Shown in pieces: positions 1 through 64,000 of a stretch of 64,000 nt of DNA. The stretch's first letter is position 1, and every line of letters begins with the position of its first letter. This stretch comes from Mesodorylaimus sp. YZB2_4 (lineage: Eukaryota > Nematoda > Enoplea > Dorylaimida > Dorylaimidae). The stretch lies in assembly GCA_030248295.1 (NCBI GenBank), contig JASANH010000965.1:476715-540714 (forward strand). The letters are read 5' to 3'. The notes under the pieces are model-generated. The model was given only the letters and a program-made list of their open reading frames with translations, searched no databases and was not told the DNA's origin. The position numbers were made by a program, and so were the translations under genes.

Positions 1-1586
1 TTACCAAAATATTTAGAAACGCAGTTTGGTGTGAGTACGTCGAATGCCAGCGTTTTGACGGGTATACGGATTGTTTGAAATTTTCATGTTGAATGCGAAC
101 ATTAACTAAAAATGTTAATTTTTTAAGGGGCGGTCGCTGTGCCAGGCGCATGTGTTGGCATTTTCTTTGGCGGTTGGATAATGAAGCGATTAAAATTGGA
201 ATTGCAAGGCGTAGCTAATTTGGTTATTTTGGTTAACGCTACTGCCATGGTATTAATGATTGGATTCTTTCTGTTTGGATGTCGAACTGTACACATAGCT
301 GGTGTGACGGCTCCGTATAAATATCCTGGCAGGTAATTACTGAAAAATGATTTTAGATGACTTAATTGAGGTAATCTTTGGTTTTAGTCCACTCGTCGAA
401 TACGGGCCGTATAATTTGACCGATAAATGTAACGCCGATTGTCAATGCTCGCAGGACGAGTTACAATTAAAACAGATTTGTGGCGCTGATGGACTTGTAT
501 ATGTAAGAATTTTTGTTCTGTTAGGTTGGGCAAATTTTGATTATACGAACTGGTTTTCAGATGTCACCTTGCTTCGCTGGTTGCAAAGTAGCAACACCGA
601 CTGTTCGAAATCGAAAAAGTTTAGTTGGTGATTTTATACAAAAGCGATATGTAAGTCTTTTGTGCTTATTTGAGTGGCAGAGTATTGTTGCGAATTTCAG
701 TGTACTCTACAGTATTGTATTATCGTAGGAATATTCTGAATGTAGTTGTATCGCCGTTCCGCCCAGCATCGAAACAAATGGTAATGCGGCATCGTCGAAA
801 ACGCTAGCAGCAAGAGATGGCATGTGCGAAGGAGACTGCGGCATGCTAGTCCCTTTTATGATACTAGTTTTCGTTATTTCGTTGGCGGCATCGAATAATC
901 AAATGCCAATAGTCATGGTGACGTTGAGGTGAGTTAGGCTAAAGTGAATTTCCATTTTACGTACGCTTACTTTTTTTGACATTTACAGATCCGTATCTAC
1001 GCAAGAGAAAGCGTTTGCATTAGGTGTTCAAGTCGTAATACTGCGGCTGCTAAGTAAGTTGGTATTGCTTACGATTTTTGCCCTTGGGCAAGTAAAAGTC
1101 AGAAAGTGGAATGAGTTAATCTTATTGCGTAAATGTGGGAAAAGAGTGAATTTTCAGGTTACATTCCATCGCCGATTATTTACGGAGATGTCATCGATAA
1201 TACGTGTGTTCTATGGAATAAGAAATGCAATGGAGAACCGAAAAACTGTTTGGTTTATAATATCGATGGATTTAGAACTCGTTTCGCTTCTTTATCGATG
1301 GGTTTAATGGTGAGTTAAAAAGTGCGTGATTTACCAGACTGGATTAATTTTTATTTTATTCCAGGTCATTGGCGTAGCATTAACGTTATTGTTATGGTTT
1401 TGCATTCGTCGACGTTACACACCATTCTCGCCCCCAATTACTATGTCCGAGATTGCGCATCGATTCGGAGATTTTGATAATTTGCATATCGTTCGATCGG
1501 GCAAACTTCGTAGTTGGGTATCGGACGATAGTTTGGTCAATAATAGACCACATACACCGCGTCATCAGAAAACTCGTTCGTGTTAA
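1..1586 (+). CDS. Organic anion transporter (OATP/SLCO family), 3' part, 8 exons
   Basis: C-terminal two thirds of a 12-helix membrane transporter that moves amphipathic organic anions across the plasma membrane; the 5' end lies before base 1. Proposed exons, all with GT-AG junctions and matching phases: 1-61, 128-332, 388-502, 561-650, 729-928, 989-1053, 1158-1309, 1365-1586 (stop TAA). The first residues read LPKYLETQFG, a family hallmark at the start of the transporter core. The large extracellular loop carries the Kazal-like cysteine module (CNADCQCS, then CGADGLVY joined to SPCFAGC). The last loop has IPSPIIYGDVIDNTC, the most conserved OATP C-terminal motif, followed by a final helix and a basic tail ending RSC. 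Introns are about 55-105 bases. No frame break is seen. Family assignment is secure; substrate and orthologue are unknown. Confidence 0.93.
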
Positions 1587-3464
1587 AGATTGTTAGAAAT
1601 GCATAATTCTTCCAACCCTATAATTTAGTGTAAAATTTCATGTGTGCAATTTTGTATCCCGGGAGTATATATGTGCTGTTTATTGTACTCGGCTCTCCAT
1701 TCACGTGTTCCGATCTGGGCTTTCAATCGATTTTGTACACCATTTTATCGTGCCAATCAATGCTATCTTGCTGGATTCTTGCTCCTAATCATGCCTCAAT
1801 CTGAACGTGTACATTTGTCCTCCATTTCAAAGTGCTGCTGGACTTGTCTTGTGTAAACTCTATCTTTAAAATTTTTGTGTTATCGATATCAAAATTAGGT
1901 TCATCTGTTCTCAAGAGTAAAGGCCAAACCCTAACAAAAAATACATTACGAAGAAAAAACGATTTCAGAAAACAGTCGACGCCAATTATTAGCAAGTCAG
2001 AAAATAGCCTCCGGCATTACTACATCCACCGTTGGGACCTTATATGGGCAAGCTCAGCTGAAATGTTTGCACGCTCCAAACCCCCCAAAAAAAGAAAAAG
2101 TGAATTATGGCTAGCAGATGCCAGTAGTTTTTTTTGAAAAGCAGCGATAAAAATTAAATTTAAAATTCGCGGGAAAATTTGCATAATTTTTACCCCATTA
2201 TCCAGACTCATTCTTTCCGTAGTTTCCACTTTGAACAGGAAATTATTTTCGGATCGTCTGTCAGATGCTAATCAAGCGGGGTCGACTGTAAAGTAATCAC
2301 AAAAAATGGCGGTATCAAGAAAAAAGAACTTGGAAGTTTTGGCGTAACTGCATTCACATTTTCCTGAAAAAAAAGGAAAATGAATTTCTTAGAGTGAAGA
2401 CGGAATTAAGGATTGATCATTCCTTCTTTTAGAACTCCCTGCAAGCTGGCAGGGGCGGGGTTGAAACTCGGGTGAACTCATGTGAGTCCAAGACTTCATC
2501 TGCGGCTGAAACATCAACCCGACGGGTAGCCGTATCTCACTCGTCATACCCCACTGGGCGGTGGGGTTACAGACATGCTGAGTGGCAAGGCAATCCATAC
2601 AAGCTAGGCAGCACAACGCTTGTCCTGCACCATAGCTACGACAGGTCTAACATAAACGATCACACGGACCTCTGGGGTTTTAGGCGCCGAAACCAAATAC
2701 CCACCCCACATACTTGTTCATACCAGTCAGGCAACCCAGACATCCAGACAGCGTGCCACATATGGCCATACCCATTCAAAGCATGACAGGCCTGACTGTA
2801 GGTATGTTTGGCCCGTAGAGAGGGCACTGTTTCGGATGCCAATTACAGGCCGCCGCATACAGCGCATCAGTTGCCTTTTTTGGATTCTAGGCAGGCAGAA
2901 ACACCTCGAGTTGATGCCTCAGCCTTCTATGACTAGGAGAGTTTCCCACGTTATCTTCTCAAAGATAGGGTTGTCGGGCCCATTACATGGCACAAGAGAC
3001 CACAAGCTCCCCCCACCTAAATGACCTCGGACACCTTACCTGTTGACGTTACGGAAATTCCATCTCATTGACAGCCATGCCCGATTCGGCCATCGTCTTA
3101 TTGATACACCTGCAGTCTCCATTTTCCTCAATTCGAAACACAATCAATTCGTACGGCTGACTACTAAAATGGAACACATCTACTGTACAATACATAAAAC
3201 CACATTACTATTCTCGTCTATTCAGGTCTACAACTGTCCTCTCACCGACTTTGCGAAAACATAAACACCGGCTCCTGGACGAGACACCAGACTCGCATAA
3301 AACTATCGGACAGACCAAGAATGAAACCATCCCGGGTGAAAAGATTATTTTTTGCCATCGCTTTATATTTGGTCAAATATTGAGCGCAAAATGCTTTGTG
3401 CTGGCACACAATCACACGAGACCTCTCTGACTAAAACCTACTAACCTCAACCTCGCCTTGAGCG
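1587..3464. other. Intergenic, no supported gene
   Basis: About 1.9 kb after the transporter stop. The first 200 bases are AT-rich and probably hold its 3' end. Reading frames of 60-100 codons occur on both strands but none has splice logic or a recognisable domain. Around 2455 there is a short tRNA B-box-like stretch, not enough to call a repeat. Confidence 0.5.
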
Positions 3465-3882
3465 CAAGTATGGGCAAGGGGGTAACCCCCTATTGGGCCG
3501 GCGGGGACACTGAACCCTTCCTCCCTTAGCTCAGGTCCAGCTGGAAGAAAGAACAGGCAGGAAGCAAAAGCGATCAAAGTGTATCTGGGCTGGACCAAGA
3601 CCTGACTCACTCACTCGACTCGACCGGAACCTGACTTGGCCTGATCTGTCCTGTGTTGCTTTTTATCTCACAATCAGTCAAACACTTCTAAGAAGAGCAT
3701 TCAAGTCAAGGAAATACTGATGGATATAAAATTTTGGAGCATAGCTTTCATAACAGGAAAATGAGTAAAAGGCGCATTATAACGCAGTAATTTCAAAATG
3801 CACCCCCTGCGCTTCGCGGCCAGAGTTCGTCTACCATCTGTCCTCTCAAACCCCCTAACCCAACCGACCTTGCGCAAATTTG
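3465..3882. mobile_element. hAT-like MITE, copy 1 (perfect 8-bp TSD)
   Basis: Non-coding 418-bp element starting CAAGTATGGGCAAGG and ending CCTTGCGCAAATTTG, an imperfect terminal inverted repeat. It is flanked on both sides by CTTGAGCG (3457-3464 and 3883-3890), a perfect 8-bp target-site duplication typical of hAT transposons. A second copy is at 39386-39657. No transposase is encoded, so it would depend on an enzyme made elsewhere. Confidence 0.75.
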
Positions 3883-3985
3883 CTTGAGCGCTAGGCCCGG
3901 GTCGTGGCCTAGCGCTCAAGACGTGTGCCTTTCCTGCTGAGCACGCACTTACAGGGAAGGGTTCGACTCCCACCTGGGTATAAAA
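3883..3985 (+). repeat. tRNA-like / SINE head fragment
   Basis: Contains an A-box-like TGGCCTAGCGC and a B-box GGTTCGACTCC at about 60 bases spacing, as in a tRNA or tRNA-derived SINE. It lies directly right of the MITE target duplication. CTTGAGCGCTAGGCC also makes an inverted repeat with GGCCTAGCGCTCAAG. The cloverleaf is not convincing enough to call a working tRNA. Confidence 0.4.
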
Positions 3986-4109
3986 TAATTGTCAATTTAT
4001 ATGTGTTTCCTAGCCCTCGAGTGCGCTGTATGTATAGTGCCTGGCTATGGCTGACATGACATGACCTCATACCACCTCAGCTACGATCTTTCCAGATCAT
4101 GATCGCACT

Positions 4110-7100
4110 TTACACTATGTGACCAAACATGGAGCGGAAAAAATTACACAGCTCGACGGGTGCAGGTTCTACTCTCACCCACTTGACACGTGTTTGATGT
4201 CTGAGTCCCTTTTCACTACCCGGGGGGGCTATTCGAGGGGTAACTAAATGGATCCTAACAGACAAAACGAAATGTCTTTTTTCCTCCAAAATAAAGACCA
4301 TAAAAATAACAATACTTACTCCGAGCACACCAACGCCTTCATTAAAGGCTTCCCTTCCATCATCAAATGCTTGAATATATCGATCCCATTCTGATCCCAC
4401 TGTCCGTCCGCAGTCAATGGACGACAGCCGAGCAATTGACAATAAGCAGCTTGGGCCGGTAAATTACAGAACCTAGAAAAATATTCGCAGCTAGCTGATC
4501 ATCGAGACAGGCCTTCATCTCCCCCAGCATCATCTAATCCTAAATCGAGCCTGGATCCAGATCCGATTTCAAAAATAAATTTCAGCTGCGATGACTAAGC
4601 GCCACCCTGGCTATTGAGACGCCGATCCTACAGTCGGATTGAATCAGGACCCAATCCACTCCACTCCACTGCTTGGATCGACGGACCAGTCGATGCCGCC
4701 TCATGGACAATTAAAAGCGAACCAGGGTCTTCTTCCAGCTCATCAACCTGGATTTGCACTTGCTGTGCGCCCTTCTGCTCTTAGAAAAGATCACGCGCTC
4801 GACACACTGACGCTGGTAGACTGCACCAATGCTCCGAGCCCGCGGTCATTTCTAGCTACTCATAGTGCAATCCTTTAAGCCCCCAATTCGCTTCCATTCG
4901 CCATTCCCAACAGAAAGTCCCAAATTTGACGCCCCCTTACCTCTGATCCAGTACGAACACGTTTTTGCCTTCCAATCGTTCGCAGTATCCATAATCGATG
5001 AAAATCGCTGTCACGATGCTATGCGCACGAATATCCAATCGATCGGCCCCCGATCCTTGCGGCGCCTGCCACTTCTTGACAATCACTCGCCGATAAGCCG
5101 TCACATCGTCCCTGGTCGATCGAACGACGGCCGCTTGGTTCGCATCAGATTTTGTAAGAAGTACCTGATTAGCCGGAGTCGAATAGAAAGTATTCATGGC
5201 CACAGTCAACGCATTCAACGCCGCATTTTGGCCACGATTATTGCATATTTGTATGTAAAAATTGCTCGGCGAAATTGCTTCAAAAACGCGAAAATAAACG
5301 TGCCCACTGCCGTCAATTATGGATTCGTCATTCAGAGGTATTTGGACTATTCGACCAGGAACAACAACTTGCGTCGTTCGACTCGCAACTAAAATAAAAA
5401 ATGATGAATTCCATTCTCCGACCTGTTTAGGACAGGGTTTCAGGTAAACTTCACTCAATCGACCAAAAAGACTTTTCAAGTTGACCTGGGTCAATGGAGG
5501 CTGGGGTTCATTCGGCACAAAAAGTTCATGATATCGAATTTTAAACGTTCGTAACTGACACAAACAGATTTTAAAAAAAACGGAAAAACCACAAAATTTG
5601 AAATTCCAGAATATATTGCCAAAGCCCATTTCCAATTGTTGCGTCTCGCAAGTATTGTAACCTTCTTATCTACCTCTGACTCACCATTTTTCCATTACCC
5701 CTTATCATCTGTCTGAGCCTTCCCCGTTAGTGCCAAGTAAAATGTAAGATCGAGCGGTTGCGCCTAACATCCACTGTGCTCCACATAACATCGGAAATGG
5801 GCACTCTTTCCGACACCAGTCACCCTACTGCAAAAAGTTAAAAATTCTACTTCTCAAAAGGAATCTTCTCCTCCCACTTCTGTGCGCCTCAATTATTACC
5901 GCTATCGCGCCGAAAGATCAATCGACTTGATCAGTTTTTCGTCAGTAAACCCCTGTATTTCCTTAAAAACCAATGAACTTACGCTGCAAACGCATCGCTT
6001 CCCTTTCCTCTTCCCTCGCGCATCGCTCTTCGATATCCACTTCATCGGAAGACTCGCTCTCCAGCACATTGACAGTACACCGCCACCCATCGCTAACGTC
6101 GGGCGGAATGGCTCCACCAATTATTTCTCCTCCCTAAAATACCACTCTCAGAGTATACAAATCGCAAATCGAACAGGCCATACTTCTTTCTCATACGCCT
6201 TCGCTGGCACCACGCGTTCACCACGTCTCACTTTCCCGATAGCCGCCTTGATCAGAGAAATCAGAATCGTCTCCTTCTTCGTCATATCGCCATTCCGTAC
6301 ACGATACAAAGCCACCTAAAAATCCATCCTCATTATCCAACTAAACCCGCCCCCCCGATAATACCGTATTGATATCCTGTGATTCTTCCTGATCGAATGC
6401 AGATACGTAAAGTTGGCTTCCTTCATCCAAAACGCAAAGCTGTCGGAATTTGTCCACAACATCTTCACTCCAATATTCTCCTTTAGGCACCAACTAGAAT
6501 GGAATAACCAACATGGACTAAACCTAATCAACTCCCAGTCCAACTCTTACTTCAGCGAGAGCACACGGACATGCTTGCCGCCAAAAATGTCGATATCGAC
6601 TCGGAAGCTCTATCAAGGCCTTGGTCGCGATCCACTCTATTTTACCCGTATCGATGTACAGCACTTTCGAAAACGAAGCCCCTAAACGAACATATCTTCA
6701 GTTGCCCACAATACGAAACAGAGTGGGTAACAGGCACGGGAGCCCCCAGCAGACCGACCCGCCGATCAGGGTTGGATCAGTTTAGGGAAACTGACCCAAA
6801 CTGTGATTCGGTCAGATCAAAAGCCTGCCCCTATCCTGTCCCTTTTTGCCCGAAATCCCATTCCCTCCCCACTGCTAGCTGTCTTTATCATTTTAGTAGA
6901 TAACGAATGCGCAGCCGCAATGCCAAGTTGTGTCAGATAGACTGGGTCGGGCCGATCCAGATCTTGGGTCCAGCCAGATCGGTCGATGCTAGGCCCCCTG
7001 GTCGCGAGATTTTTGGTGGAAATTTCAGATTTTGGTTTCGAATCTCGACTCTTTGTTCAGGAAGCAACAAAAAATCACAGCAATTTTAAAAAAATCTCGA

Positions 7101-9202
7101 GCCCCATTTTGGGAAACCACAGCATCTGAAAACTGGGCCCTGGCCACGGAGGGGGGTCAGATCGCTTTCCCAAAACTTTACCATTACAAAGTTGAAGATT
7201 TTTTCCAGCCTCCCCCATTTTCGGATGCTAAAAAACCACGAACCACCATGACCAGACCAGGATTTTGGCAACCGCAATCAAGCACCCAATTCTAAAACAT
7301 ACTATACCTAAATTATTATCCTTCATCTCCAATATTTTAGCCCGATGAAGATCCTGATCCTCTTCAACTGGTGCCACGCAATAATCACCAACTTTCGGAC
7401 TGGACAAAATTTTTTTCGTCACATCCAATTCGTAATTCATATCATCTCTGAAAAAAGCAAAAAAGTTAACCTCTAAAATGCAAAAGCCCAATTCAAAAAA
7501 ACTTACTCCATTTTTTCAAGATTACTCGTCAATAATTGAATCCAAAATAAACTAGGACTTTCCGCATTCGATAAAACGCAGGGAAGCGGTTCAATTCGAC
7601 TTGCGAATAAGGAAACACTGATCTAAAAAAAACAGATTCCTAAACAATCTTCTTTTTAGTTTTGTGGGCCGACGCCCATTTGTGCCTCTAGCCGGCCAGC
7701 ATTCAAACCTTAAAAGATCAGGTGCGGGGACAGGCACACACAGCAGCATCCCTCTGCGTGTCTCTACCAGGAGCAGCTCCACGCGAGGGCGTCCTGGACA
7801 GGACACCGACTTCCTCGGGCGATGGCGGGTGGGCCCTTTTGGTGTTCGACAGCCGAGACTGCCTCCTCGTTTGGCTTCCGTCTCTCCACTCGGAGCACCT
7901 CGGCGGTACCGGGTGAGTCACCCAGGGCCTGGCGTGCAAGGTCAGCGAGGTTTGTGGTTCGCAAAGCGATCTCCATCACCGGGGATCGAACCCGGGACGA
8001 GTCCAGCCACTCGCTCCCAAGCAATACGGGGAGACGAATGCCGAACCGCGCTGCACCACCGCGGCCGCTCCTAAACATTCTCCCACATAACACGAAGCCA
8101 TACAGTACCTGACAGCGGTCGTCGTCTGACACGTTCCCCTTGCTGACCACGTGTTTTCGGTAATCACTACCAGAACTCGATGCTGACATCGCAGCCTCAG
8201 CCGCCATAGCCGGCACTTGCTGTTGTGACCGTTCTACCACAGGGGCAGCCTCGACATTCGATTCGACAACATCAGATGACTCCACCTCGACAGCAGCAGA
8301 CAGCACCGATTCAGTTGGCAGAGCAGGATTAGATTGCAGCGGTTCGATGTTAAACGCTTCCCCAAAAATAAGCGACGACGCTGCCTGATTGCGAGTGCAT
8401 TCCATAACACTATCGTCCAATAGGCACGTCATAGTATCAGCTTGAGCAGCAGCTGGCGGCCGCGTCTGATCAACTTTTGTGGTAGAGCTCGGTTCGTCAT
8501 CGATTCCATTGCTATGAGTCGAAGCGAAGGGACAAATTGGATCTTGCCTTGTCAATACCTTCGATTCTCCAATTCGCTTCTCCGTTTCCGTCAACTGAAC
8601 AGATCCACGAGCGGTCACCAATGACGTCGAATGATCACCGTCAATGACTGGAGTCGTAGATCGGTGGGCCGTCTGGCCTTCATTCGTTGTTTGGTTCTGC
8701 CGCACTGGTTCCACCTGTCCTTCATCCAACATGGCCAAATTTCCAACATATTTTACCTGATCGGAGCCCGGTGTATTAGGTCGCTCAATGGGCCGAGTTT
8801 CAGTAAAATCGATCGGTCGATGATTCATAAGTTGCATTCGATCGAATTCTGGTGCTTGATCATTTTGTCGCATCATCGATGAGAGCGATTGAGCAGCGCA
8901 ACTCGCCGATTCATCGAATTCCAAAGTGACATCGTCATCTTCTGAAACCAGTCAATCAGAGGAAATGTATATTCTTCAAGTAATAATTCAAGTAAACGCG
9001 ACAGACACTCCATTTACAGCTGAGCAACGGCTGCATGTATCTTACCATAAATCAATCGAACTCGTTCCAGACCGCCTTCATATTCTTTGAGTATCTTTCG
9101 AGCGTTTCGCAAAGTTTGAGTCATTTTCTTTATTTGGGCAGTATCGGCCGTCGGAACCGCACTCTCCATCTTTGGTAGCTCTTCCATAATACGATTGCAT
9201 GC
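4110..9202 (-). CDS. Tudor-domain protein, at least 11 exons, 5' end incomplete
   Basis: Proposed exons in transcription order: 9046-9202, 8109-8941, 7507-7622, 7308-7447, 6551-6681, 6365-6493, 6232-6315, 5983-6133, 4941 to about 5560, 4320-4472, and a tentative last exon 4110-4254. Most are joined by GT-AG introns with matching phases; the link between 5983 and 5560 is unresolved. The N-terminal part is a charged helical stretch and a long low-complexity acidic exon. Two Tudor modules follow. Module 1 reads SPSLFWIQL, VGDYCVAPVEED, then LYIDTGKIEW. Module 2 reads SPSNFYIQICNN, AIFIDYGYCERL, then LPAQAAYCQLLG. The second keeps the FxDYG core that forms the aromatic cage for methyl-arginine. 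Extended Tudor proteins of this type usually work in germ granules with Argonaute/PIWI pathways; that role is inferred. Introns contain a SINE (7651-8070) and GATC-rich repeats. Confidence 0.82.
7651..8070 (-). mobile_element. tRNA-derived SINE, full copy in a Tudor-gene intron
   Basis: About 420 bp, reverse orientation. The tRNA-like head (complement of about 7975-8070) has an A-box at GGTGCAGCGCGG and a B-box at GGTTCGATCCC; the body ends in the family tail GGCCCACAAAA. Flanks CTAAACAATCT (7640-7650) and CTAAACATTCT (8071-8081) are an 11-bp target duplication with one mismatch. It sits in the intron between the 833-bp acidic exon and the first Tudor exon. Confidence 0.85.
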
Positions 9203-9310
9203 CTGAAAATGATTGGGCGAGATACATCATCACTTTTCTGGCAGAGATGGCTCTTAATAACAGATCCACTTCAACGGTGTCTATTTCAACCCCACTGCAC
9301 AGGCTATGTG

Positions 9311-9930
9311 CCGCGGCCGCGGCGTGATTTGTGTCTCCATATTGCTTGGGAGCGAGTGGCTGGACTCGTCCCAGGTTTGATCCCCGGTGATGGAGGTCAC
9401 AACATCGCTGACTTCGTCTGCGGGACGGGGGGCCTGATCTCCTGCCGGGGGGGGGGGTCGGAGGGTCGGCGACATGGCGGCCCATTTTGATTTCTTGTAA
9501 AAATTAAACTTTTTAAATTTAAATTTTTCCCGCGAAAATTTAAAGTTGGTTTGGGCCTCCAAGGCAAAGCATTGGGTCTTTTTCACTATAAAAAATGAAA
9601 TTTTTCTTTGGGGGGGAGGGGGGGTGGGGGTCAAAAATAGCAAAGGTACCTGCACAACCTCGCCAGGCAGGACTGAAGGGTCTTCGCCATGTAAAAAATT
9701 TTCCTCTGCCCAAAAAAGTGGGGGGCGGGGGGGGGGGGGTCAAACACAGTAAAGGTGGAGCCACAGACTGCGGACAGGGGGTCTAAAACATTAGAAGGGT
9801 CCCCCCCTTTACAAAAATTTTTTTAACGTTTTTTAGGGGGGGTCTACACTACCTTGGATACCCAGTCAGCGATGTTGGAGGTCGATTTGAGAACCATAAA
9901 CTCTCGCTGACCTTGCATGGGTTTAGCGTC
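9311..9930 (+). mobile_element. SINE copy split by a 480-bp insertion
   Basis: The head of the same SINE family (9311-9398, with GGCGTG and a GGTTTGATCCCC B-box) stops after GGAGGTC and resumes at about 9876 with GGAGGTCGATTTGAGAACC and the CTCGCTGACCTTGCA segment. The missing middle is displaced by the insertion at 9399-9875. Confidence 0.7.
9399..9875. mobile_element. G-rich inverted-repeat element inside the SINE
   Basis: Ends carry the inverted repeat AACATCGCTGAC and GTCAGCGATGTT. GGAGGTC lies on both sides, giving a 7-8 bp target duplication. The interior has several poly-G runs and two copies of a GTCAAA-containing unit. No protein is encoded. It is probably a non-autonomous DNA transposon; the superfamily is uncertain. 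Confidence 0.6.
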
Positions 9931-10828
9931 TGCCTTCCACACTCAGTGCGCATATCGCCTAGTGTTCGACTCGCGGTCAGGTATATCATTTATTATGCGA
10001 TTCGAGTGGTAATGTGGTAAAACAGGAACAAAAGCAAAACTTGACATGATAACAGCTCCTGGATTGGTCATCAGGCACATCCGCAGCCAAGGACTACAGA
10101 TTGCACCAGGTAAAATTCGTTCAAGTCCTCTCTATACTGCCCACAATATCGGTTTGGTCATAAAACAAGATGGATGGGCGGCGAGCATTTCACGACTCAC
10201 AACCACGCAGGTAAAACCACTCGTCAAATTGTGGTGGATCTCATTCACTAGTGTTATTAGACTAGTATTTGTCATTATGGTGGAACTGATTGCAAGGCAA
10301 GGGGTAGCACGCAAATAAAAGACATGCGGGGTATCTATCCGTGCCAAAATAAGCCGACATAAGCAATCCACAGCCGTGAAATCTTCTATGCCTACCATCC
10401 TGACATTGCGCGAAAATGTTTTCGTCAGCCAGTGCATAGCGACTGACAGAATTATCAGCAGGATCCAGAGCTAGGGTAAGACGGTCAGAAACGCGGTTGC
10501 TTGTAGGGCAAAGTTGTATTTTAGGGTAAAGTACTCAAACCCGCAACACCTAAAATCCAGGTCTTCTATGGTTTACCAATAAACAAGAGAGCGGCGTATT
10601 TTCAATATTTGACTCTGAACCAACAGGCGGCGAAAACGGTTTAATTTTGGCTAAACCACAGCTCACGCAAGGCGGCGATATTTTGAAACAGAAAACGAGC
10701 ACCTTTTGCAATTCTCCTGAAGCTTAGCTGGACTTCTCTCGGTCGCGATACCTCACCGTATGTGCAGTTCCCCCCCTAGTGACGGCTCTTCTCTCACTGT
10801 CAGTCCAGATATGCACAGCAGTACTTAC
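9931..10828. other. Intergenic or intronic, nothing recognised
   Basis: No reading frame with splice logic or domain was found. The stretch may be the first intron of the Tudor gene if the exon at 10829-10933 belongs to it. Confidence 0.4.
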
Positions 10829-10933
10829 ATCATCGATACACGCGTCGACGTCCTTCTTTAAATCGAGTAGAAACTTGACTCGAAGTCGACATTCGCTGGC
10901 CTGTTTCAGTATGGCGTCCTTCGTGTACGGCAT
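10829..10933 (-). CDS. Possible first coding exon (of the Tudor gene?)
   Basis: An ATG at 10933 opens 35 codons beginning MPYTKDAILKQASE and ending DACIDD exactly at a GTAAGT donor. The peptide is charged and helical, like the exon at 9046-9202, and is on the same strand about 1.6 kb upstream. No clean intermediate exon with the right phase was found; a stretch at about 9235-9290 coding EIDTVEVDLLL is a candidate. Linking it to the Tudor gene is inference. Confidence 0.4.
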
Positions 10934-12355
10934 TCTTAAAACGCGATATCATAACAGGGAGCGTACGCTAAATTCTGATATGGCTCCCCAAGTCGCCCTC
11001 CAAATTTATCGCAATGGTTGGCCTTGATAATTCTAGAGCGATCTACGAGCCATGCTGACAAGCAGGCAGCTGCTTTTATCATCGATATAGTGTTACTTTA
11101 CACATGGATTTCATGGTGTGAGCGCATACCATACGCTGTGGAGTAAATTTGATAAAAGTACGCTTATCACCTATACAATTACGCGGGAGATTTAAATTAT
11201 GAACACCGCTTTGAAAACAGTCAAGCGCTCCGAGGTTTTCCCATGCAAGCGTTAATTACAAACATTACATTATTGCAGCGGCAGGTTTTTATTCCATACG
11301 CGAGTTTGTAAGAGGTACACAGTATCACGCTGATTAGATGCTCCCTGCTGGCTAACAGACATTTATGAGTGGGGCAAGGCCAGGCCACTCAAAGAGCCGT
11401 TATACTTTACTTTCTACACACGCAGGCAGTGAAGATACGATATGACTAAACCCAAGTTTCACTATTCAAATGTGCCTCCCCCTCCCCTGTCGTCTGGGCC
11501 CTATTCCGAATCGTGAGTCCACCCTATGGTTTTCCAGGCCCCAGGGTTTCGTTTCGCGCGAATCGACCATTAGATAAGGTGATTCTAGGTCTGAGAGATC
11601 TCTCTCTGAGGAGCTTTCTGGGAGAGGAAGATACTTATTTGGGAGTTGGGTCTGTGCATGCCTGTTCCTTTTTTCCCACATCACCAAATGCAGGTATGCG
11701 CAGCTGACCATGCAAATGAATGGTTGCAGTATACAGTATGGGAAATTATTCCCACTGTAAGTGTGCACCCGTAGACTGTGACTACGGCGTGAGCCACGCC
11801 GTAGACTATGAGCCAGATTACAAGACTTGCTAAAACTGGTCAAAAGACAAAACTGACATACACTAGCGTTTGGGCTGATATCCCGCTTCCAGTCCGTATC
11901 AAGGCCTGACAGTCAGAGTAGCAAATTTTTAAGGGATTGGCTGAATAGCCCCACAAAACCAAGACCATGATTTGCTCGAAAGAAACACTTCAGATACCAC
12001 AATACTTTGACATTGAGTGCCGATCACTTGGAGCTGCACTTAAATTCTCAATCAGACCCTGTTAGCGTCGAAGTTTATGTGCACGTCTCAAATTAAACTC
12101 CATAGAAACGCAAAATATGTGATTGACAACAGTCTGCAACAGGAATAATCTCGCGGTGCAGCGTAAACAAACACTGTAACGTAACATGACGTAACATAAC
12201 ATTTTAACACGTAACATTTTTATAACAGCGTAAAATAGAGGGTGACAGCATGGTCGACAGTCCTGTTCACTAGCTGTGTCGTGCGGCTGTGCTGTCTTCT
12301 GCGTCTCCTATCTTCTCTGCGATCAGTTGCGCATCAAAGGAAAATTCCGAGCGAT
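10934..12355. other. Intergenic; upstream region of the MSP-domain gene
   Basis: No supported gene. Around 11655-11700 lies a weak copy of a dispersed motif (TCACCAAATGCAGGTATGCGC) also seen near 19815 and 44945. Just before the MSP gene, 12175-12235 holds several tandem variants of GTAACATAACAT, which could be promoter sequence or a simple repeat. Confidence 0.4.
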
Positions 12356-12919
12356 ATGTCGATATCTGAATCGTCTCGGCGCTCGCTTTCGAGCAACTGG
12401 ATGGACATGGTCTGGCTGGAACCCTCGGATCGCTTGATGCTGAAGGCCAACGAACGCGCCAAGATTCGCGTCATAAATAGCAGCAATCGTCGCATATCGT
12501 ACAAGGTCAAGACGACTCGTTACTACAGCGTCATGCCCAATCGCACGTACGGATTGGTGGACCCGCACGGCAGTACCTTCATCAAGGTCGTCTTCAAGCC
12601 CAGGCCCGACGAGAAAGCGTTCAGCAAACGAGACCGCGTCACTGTGGTCATGAAAGCGGTGGCTGATACCAGCTCGGTAAGTGGCTCATCTGGATGAGAC
12701 CTCCAACATCCCGCAAGGAGTCCCAGACACTGCTGCGCCCTCACTCCTTTTCTCATGCAGAAAGCGGAACAAGTGTGGCGAGAGAAGGAGAAGAGGCAAA
12801 TCCTCCGTTTGTACAACAGCCCCAGCGACTCGTTCCCGTCACGCGTGTCCTCTTCGAAAACGTCGAAGCAGTCCACCAGGCGACGATCGCGCAAGTCGCG
12901 CAGGACGCCAACCAAATGA
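12356..12919 (+). CDS. MSP-domain protein with basic tail, two exons
   Basis: Exons 12356-12676 and 12761-12919 (stop TGA) join in phase to give 159 residues. Residues about 20-110 match the major sperm protein immunoglobulin-like fold: WLEPSDRLMLKANERAKIRV, then RRISYKVKTTRYYSVMPN, then GSTFIKVVFKPRP and RDRVTVVMKAV. MSP domains form filaments that drive nematode sperm crawling, or act as docking modules in cytosolic proteins. The last 50 residues start with EQVWREKEKRQ and end in an Arg/Ser/Lys-rich stretch (TRRRSRKSRRTPTK) that ordinary MSPs of about 127 residues lack. The ATG at 12356 was chosen because the fold starts soon after it; upstream codons in the same frame are not protein-like. 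Sperm role is inferred. Confidence 0.85.
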
Positions 12920-14569
12920 AGAAGGCCCAGTCGATGCGATCGAGGTTGATCGTGCGTTAAATCTCTTGCCGTCCATCCGTTGCTATCTCGTTTGCTTGCT
13001 TGGGACCTTAGTGTCTTCGATACTGTCGTACTTATCCGTCAGAATAAAATATGGTGAAGCGAAAAATGTCGACTTATCAATGAAGGTCGAAGTGCTGTCG
13101 AGCAAGCTGTACCTATTTGCTTCCGCCACGTACATTAATGGGAACTAACAGGGCTCAATACTCCGGCACACCGTTTCTTGACTCATCGAACTGGTGTAAC
13201 GTAGTTGGTTCGGGGTTGGGTCACTTTCTAACCGCGTTACACTAATTGCTGCTTACCCAGGTTTCGATACGGCTGGTATCGCTGATTGGATCGTCTGCCC
13301 CGTCCGAACCTCGCCATAAGATTTCACGTCTTTATTCGATAGCAATACGCGTCGTGACCAAATGGCAGAAGAATACGTTCTCTGGTTGCAGCCAGCAGGA
13401 GGAGGTCCTTTTATACCGGCTGGCTGCGACTGGTTCTGTCCAAAATAAATAACATTTCCAAACATGATCACAGCCCAGGTCACCAGATTTGCACCACAAT
13501 ACGTATGGTCTAGGCCAGGTGCAACACGGTGAGACAGGGAACCAATATAAGTTAGTTGCACAACAATTAACAGGCCTAGGTGAGATCCAGTTCCATCATC
13601 ATCATCATCACCAGGTGACCCTGGTTCCAAAGTCTACAATGGGAACGTGAACTGGAATTGGCGCGGGAAATTCAGACTGACTATATTGCACACGCCCGGG
13701 AATTTGCAAAGATCGTCCTCGATCTTCAACGCTTCTTCTTGATCGGTTCTGGGGAATACCGCCTTGTCTTGGTTGGGTTCAACCATAATCCAGCACCCCT
13801 GGTCCGGGTGGGTGCTGCGGCTGATGTCGTTGGGGCGGCCGCGGAGGTGTCCGTGGATGTAGTGGTGCTGACGGTGGGTGCATTGCCGTGATCCTAGGTC
13901 TGCGCCGGCGTCACAGGAGGCGAATCGTGCGGGAGAATGGTGGGCGGTGTGGCTGGGCTGGCTGGCGAGCAGCGTTGAGTGTAACGTGGTTAGGAAGTGA
14001 CCCAACCCAGAACCAACTACGTTACATTTTGGGGGCAGCTTGATCTGACCCGGAGGAGAGGTGTGAGTTCGCATTCTGTTCTCACTAAAGAAGATCCCAG
14101 AGTGTTCTTCTAATCGGAAAGTCGCACTCTGTCTTTCCGCAGTGGTACTCAGTGAGTCCACTCTTGGAGATCCGAGTGTGTTCTCCAAAACGGAATTTCC
14201 AGCGTATCTTCCGTTTCGTGGTTCCCATTGTGTTCCACTGTCAAGGATTCCCATTGTTTTTCCTTGTAGGAGTCCCGTTGCGTCTCCACCGGAAGGCTCA
14301 TAAGCCCTTTCAGGAACAACGTGTGTCAGATCTGTTAGCGAAGTTGGAATCGTTTAAGTGTGTTAGGAATGGCTTTGGCAGAGAATGCAGATTTACAGGC
14401 TGCACTGGCCTCGCTAAATCAGCCATTCTACCGTATTTGGGAGACGAAACCATTGACTGGTAGTGCTGAACAGGATGTCACTAGGTGGTTTAAGCATTTC
14501 GAATATTAGGCTAACTTAGTGACAGGAATAACAAACGAAACTCGTTTAAGAGAACTGAAAAAGGCTGTA
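12920..14569. other. Intergenic, no supported gene
   Basis: Contains CATCATCATCATCATCA-type short repeats (about 13593) and a repeated TAACGTAGTTGGTTCGGGTTGGGTCACTT-like sequence in opposite orientations near 13195-13225 and 13995-14030. These suggest a non-coding inverted-repeat element of about 840 bp. Reading frames here look like chance. Confidence 0.4.
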
Positions 14570-15265
14570 AGGGATGCACCGTGCACCGTCCGTGAAGTCT
14601 GGGCGACTGACCTGGTACCGTCAAGTGGCGGACGCCGAACGAGTAGAGAATCAGGGACCAGTCGGTAAAATCCCTCATCCTGGGACGCTGGTGCTGGCGC
14701 AAGATGCCCTCGTGTGCATGTGCCCCCAGGGGAGACACACACAGGGAAGCTGCCGTGAGAACTGGTCACCTCACGACCCCGCTTATCATCATGATGCTGG
14801 CCGGCTATAGGAAAATGGGTTGGAAGTGAAATCCCTGGCTCGCCCTAAGACAGACTCGGGCTGCCCAAAGAATGGCTCAAGCCACAGGAACACTCCCACC
14901 CAGTCTACGGGCACCTCGTGCTATAGTTTACTGTCACCACACCACAAGGGCCTTGTAGACTCACAATTCGGGGAGCAGCCACACGCGTCGGCCGTCGAAG
15001 GGGTCCTGACGGACCTAAGCCCGAAGTGCTCACAGAGCAAGTAGACCAGGAACTCAAGACCAGTTCTCTACCGATAACTGCAAACCAAACCGGACACTCG
15101 ACCTCGATCTCGGTCTCCTGCTGGCCCTGACTTGGGAGAAGCAGGCCGGTTCCCTGAACTACTGCACCAATAGGCTGGAGAGGATAGTCCATGCCTATTA
15201 CAGAAGTCCTGTGGGGAACTGGGGCGGCACGGGCAACACCCCACAAAATTTTTTTAAAAAATCCT
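14570..15265 (+). mobile_element. SINE copy (head missing) split by a solo LTR-like insert
   Basis: The body of the SINE family is at 14570-14826 (GTGAGAACTGGTCACCTCACGACC and CTGGCCGGCTATAGG, as in the full copy at 36447-36895). It resumes at 15203 with GAAGTCCTGTGGGGAACTGGGGCGGCACGGG and the CCCACAAAATT tail. This SINE subtype is the one at 19350-19650. Confidence 0.75.
14827..15202 (-). mobile_element. Solo LTR-like insertion, 376 bp, TSD GAAG
   Basis: The insert begins TGAAATCCCTGGCTCGCC and ends CTATTACA, i.e. TG...CA termini. GAAG lies on both sides (14823-14826 and 15203-15206), and in uninterrupted SINE copies this site has a single GAAG. TG...CA ends with a 4-bp duplication fit a solo LTR. 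About 150 bp of it recurs at 56603-56755, at the 3' side of the gypsy element, and inverted at 17645-17832. Orientation is given to agree with the gypsy element. Confidence 0.65.
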
Positions 15266-16079
15266 TACAATGTCCAAGAGGACGTCCTCCTTGACGGGGA
15301 GTGCCTCTAGCGTCGTCCTTGACAACCCGTTGAGGAAAAAGGAGTAGTCGGCTACTCGAACCCGAACCAGAGACCTAGCCAGAACATCATGAGGCCCCGT
15401 CTACTCTGCAAATACCTGTAATATTGGCCGCGCCCATAAAGAAGGGGAAGTGACCTAAACAACAGTTGACCGTGAACTGAATTTGTATTTACTGTGTCTT
15501 GACTCGAGAGGATGCATAAGCCTGCTAACAGAGGCGACAATCAGTAGCATGATCAGAATAACACTGTAGATTCGGCTCTCTGTCAGTATCAGGTGCGAGA
15601 GGACTTAGTACGCAGACACAGTCTCCCAATTAAATAAAAATATATCACACAGAAACCCAGTAGCTTCCCTTAGCCTCATATTTCCACAAGAAATCAGCAA
15701 TCGATCTTGGCTAGAACGGCTGGAATGCAAGAAAAATCTTGGCGGATGGCAATGGCCTCTACAGTAGTGATTCACTGATATGAAACAACGATGCGTAATT
15801 GGTGGATGCACCAGACCAACTGACCAGCTGATATTAAAAAAGAGTGCACTCTCGACCTACAATGCATCTGATTCACATAGCTGAAGCGTCTGCATTCGTC
15901 TGTACTGTAAAAGGCGAAATCACATGTGCTAGATGCCCAGAAGCGGTGTACTCCTGCACTGCTGGCCTTACATTATCACCACAGAAGATGGGTAGAGTCG
16001 AGAGGGTCGTCATTCCGTGTGAGTTCTGTCGTCGGGGACGGTCGGTCGGTTAGTTGGCTGAGTTGGTCGAGCGTCGGAA
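15266..16079. other. Intergenic, nothing recognised
   Basis: No supported gene or repeat. The region from about 15990 includes a GTCGGTCGGTTAGTTG stretch that may be the 5' leader of the kinase pseudogene's ancestor. Confidence 0.4.
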
Positions 16080-17218
16080 TGGGATCGAAGAAGGTGCAAG
16101 ACGAGAAGAAGTTTATCGCCGTGGGTGAAGTGCTGGACGGTCGCTGGGAAAACGTGCGCGTGTTGGGCCATTTCTGTTCAGGTCGAAGCCAAGGACACCC
16201 CGACTACATGAAGCTGCTGGCCATGGAACGAGACGTGCTGCGGGCTCTGCGAGACATCAACGCCAAGCATTTCTGCCGCACGGTCGGGCAGACGGATCGG
16301 TTCCGATTCCTCATCATGTCGCTGATAGGCAAATCGTTGGACGCCCTGAAGAAAGCCGTCGGCCACGGTCAAGGGCGATCGAAACAGTTCAGTCTGTGCA
16401 CGTCGCTGTTCGTCGGCTCGAGACGTTGGAGTCGATTTAAGAGTTGCGCAAGATCGGGTAAGGGGATCGCTGTTTTTGAAATAGCTTCCGCTGGCAGGCC
16501 TGAGGCTGAGGGCTGCTGTCTTAGGTACCTGCACCGAGACTTGAAGCCGGCCAACTTCGCCGTGGGTCGCGAACCGGATACGCATCGCATCTACATGCTC
16601 TACTTCGGGATGTGCCGCAAGTACACCAGGCCCGACGGCTCGCATCGACGACCGCGCGATCGACTGGGCTTCCGAGGGACAGTGCGCTTCGCATCGCCGG
16701 CCTGCCACAAGGAGGAAGAGCTGTCTCGTCGTGACGACCTGTGGTCCTGGCTGTTCATGATCGTCGACATCTCGGTGGGTAAGCTACCTTGGGACAGTCT
16801 GCGGGTCTTCTTAAGTCCACCTCGATTCCGTAGATTCCCTCCGAGTTACATCTTCTCATTTCAGCGGGGCACGTCGCAGCAAGAAATGATGGCCAAGATC
16901 GGCAAGTCGAAGGAGGCGTCGTTGGCGCAGCGAGGAAAGATCCTGCTCGAAGGCTGTCCGCGCGAGGACAGGACAGGACCAGGAGGCCTACGACCACACC
17001 ATAACGCTGCAATACGCCGACGAGCCCAACTACGACCTCATCAAACGCGCTTGGCAGGCGTGCCAGCAACGCAAAGGCTACACAGCCCGCTCGACTGTGA
17101 ACCGAAAGGCGAACACTTCCAAGCCGCGCAAGCCGTGCCCATGGCCACCATGATGGTCGACGATCGCGAGCGCGGGGCAATGCTCAAGAAGTCGTTCGAG
17201 GACGACAAGAAGAAGTGA
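16080..17218 (+). pseudogene. TTBK/CK1-type protein kinase, pseudogene
   Basis: Starts MGSKKVQDEKKF and then follows the tau-tubulin kinase pattern: RWENVRVLG, MERDVLRALRDIN, RFLIMSLIGKSLD, LHRDLKPANFAVG, GFRGTVRFASPACHKEEELS, RRDDLWSWLFM. Such kinases are expanded in nematodes and often sperm-expressed. The copy is broken. The glycine loop and the Lys-containing segment are missing, with an orphan intron acceptor (TTTCTGTTCAG) left at about 16181. A base is lost near 16195. A stop TAA falls in frame at about 16437. The frame shifts again near 16970 before a readable YDHTITLQYADEPNYDLI stretch. The Mg-binding DFG reads YFG. Old introns are visible at about 16457-16525 and 16804-16864. One alternative is a pseudokinase rebuilt by splicing, which I think unlikely. 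Confidence 0.8.
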
Positions 17219-17219
17219 G

Positions 17220-17529
17220 GCCGATGCTGTGATGATCATACGGTGCTGTGAACGTTGAGTGCGGTCGTGGTCGTGAACTTTCGCCTTGCACGAGGGGAAA
17301 CAGAACTAGCAATCGTGCGTGTTGGTAACAGTGTCTCTGAACAGGATTGTAGTCCACCACAGTCAGACGCTCGCACACGTTTCTAGCGCTAATCGGCATG
17401 CAAGTATATTGCCCACCAGCGAGAACCCACCAGCAAATACAGTAAGTCTTCCAGCTTATGCTGTAAGCCTTCTGTTAGGTCTCTGAACATCTGGGTCTCA
17501 TCATCAGGTCCATCAGAACCCCGCTTACG
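17220..17529. other. Intergenic, nothing recognised
   Basis: Short gap between the kinase pseudogene and the telomere-like block. No coding signal. Confidence 0.4.
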
Positions 17530-17635
17530 GCCTAAGCCTAAGCCTAAGCCTAAGCCCAAGCCTAAGCCCTAAGCCCTAAGCCCTAAGCTTAAGCGTGAGC
17601 CTAAAGCCTAAAGCCTAAGCCTAAGCCTAAGCCTG
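17530..17635 (-). repeat. Interstitial telomere-like repeat, GCCTAA units
   Basis: About 105 bases of GCCTAA repeated head to tail with variants (GCCCAA, GCCCTAA, GCCTAAA). Read on the minus strand this is TTAGGC, the telomere repeat of nematodes. It abuts an LTR-like fragment at 17645. A two-unit TTAGGC motif also occurs at about 32295. Confidence 0.9.
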
Positions 17636-17644
17636 GAGCTACCA

Positions 17645-17832
17645 CTCCCCGAATTAAAAGTCTATAGTATACAGCCATTGTGGTGTGCTTGGCTAGTAAA
17701 CTGAACACGGTGTCGTGGGACTGTTCCTGCGGCTTGAGCCTCCCTTCTGGCAAGCCCTGATAGGTGCGGATAAGATTATCCATGCCTAGTACACTGGTAC
17801 CTAGATAGCGTTGGGGCGAGCCAAGGATTTCA
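17645..17832 (+). repeat. Fragment of the LTR-like repeat, inverted copy
   Basis: The complement matches 14827-14990 and 56603-56755: it opens ACTCCCCGAATT, contains TGGTGTG and GACTGTTCCTGCGGCTTGAGCC, and ends GGGCGAGCCAAGGATTTCA. About 55 bases near 17757-17812 are extra and include TCCATGCCTAGTACA, which resembles the other end of the 376-bp copy. Probably an old rearranged LTR. Confidence 0.6.
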
Positions 17833-17964
17833 CCAGTCTAGTCTACAACTAACATCACTGCATTGTTCAGATAACGATGGTCACCCCTAGCATAGCTGCC
17901 TTTGTAGTGTTCCTCTGATCGTGAGCTGCTCTGTGATTTCTGATTGTGGGTGGGGGTGGGCACT

Positions 17965-18345
17965 TCTATAAAAAATTGTTTGAGCCTCAGCTCGTTTTGC
18001 CCATAGCCAGCCAGCAGTCAAACCTTCTAAGCAAGGCTGTGCGGGGACCAGCGCACACAGCAGCGTCCCTCTGTGCGCCTCCGCTAGGAGCACCCACATG
18101 AGGGCATCCTGGACTGGACACCGACTTTCCTCATGGATTGTGGACAGGCTCGATTGGCACTCGGAGCACCTCGACGGCACTGGGTGAGTCATCCACGGCC
18201 TGGTGTGCTATGTCAGCGAGGGTTTATATGGTTCTCAAACCGACCTCTATCACCGGGAATTGAATCCGGGACGATCACAGCCGCTAGCTCCCTTCCTTAT
18301 ATGGGCAGACGAACGCCAAACCGCTGCACCATGATTGCAGCGCTG
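17965..18345 (-). mobile_element. SINE copy, degraded
   Basis: Reverse-orientation copy of the tRNA-derived SINE: tail side first (GCCAGCCAGCAGTCAAACC), then the GACTGGACACCGACTTTCCTC body, then the head with the B-box complement GGGAATTGAATCCGGGAC. The 135 bases to its right (to about 18480) are also shared with 40925-41080. Confidence 0.75.
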
Positions 18346-19177
18346 CCCCGCTGCAACATGATTTTAATATATGAAGGCCAATTTCTTAACAGACCAAGCC
18401 TTGAGGATCTCTCCTGGTTTTATTCCACAAACGCTAATGTAGAGCGCAATGAAGTCAGGAAGTACCTACTATAGGATTTCGAAGTGGTGCTGTACAATTA
18501 GCGTTCGTTCGGGATCCCGCTCCTGCTCGGGGTTGCCCCTCCCGAACCCGATCCCGATCCCGATCCCGATAAAAAGTGGTCGGGACTCGGGACTGAATGT
18601 TATGGACATAAAATGTTTTTATTGCAACAGGGAGCGGGACTGGTGTGTGGGGAACGATATGTAGGGGCGAGAAGAGCATGATGGAATGAAAGTACTTCAC
18701 AAAATGCAGAAGTCCTGCTTCTTCTAAAGTACAATTTGCGCGCTTGAGTAGCAGCCTGGATTTCCCATTGCCTGTCTAGTCACTAGATGGCAGGCCATCA
18801 TCTGCTGCGGAAGCTGACGACATTCTGGTTGACACTGACTCTGATGTCATGGCGATCAAAATGTTTTAGCTGGGGAAATAGAGAGGCTTTGGGGGATGAT
18901 TGAATTGATAGAGAGGAAGGGAGGGATTTGTTTGCTAATTTGTAACTGATTCTTCGCTTCTTTGCTTGCCTGATTTTGAATGCAATGGTTTTTACTACAA
19001 ATTATTCAAGGAAAGGGAATCTTTGAATTTTTTTATTGGCCACTCAGGGTAGGTAGCCTAAAATACATCACAACAGTCATAAGTGCGCGCCCCTTATGAC
19101 ATAAGAGCTGTTTTGGCAGCTACTTCTGAAAATGTATATTCTAAACTATGTAAGTGCTCCTTGTATATTCTAAACTC
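18346..19177. other. Repeat-bearing intergenic stretch
   Basis: 18346-18480 is shared with 40925-41080. A short CCCGAT microsatellite is at about 18545-18581. The rest is AT-rich and shows nothing recognisable. Confidence 0.45.
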
Positions 19178-19342
19178 GGAGCACGTAGACCGTACTGGGT
19201 GAGTCACCCACGGTCAGCGAGGGTTTATGGTTCGTAAACCGACCTCCGTCACCGGGAATCGAACCCAGGACGCCCAGCTGCTCGCTATCAAGCAATACAG
19301 AGAGACAAATGCCGAACCACTGCGCCACTATGGCAGCCTTTA
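19178..19342 (-). mobile_element. SINE head fragment
   Basis: Reverse copy of the tRNA-like head: GGGTGAGTCACCCACGG, CAGCGAGGGTTTATGGTTCG, CCGGGAATCGAACCCAGGAC (B-box complement) and CACTGCGCCAC (A-box side). Confidence 0.75.
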
Positions 19343-19349
19343 TACCTTT

Positions 19350-19650
19350 TTTAAGTTTTGTGGGTTGGGCCCCGTGCCGTCGCAGTTACCCACGTAACTT
19401 CCAGCCTGTTTTGCCTGTAGCTGGCCAGCAGTCGCGATATGATATGCGAGGCCGTGAGGTGTCCAGCTGTCACGGCAGCTTCCCTGTGTGTCTCCACTAG
19501 GACCACCCCCACACCAGGGCATCCTATGCCAGCACCAGCGTCCCAGGATGAGGGATCTTACCGACTGGTCCCTGATCTCTACTCGTTCGGCGTCCAACAC
19601 TTGACGGTACCAGGTCAGTCGCCCAGACTTCACGGGCGGTGCATTCATAT
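19350..19650 (-). mobile_element. SINE body and tail, second subtype
   Basis: Starts with the tail complement TTTTGTGGGTTGGGCCCCGTGCC, then GCCTGTAGCTGGCCAGCAGTC and GCATCCTATGCCAGCACCAGCGTCC. It matches the complement of 14570-14815 closely, so the two form a subtype distinct from the copy at 36447. Confidence 0.7.
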
Positions 19651-20998
19651 ACTGTCGGTTACTCCCCTGTTTAGGCTACTCTGGCACAACCCCACAAACG
19701 TGGTCTTATTTCCACGCTGCATGATGTACAAACAGTTTTAGGGGTATAAATCCGCCTTCAGGGTAGACGACGTTATGTTATGCTGTCCTTCATACCATCT
19801 ACTGTACACATGTTCAAGTTACCGCATCACCAAACGCGGGTATTGCGTCCGAGGGCGAAGGGACACACTACACAAGAAAGGATTTACCCAGCTGCGAGTC
19901 GAACATTCGCCTGTAACTTGTCTCAGGCTAGGCCGACCCACACAGCATAGGGTGGGCTGCAATCAGTCAACAAAAAGACAGTCCATCTTAGGCATACATC
20001 CTACTCTGCAGCACAGCTGTTTGACCGTTTGACCCTCGCTAACTGAGAAAAGCCCCTTTGCCCTGACACCTGCCAACCATTCACGGAAGTATCTAGGCTC
20101 TGCTCTCTCCTAGGTATTTGCTTACTGTATACCGGGCACGAGTAAAGCATGGAATGACACATACAGTAGCTGCTCCTGTGTTCCATGCCTCGAGTACAAT
20201 CGGGCGTACATGAGTGTAGAGGTTTGTGGTCTGTCGCACAGATGCTAGTGCTTCTCTGTTCGCCGTGCATTCCACATATACCCAATTTTCTGCCTTCCGG
20301 TGCACAATTAGGATAAAAATTAGGATGCTGTCTGGTGAAAATGCTATGAACAGCAGACTTTCGACTGGCATCAGTCGCCTTGCAGCAGGGAACTGATGTG
20401 AACTCACACATAGCTAACGGAGAAACACGCTCGTGATCACAGGCGGCAAAGTAAGACTTCCCACCATCAGCCAGCCAATCAACTGTAGGAGCTCGTCTGG
20501 CGATTGATCCTCTACCTACTACTACCAGGATCCGGCAGCTGGGAATATCACTCGCCAATGTGATGTTTCAGCCACGGACTAGGTGCAAGGCTTGGGGGTG
20601 GGGTGGCTGGCCTGGGTTTTTGGCGTGGTGCAAAAGCTGTACCGATCATTCCCTCGCGATATGTGCTCTGACGCTATACCAGTCAATGGTAGCTAGTGCT
20701 GTGGCCCTTAAGAACAGTGGGATCCGAGCGATCTAGGCTGCATAGGGAGCAATCTCCATTCAAACCCCGCGCATATCCTAATATTGTGACTAGAAGATGC
20801 AGATTTTCCAGGAACAACCGAGTATTCTTATTTAGCATTGGAAAAGGCTTCAATGCACGAGACGTTATGGCCATGCTAAAATTATACAATAATTGACCAT
20901 GACCACAACACACACGATGAGTACAATACACCCTATATGCCCTATACAAGCATGCACACTTTTGAATATTGCTTAAGCCATTCATTCCAGCATCAGTT
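19651..20998. other. Intergenic with a dispersed motif
   Basis: 19805-19920 has a sequence (ACCGCATCACCAAACGCGGG, then GCGAGTCGAACATTCGCC) resembling 44930-45035 and, weakly, 11655 and 25100. It is probably a minor repeat family with a tRNA-like box. No gene is supported. Confidence 0.4.
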
Positions 20999-22141
20999 TC
21001 AACCAGACATAAACGCCACCCCGCCAGTGGGCGGTGGTATGTCATCATGTATAATCACCCTTTCAGTGCTTCCATATTTGGGCTTACCATCACCCGGTGT
21101 AGACCGTTGCTCGTCTGATCTAGGTGTCTTGGTCGGAGTGTCAACGGGTGGCAGTTCAAATGGGTCATTCGGTGGTCTCTCAATCTGCTGCTGATGCCCA
21201 TGTTGCTGTAACGCCCCTAGGCCCAGGCCAGTCTGCCCGATAGTAGCCACTATTTCTTGCGGGGCGACAGTGCCTTGCGGACGTTGGCACCGCACCAAAG
21301 ATCGGGCAGTGAGTCTCATATCAGGGTCTCGAATCAGCACAATAATCGGGTTGATCAAGCAATGAGTATAGAATAGTGTGATGATGATTTCACCTATGCC
21401 CACGTTTAGCAGGTACGGTCTGGCCAGCCACACTGCAATTAAGCACACGAAGGCCAGAAAAGTCAAGGAGAATCCTAGCAAGAGCAAACCCACAGTCAGG
21501 GTCAGTTCGTATTCCTTCTGGTGGTTGATAGCGGGTCCCTGAGCCGAGCTATCGCCCACTGTACGATTACGATAGGAACAGATTAAATAAAAAGAGACGA
21601 AGAATGTCAGCAAAGTGGCTACTGTAGCGAAGACCAAGGTGGTCACTTCGAATATGAGAAAGCAATCAAAACACGCTCCAGATGTGCCAATTTGGTTCAG
21701 GCCAAACAAAACAGCCTTGATCAGTGTCAATGACAGAACCAAGGCCCATGTCCCTACGATAATCTTGAATGCCACAGTGGTGGACATGGCCTTATTTGGG
21801 CTGCGCACCGTGACCACTCGATTAGTGACCAGCGCCAGTAACATCGCCACGTTGACGAACCCGTTCACAATAGCCACTGTGCCTTCGGTCTTCTTGAACA
21901 CGTACGTGTTTCCATCGTCGACCACATTGCTCACGGCCACAATTATGCCCAACAGGAGGTTAGCGAACCATATATTGGCCAGGAAACAATAAGGCCCGGT
22001 CCTGAGTCTGGGAGTGATGGCGATCGATAACCAGAGCACAGAATTGAGAACAGTAATTGCAGCCCCGATTACGAACTGCCCAATCGATATACCATAGACG
22101 TAGTTGGGCATAGTGGACAGTCGTGGCGGAGGATTAGACAT
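20999..22141 (-). CDS. Intronless seven-transmembrane receptor, rhodopsin-like
   Basis: A single uninterrupted frame of 380 residues from ATG 22141 (MSNPPPRLSTMPNYVYG). Hydrophobic segments match seven helices: about residues 15-40, 50-75, 88-108 ending NRVVTV at the DRY position, 125-150, 163-190, 220-247 and 255-280. TM7 ends CLINPIIVLIRDPD, an NPxxY-like motif. A cytosolic tail of about 100 residues rich in Pro, Gln and Thr ends FMSG. Cysteines in the second outer loop (ACFDCF) could form the usual disulfide. It is likely an orphan chemoreceptor or peptide receptor; the ligand is unknown. Having no introns, unlike its neighbours, it may be a retrogene. The start at 22141 is the first ATG; a TTG lies 13 codons upstream. 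Confidence 0.8.
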   Translation of the reverse strand: MSNPPPRLSTMPNYVYGISIGQFVIGAAITVLNSVLWLSIAITPRLRTGPYCFLANIWFANLLLGIIVAVSNVVDDGNTYVFKKTEGTVAIVNGFVNVAMLLALVTNRVVTVRSPNKAMSTTVAFKIIVGTWALVLSLTLIKAVLFGLNQIGTSGACFDCFLIFEVTTLVFATVATLLTFFVSFYLICSYRNRTVGDSSAQGPAINHQKEYELTLTVGLLLLGFSLTFLAFVCLIAVWLARPYLLNVGIGEIIITLFYTHCLINPIIVLIRDPDMRLTARSLVRCQRPQGTVAPQEIVATIGQTGLGLGALQQHGHQQQIERPPNDPFELPPVDTPTKTPRSDEQRSTPGDGKPKYGSTERVIIHDDIPPPTGGVAFMSG

Positions 22142-23208
22142 ATTTCGACGAGCGGGAGATGTCCTCTTGGCTGCAGTCAATTCCTCTTACCCACTAGTTC
22201 ATTTTCTAGCTCGAGGGATCACCCGCCCTTCGTTAAGCAAATGCACTGCCTACCCCTCGACACACGTCCTATAAACATGCCTGTTCAAAAATAAATGGGC
22301 CCGGAATTCAAAACGCGTTTATAATCTCGCCTCGGCCTCGCTTCATATGGACGCATAAATTAGGGGCTCGGAAAAGTTAAATCGATTTCCCAAACGCCTT
22401 TCTTTTCTTACTGCCTTCTTTCACGCTCAGTGGCATCGACTAGCATAGCCTCCACTATCAACCCCACCCTTACACAAACCTCATAGTAGCTTATTTTCAA
22501 ATTGATTAGGCTTTTTAGTATCAAGCACGATCACCCTCTCGGACCCACCATCACTGATCGTGAGATGTTTGCAGCTCCCAAAAACCTCCCCTTCGCACTG
22601 CCACTTCCGGTGGGGGGTAATAAGGCCGGCGGGAGAGTCCTTACAGAAGGACTGAAGTAAAGACAGCTCGGTTGAGAAGCTGCGTGTGGCCAGCATGACC
22701 GTCGCGTAGCAACCGTTCTTGGCTTGAGCTAATCCCGCCATTTTGTGGCAAATAGCTAGTAGAAACGAGGGCTAGGAATAGAGGCGAGCGAGGAGTCTTA
22801 CACGGAATCATTGCGTCAAATGGCATTACATAAGCCATGTAAGCACTCTGATGGATACACAGCTAAGGTGCAGCGGAAGCCCCTTCGTCACAAATTGCTT
22901 CGGAGGCTTATCTTTTGATGCACATTTCTCGAACGAGGGGCTGCCTCTCTGGACTACCTTTTCTAAAGCGTAAAAATAAGCATAGTAAAAGACTATACTA
23001 ACCGCATATTATACCCCACAAATTTTTGCAAAGCCAAAGATATTCAAGGTCCACTTTCACAGTCACCTAAAACACGTACTAACTCTTAGGACATCCCTAG
23101 TCCTAACGCTCTGATCGTCCTGCAGTAACCTCCTACGCATCCCAGCTGACTGTAAGTGACCCCTGCATCCGCCCACACATGACTCCTTTCACCATCATTC
23201 GATCATCA
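22142..23208. other. Intergenic, no supported gene
   Basis: A minus-strand frame at 22481-22741 (starts MAGLAQAKNGCY) has no recognisable domain or splice context and is not called. The rest shows no signal. Confidence 0.4.
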
Positions 23209-25916
23209 TTATTGCTTCATCGACGCGACTCTCATCATTTCATCAAAATGACGCTTGCCAGCAATGTGCAATATTCCATCTAAAACAGTTCCATGTACTT
23301 CGCCCAGTATTCAAATTTCACAGTCCTTACCTCCATAACTTTTCGGCATGACCTTTCTGACTGGCTTACCATCGCCACTCAAGAAGGTAAAATAAAAAGT
23401 ATTGGTGGTGTCCAGATCTCCCCCTTCGATATTGCCCACTTCAGCATGCACTCGAACTTGCATTTGATTGCCGTGAGTGTAGCAGATCTGGAAGTACAAA
23501 TATGTGCGCTGAATAGCTCTTGCGGAGGACCTCCACTTTACGACCAGATGGGTGCCATCTACAGAGCAAACACTGAACCAAGTACGGGCAATGTCCGGGC
23601 GCCAATGAGACAGGACAATTTAAAATTGCCCACCATCGGACTGCTTTTGACGAAGAAACCCAGGGAGGCAGTCTTTTCCTAGACTGGTGGGAAACAAAGC
23701 ATGCGCAGGGGACCCATGACAACTTTTCAATCAGCCAAGCCTGTCGTGCACTTCAACCACCCAGCCAGGCCTGGGATGTCCTGCCTGATGTACAGTACAG
23801 TACTATATGTGCTGCAAGTTCAAGCCCTCCAAAGCTCTTTTGTCCTCCAAGTGGGTCCAGTTGGGTGACCTCCGGCCTTTGACTGGGCAGCTATCCTAAT
23901 TTCACCCCGAATGACTGTAAATATCTTCCCACTCAGGGGCCTAGACACGAGGTGGCCCTTGCCTCACGCTCGTTCATGTTTTGACCAATGACTGTTCTCG
24001 TTCGTCAAGCAAGGCATACCTCGGAAGACAAGTAAAGTAGTTTGCCGATGTCCACAGGCTTTCGGAACATGATGTCGTCGACAGCAAGTGCAATTGGATG
24101 ACTAGAACTAAAAGACCAAAAACTGATAAGATTCGGTCAAGAAACTGTGCAGAAATAGTTACCTGAATGATGCAGCGTTGGCCCAGGCAAGCTCGAAGGC
24201 TGATCGCATAAGAAATCCACCAAATATCTTATTGTATAAATTGCGTTGCTGTAAACAGAAAAGTATCCTTGGTGGACATAAGAGTACAGAAAGCACTCAG
24301 AAAATGAGTGCCTGACACGGACCAAGCTGGACAAAGATGTGATGTTTTCTCCAACTTATTGTCAGCTAGAGACTCACCTAGACGCGCTGGATGCGCAAGA
24401 GTGTAGCCACTGGCAAGGGAACCTAGGAGAGCGTCTTCATGAATTTGAGCTCGAGTTTGATGCAGAAACATGAGCTCCCTACGTAGTTTCTAGGAATCGC
24501 CTTCTATCTGATAGTAAGAGACCCTGCATCCGAAAGCACATCGGTCATACCATCCATCGCCCCTAGCTCAGCCAGCTCACCCATCTTTCCTGTTGCTACT
24601 CTCAGAATGGGTGTGACACACACACACAACAGTACAGCCGTACAGACTCGCAAGACATAATCACGGTAACTTACCTGAGGAAAGCATATGATCACATTCT
24701 TCAGTTTACAGTCTTCGATCCAGACATGACTCGCGGGCAGAATGCGGTGTCTGAAGCTGTGGATCCTAAAATGGTCATACGCATTACAGCTCCTGCTCAA
24801 TCCTCATTTGTGAGCCGCTCGGCCCTGGCCTAAAACTCGACTCACTTCGGGTCTAGCGTTTGTACGAACAAGTCGTGTAACCATGCCGTCTCCGCGGGTG
24901 TAGGCGGCATTTTCAACAAGGACTGTTGCTTTTGATGAAGCCGTTGATCTTTGGCTTCTAAAACGAGAATCTCGCAGGTAGAGGTTCACTGAAAATACAC
25001 TTCCTATTACCTTCACCCAATCGATACATCTCCTTTTCTTCTGGGGTTTCCGGTTTCAACGGGTGGATAGGGACGGGTCTAAAACAGCTTCTGTCTCTCT
25101 TTTACCACATTACCAAACGCTACAAGGGTGAAGGGTGTGCAAGGTGGACGCCTAACCCACTCGACCACAAGCCGCGTGGGGAACAGAGGTATCAAAACCC
25201 GAACACTGTACAGTGCCTTCATGCCAGTGCCGAACACAGTACTTTTGCGTAGCGGGATCAATAGCCACCATCACGAATTTAGCCTCCAATAACAAATTGC
25301 CCTCATCTGCCGGCCCACGTTTTGTCTCTGGTGCTGCTTCTTGCAAGAGACGTATGGTGGCTTCCAAACTCGATCGACCAGTCCAACTCACTTCGCCGTC
25401 AAATACAATATCGTGATCAGCACTAATACGGCGAGGAAATAAGGCTAAAATGAGACAGCACAACTCTATGTTAGGCACACAGTGACAGAACAACCACTCG
25501 CACCTATTCGATCAACGCAAGCCGTCACCAGCGCCATGGGATGATGAATCGGCTCGCGACCCATTAGTGCGCCCGTTTGGTTGTGGCGGTAGGATAGCCA
25601 TCCTAAAAAGGAACCTATGCGCTCCTGAAACATCAACCAGAGTAGTTGACCCCCTTCCCCCAGGGCGATAAACCTCACAGTCGCCATGGACCACACAGCT
25701 GGAGAGGCGAGGGCACAAAAGCTGTAAAGGGTCCCCCTTTACTCACCAGCGAAAGAGTCCAAATCCTCGAGTAGCAAACCGAATCGCACATGACCCAAGA
25801 AATTCCTGTATTTGTCTCGCAAGTGTGCATTGCTCGCCAAAGGTAGGATCGCTTTGGTGTGACTGTCCGACGGGCTACGCGGAGCAAGGTTCTCCAATGC
25901 TGATGGATCTGGACGG
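23209..25916 (-). CDS. Acyl-CoA thioesterase, ACOT9-like, 5' exon(s) not found
   Basis: Hydrolyses acyl-CoA to free acid and CoA; ACOT9 relatives are mitochondrial double-hotdog enzymes. Exons in order, phases all consistent: 25747-25916, 25504-25602, 25243-25444, 25011-25078, 24846-24957, 24675-24765, 24163-24248, 24020-24101, 23331-23487, 23209-23279 (stop TAA). Hotdog 1 reads LRDKYRNFLGHVRFGLLLED, then HHPMALVTACVDRI, then GEVSWTGRSSLEATIRLL and AKFVMVAIDP. A linker with KPETPEEKEMYRLGE follows. Hotdog 2 reads RILPASHVWIEDCKLKNVII, then NKIFGGFLMRSAFELAWANA, then ALAVDDIMFRKPVDIGKLLY, ending with TNTFYFTFLS, VRKVMPKSYG and GKRHFDEMM. The N-terminal targeting exon should lie above 25916 but was not identified; candidates near 26450-26880 were not convincing. 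Confidence 0.92.
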
Positions 25917-26016
25917 CTGTAATCAGTTAAACGTTATTGACTGTGGACACACTACTGTATGGTTCACGACCCTCAACCTTTTTCGTGCAGCTGAGGTGAG
26001 GTGAGAGGTATATAGT

Positions 26017-26362
26017 CCAGCATCGACCGATTCGACCCTAGTCCTTAGGCCTGGATACAAATCCTGATCCGATCCGCTTCGAAAAATAGAAGGTAGATAA
26101 GGATGACGTGTTTGGCACTGCTGTCTCACCAACCTGCCATGCTTCCTCGCTGTCACTCTCTGTCAGTCCACTCCAAAGGACATAGGAGAGCTAACAAGCA
26201 TCTAAAGCGGGATTAATTACTGATTTGAGAGAGGAAATGGGATTTTCTCGTTGTAGTTCGTCACATTTAATCGTTTCCCATCAGATAAAGCGCAAAAATA
26301 TTAGTTGCCGATCCAGCAGCTGGATCGGGAGCCGATCCACCCCTCGGATCAGTGGATGCTGG
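26017..26362. mobile_element. GATC-rich inverted-repeat element (hAT-like MITE)
   Basis: 346 bp bounded by CCAGCATCGACCGATTC and GGATCAGTGGATGCTGG, imperfect inverted ends. Flanks TATATAGT (left) and AATATAGT (right) look like an 8-bp duplication with one mismatch. Related pieces (CTCCAAAGGACATAGGAGAGCT, GACAGCGAGGAAGCATG) recur at 27385-28080 in both orientations. Confidence 0.6.
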
Positions 26363-27384
26363 AATATAGTGTCCTCCATAAAGACAGGATATAAATAATT
26401 ACTGTAAATAATGTACTCATTTAGTTTCCTTTCAGAACCCATTTGAATTTCAAATTCTTCCCCTTCGGGTAATTTCAAACTTTTCGAAAATGTTGTACTT
26501 TGACTGCAATCTTTCCATCGTCTCAAGCAGACGCGACTTTCATAAATCCCACAACAGTCGAGACAGCTTGAACGATCATCACACTGTTACATGCACGCGC
26601 CAAAATTGGTCAAGTTTTTGAAAAAGGTCTCTCTGACTCCTTTACAGGAAACCCAGGGAAATGCTGACCCCGCTCCCTGCTTGGCTTTGCACTACAGTGG
26701 GGAGCCCCAGGCGCAGGCTCGTGGCAAGTGATGGGGTAATCGATCTCCTGCAGACAATACAAATACGACTTCGCCCGCACAGGTTTGTTGGCTGCTACAG
26801 CTTCTCCGTGCAACAGTAACCGCGCATTACCAGACGGGGCGTGGTGTACAAAATGCCACTTGGGAAATACGAGTGGCATCCCATCAGGAAGCTCAGCTAC
26901 AGGTCAGCGGAAAAACAATTTTCCAAGACATGGGGAGGGTAGGGGTAAAAAAAGTTTGCCTAAAATTACAGCTTAATCGCATACGACGTCGTATTTGAAC
27001 TGCCCCTGTCCCCTTTAGAAATCCAGACTAGTGGGGCGACAAAAGGTTTAGTCGTTTCGACTCGCTACGCTACACTTAGGGACAAATCCTTTTTTTGGGA
27101 ACCCTGCTAAAACCTGAAACTTATTTGATGACATCTCCCAGCCAAATTTCGGAATACTGTCAAAACTAGCGTAGAGTGCAGACGAGAACATGTGTGTGTA
27201 GGAGGAGGATGTTCTGAACCACATGCGAGTAAATACTTCCAGACACTCAAATGATATCCCAAAGAACTTTATTAGTTTGAGGCTGGGAAACTGTTCGAGG
27301 GGGTAATTTAATTTCCAGAAGTGTAACTGTGATTATCACGGCCCCGCTATCACTCAAGGCCGAGGTGCAGATCTTGCAATGCGT
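26363..27384. other. Intergenic, no supported gene
   Basis: A minus-strand frame at 26610-26879 reads MPLVFPKWHFVHHAP. It might be a missing 5' exon of the thioesterase gene, but no family motif is seen. Nothing else is recognised. Confidence 0.35.
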
Positions 27385-28080
27385 GCAACCAGTATCGATT
27401 GATCCGACCCTAGACCTGGATCCCGATCCTGATCCGATCTGCTCTAAACATGAAAGATCGATGGGGGATGACGTACTCGGCACTGCATCCTCACCAACCT
27501 GCTCCGTAAATTCCTCGCTGTCGCTCTCTGTCAGACCACTCCAAAGGCCAGCATCGATCGATTCACCGATCCGGCTGAACCGATCCGACCGACCGGTGGA
27601 TGTGATGCAACTGCTGGATCGGCCAGATCGGCAACTAATATTTTTCGCGCTTCATCTGCTGGGAAATGATAAAATGTGACAAACTATGACGAGAAAATCC
27701 CGTTTTTTCTCTCAAATCAGCATTTAATCCCGCTTAGGCGCTGCTTAGCTCTCCTGTGTCCTTTGGAGTGGTCTGACAGAGAGTGACAGCGAGGAAGCAT
27801 GACAGGTTGGTGAGGACTCAATGCCGAACACGTCATCTCATTTATCTTTTTTTAACAGCCAGATCGGATCGGGATCGGGATCCAGGCCTAAGGTCGGATC
27901 GGTCGATACTGGTCCAAAGGACATAGGAGAGCTAGTAGCGCCTTAAGCGAGAGAGTGCGCCACATTTTATCATTCTTCAGCAGATCAGCGCAAAAAATTT
28001 TAGTAGCTGATCCGACCAGGCCAGCAGTCGGATCGGATCGAAAACTGATGCATCCCTCGGATTGGTCGATGCTGGGCATG
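27385..28080. repeat. Nested GATC-rich repeat copies in both orientations
   Basis: At least three partial copies of the 26017-26362 element: about 27388-27660 (+), 27665-27905 (-), and 27905-28080 (+). They are recognised by GGATCCCGATCCTGATCCG, TCCTTTGGAGTGGTCTGACAGA and GTCGATGCTGG. Long GATCCG/GATCGG palindromic runs could fold into hairpins. Confidence 0.6.
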
Positions 28081-29897
28081 CACGGCCCATACTGTGGCTG
28101 TACAAAGTATTTTTCCACACTCACATCACAGTAAGTCCTGCCCCACAGATATGTAGACTTCAGCGCATAGCGACGAAGTACACTGAACAGTATTGATGAC
28201 CTATATACGTAAGATGGGACTAAAGTTGTCGGCCATGCATTCGTAATGGATGCAAGCTCTGCGGTAAGCATTGGAATCTTCTCACTTTTCAGCCAACTAT
28301 TTTTAACTTGGCAGGAATATCAGAACATGCTACAGCATTTATCGAATACTCTATGCTTATAAGAATGGACTATCGCCAATTAGAATAAGGTACAATTTTT
28401 AATGATTTCCTAAACTGCACGTGGCATACTCCAGGCGGTGGTCCTTTCTCCTTTCTCTGAGCCAGTATCAGAGAAAAGATCTCAAAACTCAGAAGCGATG
28501 CGTGGAAACCAAGCAAGTTCTTGCAAAGATCTAAGCAGCCTTCAAGATCTCACAAAGAGATCCTAGAACTTACTAAGAAGAGCTCATCCAAGGATCTCCC
28601 TCAGCAACTGATGATCTGCCTCATTCTTCATTGGTGATCATTTTACTCACGTCAGTCTGACAGCACAGGTGGAAAACATTGGCAGCGCCAACCTTACCAT
28701 TCTCTCCTGTATGCGGAACTTACCTAACTTTGCTCAAAGCAGCTACATGTGATTGGAGCAATGTCCGAACTGAAAAGGAGCCAAAGGAAATGTGAGTATT
28801 CTTGGGCACAGACTCTTAGGATCTACTTACCGTCCGCCACCGAAATTAAAGCAGTAGCGGTCGAAAACGATCGACAAGAACCAAAACGTAAAATTTGCAG
28901 ACCAGAGCAGTTCATTTTTCTAGCAGGCTCTATGTTATCGAAAGAACATTTTATCTACGATATATAAACGGTGGGCGGCGCCAGATTGGCGGGGAGGCTG
29001 GTGGTCGCGCTAAAAACAAAACTAGAGCCTGAAGATGTGGTCTTTGTATGCTAGAGGCGGTTTTTTAAAGCTTCTAGCGCCTGCCTGTCTGTAAAAACTT
29101 GTCTGACGATGAGAAACTGAATGAGTGAGGCATGTTAAAAAGCTACTTTGTCTCGAAAGGGAGCCTAATGACAAAGTAAAGAGAAAAGTCAATATGGAAA
29201 GGTAGCTAAACTATGTTTTGTTGTTTTTTATCCGCTTCGGCTCGCATGCGTCGCACAGCTCAAGCCTACTGTAGCCGCTCGCTAAAGCTATATCTATGTT
29301 ACAAATCACGATCAAACTGCTCGTCGCTGAGATGATTTAATCGGCATCAGGTATCGGCATTAGCGAACATGCCGATCCTGAAAGGCATAGACTGAGTTTC
29401 TAACGGACCAAATTCTAGCGATGTTGAATGTTAAATGGTCGAAACGGATTTTAGTTTAAAAAATTTCCGTTTTATCACGTCGAAACTTGCAGTCCTGTAA
29501 ATCTTCGTTCCACTCATCTACATACAAATCTTCATCATCCTGCAAATCGTTCTGTAATCTTCATTAAAAAGGAAACACGTTGCTCTCGTAAAGTCTGCAC
29601 TATTTCTCACTCATAATAAATTGGGCTTTGCAAAATCTGGAAGAATCCTTGCTTATGCGAGAATATTTTTTTTTTATTTAATAGATTTTTTAAGCATTTG
29701 GGTTTTACTCTCTCTCAACTTTCAAATTTATGCGAATATTTTAGCTTAAGCGAGTGATTAATAGTTCCAGCTTTTCATGTCTACCGCTGGAAAGCGCCAA
29801 CAATCTTACTGTGCTGATCCACTTGATCGAATCGAATCGAATCAGAGCACGTATTGCTGAACTCCGACTAGACCTAGTTTCTACCGTCTAACATACG
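28081..29897. other. Intergenic; upstream of the zinc-finger gene
   Basis: A short plus-strand frame at 28761-28967 (MSELKRSQRKCEY...FIYDI) contains an internal GTGAGT and may be a chance or a small unknown exon; it is not called. 29000-29890 is AT-rich and probably holds the promoter and leader of the next gene. Confidence 0.4.
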
Positions 29898-31678
29898 ATG
29901 TTTTCCAATCTTTCAAACGATATCAAAACAAATTTACAGCTTCTTGGGATCGATGGACGAAATGAAAGCCAAAAGATGCGGTCAGGGAAAAATGAGAATC
30001 CAAAGCACGAATGTCCGATTTGTAAAAAGGTAATGAATGCTTTTGTAAATTCTTTAATTCAAGATTCTTCGAATTCTTTGGACTTTTAGGTCTTATCCTC
30101 TAAAGGCAATCTCGTTCAACACATGGATACGCACGCAAGTCATGATGATGGAAGCGACGGCGGACGAGCGGCTACTTTCGACTGCAATATTTGCGGGAAG
30201 GGGTTCTCGCAGAAAAGGTAAATATTTCTATGTTTTGCGGTATCGGTTTTTGCGGGTGGGGAGTCTTTAAAAAATTGCTGCACACAACCTGATTTCATTC
30301 TGACCCCAATCCGTGACTGATCGATTTAGGCATTAGCAACCATAGATCACCGTCTAATCAATAATTATAACCCTGGAACGATATTAAATCCGATTTCAGA
30401 TACCTGTTGAGTCACAAGGCACGTTGTCCATCGACGAAAAAAGTAGCCAAGAAAACGCATCATTGCGGACTATGCGGCAAGATCTTCTCTCGCCTCAGCC
30501 ATCTCCGTCGTCACGAATCTCATCATCTTAAACATAATTCGTTTGTATGTACCATTTGCAATCGTTCATTCATCCAGCAACATCATTTGGAACGGCATTT
30601 TCGATCGCAAACTCATCGACGGAATGAAGTTCACCTGCAAGCTGCATCTCAAGACCAAGCGTCTTCGTCTTCGCTGACAGGAACGGGAGTGCAAAAGCCC
30701 GTAACCGGGGCATATATGCTTCCCCAACGTCATAAATGTCCGTTTTGTCCGAAATCATTTCCTACTGCGTGGGAGTTGCAGAGACATTGGCGAACTGTGC
30801 ATCCCTATGCCATCAAACGCTCAGTTAGGTCTGGTAAGTACAAGTACTTGAGTCTTTATCATTTTTTCCTGAAGATATTTTTTGCAGGTTCAATCACTGA
30901 GCAACAACCGCAACCAGCCAAGACAATCTTTTTGCTAAAATGCACTCGTTGCGGTGTTCGATTCGACAATGATCTCTTGTACCAGAACCATATCGAATGG
31001 CATCGTGGAGAAAGACCGTACAAATGCGAGACGTGTAATTCTGCGTTTCATCGTCGCTTGGAATTGGACACTCATAATTCAGCCAAGCACGGGTATGGAT
31101 GGATGTTCGAATGCGTGCAATGCGAGCTCAAGTTTGCGCAACGAGTAGAAATCGATCGTCATTTGAAAACAAGCCATTCTTTGCCATCAAGTTCACGAAT
31201 CGAAAAAGGACGACTAAAAAATTCGAGACGACAGAAATTGGATGTGGAAGGGTCATTGATGCGATGCAAATATTGCGGGGTAGAGACGCATGGCATTGGA
31301 GATTACCGTGAGCATATTGCGCAGGAACATTTTAGGAAGGTGTTCATTGATGAATCTAATTCGACAACTAGTTCCGAGGGTCCAAACGATGGGGTGGAAG
31401 CAGTGCACTCAGCGTCGGACGGAAGTCAGCAATCGAACATGGTCAAGATAGTGGTCACGATTGCACCCGATTCAGATCCAGTGAAAATGTTGAGGCTAGG
31501 TCCGGCATTACCAGCATGGTTAGTCAAGTTGCAACCCTCATATGCGATGTTGGATGTGGCACTTGATGGACAAGCTTTAGCTGCTGGAGAAAGCATAGTC
31601 ATAGAGTTGCCTGTTTCTGAATCAGTTACGAGAGATGACATAATGGCCAAGAGCCTTCAGGTTTTTTATTCGGGATAG
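29898..31678 (+). CDS. C2H2 zinc-finger protein, nine fingers, four exons
   Basis: Exons 29898-30029, 30090-30217, 30400-30833 and 30888-31678, all GT-AG and in phase. Nine C2H2-type units in order begin CPICKK, CNICGKGFS, CGLCGKIFS, CTICNRSF, CPFCPKSF, CTRCGVRF, CETCNSAF, CVQCELKF and CKYCGVE. The second ends HKARC (His-Cys) and the last has the atypical spacing CKYCGVETHGIGDYREHIAQEH. Linkers such as HRGERPYKC match the canonical TGEKPY type. After the fingers come an Ser/Asp-rich stretch and a C-terminal block of about 90 residues rich in Val/Leu (MVKIVVTIAPDSDPVKMLRL) without a known fold. It is probably a DNA-binding nuclear factor; the target is unknown. The third intron is 54 bases and has no stop in frame, so a version keeping it adds 18 residues. 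Confidence 0.9.
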
Positions 31679-31837
31679 TTTAATTGAGAAATATTATTAA
31701 AGTAAACACCGGTTCTTTGAAGCGAGGCTACTTTGTTGAATTGAATTTCTTGTTGTGATCGCCAAACGTAGACCATTTTAAATTAACAGCGTGCTGCAAT
31801 AAGTAAGTTGATGTGCAGGCCTTAGTCTACTTATAAC

Positions 31838-31843
31838 AATAAA
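31838..31843 (+). terminator. Polyadenylation signal AATAAA for the zinc-finger gene
   Basis: Consensus AATAAA 160 bases after the stop codon and before the next gene's start at 32036. Position and sequence fit a cleavage signal; use is inferred. Confidence 0.5.
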
Positions 31844-32035
31844 ACCGCAGTATGTGCGTTTCGGCTGGCTGGATCCATTTTTTATGGCTACATTTGGGCA
31901 TGTGTACCTCCACCCAAAAGTCCTTCGCTTTGTTTTCGGTTCGCTGCTGTGGTGTCCTTCGATCTTAGCGTTTGTTGATTTCTTTTCGAGTCTTTGAAAT
32001 CGCTTGAGCTAATATTTTGTTGATTCAAAGCGGAA
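31844..32035 (+). promoter_or_regulatory. Short intergenic leader of the SR-protein gene
   Basis: Fewer than 200 bases separate the upstream polyadenylation signal from the SR-protein ATG, so its promoter and 5' UTR must be compact. Same-strand spacing this tight could also reflect an operon with trans-splicing; TTTGTTGATTTCTTTTCGAG at about 31971 is a pyrimidine-rich candidate tract. Neither is proven. Confidence 0.35.
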
Positions 32036-34221
32036 ATGTGCACTCGTCTTTATGTTGGCCGTTTGCCTTATCGGGCGACCGAGCGCGACGTGGAACGGTT
32101 CTTCCGTGGTTACGGCCGAATCCGTGAAGTTATCTTGAAAAATGGTTACTGTTTCGTCGATATGGAAGATTATCAGGAGGCCGAAGACGCCGTGTACGAT
32201 TTGAATGGCAAGGAACTGATGAATGAAAAGTAAGTTGGCACTTCTTCACTTTCTCCCCCAATATGCTGGATTTAGGCGTAGTCTTGACCTTAGGCTTAGG
32301 CTAGGGTGGACTGGATTCAAGAGATTGGGGGACAAACTGCAAAAGCGTCAAGGAAAGGGGGTTATGCATTTGGCCTCTGTGCAGTACCTGCTGTAGATCT
32401 AGTGCACCGCTACAGTTGGCTCGCTGGTAAGCTTCTTCATGGATTGGTGCTCGGTAGTATATTGCGCGAGCAGTAGTGGCGAGGAGCAGTAGACTTAATG
32501 AGATCCCTAGTATGAAATATGTTTCAACAAGATTGACTTATAATGTGTCTTTTTCAGACTGATCATAGAGATCGCGAAGGGGACACCACATGGCCGGGAT
32601 CGCTACAATTGGCGCCCACAGCCTGTCCCACCGACAAGTGGGCATCGTCGTCATCGTTCCCGATCCCGTTCACGCGACAGATCTCGTGACAGACGCGATA
32701 GGTAAGGATTTATAAACATTAACTGTTTTGATGCTTCGCGAATCACTGTTTGTTTTTCCTGTTTTAGCAAAAGCTATCGCCTGGTTGTTGAAAACTTATC
32801 AAGCAGAGTTTCGTGGCAAGTGAGTTCCCTTCCTTTGGACTTTTAAAGCCTTTACAAAGTTTTTTGTGCCAAATTCTGACCAAATTTAATCCTCGTGGAT
32901 TTCCGCTCACTCTAGTAATTTTTGTTTGCGAATACGGTTTTTATTTTATTTTCAAGCGGTTCGCACCGTGTGCAATAATTGCTTCCGCACAATGAACAAT
33001 ATGCGAGCTTCATCTCAGCTCATCGCATCACCAGCTATCAGTTTCCCTTGGCTCGATTCAACACTGTGCGGCTCGGGTCAACAAGCAGCCTTCTTCCATC
33101 CAAGCGCAAACCAAATCCAATATTCAGCCACCGCAGGCGCAATTTTCAAACAAACCAAGACAAGGGTCAATTTTGAGCCATCTCAATTTCAACATTTTTC
33201 GTCGCGCCGTACGCGACTAAGCAGTACGCGATAGTTCCTTGTCTGAGTTTCTTGCGGGGCTGGTCAAAATCGTGGGCTTGCACTTGGAATCCGGTCCATT
33301 CCTTTATCCCTTTATGGCTGCTGGGTACGAGGTTTTTGGAGAGTAGCGGGTTTTCATCGTGCGGAAAACAGTGCTTCATTGATCTTGCGCTGTGCTGCGC
33401 TGAGCCATGACATGGTAGGGATCGCACTGGTGTGGTCTGAGAAAAGCGCATCTTCTGTCATAGTTGAGCGATCTTGCCCTCTCTAAGGCAGCTTAATAAG
33501 GACCTAATGATAACTTACATGATTTCGCAGGACTTGAAAGACCTTTTTCGTCAAGTGGGCGAAGTTGTGCACGTGAATGCGCATGGGCGTCATAAGAATG
33601 AAGGGTGAGATGACCTTCTTTCATTGTGTTCTTTGGTTGAATTTTTTACTTCTGATTTCAGTGTTGTGGAATTCGCATCGTCGGCTGATATGAAAGCAGC
33701 AATAAAAAAGTACGATGGACACGAATTGCAAGGACGAAAGATCAAAGTTTTTGAGGACAGAGAAAGCAGCCGTCGACGTCGTTCACGTAGCTCGCGCCGT
33801 GATCGCGATCGCAGTCGTTCGAGATCCAAGTCTCGCAGGTACAGCTTTTTAATTTGGTTTTCATGTATTTGCTTAACATTTGTTTTTCTAGTCGCACTCG
33901 TTCTCGTTCCAAATCGGGCTCGCCGAAAGATCGTCGCCGATCGAAGTCCGAAGATGATAAGAACAAGGATGGGGAAAAGAAGAGATCTAAATCCCCGTCG
34001 GATCGTCGCTCTCGATCTCGTAGCTGTTCTATCAACGACAACGACAAGCGTCGTCGTTCTGAAAGCAACGATAAGCGTTCTGTTTCTCCACAATCTATGA
34101 ATGACGATGATGAGGTGAGTCAGATTATTGTTTGTGTACTTGGGTTGTAATTCTGAAATATGGCACATTTTAGAAGAATGGCAATGGTGACAACACGAAC
34201 GACGCTCCACTTTCGGAATAA
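32036..34221 (+). CDS. SR splicing factor with two RRMs (SRSF4/5/6, nematode rsp type)
   Basis: Nuclear RNA-binding protein that marks exons and recruits the spliceosome. Exons 32036-32229, 32558-32701, 32768-32819, 33531-33604, 33662-33838, 33892-34114 and 34174-34221 join in phase. RRM1 starts at residue 4 (TRLYVGRLPYRATERDVE; RNP1-like GYCFVDMED). A Gly/Arg/Ser hinge follows. RRM2 (SYRLVVENLS) carries SWQDLKD, the signature of the pseudo-RRM, split by the 711-base intron exactly after SWQ. The C-terminus is an RS domain (RSRSRSKSRR, SRTRSRSKSGSPKDRRRSKS, RRSRSRSCS) ending APLSE. Such genes commonly regulate their own splicing; the long intron at 32820-33530 is where an alternative exon would be expected. 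Confidence 0.95.
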
Positions 34222-34412
34222 AGCGGGACCTGTCTGGTTGACAATTTTTAAACCCATCGTTACCCCGTCACGTACCTTTATCTGCAGTTGGTGGGTGTGC
34301 CACATGCATTATTCATGATGTGTTTTGGTAGATTTTTTGTGAAGCAAGCGCACTGGCGCTTAGTAAGGAAATGCTATTTTCAGGTAACAGCTTTGTGTAT
34401 GCTGGTTTTGTC

Positions 34413-34418
34413 AATAAA
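34413..34418 (+). terminator. Polyadenylation signal AATAAA after the SR gene
   Basis: AATAAA about 190 bases after the stop. An earlier AATAAA overlaps the stop codon itself (about 34217) and is less likely to be used. Confidence 0.45.
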
Positions 34419-34648
34419 ATATGAGGAGCCATCATTTTCGTTACTCGTGCTTCTTAGCAGGGAGGAGCTTAGGTAAGTGGCTGGGCCTCTTCTAGTTTTG
34501 AATTTGCCGCTATTATGCAGTAAAGAGCCTAGTTCGTGCGCGTTACAGACGTCCGCTACTTTCCCGCCCGCTACGAAATGAATACGATACGAAGTGGTTC
34601 TGTGGTGTTTTCGTTCTGTAGTTCAACCTTTATGTTGAAAAAGAAGAA

Positions 34649-37268
34649 ATGGATGCAATATCGGTCAATAATGGCGATTGCGACAATTCGGATTCACCTG
34701 TGGCAGAATCCAATTTGCCACCCGCGAGCAGAGATCAAAGGATTGAAGTCATTGATCTTACTCGTCAAGATTGTGAGAATAAAATGTCGAATCAAAGCAG
34801 GAATCCTCTTCCTCGAACAAACGGCGATGATGATGATGATGTGGTTTTGTTGGAAGAACGGCACTCGATGGCAACGCTTGTACCGCTGCCAGAGATTGCT
34901 CGAGGCACCTCTGATCGAGATCTTACGCGGTAGGTGCATGGAGAGTTTGTTTCACGAATTAGAAGTTTAAAGTAATTTGGCTAAAAGTCGTTACATAATT
35001 AGTCATTATTTAATAATTTTCTGTCATTTGAACTTTATCGCTGTCACGCATGCAAGTAGGGTAGCTCAGTTTTCACTTGATGTTTGTCCTGTATTATTTG
35101 CCGTCCTATTGCTAATCGTAAGTTGCGAGGCCGCCTTTCTCTTATAGATGCATCTATACTGCGTATAGCTTTATTGCATCTATACTTCGTGGATGTGTGG
35201 CATAGTTTGTGATCCGGGATCGGGATCCCTTTGATGCAGGTCGAAACTATAAATCAGACCACGCAGGAATCAGATCTTGGCTGAGGGCGAAAACCCTCGC
35301 CGACTGTTCTGCACACTACAGACGACGAAGGATGGTATTGGCAGCTTCAAACGTTTCCCGTTGTTCGAAATAATTGTCTTTTTTCCAGATGTTCATCATT
35401 GCTGTCGAATTCTTCAAACTATGGGCATCTGCCAACCGCGAATTCCGGGGCGCCACTTTCTCCAAACGAATCGTTTGGTACGAGTATACCCGCGCCTATT
35501 CGTTCAGTCAATTCGAACTACACTCGCTTGAATGGAGAATCTGCTGGTCCTAGTCAGCCTTTACGTCAAAATAATGTCGGCCGTGGTATACCCTGCCTCA
35601 TATGTGGAATTTCTTTCGGTGGAACCAAGCTTTTGGAGCATATTTGCGGCGCCCACTTTTGCCATTATCGTCCATATAAATGTGGTGATTGCGATTATCG
35701 CACAGGTCATTGCGATGTCTTGAAAATAGTTCATTTAATCGAAAGCAAGCATGAAATCGGGGTTCAAAATGTGAGTATTTCAAGCACGAATAGTTGCCTC
35801 GGATATATTATGTTTTATTTCCATTTTAGTTCATGATGTGCGGTGAAATCAACGATGAAATGGAGCGTCTTATCAACGTGGTGAATCAGCAATGTCTTGA
35901 AGCTTACTGCAATATGCCGACTGTGGACAAAGTAATTCTTGATCTGAATTCCGGCTTTGTCGATGATATAGATCCTCCAACCCGATATGGTAAGATTTCC
36001 TATTTTCGATTCTGTCTTCTACACTATTGCCTGCCAATTATCTTTCTAGCTCCTACCAACCAGCGGCAAACTTCTATTGTGCATTTTGAACTGACAGCTG
36101 TTCGTCAGCGAGATAAGGAAAATAGCTCGGAAAATCAAAATGGACCAGCTAAGCCGCAGATAATGCCAAATTGTGAAAATGTATTGACCGCCGAGCTCGA
36201 ACAATCTCCAATATTAACGCAACAAAATGAAGTGGCAGCTCAAATTTCAGTGCCGCTTGCTGATGAAGAGAATCAAGAAAGAATCAGTGTGGGAGAATCC
36301 TGTGCAAATAATGATATGCAAATGACAAATCGACCAACGGCTGCTAAGCTTGCGAAATCTTCGGTAAGATGCAAACTTAGGGTGGGACGGCCTATTGTGC
36401 AGTAATCTGATCCCGTCCTGGTGGATATGCATCATCTAAATCTGGAAGCGGCCGCGGTGGTGCAGCGGTTCAGCATTCGTCTCCCCGTATTGCTTGACAG
36501 CGAGTGGCTGGACTCGTTCCGGGCTCGATCCCCGGTGAAGGAGGTCGGTTTGCGAATCATAAACCCTCGCTGACCTTGCACGCCAGGCCGTGGGTAACTC
36601 ACCCGCTACCGCCGAGGTGTTCCGATTGGAGAGAAGGAATCCAAACGAGTAGACGGTCCCACCGACAGGGTTCAAAGCCCGCCCGCCATCGTCCGAGGAA
36701 GTCGGTGGCCAGTCCAGGATGCTCTCGCCTGGAGGTGCTCCTAAGCGCTGGAGGACTACCGTGAGAGCTGGTCACCTCACGGCCTTGCTTATCATATCAT
36801 GACTGCTGGTCGGCTAGAGGCAAGACGGGTTCGAAGTCCCGTGGGGAAGCTGGGGCGGCACGGGGCCCAACCCACAAAAATTCTTTAAGAACTCAAAATC
36901 TGGATCGTGAAATTTATAATTTTCTGTCTATTTAGCTTTCGCGCTTGCGGAAATTACTTACGGCAAACGGTTGCTTAGAATACGGATCGTCCAGCAACGA
37001 AATACAAGAAATAGAAAGTACAAACCACGAATCTGAGATAATGCCTCGACGGCACTCGCTTAATTTGAGGTCACGCTTTCGAAATGAAGATAGTGAGGCG
37101 GGCTCTCCCTCGAGTTTGACAGATCAGCTGCTGGAAGTTCGTTGCCGTCCAGTGAAACGCAAACTCTCTGAAGAAAGATACGTACGACCTTCGTCCGCTC
37201 CTACTTTCGGACGACCAGCGAAGCGCTGTGGTGGACGTCGAAGGAAGGTGAATATAAATGAGTCGTAG
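34649..37268 (+). CDS. Zinc-finger-like protein with SUMO-interaction-like motifs, five exons
   Basis: Exons 34649-34929, 35389-35770, 35830-35989, 36050-36363 and 36936-37268 agree in phase. Not recognised as a known family. Near residue 30-35 it has IEVIDLTRQD, and near 60 DDDDDVVLLEE: a hydrophobic core next to acids, the pattern of SUMO-interaction motifs. Residues about 160-210 have a Cys/His cluster (CLICGISFGG, HICGAHF, YKCGDCDYRT, HLIESKHE) resembling two degenerate C2H2 fingers. The middle is acidic and Gln/Asn-rich. The C-terminus is basic (VRCRPVKRKLSEERY, RPAKRCGGRRRKVN), likely a nuclear localisation signal. A nuclear, perhaps SUMO-binding, adaptor is the best guess. The last intron contains a full SINE (36447-36895). 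Confidence 0.8.
36447..36895 (+). mobile_element. tRNA-derived SINE, reference full-length copy
   Basis: 449 bp. The head GCGGCCGCGGTGGTGCAGCGG has the A-box; GGGCTCGATCCCCGG is the B-box about 60 bases on, so it derives from a tRNA and can carry its own Pol III promoter. The body includes GGTGACC/GGTCACCTCACGG segments, and the tail reads GGGGCGGCACGGGGCCCAACC then CACAAAAATTC. AAATCTGGA flanks it at 36438-36446 and 36896-36904, a perfect 9-bp target duplication, so it moved by LINE-type reverse transcription. It lies in the last intron of the zinc-finger-like gene. Confidence 0.88.
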
Positions 37269-37405
37269 GATGGGCTCACGATCTGATCTAAGATATCCGT
37301 GACGGACATTTGGACGGATATACAGTATTTACATTCGGAATATTTTTGTGTTTGACCTTGCAATTTTTTTGAGCAGGAAATCTGTTATTTTACTAATCAA
37401 ATATA

Positions 37406-37411
37406 AATAAA
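37406..37411 (+). terminator. Polyadenylation signal for the zinc-finger-like gene
   Basis: AATAAA within ATATAAATAAATG, about 140 bases after the stop and just before the LINE insertion. Confidence 0.45.
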
Positions 37412-37490
37412 TGCTTGGCTCGGCATAGCTCGTGAGCATGAGGCGAGAAAGAAGCCACCTGGTGCTGATGGATTGACCCTGTAACCATGT

Positions 37491-39179
37491 CTTCTCTCTT
37501 CTTCTTTGATCCCTAGCTGGCGCTTGGTCTGGATCGACTCCTAAGCCCGTACGCTGCTGCGGGTGCCAATGGTTGTCGAATCTCATTCACGAAGCGTTTC
37601 CATGCCGGACGATCCAAGGCGGTTGTTCTGGCCTCCTCGATATTTAATCTGCGATTTCTGATGTCCTCCTCGACCTGTTTGAGCCACGTTTTCTTTGGTG
37701 CCGTTCGTTGGATTCTCCACTGGGAGGGTCGGTCACGCCAGAGGAGTTTGTGTGGTAGTCGGCTCCCATTCATTCTGCCGACATGGCCAAACCATCGCAG
37801 TCGTCGTCTTTGGATTTGTTCCTCGATCGGTGGTTGTTGTTGGCATCTGCGCCGGATGTCCTCATTTCGAAGGCGATCTCGAAGTGATACTCGCAAGATC
37901 TGGCGCAGGCATTGCATTTGGAAAGCTTCGAGTTTGTTGAGGTCCGCCTTCAGCACTGTCCACGTTTCGGATCCGTAGAGTAGAATTGGCAGGATTAGCG
38001 TCCGGAATAGGCGAACTTTGATCGGGATGGAAATATTGGTCCGCTTCCACAAGCACCACTTTAGGGAGGCGAATGCTGCGGTTGCATGACCAATTCGACT
38101 GAGGATCTCCGCCGTGGACGCAATTTTCTTCTTTTCGATCAGTGAGCCCAGGTATTTGAACTCCTGAACTTGCTCAATCTGGATGCCGTCGAGGTGGACG
38201 CTGGCCGGCGATCCATCTGTTGTCAGTACCTTCGTTTTTTCAGTGTTAATTTTCAAACCGTATGATTGGGCGACGCGGGCGATCTCAGAGAGAATGTCCG
38301 TGGCTTCAGCATCATCCTCGGCCAGCACGCCACTGTCGTCAGCGAACATGAGATCCGTTACTGACGAGCCATTTTCGTCGAACTGGACGCCTCGCCTGCC
38401 CTCGAAGACTTTCCTCATGATTGCGTCGACAACGATGTTGAAGAGCAGTGGTGAGGCGACGTCTCCCTGACGGACTCCAGTGCGGATGGCGAATTCAGCA
38501 GATAGCTCGTTTCGGATGCGTATTTGGCTTGATGATCCATTGTAGTTTTCCTGCAGGAGCTTGATGACTTTCGGTGGGATGTGCTCAGTCTCCAGCGTCG
38601 TCCAAAGTGCTGGCCAGTCGATGCAGTCGAAGGCAGATCGTAAGTCGATGAAGACGATGACCGTCCGCTTTCCACATCGAATTCGCTCCTCCATCACCTG
38701 GCGGAGATTGAATATCTGGTCGCAGCACCCCCGTTTCGGTCTGAAGCCAGCTTGTTCCTCTCGACTCGTTTGCTCACGATGTTTCTGCAGGCGTGCTTGG
38801 ATAACTTTCATGAAGACTTTGCCGACGATCGAGAGTAGACTGATGCCGCGGTAGTTTTGGCATTCCCGATTGTCGCCTTTCTTGAAGATCGGGATGATGA
38901 TGGCCTTCTTCCATGTCGCTGGTATTTTCTCCGTACTACAGATGTTTTGCAGGAGAAGGTGTACTCGGTGGAGAAGAACGTCGCCACCAGCCTCGATCGC
39001 TTCTGTGGTGATCGCATCCACACCAGGCGCTTTGCCATTTTTCAAAGTCCGAATGGCCGCCTTTACCTCTGCAAGCGTCGGTTCAGCATCGGACATCGCG
39101 GCCTCTGGTGGCTCGATTTGTGGCGGCTCCACCGGAGGTCCTTGTGGCGGGTCGTGGTTGTACAGCGTTTCGAAGAACT
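37491..39179 (-). mobile_element. 5'-truncated non-LTR retrotransposon (LINE) with TSD
   Basis: CCCTGTAACCATGT occurs at 37477-37490 and at 39180-39193, a 14-bp target duplication around a 1.69-kb insert. The insert encodes reverse transcriptase on the minus strand and lacks the endonuclease half, the usual outcome of incomplete reverse transcription. Its 3' end in element sense is an AAAGAAGAAGAGAGAAG tail. Confidence 0.8.
37513..39179 (-). CDS. LINE reverse transcriptase, C-terminal part, frame intact
   Basis: About 555 codons without a stop. RT blocks in order: LKNGKAPGVDAITTE; IIIPIFKKGDNRECQNYRGI; EEQAGFRPKRGC; VFIDLRSAFDCIDW; GVRQGDVASPLLFNIVVDAI; LMFADDSGVL (the FADD active site); then the thumb (EFKYLGSLI) and the C-terminal helix block ending LRWFGHVGRM. 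This order and the LILPILLYGSETW motif fit RTE/CR1-like LINEs. The open frame over the truncation point is accidental. Intact coding suggests a young insertion. Confidence 0.88.
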
Positions 39180-39385
39180 CCCTGTAACCATGTAACCAGG
39201 GGAAGACTAGTGAGACTGCAGGGGCAGGCAGCGGTAGACCCATGTATGGCTCAGCTTCAAGATAACTACACAGTCAAGTGCTTGAAGACGAAGTGCCTTG
39301 GAGAATCGATGTCGGGAAAATAGGGTATTGAAAAATGAGTATGATATAGTAAAGATTCAGCACCAACATTTAGCGGGGTAGCCAA

Positions 39386-39657
39386 CAAGTATGGGCAAGG
39401 GGGGGGGGGTTAACCCCCATGTTAAGCCAGCCAGGACATCGAGCCCCCGCAGCTCAGGTCCAGCCCTGGCCTCCAACCACAAGCCAATTGTCAAGCCAGC
39501 CTACAGTACTGTATGTAAACAGTCATACAACTCTCTCACTCGACTCGACCCAAACCTGACCTGTCTCACACGCAATCAGATCAGGCTTAGGCGATCTGAT
39601 CTGATCTCTACCCCCCCCCCCCCAATAACCCAGCCGACCTTACCTTGCCCATACTTG
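39386..39657. mobile_element. hAT-like MITE, copy 2
   Basis: 272 bp starting CAAGTATGGGCAAGG and ending CCTTGCCCATACTTG, a 15-bp nearly perfect inverted repeat. Flanks GTAGCCAA and GCAGCCAA are an 8-bp duplication with one mismatch. It shares GGTTAACCCCC, CAGCTCAGGTCCAGC and CACTCGACTCGACC with the copy at 3465-3882. Confidence 0.78.
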
Positions 39658-39954
39658 GCAGCCAAAATTCTGGACCTCCAGAACCTAAATAAGTGGGTAA
39701 AAATACAAAACCGCAAACGACGGACCCTCCGGAAATGAAAATTTCGACTCAGATGATCGAACATTTAGGCTGCCCGACTAAAAAACGTGGGTGCTTTGTA
39801 AATCTGAATATCATACTCCCGACATCGATTCTACTTAGTGCACTTCGTCTAATTGAGGTTTTCCCATCGATGGTCTTCGAGAACTCGAGTGTGATGTATT
39901 TTAGGCTTCAGCTATTACATGATAGTTACCTTTTTCAATGTTTCGTGGGCGCCC
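39658..39954. other. Intergenic, nothing recognised
   Basis: Roughly 300 bases between the MITE and the next SINE, without a coding signal. Confidence 0.4.
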
Positions 39955-40925
39955 GTTTTGCCTGTAGCCGGCCAGCAGTCAAACTTCTAGGCAAGACTAT
40001 GCGGGGACAGGCACACACATCGGTGTCCCTCCTGCGTGTCTTCACTTGGGATACCTCCACGCGAGGGCATCGTGGAGAGGACACCGACTTCCTCGGGCGA
40101 TGGCGGGTGGGCTTTGAACCCTGTCGGTGGTCGACGACCGAGACTTTCTACTCGTTTGGCTTCTGTCTCTCCACCCGGAGAACCTCGGCGGTACCGGGTG
40201 AGTCACCCACAGCCTGGCGTGCAAGGTAAGCGGGTTCGCAAACCGACCTCTGTCACCAGAGGCCGTACCACAGAAAGCAGGTAGGGGTACCTTTTGGTAA
40301 AGATAGGCCTACCTGGAGGTAGAGAAAGGGCTACCCTCACCCTTACCAGTACCACAGAAAGTGCAGCTAGAGGGAGCCAACTGGTTGAGGCAGGTGTCTA
40401 CCCCTATCATTTGGCTACCCTGCTCTAGAGGAGGGTAGCCATCGGGTAGGGAAAGAAATCAATACGAAAGAGCACGCAAAAGATGAGAATGCTGCACAGG
40501 ATGATAGACAGGGGGTAGGATAAGGTAGTCGACCTACATATCTGAATGCGGAAGAATGTCAGCCTTTCTCCTCGGCAGCCTTGGCTATTTTATGAGTTGC
40601 CGCCACTGATAATGGGCAGAAAAAGCTGTTTCCTTTCAAGTGCAGACTTTTTAGCGGAGGTTAATAGAAAAACGTAATGGATGGCTGGCAGCAAAGATCA
40701 GGTAGTTCTATCTTTCCCCTACCCGCATTTAGTGGTAGCGATAGGCCTGTCTCTACCTCTACCCGTTACCAATTGGTAATCCTATCTTTTGGCACCCCCT
40801 ACCTCTACCTAACGGTAGTGCCCTACCTCTATCTGCTTTCTGTGGTACGGGTCCAGGGACGAGTGCAGTCACTCGCTCCCTAGCAATACAGGTAGACTGC
40901 CGAAGCCGTGCACCACCGCGGCCGC
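39955..40925 (-). mobile_element. SINE copy split by a 588-bp element
   Basis: Tail and body at 39955-40262 (GCCTGTAGCCGGCCAGCAGTC, GAGGACACCGACTTCCTCGG, GGGTGAGTCACCCACAGCC). The head resumes at 40851-40925 with ACTCGCTCCCTAGCAATAC and CACCACCGCGGCCGC. The break falls inside the tRNA-like B-box region. Confidence 0.82.
40263..40850. mobile_element. Inverted-repeat DNA element nested in the SINE
   Basis: Ends are CCGTACCACAGAAAGCAGGTAG and its complement CTATCTGCTTTCTGTGGTACGG, a 22-bp inverted repeat with one mismatch. Further copies of the CTACC/GGTAG motif extend inward on both sides (e.g. GTACCACAGAAAGTGCAG at about 40351), giving long foldback arms. No protein is encoded. A target duplication is not clear. 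Confidence 0.8.
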
Positions 40926-41139
40926 AGCATGATTTTAATGCATGGTGGCCAATTTCTTGACAAATCAAGCCTTCAGGACCTGTCCTGTTTTCACTCAACA
41001 AACACCACTGCAGGGTGCACTGAAGTCAGGAAGTACGCGTGCAATACCTAATCCTCTTGTTATCCCAGGGACTACAGGATTTCCAATGGATCTGACCCAC
41101 GGATATAAGTGAGGGGCTTGTAGGAGTTCGAACAGGTGC
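40926..41139. repeat. SINE-adjacent sequence shared with 18346-18480
   Basis: GCATGATTTTAATGCATGGTGG, CCAATTTCTTGACAAATCAAGCC and TGAAGTCAGGAAGTAC match 18357-18467 with scattered changes, directly next to the SINE head in both places. Confidence 0.6.
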
Positions 41140-41318
41140 TGTGCCTCGAAGGTACCAGGTGAGTCACCCACGACCTGGCGTGCAAGGTCAGCTAGGGTTT
41201 ATTGTTCGAAAACCAACTTCCGACACTGGGGATCGAGCCCGGGACCAGTCCAGCCACTCGCTCCCACGCAACGGAGAGATAAATACCGAACCGCAGCATC
41301 ACCGCGTCCGCCATTATA
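41140..41318 (-). mobile_element. SINE head fragment
   Basis: GGTGAGTCACCCACGACCTGG, GTCAGCTAGGGTTTATTGTTCG, GGGGATCGAGCCCGGGACC and CACTCGCTCCCACGCAAC match the head half of the family in reverse. Confidence 0.75.
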
Positions 41319-42147
41319 CATAGTTGCCTGATAACTCTGCTCTTACGCCATACATTGTTCTTGAAGCAAGAAATCCTAGGCCAGTTTTCTGGTAAGCTCA
41401 TTCACTCATACTTGGAGCGGGCTAGTAAAACGGTTGCTTACACCGAGTGTCCGCATATATTACAAGTGTACAAAGGTTTAGAGGCTCGGCAGAAAGCTTA
41501 ATCGATGGCTCTTCTGAAATAGCTTCGCAAATCGACAGCATCAGTTCGGTTCAATTCTGGGTCGAATCACCTCTGATTTTTTAGGCTACCAAATAGGTAT
41601 GCTTTTTCTGAGCATGAAGTTCTTCCGTGCACAGCTGCAATGATCGACTGTGATTTTTGTGAGACATTTCAGAGCCTATTTGCCAGTGCATAAATGGTCT
41701 TCTTTCTTTGGTCTGTCAAACATGCGTACAACACACGCAGGCGCGTTATGATGGCCACTTCCATCGAAATGAGTCCCCTGGACACAATAACACGGACGCA
41801 TCATGATGCTTTGTAACAGTGGGTTTCCCTACCCCCCTTAACACACACATACGTATGGCATCAGATATTAAGTGGTGATAAGCCATCTCTGTACGACAAG
41901 CTGGCACACTATGGGGTATGTCAGCACCAGACATGATCAAGGGGATCAGACGAGCCCGCCCCGTTCTCAGCTCCTGTCACACACCAGCCGAGGCAGGCGC
42001 AGGACTGACAAGCTTTTTAATGTTGGGCGGGGCGTGGTTCAACGAGTCAGTCGCGCTTCACGCTGCCCTTACTTCCCTACACAGTCGCGACAAAGTGCGC
42101 GCTGGCCGATCCTTATTATCACTCTCGACCCCAGTTCCCCGCGGGAC
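41319..42147. other. Intergenic, nothing recognised
   Basis: No supported gene or repeat. Confidence 0.4.
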
Positions 42148-42560
42148 TTTTAACCCATTTTGCCTGTAGCCGGCCAGCAGTCATGATTTGATAAGCTAGG
42201 TATGAGGGGACCAGCTTTCACGGCAGCGACCCTCTGTGCATCTCCATGGAGCACCCCACACGAGGATATCCTGTGCCAGCACCAGCCTCCCTGGGCGAGA
42301 AAGGAGGGACCTTCCCGACTGGCGTTCGGAAACCAGTTTCCGCAATTCTTCATCTGGGCGTCCACCATTTGACAAAACTGGGTAGGTCGGCCCAGAGCCA
42401 CGTGTCCAAGACCAGCGACGACTTACTGAATCGCCGTCGAGGACCAGTCCCGTGTCTGATTGTGAGAGCACGCTTACTAAACTGCCGTCCTCAGCCGGAA
42501 CAGAACAGCGGCCTCCCAGTCAGGGTTGCTGGCCCAAGCAATGCAGGACCAACGCCTTAA
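42148..42560 (-). mobile_element. SINE body and tail, diverged
   Basis: GCCTGTAGCCGGCCAGCAGTC at 42165, CAGCTTTCACGGCAGCGACC and ATATCCTGTGCCAGCACCAGCC match the second SINE subtype (14570, 19350). The head side fades out after about 42400. Confidence 0.65.
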
Positions 42561-42566
42561 CCAACT

Positions 42567-43191
42567 CAGGCGCGTACGCAGGGGGGGGGGTGCTTAGGGG
42601 CTTGAGCCCCCTACGATCCTGAAAAGTAACGTAAAGGTAGCTTCACAGTTCGGGCTACCTTCACAAACTTTGTGCAATCCCAGCCTTGCGTTTGGTTGCA
42701 TGTCCACTTGATACATTTTTGTGTTTTCGCATGCAAGATTGAAATTTTTCGCCTCCGGCGGGGCGGAGATAAACCCCAGTGGCGAGCACAGCGGGTGGCA
42801 CTGCGGTCAACGGTCCCCTTTCCAAACCAGAGAAGTGGCCAAAGTGGGGACCCAGTTGATAACGTTAAAGGTTTTTCTTGTATATGGTGAGTATGGTATG
42901 CTGACATAGATGACATACATTGCTTCTGTACGATCAGAAAGATTGTGCGCAAATTTTGGAAGGTCAGAATCCACGCAGAAGCCTTCAGCTTTTTGACAGG
43001 GAGGTGGCTTGACTTTTTGGCGCGGTTAAAGATAGTGATTTCTTGACCTAAGTTATTTCCCGCAAATTTATTTGAAGAATCGTGAAAAATTGTCTGCGAG
43101 AAGCCAACTTTTAAAAAATTTCGCCTCTGGCGGGGCGGGGATATGCCCCCGCATCGCACCCCACGACACCAAAATCCTGCGTACGCCCCTG
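42567..43191. mobile_element. DNA element with CGTACGCAGG ends
   Basis: Left end CAGGCGCGTACGCAGG and right end CCTGCGTACGCCCCTG are inverted repeats of the CAGGGGCGTACGCAGG kind found in hAT elements. ACTCAG and ACTGAG lie next to the ends. Inside, GGCGGGGCGGAGATAAACCCC and GGCGGGGCGGGGATATGCCCCC form a near direct repeat. No transposase is encoded. Confidence 0.55.
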
Positions 43192-44094
43192 CAACTGAGC
43201 CACCGCGGCTCCTCCTAACGAAGAATTGACGACCTTGCCGCAGCCGCAGCTCCCGAAGAAAGTTCGGCCAACGGCTGATGGTTTCATGTTAACCAGGGCA
43301 CTCAATTTCCCCATTCATGTCGCCCTAGGTGGGACAATTAGAAAGGAGTTTCGCGCATTCTTGAACCAGTGTAAAATTTGTGGTTAGTAGGGGATAGATG
43401 AAAGAAGTTTTAGGTCGAAGGAAAAAGTTCTCAAGGTTCGGGGAAAATAAGGGCAGTCATACAGTATCCTCGTTGTCCTTTTCCTGTGCGATTGTATTTT
43501 GTTATTATTGATTTACATTGTGCCGTTTTTTCGGTGCGAAGATGAAATGAGAAAAGCTTTTTGGGAGCTTCTTGAGATTTAATGGTAAGCTGGTTTTCTG
43601 CAGATGCCCAATCAGTGCTCCTGTGCACCAGTACAAAACCGTTGAGTTCACCTTCCTTGCTAGGGCATTCTGCATGGGAGATTCGAGAGGCTGGGCTGGC
43701 TGCTGCTGAGGCCGTACAGGGTGAGTAGAGCTGCCTGAAGGTAAAACGGGTCCACAAAAGTGTGCTGTTGTGAACCTACAGTTGGCCCCACTACAGTCAA
43801 CAACTCAACTGCGGCGTGTCAAAATCCGTTCCTGCTGGTTGTTGAATGTACTGCACTGTAAATATAAGTACATGAGCACGTGGTCGTAAAGAGACAGCCA
43901 ACCGAGTAACATAGCTTGCCCCTCAAAACCTGGCCACACATTTCGCAGCCTGTATGAGTCCACGTGCTTTTCCTTCTTTACACTGGCAGATCGGCTCTTC
44001 CTGATGACTTTACACCCTAGTATATAAGGAGGCTCCCCTATGGTCTCAGTCATTCGATTGCCCCGCCGTGTTCGACATTGATCCGCTCTGGGCG
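43192..44094. other. Intergenic with a duplicated gene-end fragment
   Basis: 43236-43281 (CCGCAGCTCCCGAAGAAAGTTCGGCCAACGGCTGATG) resembles 44785-44825, the C-terminal coding end of the next gene, suggesting a decayed tandem copy. No other gene is supported. Confidence 0.45.
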
Positions 44095-44842
44095 ATGATC
44101 CTGCTGCGGGCTGCGGGGTATTCTCCTTGGTGGGTCCAACAGCGGCGGGTCGAGAGTGGACAGGAACGTCTGCCGCTCGCTCAAGAAGCTCTCCAGTTCA
44201 TCGATCAAGTCTTCGAAACGAAGCTGACGCCAGTGGCCCGGCCTGCTCCGCTGCCAGGGCTCGGACAACCCGCTGCCGCCATCCAAGTGTTGCCGCTGGT
44301 GCCAGCTCAACAACCGCCCGTGGCCGTGGACTTAACACCACTGCCGCCCTTGCCGCCACCTGTGCGCCCACCGCCTTCTTAGCCCACGGAGACCGAAGAA
44401 GAAGACGAAGGCCCCAACAAGAAGAAAAAAAGTGAGTCCTGACTGTGTTTGGCACTCATGTAGAGGGTGGCCATGACCATCGGGAGAACAAGGGCAGATA
44501 GGGGTCATTTGCCACTCGGCGATCATCTTAGCTCTGCCCTAGCCTGGCGCCTATTTCTCACGTCAGTCCAAGAAATCGAAAAAGGGGAATGAGAGCTGCA
44601 AAAAAAGCGAGGCCGCGGCGACGAAAAAGTCAAAGCGATCCAGCAAGAAAAGAAAGAAAAGCAAAAAGTCCAAAAGGAAGAGCAAAAAGTCGAAGCGATC
44701 GGAATCGGGAGAGAGCGGGAAGAAAAAGAGATCGAAAAAGGATCTAAAAAGAAGAAATAGCAAGAAATCGAAGAAAAGTGCCGAAGGTGGTGCAGCTCCC
44801 GAAGAAACCCTAGCCAACGCTGATGATCCTGTGATCGTATGA
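44095..44842 (+). CDS. Lys/Ser-rich protein with Pro-rich middle, possibly broken
   Basis: Unrecognised. The first exon from ATG 44095 (or an earlier acceptor at about 44050) reads MILLRAAGYSPWWVQQRR, then LPLAQEALQFIDQVFE, then a Pro-rich stretch ending PPPVRPPPS and a TAG at 44380. In the same frame after the TAG comes TETEEEDEGPNKKKK up to a GTGAGT donor at 44432. The second exon (acceptor at about 44566) encodes SKKSKKGNES, many K/S repeats, and ends ANADDPVIV (stop 44840-44842). The obvious acceptor does not keep phase with that donor; a junction eight bases further in would. So this is either a gene inactivated by the TAG or a model error. The tail resembles nucleolar or chromatin-associated basic proteins only in composition. 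Confidence 0.45.
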
Positions 44843-45426
44843 TAGTCTTGCATCGTCTGTCTCTGCCTCGTCAGTAGTGTCGTATGTCGGCCGAATGTGA
44901 CACAAAACGATGTCGTTGCGTGCTTCATGTTTATGGTACCAAGTCACCAAACGAGGGTATGCGCTCTCGAGTGTCGAGGACACATCACACAGAATGTTTC
45001 GAGACCCTGCCGCGAGTCGAAGTACATACTTAAACGTCCTATCGCTCAAGCTTCGTCCTGGCGGCATATCCTAGTGTATAAATATAAACTGTAGGCATTT
45101 CTGCATGCACAGTATGATAAAAACACTCCTTGGCTTGATCAAAACCTCTTCGCTGGGGGCCTGCTTTACTGTCGCACCTACTCTCTAAGAGATACGAACT
45201 AAATTTTGCCCACATGCAAGACGTACGAGTACAATGTGCCGCGTGGGAGTCAATTGATACGCTTTGCAGAGTGGACGCATGGGGCCATTACTTGCTGCCT
45301 TAGTAAAAAGCTGTTCAACGCTGGTTTTTTTAATTCGTGGCAGAATACAAATATTTTAATCAAATAAATATGCAAAAATATGACTTTGATGAAGTATCAT
45401 ACGTACAAGTGTTCCTGTCCCTCTTG
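44843..45426. other. Intergenic; copy of a minor dispersed motif
   Basis: 44930-45035 (GTACCAAGTCACCAAACGAGG, then GCGAGTCGAAGTAC) is related to 19805-19920. AT-rich sequence follows, containing AATAAA-like signals on both strands (about 45360). Confidence 0.4.
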
Positions 45427-46165
45427 TCAGGCTAGATTGACACCATCGAATTTGTCTTCGCAGACCGACTCATCATCGTCGTCGGCGTATTTTCTCGTCC
45501 ACGTGAAGCGAACGTGAGAAAAGCATCGTCCCATGGCGTCGACGATTGGTGTCAAGAATGTTTCGATTATCATGCGGATAACCTGAAACGAGGAAGTCCA
45601 GGAAGGTCTGGCAACGTTGAACTCACCCCTACCTCTCTCATACACCGGCATTGGACTCGGCACGATTTCAAACAAGGCGCGCAGCACCAAATATGGAAGA
45701 ATGACAAGCAGCCGAAGGTCAGGGCCCAAAATATGGAGCAGGGAATAGCGAACAGGAGGGAGAGGACTCGATAGCACCATAGCTTGGTCAAAGTGAAGAT
45801 CTGAAAGGGGAGAGTGGAAGCGAGGGGTCGCGACACGACAGAGTCTCACTTGATGGCTGAGGATCCAGACTCGATCGAAACTGTAGGTCCTTGGTTCGGG
45901 CTCTCCAAAAATGTCATTGAAGCTTATCTAGAATGAGTTATTGACTGGCACATGGAAATGCAAGTATGGGGCATACCTTCAAGTGGTGGCTCATTCGATG
46001 AGAATCACGATCTTTCAGGTTCACCTCCCCATGCCCGTGTGTCAATGGTGATGAGTTACTGTTCTTCTTCGGAGTCGAATTCTTCGCATCACCATATGGA
46101 TTCGGGGGTATAATGGGTGATTGAATAGGTGCTAATACAGGGATGCTGGGGGCAGAACTGGACAT
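45427..46165 (-). CDS. Caveolin, four exons
   Basis: Membrane scaffold protein with an intramembrane hairpin, forming caveola-type platforms and working in endocytosis. Exons: about 46165 (ATG, MSSSAPSIPVLAPIQSP) to 45977, then 45850-45927, 45633-45800 and 45427-45582 (stop TGA), all phase 0. The N-terminal part is variable and Pro/Ser-rich. Then comes the caveolin signature region ISFNDIFGEPEPRTYSFDRV (family FEDVIAEP), the scaffolding stretch TKLWCYRVLSLLFAIPC, and the hairpin IFWALTFGCLSFFHIWCCAP, followed by KSC and CRCMRE. After these come FLTPIVDAMGRCFSHVRF, the conserved C-terminal segment, and an acidic tail YADDDDESVCED. Several Cys may be palmitoylated. The start could be further up (46330); 46165 is chosen because the sequence before it is less protein-like. 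Confidence 0.9.
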
Positions 46166-47557
46166 GCTCACTGCCAATCGAATGTCGCTGAGGCGGATGA
46201 ATACTTCTGGGAGCCAAGCAGGTGAGCCTGAGCCGTATCGCAGACGCTGTGCTGGTTTGAACGGTGAGCTTGGAGCGCCCAGTGGAGATGGCTGGCACAA
46301 TTGAGCTTTTGCAGCTGGCTTTATGTACATAAGATATTGAAAAAGATAAAGGCAAGAAAAGGATCAATGGAAGATGAAGTCTGAAGCGATGGTGGGAAGC
46401 TGGGTGTTGAGCTGACTGCTTTCAATAAACAGCGAGATATATACCTTATCTTCATCATGGCTAGAAGAATCGGTTCTCTAGCCATGGAAGCATTTTATCC
46501 TTCATGCAGTATGCATATTGTGGCAGTTATTCTCTTTGGCGTACCCAAGAGTGGACGTACAAGCCGAGTGGACTCGGCACAAAGGTACAAAGGGAATGTC
46601 CTTCAGTCATCTGATCCATTTATTGAAGTCTTGTATGAAAACGAACGTGACTTAGTCGATGCACCACGCAATGGGACTATAAGCCTGAAATAGAGAAGGA
46701 TTTCGCTTTCGATCGCATTCTTGGCGCTAAATGTTATTACATGTACTTCTGGTATGAGCAGGGCAGCAGAGCGCATGTGCGCCCATACCATTTTCAGTAG
46801 TCTGGTGGCACAGGAAAGCTGCTTTAGCGAAGTGGATGCTTCTTGTGCAGGGAAGATCAGGAAGCAGAATGAGATCAATGTGGGCTAAGCTCGAGGTCTC
46901 CAGATAGGGACGAGTTCGGATCCCAAAATTTTTGGGACGGGAATTTTGTATGGATCTCTTCCAGAAGGGAAGCAACTTAAACGCAGGTCTTAGTAATGAG
47001 GTCAATCAACCAAGAGGAGACAAGCAGTAACGCCCATATATACACTGGAACATGCTGCCAGCAGGGAATGAATGACCTCCTTGTCCATCAAGGCTCCTTA
47101 TGCGATATTGTCGCCCAGTCCATCGCTCTTATTTTCGAATGGACACATATCGATCGGCTGGCCTTCTCAGCGGCTGCCATCGAGTTAAACTAAGAAATAC
47201 CGTCGAATCCCCGTCGATACAAGCTCCAGTACCAAAAATATTCTATGTATATTAGCGACAGCTGTTCCCAAAGAGACCAATGAGCAGAAGATTCGCAATG
47301 TCTATTCCTACAGCGCACATCATCGAACACGAATGGCATCGATGATCTGCATTAGCCAAGAAAAACCAACTGCTGGCCAATCCAAAGACACCCCAGAACA
47401 AGAGTCACGACTCAAATGTCTTTAGTTCCGCCTCTTTCTTTAACTCTTCTATTACAGCATAACCGTATGCAAGGATTACTGCCCCCATTATGCGCATTAT
47501 GCGCCCTACTTCTCCTTTTCATCCATCACCCAGCGATCACATCTCCGACTCGACTTC
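46166..47557. other. Intergenic, no supported gene
   Basis: The open frame continues upstream of the caveolin ATG to about 46330 and could be extra N-terminus. A plus-strand frame at 46457-46693 has no recognisable domain. Nothing else is seen. Confidence 0.4.
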
Positions 47558-48225
47558 TCACAACTGACCGCAGTCGGCGATTTTCACTTCGGCTTTTGGC
47601 GTTCCCGACTGACTTCCTTGCTGTTCCATCTTTTTCACGACGTCCATGCCCTCGGCCACGTGCCCAAACACGACGTGCTTCCCGTCCAACCTAGAAGACG
47701 GTGTCATGATCTTCAACTGGAGTCTTCTAGTCCTTACTCACCACGACGTCTTCACCGTGGTCAAGAAGAACTGCGACCCGTTCGTATTCGGTCCGGCATT
47801 GGCCATGGACAGGACCCCGGGCTTGGTGTGCTTCTCCTTGAAGTTCTCGTCGGGGAACTTTTCTCCGTAGATCGACTCCCCGCCAGTGCCGTTGCCGCGA
47901 GTGAAATCGCCGCCCTGAACAGTTGAGTCTTCGTCAGTCGAGCAGGTCGAAACAAAATTGACTCACTTGGCACATGAACTGGGGAATGACGCGATGAAAA
48001 ATGGAGCCCTTGAAGTGCAAAGGTTTGCCCAACTTGCCCATCCCTTTCTCGCCCGTACACAAGCAACGGAAGTTCTCGGCCGTTTTCGGCGTGATGTCGC
48101 TGTACAACTGCAAAAAAGATTTATTATTTCGGTGAGAAAAAGCTAATGTCACTGACTTCCATGATTATACGACCAGCCGGACTACCACCAATCGTGATGT
48201 CGAAGAAGACGCGAGGACGGCTCAT
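47558..48225 (-). CDS. Cyclophilin A-type peptidyl-prolyl isomerase, four exons
   Basis: Catalyses cis-trans isomerisation of Xaa-Pro bonds; cytosolic chaperone. Exons 48157-48225, 47967-48107, 47742-47914 and 47558-47690 join in phase to about 172 residues with no signal peptide. The start is [20 protein letters not shown]. Catalytic residues are visible: [15 protein letters not shown] (Arg, Phe, Met, Gln), [14 protein letters not shown], then the Trp at the exon 3-4 junction (TSW) and LDGKHVVFG. The loop [19 protein letters not shown] holds extra residues relative to human PPIA, as in divergent-loop cyclophilins of worms and plants. It ends IADCGQL. The first donor is GTCAGT, slightly unusual. 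Confidence 0.96.
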
Positions 48226-49300
48226 GATTTCGAAAAAAAGGCAATACAAACGAAGAGCAAGCCAATCAAGTAACAACACTCGACCTCGCAATGATGAACA
48301 TTGAAACACGATAGCATGATTGCCTGCTGTGCCAGGGCTTTACACTATCCCACCCCTTTCGTATTTGGCACCTTGCGGGCTGATCCAGGGGTACTTATTT
48401 CAGATGGACACAGGTGGGAAGCTATTGTATACTGCGCTTGTTTCCAACACTCTTTGGCATTTTAAAAGCAACCGATGCTTTTATTGCCCAATTCATCGCA
48501 AGCATCCTCCTTGCATGGAATTCGCTCGATATGCTCAATGTTAGCTCTTCTTTGCGCGCTTCTCCATCGAATACTTGACACTGTGTGCGTGGACTCTGCT
48601 ACTGAACACAGGCTTACACTACTCCTGGGAGCTACAGTATTTGGCCAAATGTCTTATCGTTAGAAGGGGAATTAGTCAGCGGAAATGGTCTTTCCAGTAA
48701 ATTATTTCCATTCCTACTCGGACGCAGCAGGTTCATGGCTTGTGCGGAGAAGGAAGGTCTTCTTGAGGTTTGTTGTTGGAGCAGGTTTATTTGTCATGAG
48801 TGGCAGGTAGAGGGCAACTTTAGGGGCTGGTAGGGCGGTGCATATCTTGTCACTGTCAGGGGCCAGGAATTCTAATCTTCTCAAACCTGTTGTAATTGTG
48901 CCTTATGGCTTGACTTAAATTTAGGGAGGGAGGAAGGGTTAGTCATCAGATCTTTGGTAGTGTGACAATGAGTTGAGCAGTCCGCTCTCTGGTCGTATGT
49001 AGTGGATGAATCGTTGCCTGCACACAGTCTTTATTTATTGACCATCGACGGCGCTCGCCACATTATCAGCAACTCTATTGTTGCCTCCCAAAGCATCCAC
49101 TGCACCTGGACGCGAGCTTGTTTGCTGTCTTAACTTTGACTAAATAAAAGTTGACTTTTCTGCTACATAGCTAGCAGCTGCACCTCTTTACAAACCTTTC
49201 TCACATATTTTGCAGTTATCTTTGCTCTTGTAGCCGCGGTCTCTGATTTGAGAGAGACTAATTCGAGGTACCTTACAAAAGGGTCAAATTATGCTGAATT
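48226..49300. other. Intergenic, nothing recognised
   Basis: The region right of the cyclophilin start presumably carries its promoter. No gene or repeat is supported. Confidence 0.4.
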
Positions 49301-49317
49301 AAGACTCGGCGCGCCCT

Positions 49318-49440
49318 ACTTTGGTGGCCGATTAGACTCGGCACGAGGTGCACAGAAAAATTGTAGGAATAAAAACAAGCAGCCAAATGTCAGAACGCAA
49401 TATGGTGCACGGGTTGTGATCAATATGGTCTGACCAGACC
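49318..49440 (-). pseudogene. Decayed caveolin hairpin exon
   Basis: On the minus strand, PCTILRSDIWLLVFIPTIF then LCTSCRV lines up with the caveolin exon PCSIFWALTFGCLSFFHIW then CCAPCLKSCRV about 3.6 kb away. At the DNA level the plus strand shares GACTCGGCACGA, ACAAGCAGCC, AATGTCAG/AAGGTCAG and CAATATGG. A stop follows directly after SCRV. No neighbouring caveolin exons were found, so it is a relic of a duplication. Confidence 0.6.
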
Positions 49441-50779
49441 TGGCTGCTTCCATGCTCATTTAGAGTTTTGGTTGGAAAAAGTCATTGAGCCTCTTGCGCT
49501 ACTATTATGATTATTTTCTCCCCGTTCTATCTGAATTCAAATGCATGTGTGCTGTATCTTTCTAAAGTAGGTACTGTACGTATGTACGTGTGCCCATTAA
49601 GGTTTTTTAAATGTCCTCTCGATGCACTCGCTGGTTTCGTGATCGCTTGCACGAATTCAATTTGATATCGCACCAAGTTGTTTGAACACTTTGCGTGCAT
49701 TGCTTATTTTAAGTGCACTTGAATGAAAATGACCCACCGCATGTGTTTATCATGTTCATGTTTAGCCAGCATGCAAACGCGCACTTGCCCTGGAAGTTCG
49801 CACCTACTCATAGCGTGAGCGGCAGAAGCCAAACCCAGACGGGGGCAGACAGTATGTCTTGTTGTTCCAGCAGCAAAATTATGATGAAGTAAGACGGTGA
49901 CAGGAGGAATCGCCAGATAAGAGATACAGTAACCAATGTCTAAATATGTCTGTGTCTTTTTGCCCTTCCATACACTGTAGGATGACAACCCCTGCTCGTA
50001 CACTTCCATCAGCTGATAATGGACGCAAAGAATGTCACTCACGAGACATGAGATGCCTAGTGTCAGATGCTTTTGCTTTTGCCCTTTCTCGTACAATTTA
50101 AAAACATCGTCACAGGAAATTCGACATAGAGACCTGGTTTCAATCGTGAAATGGACCGAGGCGTCTAAGAATTGATCGGAAGGAACCTCTTATTGTTAGT
50201 CGCGCCTGCGCGAATGTCAAGAACAACTCCGAACATGATAGGCAAGGCTCCCGGTGCAGCGCTCCCTTGTATCTGGCGTATTAAATCCGCATATTCATGG
50301 AAATTCAAGATTCTAAGACCTCTATTCATAGTCATCTACAAGAAATAAGATCTCAATATGGTCTCAATGGCGTCATTCAGATCCAAATCACTAATCTTTA
50401 AACAAACCTTATTGTCTCGAAGTTGCTTATCTTTACTTGGAACTAAGATCAAACAATTATCTATTATTATTTGCATGATTTTCGGTCGTTTTTGTTTTTG
50501 GAACTTCGCTCTCTGGAACAAATAATTAGGCACTTTAGTGTCTGCCCACACTGCTTTCTAATAGGCTAAGGCTGGGTTAGGCGCTGTTGCTGCACCTGCC
50601 AATCGTAAATCGCCTATCGGGCACAGGCAGTCCTAGCTCCAACGCGTTCACTCCACGCTACAGCAATCACTCACCATGAGTGCTGTCGTGAAAGGGCGCT
50701 TAATGATACTCGTAGGGTGATCAATGCGACGAAGTTTCACAAATCAGATTTTGCTTTCACACGAAAACAACTTAGGAAA
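49441..50779. other. Intergenic, nothing recognised
   Basis: No supported gene or repeat. Confidence 0.4.
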
Positions 50780-51865
50780 ATTAACGACAGTGATCGTCAT
50801 CCCGTGCACATCATCTGGTCGTGGCATCATCCCACCTACCAATTCAACATCAACCTGAGTGTCGCTGACGTGTTCGAAGTGGTTCTTACCCTTGTTACAC
50901 TTGGTTTTTATGCAGGCATTATCATCCTTGGCGCCCCACAAAACGTGACCCTGGACCAATAATGGGCGAGTACCTCGACAAAAGACAATGTCTACAGAAC
51001 TTGAGTTACACCGCCGACTTTGTCCACAGAAATTTAGTACTGTGAGATCTATTAACGTTAAATGGTAAACATTGGTCTCCACTTGGTGTGGGTAGGGCTC
51101 CCAACAATGGTGTGACTCGTACGCTTTCTGAGCCTTTAACCTCTGGCACATATACTCCCTTTCTGTGACCCCTTCCCTCCATTTCAGGTTTCTGGTTTCT
51201 GGTGTCTCACTGCATGGGTCATCAAGTGCGTTTTGTTCGCCTTCATCGCATTTAGTCGATGACTAGAGGACACTTGGTAGCGCGGATATTCAAGTAAGAT
51301 TTTGTCGCCTACTTGTTTATCCAGGCATACATGTCTTTTTTCAGGAAAGAAAACCTGTACGCGCTGCATTTACTCTCTTGGATCCTGATTTTGGCGCTCT
51401 ATGTGCACAGGTTGGTCTTGTACCCAAGTCAAACCTTCTACTTCTACCCACAATATTTCACTTTAGGGGTTTGGTTAGAAGAAACCGTTTGGGGAGCACC
51501 TGCACTAGCATAACTTCGGGTTCAATACCTTCTGCGCCCTAGTTGAGATCTTGTTCAATGTATATTCCCTAACACCTAAGACCCTGCAGACCATTGCCAC
51601 TGCTGAGAATCGAAGTCGCGAGGTTAAGTTGTTAATTCAATGCTTCATAATTGGATGCGTGTTCACCTTAGCTAGTGTCATGTTCACCATCGTCTTTGCG
51701 GCCGGTCTTCATTCACCCAAGGCTTATTTGGTCATGCAGATTATATGGACGTTCAATCACTGCGTCAACCCGTTAATCCATTCGAGCGTAAACACAAAAC
51801 TAAGGAGAGCCTTGCTGAAGATGATTACGTGCTGCATAAAAGGGACAAGACACTTTCGAAAGTGA
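50780..51865 (+). pseudogene. Serpentine receptor pseudogene, paralogue of the gene at 54.5 kb
   Basis: 50806-50950 keeps the TM1-TM2 part (HIIWSWHHPTYQFNINLSVADVFE) but lacks the linker present in the intact gene. The TM3 exon is gone or unrecognisable. 51330-51530 matches the TM4-5 exon with a stop where the intact copy reads LHWHNF. 51545-51865 is well preserved (ATAENRSREVKLLIQCFIIG, CVFTLASVMFTIVFAAGL, HCVNPLIHSSVNTKLRRAL). The deletion plus the stop mean it cannot give a seven-helix protein. Confidence 0.82.
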
Positions 51866-54450
51866 TGGCAATTCCTGCTGTGGGTGCAACCAGCGCTTTC
51901 ATGTGAATGGCTATTTAATGTGTGGCGCGTGAGAACAGGCTGATGACTGATTAGTCTCAGACTGAGGCCTAGTGCCAAGATTGCCGACCTTATTGTACAT
52001 TATAGTCCCCAAAGACATGTCATAACCTTTCCTGCATTATCTGTCACTTGTGCTCTGGCATTTGTGTTTGCTATGCATTAATAGAGTCTAGAAAAATCGT
52101 CATATCTACGTTACAGCTCCCGCGCGGTACAATTGGTATCTCGGGTCACAAGCTGAATCCGTTTGGCGATACACCCCTCCTAAGTGCAGGCTAGTTGACC
52201 CCTCTTTAGTGGAACGCCCAATTGCCGCCTTTGATCAACCAAAGTCCTGTGTGTGGTCAAGGTGCCAATAGCGTATTAAGAGTGGCATGTCGACCTGCTC
52301 TAGGTAATGTCTGTCCTCACTCATCCCCGTGTCGGCCCCTTTGTCGGTTCTTGTAATTGTATTTCGCATATCGTTTTTAGCGAGTGACGTTCATGGACCC
52401 TTGCTGCTTTGTAAAGTACATGTACATGAATAGATGTATTACAGTAGGTATCCGTTTAGTGCTAGGTTTGGCAATTCATACTGATGCCCTCTTTTCAAAG
52501 CTCCTTCCTTCCGTGTAGTCGCAGATCACAAACACATTCATACATTAGAGGTATCTGAATCGTCCTTGACCTTTATGTCATCGAAAGTATCGAGGTTGAT
52601 GTCAGAGGCTTTTCCTATTCAATAAGCATTTCCTTCGAAAAATGCCACGCTTGAAAGCATCTTTGCAAGGCGAGTAGAGGTCGCAACAGAATTGCATCTG
52701 TTCGAAGAGTGCCAGTCAGATTTAGTACGCTGACGTGCACTCCATGTATAGCTCTATTCAAGTGCAGATACTCTGCCAATGTTGACACTGCACCACTTAG
52801 GTACCGAGCTCTCACTAATCCCTGGGGTAAGACTGTTTTAGCACTAGGGCTAAACATGCAGACCTATGGGAACCATGCGTTGCCCTGGCCCGCTAATTTA
52901 AATAACGCATCTAGAGTTGTAATAACAGCTAGACCTAAGGATCCGTTAGTGATATCGATAATATCAGATGCTAACAAAATCAATACTTTCTTGGTGGACT
53001 GCCTAATACTGTAGGTACATTTCCAAGTCGATGCTCCATGCTGTTGACTTCCCAAGATGGGCCCACGCTCTTCATTTGCATATTCAAAAGACTGCACTGC
53101 GCAATTCGTGCACTAACATCCCACATTGCTCGAAAGTAGTACACCCCAGTAAATGGGAGATTTCTTCTAACTCGTTAGGGTTGAAAATTATAACTGTGTA
53201 ATAATGGCGTGATAAAAACCTGTCCTTAAGAAAGGGAACCTAATCAAGTCAAGGTTTCTAGCTGTTACTCGTCTTTCACCTTGATGGCATAAAACCCGAC
53301 AAAGGACTCTGGCGTCGGCTAACGATAAGTGCATGATATTCGTCATTACCAGCATGCTCTGTCTAATGAGCATCAGACGGATAATCATAAAATGACACCT
53401 GCCGACTATTTCTACATTTCTGGCCATAGCCCAACAGGAGCTCGCTAATGGGGAGCATGATTCTGCGCCTATATGCCGCTTCAACGTTATTGTTTATCAT
53501 TTCGCACTCATGATGACTTTTAAAGTGATTTATAATGATTTGAGGATGTAGACCCCAAATCGTAAGTGGGGGGGGGGGTGTCTCCCCCTGGGTTCCATGG
53601 GAGGGTTAGAGTAGAGTTCATCTGAGGGCGCTGTACGCGTGCCGTTCAGTCACTCTTACTATTAGCAGCACTTTGTGGGGCTCAGAAGTTTTAGGGGCTT
53701 CAGGTACTGATGACGGGCTAAAGATTATCATTTTCCAGATAAGCTTTTTTGCAAGAGATTTTTCGACGCTTTTAGCAAAACTATAGAGGGCCGGACGCAG
53801 ATGAAATACATTTTAATAATGCTCTCTTGCAAAATAATAGCTGTCGCGAAGCCTTTCTAGAACTTGAAGACTACTTTCTCGAAAGTTGAGTTGAGTGCTC
53901 TTTCGGACAATTTCGATCGTTTATGTTTGTCACATCCGCACTCCTATAGCTTTCCTGACATGGTTATTCACCCACTCTTTTTAGGCTTGCTCTCGCTCAG
54001 ATAACATAGCTAGTCATGAGCAGCACTTGTCGTTAGAAGCGCCTGAGGCTTCAGCGCCTCGATAAGTAAGGGTCTTTGATATTTTCTGCCCCAGGCAGTT
54101 GAAACAGCGATCGTGAGACTGTCCCAGACGCGAGAAAGCAATAAAGCCCGCTTAAACGTGTTTGTCAAGAAACCGCACGGCGTACTGTTCATGATCGCAA
54201 CATCGCTCCAAATCACGTTTTAACAAAGGCGATTAGGCGAGGTGTCAGTTTGAACACCTGCTCAGAGATCGTTTCTCATCCATTTACGCCTAGGCGGGGC
54301 AATCCAGGCCGAGGACCGTGCCGCACGACATTAGAGGGCGGAAGGAAGTTACTTCCGTCAAAGCTGCTTTTGTTCTTTTTAGCTACATAAGACTTCGTCT
54401 CAGTCCGAGACAGTCAGTCAGTTCGAAGTGAACGAGCGAGGTAAGCAGTC
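51866..54450. other. Intergenic, nothing recognised
   Basis: About 2.6 kb with a poly-G run at about 53567 and no supported gene. The last 150 bases before 54451 include CTACATAAG and a Pyr/Pur mix that may be promoter and leader. Confidence 0.4.
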
Positions 54451-55642
54451 ATGGCGAACCATAGCGAAAGTGTCAACGGTACCGCCGAGATCGGTGAAGC
54501 TGAGTATGTGATCACGGCTGTGGGCCTGGGCTACACGTTGACGGCCATCACCGTCATTCCCTTGCATATCATATGCTCGTGGCTGATGTGGAAAGACAAG
54601 GACATGCGTAACTCGACGTACCAGTTCATCATCAACCTGAGTGTGGCCGATGTGCTAGAACTAATCCCACTCGGCCTGTACGCCGGTATAGTCATCTTGC
54701 TTCGAGTGAAGTTGGAGGACCAGAACTACTATTTGCATCGGTTCATGTAAGTACACGGTGCATGCAAGTGACTTCACCGGGTTCACAAAGTGCCTTTTTA
54801 CAGGGGTTTCTGGTGCTTGAGCGCGTGGTATGCCAATTGCGTTCTCTTCGCTTTCATTGCATTCAGCCGTTGGATCGCCATGACCAAGACCCACCTCGTG
54901 CAGCGTATCTTCACGTAAGTACATACTGGCTGTCTTGGGGTCTTTATTCGAAGCTACAACCATCGCTGTGCATTGCAGGAAAAGAAATTTGCTGTTGATG
55001 CATACGGTTCCATGGGCCATAATTTGCGGATTTTATTTTTACAGTCTTTTCTTACACCCAGTTCAAAACTTCTTTTTCTATCCGAAGTTTTTTACTTGGG
55101 GGTTTGACTTGAAACTGCCGTTTGGCGAGTATTTGCATTGGCACAATTTCGTTTTCAATACGACCTGCGCCGCTGTCGAAATGTACTTTAACATCATGTC
55201 GTTGCAGTGGGTGCACAGTACCCGCAAGACCATACAAAACTTGGCCACGGCCGAGAATCAACGTCGTGAAGTCAAGCTGTTGATTCAATGTTTCATCATA
55301 GGATGCGTGTTTACCTTAGCCAGTGTTATGTTCACTATCGTTTTCGCAGCTGGCTTAGATTCACCCATGGCATTCTTAGGCATGCAGATAGTATGGACTT
55401 TCAATCACTGCATCAATCCTATAGTCTACTTGAGTGTGAACACTAAGCTGAGGCGAGCGCTGATTAGATTGTGCACCTGCGGTAAGTTCGGACATGCTAA
55501 ACTCAAGTCAAAGACCCACATAAACCTGCCCACAGCCAGTGTGTATCCTTCGGGAGCTGCCAGCGCATCAAAGGGGCCGGGAGGAGGGGCGTTATCTACT
55601 GGGCTTGCTACAGGTGCTGGGACCAAACCGGCTTGGGAGTAG
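54451..55642 (+). CDS. Serpentine seven-transmembrane receptor, nematode type, three exons
   Basis: Exons 54451-54746, 54804-54914 and 54979-55642 join in phase to about 356 residues. The extracellular N-terminus carries NHS and NGT glycosylation sites. Helix 1 contains LTAITVIPLHIICSWLMW; helix 2 IINLSVADVLELIPLGLYAG; helix 3 ANCVLFAFIAFSRWIAMTK, with SRW at the DRY position. Helix 7 is NHCINPIVYLSVNTKLRRAL, an NPxxY-type end. The FFYPKFFTWGFDLKLPFGEY loop lies between helices 4 and 5. The C-terminal tail is Gly/Ser-rich. The pattern is that of nematode serpentine chemoreceptors (Srx/Srt/Srsx-like); which subfamily is uncertain. A likely role is chemosensation at the plasma membrane, with unknown ligand. 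The pseudogene at 50.8 kb is its tandem paralogue. Confidence 0.88.
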
Positions 55643-56602
55643 GTCGAAGGGGTATATTTCTTGTTGCTAGGACGGATGGTCCCTGTATACTATTTCTTGG
55701 AGAATGAAGTAATCGATATCGATACTGGTAGTGCTGCACGATGAGCTGATTCAAAAGTAATGTCGCACAGTCTGCTAGCACCCTTGCGTCCATCCATATC
55801 GTGCATGTATTGACTGCTTCTACTGTAACTGTCATAATTTACGATTGCGTGAAGAAACAGCTGTACTCGCTGATCATAATGTCCGAATAAAGTGGATCAG
55901 GACTTGGTTCATCCCTGCATTGCAGAGACAGTATGCTTTGGAGTTGGATCTTGAATCACAGAACAGGGCTGACAAGAAATCCCCATAAATAATATCCGGC
56001 GGTTTCTTTAAAATTTCTCTTCGTGACTTGAGCATGTCGCTAAACCCGCGCACCCTTTCGGAACAAATCAATTTTTATGAAAAACAGCCATTATGCTTAA
56101 TCGAAAACAAGGTTTCTACATGCCCCTCTGCACGCCCCTTATAAAATTCTTATCGTTACCGTGTGTGGATAATAATCACGACACGATTTGATCGTGACTG
56201 CTACATCCTACGATACGAGTAAACACAGATCAGTCTCACCTTCATCCCTGCGTTGCATCGCAGAAATTGCTCTCTCCATAATTGACTTCTTTGGAGAGCG
56301 TTTTTAAAATTTCTTTAAATTGAAATACATCTGCCGTCAAGTTATCGCACGAACAGAAGCACGCTAGCCTTGGAGAGACACGCCAGTGGGCATACGTGCA
56401 AGCAAACATGAGAAAGGTGCTTTATGGGGTCATGAATGGAGTTCAATCAGCACGCAGGTTTGGTTGAGGTGTGGGAGCGACTAAACTAGCCGCTATACAT
56501 ACTCTTCACGCAATGTGAGGCGTAACTCATTGTCAGCAGCATTATAATGCACATGGATGCTCACGCTGTGACATGTTTGTGAATGTGATAGTGCTGTGCA
56601 CA
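55643..56602. other. Intergenic between receptor and retrotransposon
   Basis: Probably the 3' UTR of the receptor at first (AATAAAG at about 55886). No other gene is seen. Confidence 0.4.
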
Positions 56603-56755
56603 TGAAATCCTTGGCTCGCCCTAGGGCACACTAGGGCTGACCAGAGGATGGCCCAAGTCAGGAACAGTACCACGCAGTCCACGGACACCTTGTACTATAG
56701 TTTATTGCCACCACACCACAAGGGCCGTGTAGACTCACAATTCGGGGAGCAGCCG
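56603..56755 (-). repeat. LTR-like end of the gypsy element
   Basis: Matches 14827-14990 (TGAAATCCTTGGCTCGCCCTA, CACCACACCACAAGGGCC, TAGACTCACAATTCGGGGAGC). The extra ORF's last 30 codons run into it, as in elements whose last gene overlaps the 3' LTR, or as after a deletion joining ORF and LTR. Confidence 0.55.
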
Positions 56756-58189
56756 ATGGGGCAGGAACCCCACCTGGAACAGGGGGAACGCCGGCGACCA
56801 ACGCAGCAGGGCACGACTGCAATAATAAGAGACGCGCCTCCTCGTAGCCGGCCAATTCTCGTTTCGCCGTGATAAATTCACGCATCAAGTCCGCTTGCTC
56901 ATTCGACACTTTCCGAGGGTCATACGGATCGAATGATGACCTAACCATGTCGAATGCGCACCCCAAGTTACCACAGCACGAACAAGAGGGCAGAGCCATA
57001 TCGGATCTACCCCGTTCCACCAATGAAGGCGGCATATCCACCGTCGCCACGCCCATACGAACCATCGAAGTGAACCAAAGGGGCGGGGCGTCGCGCTGCA
57101 AGTACCACAAATCGTGTAGTGCACTCGTGGCGATCGCCAAATTCATGACCGCCAAACCACCCGTCGCCAATACACCAACTCGCACCGTTGGATCCAGCGG
57201 AAGCACTTGTCCGTCGCTGGGGATAACCAAGTGCGCCAGACTGGAGACGTGGAATGGAAATGGGAACACGCATGCCGTAGCCCCAGCCAGAGTCGAAGAG
57301 TCTATGCCGGTCGTAGGCAACTGAAATAAATCTGCCAATTGACGCGCGAATGTGTACTGGAACGCAGTGTCGACTGAACCACCGGCGAAATCCAAACCAC
57401 GTGTCCAGACATTGTCGAGACACGAGGTGTTCTGAATCATTCCCGGCCGGAGACACAACGTGTAGTCCAGCCGACGAATGCAAGAATTAGACCAAAAAAT
57501 CTTACCGACCAAGGGATTACACAACAATCCCATCAACGGAAGCTGGTACGCTGATTTCGTTGGGCCTGCATGGCGCGTATCGATGATAATCGTATGGCCC
57601 ATCGAATTGACCAATACGATATACCGAGCCAATGGGATCGGGCCATTCGGATACAATGTCAGAAATGTCGCCAGCGGAACGTGAGCATTGATCACCCGAT
57701 TAGGTGCGCAGGCCTCCACAAACGGCGCATCCATCGAGGTCGCTTCCATAGCAGTCGTAGTCTCTGGAGCGAACAGACCGGTCAGCTGATCGGCTAACCG
57801 GTCGACTCCCGCCGAAGCACCATCCGTTGGTTCCAACAGCACGGCCAACGGCTCGTCCGGAAAAATGGCGCTGAACTCGCCCAGGCGACTTTTTGTGAAC
57901 CATCTCGGATTTTAGCATCCAAGTCACGCAAGCCGTTCGCAGTGTCGACGGGCAGACCCAAATATGGATCGAGAACTGCCGTATCCGAGGCACTGGCCAC
58001 CGAAGCCATGACAGGTTCAGTGCCAGGAGCCAAGACTGATGCCGAAAAAATGGGAGCACTGGCGACCGAAGCCATTGCGGGTTCAGCGCCAGGTCCCGTC
58101 GTGTCCATAACGAATGAAGATGCGTCGGCCACCGCAGCCTGTGCTGAATCGGTGCCGGACGCCGCTGACGAGATCGAAGAATGGTCCAT
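56658..58189 (-). CDS. Unknown downstream ORF, two frames (-1 shift)
   Basis: Starts MDHSSISSAASGTDSAQ at 58189; about 100 low-complexity Ala/Ser/Pro/Val-rich residues contain two copies of a PG-EP-MASVASA unit. A second open frame, -1 to the first, runs from 57915 to 56658 and continues the protein as LGEFSAIFPDEPLAVLLEP. The overlap contains CACAAAAAGT at about 57890-57900, a possible slip site. The second part has alternating hydrophobic strands and helices (IVLVNSMGHTIIIDTRH, LPLMGLLCNPLVGKIFW). That pattern is loosely like a DEDD 3'-5' exonuclease fold, but catalytic acids are not clear. It is not a convincing envelope protein: no signal peptide, few Cys pairs. It could instead be gag of a second, truncated element. 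Function unknown. Confidence 0.55.
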
Positions 58190-58667
58190 TTCGATACCCG
58201 TAACCAAAAAAACGAATACTTGACGAAAATACCCGAAATAACGAACACCTGAGTACGAAAGGCACAATACCCGTACTGGTGATAACGACTAAATTACTTG
58301 AGCAATTCCCACTGGAATGTACCGAGATTCGACGAAAAATAAAAGAATTACTCACCGGGTCTAAAGCTCTAAATTTTAAAGCTCGAGACTCCTGGCCAAC
58401 TAACCAAAACGAAACTAGTACCAAAACGATTAGTAAGGCACTAATTGAGACCCAAAACGAAAGAAAAGAAAACCGAAACCCAACACCAAACCGGAAAACC
58501 ACCAACCGAATCGAAAAATCAAACGAAAATAATTCGTCGCGTCACGCGAGCCCACCCAGGAAAATTTTCCAGGTGGCGCACATGACGAGACCATCTTGAC
58601 GTAGACCTCCTGAGCAACGTGTTCCACCACGAAGATGCTCAGGCGCGGGAAGTTCAAATTCCGAAAA
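58190..58667. other. Non-coding gap between pol and the downstream ORF
   Basis: About 480 bases biased to CGAAA/AACC-type words on the plus strand, with a palindrome CCTGGAAAATTTTCCAGG (complement form) near 58560. It might be an internal promoter, an intron, or a degraded LTR between two elements. Confidence 0.4.
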
Positions 58668-60065
58668 TCACATATCGCAGTCCAGATGCACACAGGGCGC
58701 AAAGGGGCAGCGATACACTGAAGTGAATCGGACTGGAGCTGTACCTTCGTCAAGATTGGCATCTGGCAAGGTGCCAGCCAATCGCATATCTTCGATTGCA
58801 CAAATCGCTTCCTTCAAACGACCCACCTTACCCTTGTGCTTCTGTGGAATGAAATTCTTTAATTTCAGCTTGGCCTGAAAGAACTGCTGATGCGTGGCAA
58901 AATCGCGTATCGCTGTTTCCCGCAGAACCGCATACTTCCCGTCATCGTTCAGGAACTGCACCCGATATACCTGTTCCAGGTTGACCTTGGACACGGAAGA
59001 CGCATGTGCCTTCTTGATCGGTGCATCGTCGAGGTCACCAGGGCACGAATCCAGGCCCAGGCCTGTAATACGACCTGGCCACCACGGAAAACCCATGACC
59101 TTTGCCCAAACGTACTGACCAACATGGAAAGATTGCGTAGCAGGCGGGACATTCGTCGTCGAACTCGTATTCGAGGTAGGCTTGTCCTGTAATGGAATAG
59201 GCTGATCAGCATTATCAGCACTACCCTCCACCTGCTCTGAAAGACCCCTGTCCTTCGTCGGTATGCGCTCTGCGTCAGCGGACACATCGTCCACTGCTGC
59301 AGCTCGTTCCAGGCGTTCCGTCGTCTTGACCAGATGCTGTGGGTGCCATCGTTCAATCGGCTTCGATGGATCCTGCAAATTGCGGATCAACACACCCGAC
59401 TCACCCATCAGCTTCACCACTTCGTATGGACCTAACCAGTGAAAACTCAATTTCCTAGAAAGGCCAGGTTTGAAGTGATAGTTCGGCTTACGAACCCAAT
59501 CTCCAACTTTCAACGACAGAGGACGTGCCATTTTATCATACTGCAATTTCTGACGAAACTGATTGAGTTCGATGTTCTGACGTACCTTCGCATCGATACT
59601 TGCCATGCGGATCCGCAAGTGATCCACATACTCAGTGCCTTGTACCGATTCAGTACGAGGTTGAGCGAGCAAAGTATCCAATGCCGTGGGCGGGTCCCTT
59701 CCATGCGACATGAGATACGGGGAAACACCCGTCGTCGTGTGCGGTGTATGCCGATAATGCATCATTATCAGCTGCAGTCGGTTATCCCAATCATTTTGAT
59801 TAGGATGCACGTAGCATGCCATGGAGAACCCGATTAACTTATTCAAATTTTCGACATTACCATTGCATTGCGGGTGATAGGGTGTTGTCGAAACTTTCTT
59901 CACTCCCAGTTCCTTGCAAAGTCGTAAAACGAGCTTTGACAAGAAATTAGAGCCCCGATCGCTAAGGAGCACCCGAGGACATCCGTGTCGAGTGATCCAC
60001 CCATCGACGAGCAGGCGAGCAATGCGTGCTGCCTTTTGATCGGGTACCGCATATGCCTCAGCTCA
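58668..60065 (-). CDS. Integrase C-terminal half fused to a PWWP domain
   Basis: Same frame as RT, separated from it only by the TGA at 60063-60065. After the stop, the open frame gives the second catalytic Asp (VLLSDRGSNFLS) and the catalytic Glu (GNVENLNKLI) of the DDE core. Next comes the GPY/F module (KVGDWVRKP, HWLGPYEVVKL, WHPQHLVK). About 60 polar residues further on is a PWWP domain (about 58788-59131): FHVGQYVWAKVMGFPWWPGR with the PWWP tetrad itself, YRVQFLNDDGKYAVL, and C-terminal helices FFQAKLKLKNFIP and GRLKEAICAIEDMRLA. In host proteins PWWP binds methylated H3K36 and DNA, so it would be a chromatin-targeting tail analogous to the chromodomain of chromoviruses. The frame ends about 40 residues later. 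Confidence 0.87.
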
Positions 60066-62759
60066 CTTGGTGAATATGCACATAATCACAACCACGAACC
60101 TGTTACCATGATCCGAGGTTGGAAATGGACCTTGTACGTCGATGGCAATCGTGTCGAAGGGCGCTGTGCGTTTAATGATCTCCAAAGGCGGTCGCTCGTA
60201 TCGATGAGGTGCCTTGAAACGCGCACACGTGTTGCACTCAGCACACCAGGCCCTGAGATCGCGTCGCATCGTGGACCAGAAATACTTGATCCTCAGCGCA
60301 GAGAACAGTCGATCGAAACCAGGGTGGTTCGCATCCTTATGGGCAGCATCGAAAATGAATCGACGCAGCTCTGACGGGACCACCACTCTGTCGTGAAGAT
60401 ACGTTCCTTCGACCAACCTGCTCTCGTGATGCCATCTGTGCATAAGAATGCCCTTGTCGTCCAGCAGATAGCTCTTCGCCAAATTCGCGATTCTGGGAGG
60501 TTGATTGTAATCACCCTGCAAAAATGCAATGATACGTCCCATTTCATCATCATCCCGTTGCATCTTCTTCAGAAGGTCCCGGGATGGTGCATCAGGAAAT
60601 GCATCGGCTGCTATTTTAGCCATGTCGATCCCCAACTCGTCCGATTCCAATTGCGTTGCTGGATCCAATTCGTCCCGCAACTCCAAATCGCATTCAGAGT
60701 TGGAGTCGTCTGAGAGATTGACATCTGGTTGCACTTCCAATTCCAAGGCGGCATCTGTATCCGGAGACCCTACCGTAGTCCAGACAGATGCTCCAACCAC
60801 ATGCTTCGCTTCTGCAATCGCGACGGCACATTCATTGAACATGCCCTCGTATCCATCTTCGTTACATTCCTCAGAGATTGAGTCTAAGGGACCAGACGAT
60901 GCCAGAGCAACAAAGTGGTCTAGCCAATTGACTGGGAGAGGCACTGGTAGGACCTCACGCACTGGAGCCAACGGGATATCGTCGATAACTGCGCTTGGAG
61001 CCTCCACCACAGACTCGTCCTCGCTTCCCGTATCCGTTGCTGCCGTGATGCAGATCATGGGTACACCGGGTTCTGTGACAGGAGCTTGCTCACCATCACC
61101 CTCGGTCGCTTCGCCACCGTCGGAGATACCAGAATCCGACTCGATCGTGACTGCTTGCGGCAATAAGGCGATCAATGCGGAAGGGCCACACGTCGAACAC
61201 CGTTTGGTGGGTGACAATGCCGAAAACAGCATAGCATCGGCCGCTGGCATGCGCGATAGAAAATCGGCGGCGCCATTGTCACATCCTTTCGCGTGTGTAA
61301 TGCTGAAAGTATAATCTTGCAATTGCATAAGCCACTTACCGCGACGTCCTTCCAAGTCCTTCTCCTTGTACCAGTACAAGAGAGGCTTGTGATCCGTGTA
61401 CACTTCGAAGGACCGTCCGTATAAATAATGTCGATATTGTTTGATCGCCCAATGAATAGCAAGGCACTCCTGATCGATCGTCGGGTACCTCTGCTCGGCT
61501 GGTGACAGAGTTCGTGAGATGAACCCAATGGCCCATGCGTGTTTCGGCTTCTTCGGATCATACTGCTCCAGGACAGCACCTATAGCAAAACTACTTGCGT
61601 CAGTGCTGAGTCTGAAAGGCAGTGAGAAGTCAACATATCGCATGACTGGATACGTTACCAGTGCTTCTCGCAGATCTTCGAATTCTTTTTGATGTGTATC
61701 CGTCCATTCCCATCGCACGTTCTTCTTCAAGAGTTCTCGCAGAGCCTTGGTTCTACGAGCAAACCCCTCGACGAACGATCGATAGTAACTGGCCAACCCC
61801 ATAAATTTGTGGAGTTGGTCTGTGTTCGTCGGAATTGGGAAATTTCGGATTTTGTCCCGCTTATCATCTGTGATCGAAACACCCTCGGCACTAATGCAAT
61901 GGCCCAAGTACTCGACTCGGTCCATGCCAATAGCGCATTTGGATGGTTCAAGCATCAGATGTGCCTCTCGCAATCGTCCAAATACTGTGTTCAGGTGCTC
62001 GACATGTTCGTCCAGTGTCTTGCTGAACACGATGATATCGTCCAGATAGCATAGGGTGTAAATCCACAGCAATCCGGACAATGTCATCTCCATGCACCTT
62101 TGGAACTCCGCAGGTGCGTTGCAGAGTCCAAATGGCATGTTGACGTATTCCCAGAAGCCGAAGGGGCAAACGAATGCCGTTTTTTCAGCTGTCTCTGGGT
62201 CCAAGGGTATCTGACTATACCCCGACGTCATGTCGAACACTGAAAAATACTTCGACCCACGCAGTGCATCCAACATTTCATGAATGTTGGGCAGTGTGTG
62301 GGCGTCCTTCTTCGTTACCTTATTGATGGCACGGAAGTCGACGCACATCCTCCAATCGCCCGTTTTCTTGCGCACCAATACGATCGGCGATGCCCATGGA
62401 GAACGTGAGGGTCGAATCCACCCCAGGCGCAATAACTTCGCGACTTCCTCCTGGATGATTGGCTTCTGACTTTCGGCTAGTCGTCGAGGACGGGCCATGA
62501 TTGGTTTTGCGTCCCCGGTATCGATATGATGTTGAGCCAGATGTGTGCCACCAATTTCTTCCTTTTTCAGGGCGAAGACGTCCGAATTACATGCGACCAC
62601 CGCACGGACTAGCTGTTCGTCTCGCTCTGAAAGATTGCCATTTCCGAATTTGAGCTTACCCAGTAGTTCTTTCTGACGTTTCGGATCATGCCGCTCGATC
62701 GGAACTCGGTGTAGGCGATTAGGCTTCGGCCGCCCATCTTTCTTCCACTCATCAGCCAC
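60063..62759 (-). CDS. Gypsy pol: reverse transcriptase, RNase H, integrase N-terminal half
   Basis: RT reads ARPRRLAESQKPIIQEEVAK, DWRMCVDFRAINKVTKK, FSVFDMTSGYSQIPL, FGFWEYVNMPFGLCNAPAEF and YLDDIIVFSKTLDEH, with the YLDD active site intact. RNase H reads LSTDASSFAIGAVLEQ, DQECLAIHWAIKQYRHYLYG and YTDHKPLLYW. Then about 225 residues (about 60570-61245) rich in Asp/Glu/Ser with no recognised fold. Integrase starts near DDDEMGRIIAFLQG, with the zinc module HKDANHPG...CAECNTC and the first catalytic Asp (IAIDVQGPF). The frame closes with TGA right after FTK, where gypsy integrases have Trp. The RT frame is -1 relative to the protease frame and overlaps it by about 150 bases. Confidence 0.93.
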   Translation of the reverse strand: MADEWKKDGRPKPNRLHRVPIERHDPKRQKELLGKLKFGNGNLSERDEQLVRAVVACNSDVFALKKEEIGGTHLAQHHIDTGDAKPIMARPRRLAESQKPIIQEEVAKLLRLGWIRPSRSPWASPIVLVRKKTGDWRMCVDFRAINKVTKKDAHTLPNIHEMLDALRGSKYFSVFDMTSGYSQIPLDPETAEKTAFVCPFGFWEYVNMPFGLCNAPAEFQRCMEMTLSGLLWIYTLCYLDDIIVFSKTLDEHVEHLNTVFGRLREAHLMLEPSKCAIGMDRVEYLGHCISAEGVSITDDKRDKIRNFPIPTNTDQLHKFMGLASYYRSFVEGFARRTKALRELLKKNVRWEWTDTHQKEFEDLREALVTYPVMRYVDFSLPFRLSTDASSFAIGAVLEQYDPKKPKHAWAIGFISRTLSPAEQRYPTIDQECLAIHWAIKQYRHYLYGRSFEVYTDHKPLLYWYKEKDLEGRRGKWLMQLQDYTFSITHAKGCDNGAADFLSRMPAADAMLFSALSPTKRCSTCGPSALIALLPQAVTIESDSGISDGGEATEGDGEQAPVTEPGVPMICITAATDTGSEDESVVEAPSAVIDDIPLAPVREVLPVPLPVNWLDHFVALASSGPLDSISEECNEDGYEGMFNECAVAIAEAKHVVGASVWTTVGSPDTDAALELEVQPDVNLSDDSNSECDLELRDELDPATQLESDELGIDMAKIAADAFPDAPSRDLLKKMQRDDDEMGRIIAFLQGDYNQPPRIANLAKSYLLDDKGILMHRWHHESRLVEGTYLHDRVVVPSELRRFIFDAAHKDANHPGFDRLFSALRIKYFWSTMRRDLRAWCAECNTCARFKAPHRYERPPLEIIKRTAPFDTIAIDVQGPFPTSDHGNRFVVVIMCIFTK

Positions 62760-63871
62760 AGTTCTTCGTGCCTCACGAATTCGACCTCAGGCCTGATTGG
62801 CGTGTATGAACCAGGCGCCAACTCCGCGGGTTGATCCGAAATAACCGCCTCAATCCTCCAAAACGGAGGCGCTTTCTTGTCAAATGGAAATGGAGTTGGT
62901 ACTTCCCATTGTAGACCGGATTTCCCTGGATCCGTCCTCCGATTGTAACGGAATGTTACTCGGAACGGTTCCAACTCAGAGAGAAATCCCACATTCATAT
63001 TTCTCGGTAGAATCTGAGCCACTTCTGCCAGATTCACTAAAGGGACCAGAAATTGTCCGGTCCTTTTATCAGGTCGTATCACAGTCCTGGGCATCATGAC
63101 TGGTAGTTCCATAGGCATCGGGTCGAAGAGCACATCGCGTCCCCGAAATCGACGAGGTGCGACGGCTGTGGTGATCACATGCCGACGAGCTCCAACCTGA
63201 GTGGCGTTAGCCATTCGAGCGGATGCTTGGAATAAATCTTGAGGCGTACGATGCACTGGTACGTCGACACCGGCCAACGCACCAGCCGTGTACCAAACTC
63301 GTTCTTTGTCGGTATCGTATTGCCATCGATGCAGACCCGTGTTGAAATCTTCTCCCAGTAGCACAGAATATTTTCCATACTCTGAAACGTAGAATGGAAC
63401 ATTAGGTGCAACTTTACCACCGATTTTGATATCCAAACGAGCAATGCCAATAATTGGCATCGGTTTACCATCCCCATCAACGCAATGATCGATGTCTGGG
63501 GGCTCCAGTTTGGACCGATCGTATCGTTTTCGTTCTATCGCTTTCATTGTTTCCTCTGAAATCAGGGTAATACTTGCACAACTGTCCACATACGCACGAG
63601 TCTTATGACGACTAATCGAGACGTCAATCTGCGGAAGAGACAGACGCCTCGTTACCATCGTTCGCCCATCGCTCGCCATGCATACACCATACGGCCCGTA
63701 GCCTGCCTCTGCAAAAGATAGTTTTACAGTGGGTACGTTCTGGGGGGAAGGGAATAAATAGTGGATAGGCGGCACACTCAGTGGTGTACCGCCTTCCTCA
63801 CGTTTTTTGAATCGGTTGTTCGTTCGATTGGTTCTTCCTCCTTCACCTCCACTGGCTGTGTCTTCTTCCAA
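62609..63871 (-). CDS. Gypsy aspartic protease region (and linker to RT)
   Basis: Contains a retropepsin-like core: ISRHKTRAYVDSCASITLIS, with the catalytic Asp-Ser but Cys in place of the usual Gly, then KIGGKVAPNVPFYV and KYSVLLGEDF (flap and ILG-x-D-like end). About 200 residues follow with PMELPVMMPRTVIRP and PAELAPGSYTPIRPEVEFV, typical of the protease-RT connector. The frame is -1 relative to gag, and its 5' end overlaps gag for about 90 bases, so it is probably made by ribosomal frameshifting. The start shown is only the open part; translation most likely enters from gag. Confidence 0.8.
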   Translation of the reverse strand: MEEDTASGGEGGRTNRTNNRFKKREEGGTPLSVPPIHYLFPSPQNVPTVKLSFAEAGYGPYGVCMASDGRTMVTRRLSLPQIDVSISRHKTRAYVDSCASITLISEETMKAIERKRYDRSKLEPPDIDHCVDGDGKPMPIIGIARLDIKIGGKVAPNVPFYVSEYGKYSVLLGEDFNTGLHRWQYDTDKERVWYTAGALAGVDVPVHRTPQDLFQASARMANATQVGARRHVITTAVAPRRFRGRDVLFDPMPMELPVMMPRTVIRPDKRTGQFLVPLVNLAEVAQILPRNMNVGFLSELEPFRVTFRYNRRTDPGKSGLQWEVPTPFPFDKKAPPFWRIEAVISDQPAELAPGSYTPIRPEVEFVRHEELWLMSGRKMGGRSLIAYTEFRSSGMIRNVRKNYWVSSNSEMAIFQSETNS

Positions 63872-64000
63872 TGGTACGGACTTTCATCTCGAATTCTGGC
63901 GCTACACTGCATCAGGGAGTGTGACCTATCCCCACACTGACCACACGGAGAGGAGCAGTCCCGGGCATAGTGACCACTGCCCTTGCAGTTAAAACAAACT
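63778..64000 (-). CDS. Gag C-terminus with zinc knuckle, partial
   Basis: The right-edge frame reads VCFNCKGSGHYARDC, a canonical CX2CX4HX4C nucleocapsid knuckle that binds RNA, followed by a second Cys/His cluster SPCGQCGDRSHSLMQC. A charged tail ends at TGA 63778-63780. The rest of gag lies beyond the window. Confidence 0.85.
   Translation of the reverse strand, partial: VCFNCKGSGHYARDCSSPCGQCGDRSHSLMQCSARIRDESPYHWKKTQPVEVKEEEPIERTTDSKNVRKAVHH

What the first reader, a model, noticed from the sequence alone, without database searches (positions are those of the whole stretch)
58668..60065. Gypsy integrase carrying a C-terminal PWWP domain
Seen: the integrase frame (DDE core then GPY/F) continues without a stop into a domain with the PWWP tetrad (AKVMGFPWWPGR), the following beta strand (YRVQFLNDDGKYAVL) and the C-terminal helices. 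Known: chromoviruses end integrase with a chromodomain that targets H3K9me, and lentiviral integrase borrows the PWWP of host LEDGF/p75 to reach H3K36me gene bodies. Inference: this element has built the LEDGF trick into its own integrase and would aim at transcribed, H3K36-methylated chromatin. I do not know of a described Ty3/gypsy lineage with this fusion.
Basis: partly seen in the sequence, partly recalled or inferred. Interest (0 to 1): 0.88.

Follow-up and report, generated by a model that had tools for sequence, protein, structure and literature searches.

The report
Retrotransposon integrases ending in PWWP domains
A worm-like genome holds many related jumping genes whose DNA-inserting enzyme ends in a PWWP domain, a part that usually reads chromatin, which may let these elements steer their own insertion instead of borrowing a host guide protein.

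Summary
Window 58671-60062(-) encodes the second half of a Ty3/gypsy integrase running in frame through GPY/F and a linker into a real PWWP domain (Pfam E=3.7e-10). It is not a one-off capture. The host genome (nematode-like, 145 Mb) gives 146 PWWP matches; at least 104 of 146 lie just downstream of an integrase match on the same strand. Families are deeply diverged (down to about 30% integrase identity), and 13 of 13 representatives score H2C2, rve and PWWP. In the 7 of 17 pairs with unsaturated synonymous divergence, PWWP dN/dS is 0.06-0.11, like the catalytic region. Some copies look young (terminal repeats 99.4% identical).

The window copy is dead: a TGA splits its integrase core and its 3' part is rearranged.

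The targeting idea is plausible but unproven. All three cage positions are aromatic in only 2 of 13 representatives: the window's family and its sister. Nucleosome or DNA tethering is the safer general reading; H3K36 methylation is a family-level hypothesis. No described PWWP-integrase element turned up in seven text searches, and no PWWP-bearing relative in three protein searches, but nematode coverage there is poor.

The parts
58671..60062 (-). Open frame: second half of the integrase core, GPY/F, linker and PWWP (464 codons; its stop is 58668-58670)
58854..59120 (-). PWWP domain (PF00855, residues 315-403 of the piece)
   Evidence: E=3.7e-10; found again at G000:C60:535568-535834
59871..60059 (-). 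Second part of the rve integrase core (residues 2-64)
   Evidence: profile positions 38-102 of 102, below the cut-off because the core is split
59436..59444 (-). GPY of the GPY/F stretch (motif name recalled; G, P and Y are invariant in 13 of 13 aligned pieces)
   Evidence: coordinates by counting
60063..60065 (-). In-frame TGA that splits the integrase core in this copy
60066..62786 (-). Frame with reverse transcriptase (about 61899-62375), RNase H (about 61311-61631), integrase zinc-binding H2C2 (about 60210-60380) and the first part of the integrase core
63344..63628 (-). Aspartyl protease domain within the frame 62609-63883
   Evidence: PF13975, 31 bits against a cut-off of 28.2
56658..57911 (-). 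Remnant of a large third frame downstream of pol, no Pfam match
   Evidence: at C622 in a frame of 1503 codons
56661..56755 (-). Remnant of the terminal repeat at the element's 3' end (95 bases)
   Evidence: 95.8% identical to one of the two terminal repeat copies of the element at C514

Best explanation
The window holds a dead copy of a Ty3/gypsy LTR retrotransposon belonging to a large, diverse group in this nematode-like genome whose integrase ends in a PWWP domain. Shown: the fusion; its recurrence in many diverged families at the same place, C-terminal to GPY/F and at or near the end of the frame; purifying selection on it similar to that on the catalytic part; nearly identical terminal repeats in one copy. 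Inferred: the PWWP stays on the mature integrase and tethers the integration complex to nucleosomes, by contacts with nucleosomal DNA and, where the aromatic cage is intact (window family A and sister family B), with a methylated histone lysine, most likely H3K36. It would be a built-in counterpart of what LEDGF/p75 does for lentiviruses and the chromodomain for chromoviruses.
For: PWWP in frame after GPY/F; 146 PWWP matches in the genome, at least 104 of 146 behind an integrase match; 41 of 150 scored rve matches have a PWWP match within 2.5 kb downstream on the same strand, 40 of these 41 at 599-751 bp, against 2 cases in the wrong-strand or upstream control; 13 of 13 aligned pieces score H2C2, rve and PWWP; PWWP dN/dS 0.06-0.11 in 7 pairs, integrase 0.04-0.19, linker 0.10-0.67; a profile of 15 of these PWWPs finds MSH6 (1.7e-16), NSD2 (1.7e-18 over two domains) and PSIP1/LEDGF (2.6e-12) among solved structures; window cage residues V, F, W, F; published: PSIP1 PWWP binds H3K36me3 nucleosomes (PMC3663649, passages) and other chromatin readers placed on LEDGF's integrase-binding part redirected HIV-1 integration (PMC8149907, passages).
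Against: No binding, localisation or insertion-site data. All three cage positions are aromatic in only 2 of 13 representatives. Net charge of the first 75 residues ranges from -2 to +6 in 15 PWWPs (window 0), so a basic DNA-binding face is not evident from charge. The single-sequence fold of the window piece failed (mean pLDDT 34.5). Whether the PWWP is retained on mature integrase is unknown. Other gypsy families in the genome do without it (L072, L073). One distant, saturated pair (A against D) gives PWWP dN/dS 0.56.
Confidence: 0.62

Rival explanations
1. General nucleosome or DNA tether: the PWWP holds the integration complex on chromatin without reading one methylation mark, and the intact cage of families A and B is not decisive.
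For: Cage positions vary between families while the domain as a whole is under selection. PSIP1 PWWP has only weak affinity for the methylated peptide alone and its nucleosomal DNA contacts drive binding (PMC3663649, passages).
Against: The window family and its sister keep F, W and F. The position matching F44 is aromatic in 12 of 13 and that matching W21 in 10 of 13, though both are also part of the hydrophobic core, so this is weak evidence.
Confidence: 0.3
2. The PWWP serves a role other than target choice, for example integrase multimerisation, nuclear import or contact with another host protein.
For: Nothing measured here shows targeting; selection only shows that the domain is needed.
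Against: PWWP domains are known mainly as chromatin-binding modules, and the chromodomain sits at the same place in chromoviruses (PMC3605345, start of abstract).
Confidence: 0.1
3. One-off capture of host DNA in a dying copy.
For: The window copy itself is broken and rearranged.
Against: 15 loci including the window share the full piece at 94% identity or more, and many diverged families share the arrangement.
Confidence: 0.01

Closest known systems
Chromoviruses (Ty3/gypsy with a chromodomain at the integrase C-terminus)
   Same: Ty3/gypsy order of domains, and a chromatin-reading domain of the Royal family fused behind the integrase (hallmark as stated in PMC3605345, start of abstract). Some of the nearest integrases in the protein search carry PF00385.
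   Different: No Chromo match in the 13 aligned pieces.
Lentiviral integrase with host LEDGF/p75
   Same: A PWWP is coupled to an integration complex; LEDGF's PWWP binds H3K36me3 (PMC8149907, passages).
   Different: There the PWWP is on a host protein held by a separate integrase-binding domain; here it is part of the element's own frame. Binding is not tested here.
Cer1 of Caenorhabditis elegans
   Different: In the passages seen no chromatin-reading domain is mentioned for Cer1 integrase ('chromodomain' occurs 0 times). CERV has 517 residues; the third frame here has more than 1300.
Orchid Ty3/gypsy elements with an m6A RNA demethylase domain
   Same: Precedent for fixation of an extra host-type domain in a Ty3/gypsy element (PMC9289625, title and start of abstract in a listing).
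   Different: A different domain, acting on RNA rather than chromatin.

Membership tests
Ty3/gypsy LTR retrotransposon | Order protease - RT - RNase H - integrase | tested here: met
   Window frames and Pfam order
Ty3/gypsy LTR retrotransposon | Long terminal repeats and target site duplication | tested here: met
   Not in the window (3' remnant only; the 5' end is beyond the contig). Terminal repeats of 336 bp, 99.4% identical, in the A copy at C514. D copy at C48: repeats TG...CA, 4-bp duplication AGTG, primer-site-like TGG next to the 5' repeat
Ty3/gypsy LTR retrotransposon | Integrase with H2C2, D-D-35-E and GPY/F | tested here: met
   H2C2 and rve in 13 of 13 pieces; D147, D207, E243 and GPY 383-385 invariant in 13 of 13 (the motif assignment is mine)
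Ty3/gypsy LTR retrotransposon | Place in a named clade by RT phylogeny | not tested
   No named reference set was available; only an integrase tree was built
Chromovirus | Chromodomain at the integrase C-terminus | tested here: not met
   PWWP instead; no Chromo match at E<=0.001 in the 13 pieces
PWWP domain | Match to the curated family profile | tested here: met
   40.6 bits against 25.6 for the window; all 146 listed genome matches over the cut-off
PWWP domain | Three-residue aromatic cage | tested here: inconclusive
   By alignment, aromatic at all three positions in the window family and sister family B, 2 of 13 representatives; no reliable structure
H3K36me reader | Binds H3K36-methylated nucleosomes | not testable with these tools
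   Needs a binding assay

The most novel reading that the evidence does not exclude
A branch of nematode Ty3/gypsy elements uses a PWWP where chromoviruses use a chromodomain, so that the element carries its own LEDGF-like tether and inserts into H3K36-methylated gene bodies, perhaps those of germline-expressed genes. The PWWP end is exchanged between families by recombination, letting families switch what they read as the cage diverges.
Probability: 0.3. Interest if true: 0.88.

Novelty: new variant of a known kind. Interest (0 to 1): 0.78.

Why it matters
How integrases choose sites on chromatin is known largely from borrowed host readers and from one built-in reader, the chromodomain (general knowledge; see also PMC8149907, passages). 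A second built-in reader, used by many families in one genome, with natural variation in its aromatic cage and with PWWP-less gypsy families beside it as controls, would make the link between reader and insertion site directly testable. It would also give naturally evolved PWWP-integrase fusions to compare with the engineered tethers used to redirect retroviral integration.

Tried and rejected
One-off host capture: rejected.

A match of the domain's tail to designed pentatricopeptide repeats: rejected. In the printed alignments each single repeat has an independent E-value of 23 or worse; the low whole-sequence E-values come from adding up repeats.

Structure prediction of window 58668-59318(-) alone: mean pLDDT 34.5, useless, and no fold search was made on it.

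Relatives outside this genome: three protein searches gave 6, 124 (120 listed) and 9 hits; no listed hit has PF00855. One search scored only the 7996 candidates sharing most words. One scan of viral contigs gave no relative. These say little about other nematodes.

Single origin of the fusion: not decided. The integrase tree puts A, B, C, F, G and H together (93/83; without F 100/96) and D and E apart, with open deep forks; the label needs one change in 52% of bootstrap trees. 89 of the 135 fetched proteins entered the tree (at least 85% of the model covered); 46 were dropped.

dN/dS: 17 pairs printed; the quoted range rests on the 7 with dS below 1 in both the integrase and the PWWP region. 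Others with a finite value for PWWP: H pair 0.10, D pair 0.10, A-B 0.20, A-D 0.56, all with dS above 1.7. One row (L052) was read in a wrong frame and was in no printed pair. L024 has stops, which were skipped codon by codon.

Count of linked PWWP matches: one search used 69 of the 95 rows, 43 of the 93 rows and all 150 rows. I left out rows that I judged not to bear on a PWWP match, and one search was not included, so 104 of 146 is a lower bound.

Insertion sites against genes: not done, for want of annotation and of flanks.

Full report
What was checked. The finding says that a gypsy integrase frame at 58668-60065(-) runs into a PWWP domain. Six-frame reading gives an open frame of 464 codons at 58668-60062(-), and Pfam finds PF00855 PWWP at residues 315-403 (E=3.7e-10, 40.6 bits, cut-off 25.6) after the second half of the rve core. 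Upstream on the same strand lie, in order, aspartyl protease, RT, RNase H and the H2C2 domain. The frame 60066-62786 ends at a TGA (60063-60065) in the same reading frame as the PWWP piece, between the first and second catalytic aspartates (assigned). The window copy is therefore broken in its integrase. The window's end is the end of contig C60 (540,714 bases), so the 5' part of the element is not seen. Serpentine chemoreceptor domains (Srt/Srx) in the neighbouring gene at 54.4-55.6 kb point to a nematode host; the species was not identified.

It is a family, not a capture. Searching the host genome with the 464-residue piece gave 95 matches. Fifteen loci, the window included, cover residues 1-464 at 94% identity or more; 11 of these 15 have no stop within the piece, and at C514 and C42 it lies in an open frame of 1743 codons. 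Further groups match at 67-71% (B), 58-59% (C) and 30-38%. A PWWP profile search of the genome gave 146 matches, all over the cut-off; only the best candidates are scored (150 of 173), so this is a lower bound. Reading the frames showed the PWWP after the GPY/F stretch and a linker, at or near the end of the frame, in families that I label A to I. Thirteen pieces aligned over 772 columns are 70% down to 30% identical to the first, and 13 of 13 score H2C2, rve and PWWP. By position, 104 of 146 PWWP matches lie within 1.5 kb downstream of an integrase match on the same strand (built from part of the rows, so a lower bound). From the other side, 41 of 150 scored rve matches have a PWWP within 2.5 kb downstream on the same strand, 40 of the 41 at 599-751 bp, against 2 in the wrong-strand or upstream control; 109 of 150 have none listed. 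Of the 42 unlinked PWWP matches, four that were read (L040, L059, L061, L062) show element sequence in front of the PWWP, one (L065) shows no integrase, and the rest were not read.

Other gypsy families in the same genome do not carry it: L072 and L073 read on from GPY/F into tails with no PWWP that I could see (not scanned with Pfam). L070 and L071 are family-D copies cut by a contig end and by a rearrangement. Four of 70 chromodomain matches lie 520-522 bp downstream of a listed rve match on the same strand, so chromodomain-type integrases seem to coexist here.

Selection and activity. In the 7 of 17 pairs with dS below 1 in both regions, PWWP dN/dS is 0.06-0.11, the integrase region (H2C2 to GPY/F) 0.04-0.19 and the linker 0.10-0.67. 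The PWWP is kept about as strictly as the catalytic part. Deeper pairs are saturated; the highest PWWP value among them is 0.56 (A against D). The two terminal repeat copies of the A element at C514 are 99.4% identical over 336 bp. The D copy at C48 has terminal repeats beginning TG and ending CA, a 4-bp duplication AGTG and a primer-site-like TGG beside the 5' repeat, repeats 96.9% identical and one 2153-codon frame that ends in the PWWP.

Exchange of the PWWP end. In the pair L048/L067 the synonymous difference is 0.07-0.17 in 8 of the first 9 windows of 50 codons (0.38 in the other) and 0.47-0.77 from codon 451 on, where the linker and PWWP lie. The B pair L018/L020 rises to 0.60 in the window starting at codon 551. 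Two of the five pairs examined show a rise at the PWWP end; the other three show no clean step. It suggests that 3' segments with the PWWP are swapped between related lineages.

Cage. Published cage residues are M15, Y18, W21 and F44 for PSIP1 (PMC3663649, passages) and Y18, W21 and F44 for HDGF2 (PMC3119473, passages). The window has V, F, W and F there. The spacing fits, and the printed MSH6 and NSD2 alignments place the same residues; the step from PSIP1 numbers to columns is mine and partly from recall. Across 13 representatives (window and L014 left out as further A copies; D, E and H are each represented more than once) position Y18 is aromatic in 4 of 13, W21 in 10 of 13, F44 in 12 of 13, all three in 2 of 13, L003 (A) and L018 (B). 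The paper on human PWWPs says that MBD5 and the N-terminal NSD1 PWWP also keep just one aromatic residue at these positions, so partial cage loss is compatible with a real PWWP but argues against the usual methyl-lysine reading.

Mechanism. Most likely the PWWP tethers the integration complex to nucleosomes. For lentiviruses this is done by LEDGF's PWWP, which binds H3K36me3, and chimaeras that put a PHD finger or the HP1 chromodomain on LEDGF's integrase-binding part redirected HIV-1 integration (PMC8149907, passages). So a reader on an integration complex can be enough to change targeting. Steps shown: fusion, recurrence, selection, signs of past mobility. Steps inferred: retention on mature integrase, nucleosome binding, the mark read, the effect on insertion sites. 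No insertion-site test was possible: the genome is unannotated and little flank could be fetched. The one insertion in the window ends about 1 kb beyond the last exon-like frame of the chemoreceptor gene, which says nothing either way.

Novelty. Seven text searches with PWWP among the terms (in some only the top of the list was shown) listed no paper describing an integrase-PWWP element. Seven papers were looked at by passages; none was read whole. The library holds only open-licence papers. Three protein searches and one viral-contig scan found no PWWP-bearing relative, while several of the nearest integrases carried a chromodomain. Repbase, InterPro architectures and other nematode assemblies were not available. 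I rate it a new variant of a known kind: a chromovirus-like arrangement with a different reader.

Noticed in passing
window 56658-57911(-); L069 462-4550(+): Families A and B carry a very large third frame after pol (1363 codons and still open at the end of L069; 1503 at C622) with no Pfam match at E<=1; in the window copy it is a 417-codon remnant.
   Followed up: partly
L048 against L067; L018 against L020: Sharp rise of synonymous divergence at the linker/PWWP end against a young integrase core, a sign of recombination between related lineages.
   Followed up: partly
G000 contigs C372, C847, C76, C78, C128, C174, C192, C538, C111; C334, C779, C58, C396, C962: Nine contigs begin 675-718 bp from an outward-facing rve match, and five begin 350-360 bp from an outward-facing family-E match. 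Probably assembly breaks in repeats; a telomere-end habit was not tested.
   Followed up: no
G000 C268, C682, C851, C1059: Chromodomain match 520-522 bp downstream of an rve match on the same strand, in a short separate frame: a chromodomain-type integrase family in the same genome, not identified further.
   Followed up: no
L065 (G000:C108:7100-9700), PWWP at C108:9157-9420(+): A PWWP with a C-terminal helix like that of the element PWWPs but no integrase in front: host gene, or a domesticated or other element, not resolved.
   Followed up: no
window 54445-55642(+): Chemoreceptor-like gene (Srt/Srx Pfam matches) about 1 kb from the element's 3' end.
   Followed up: no
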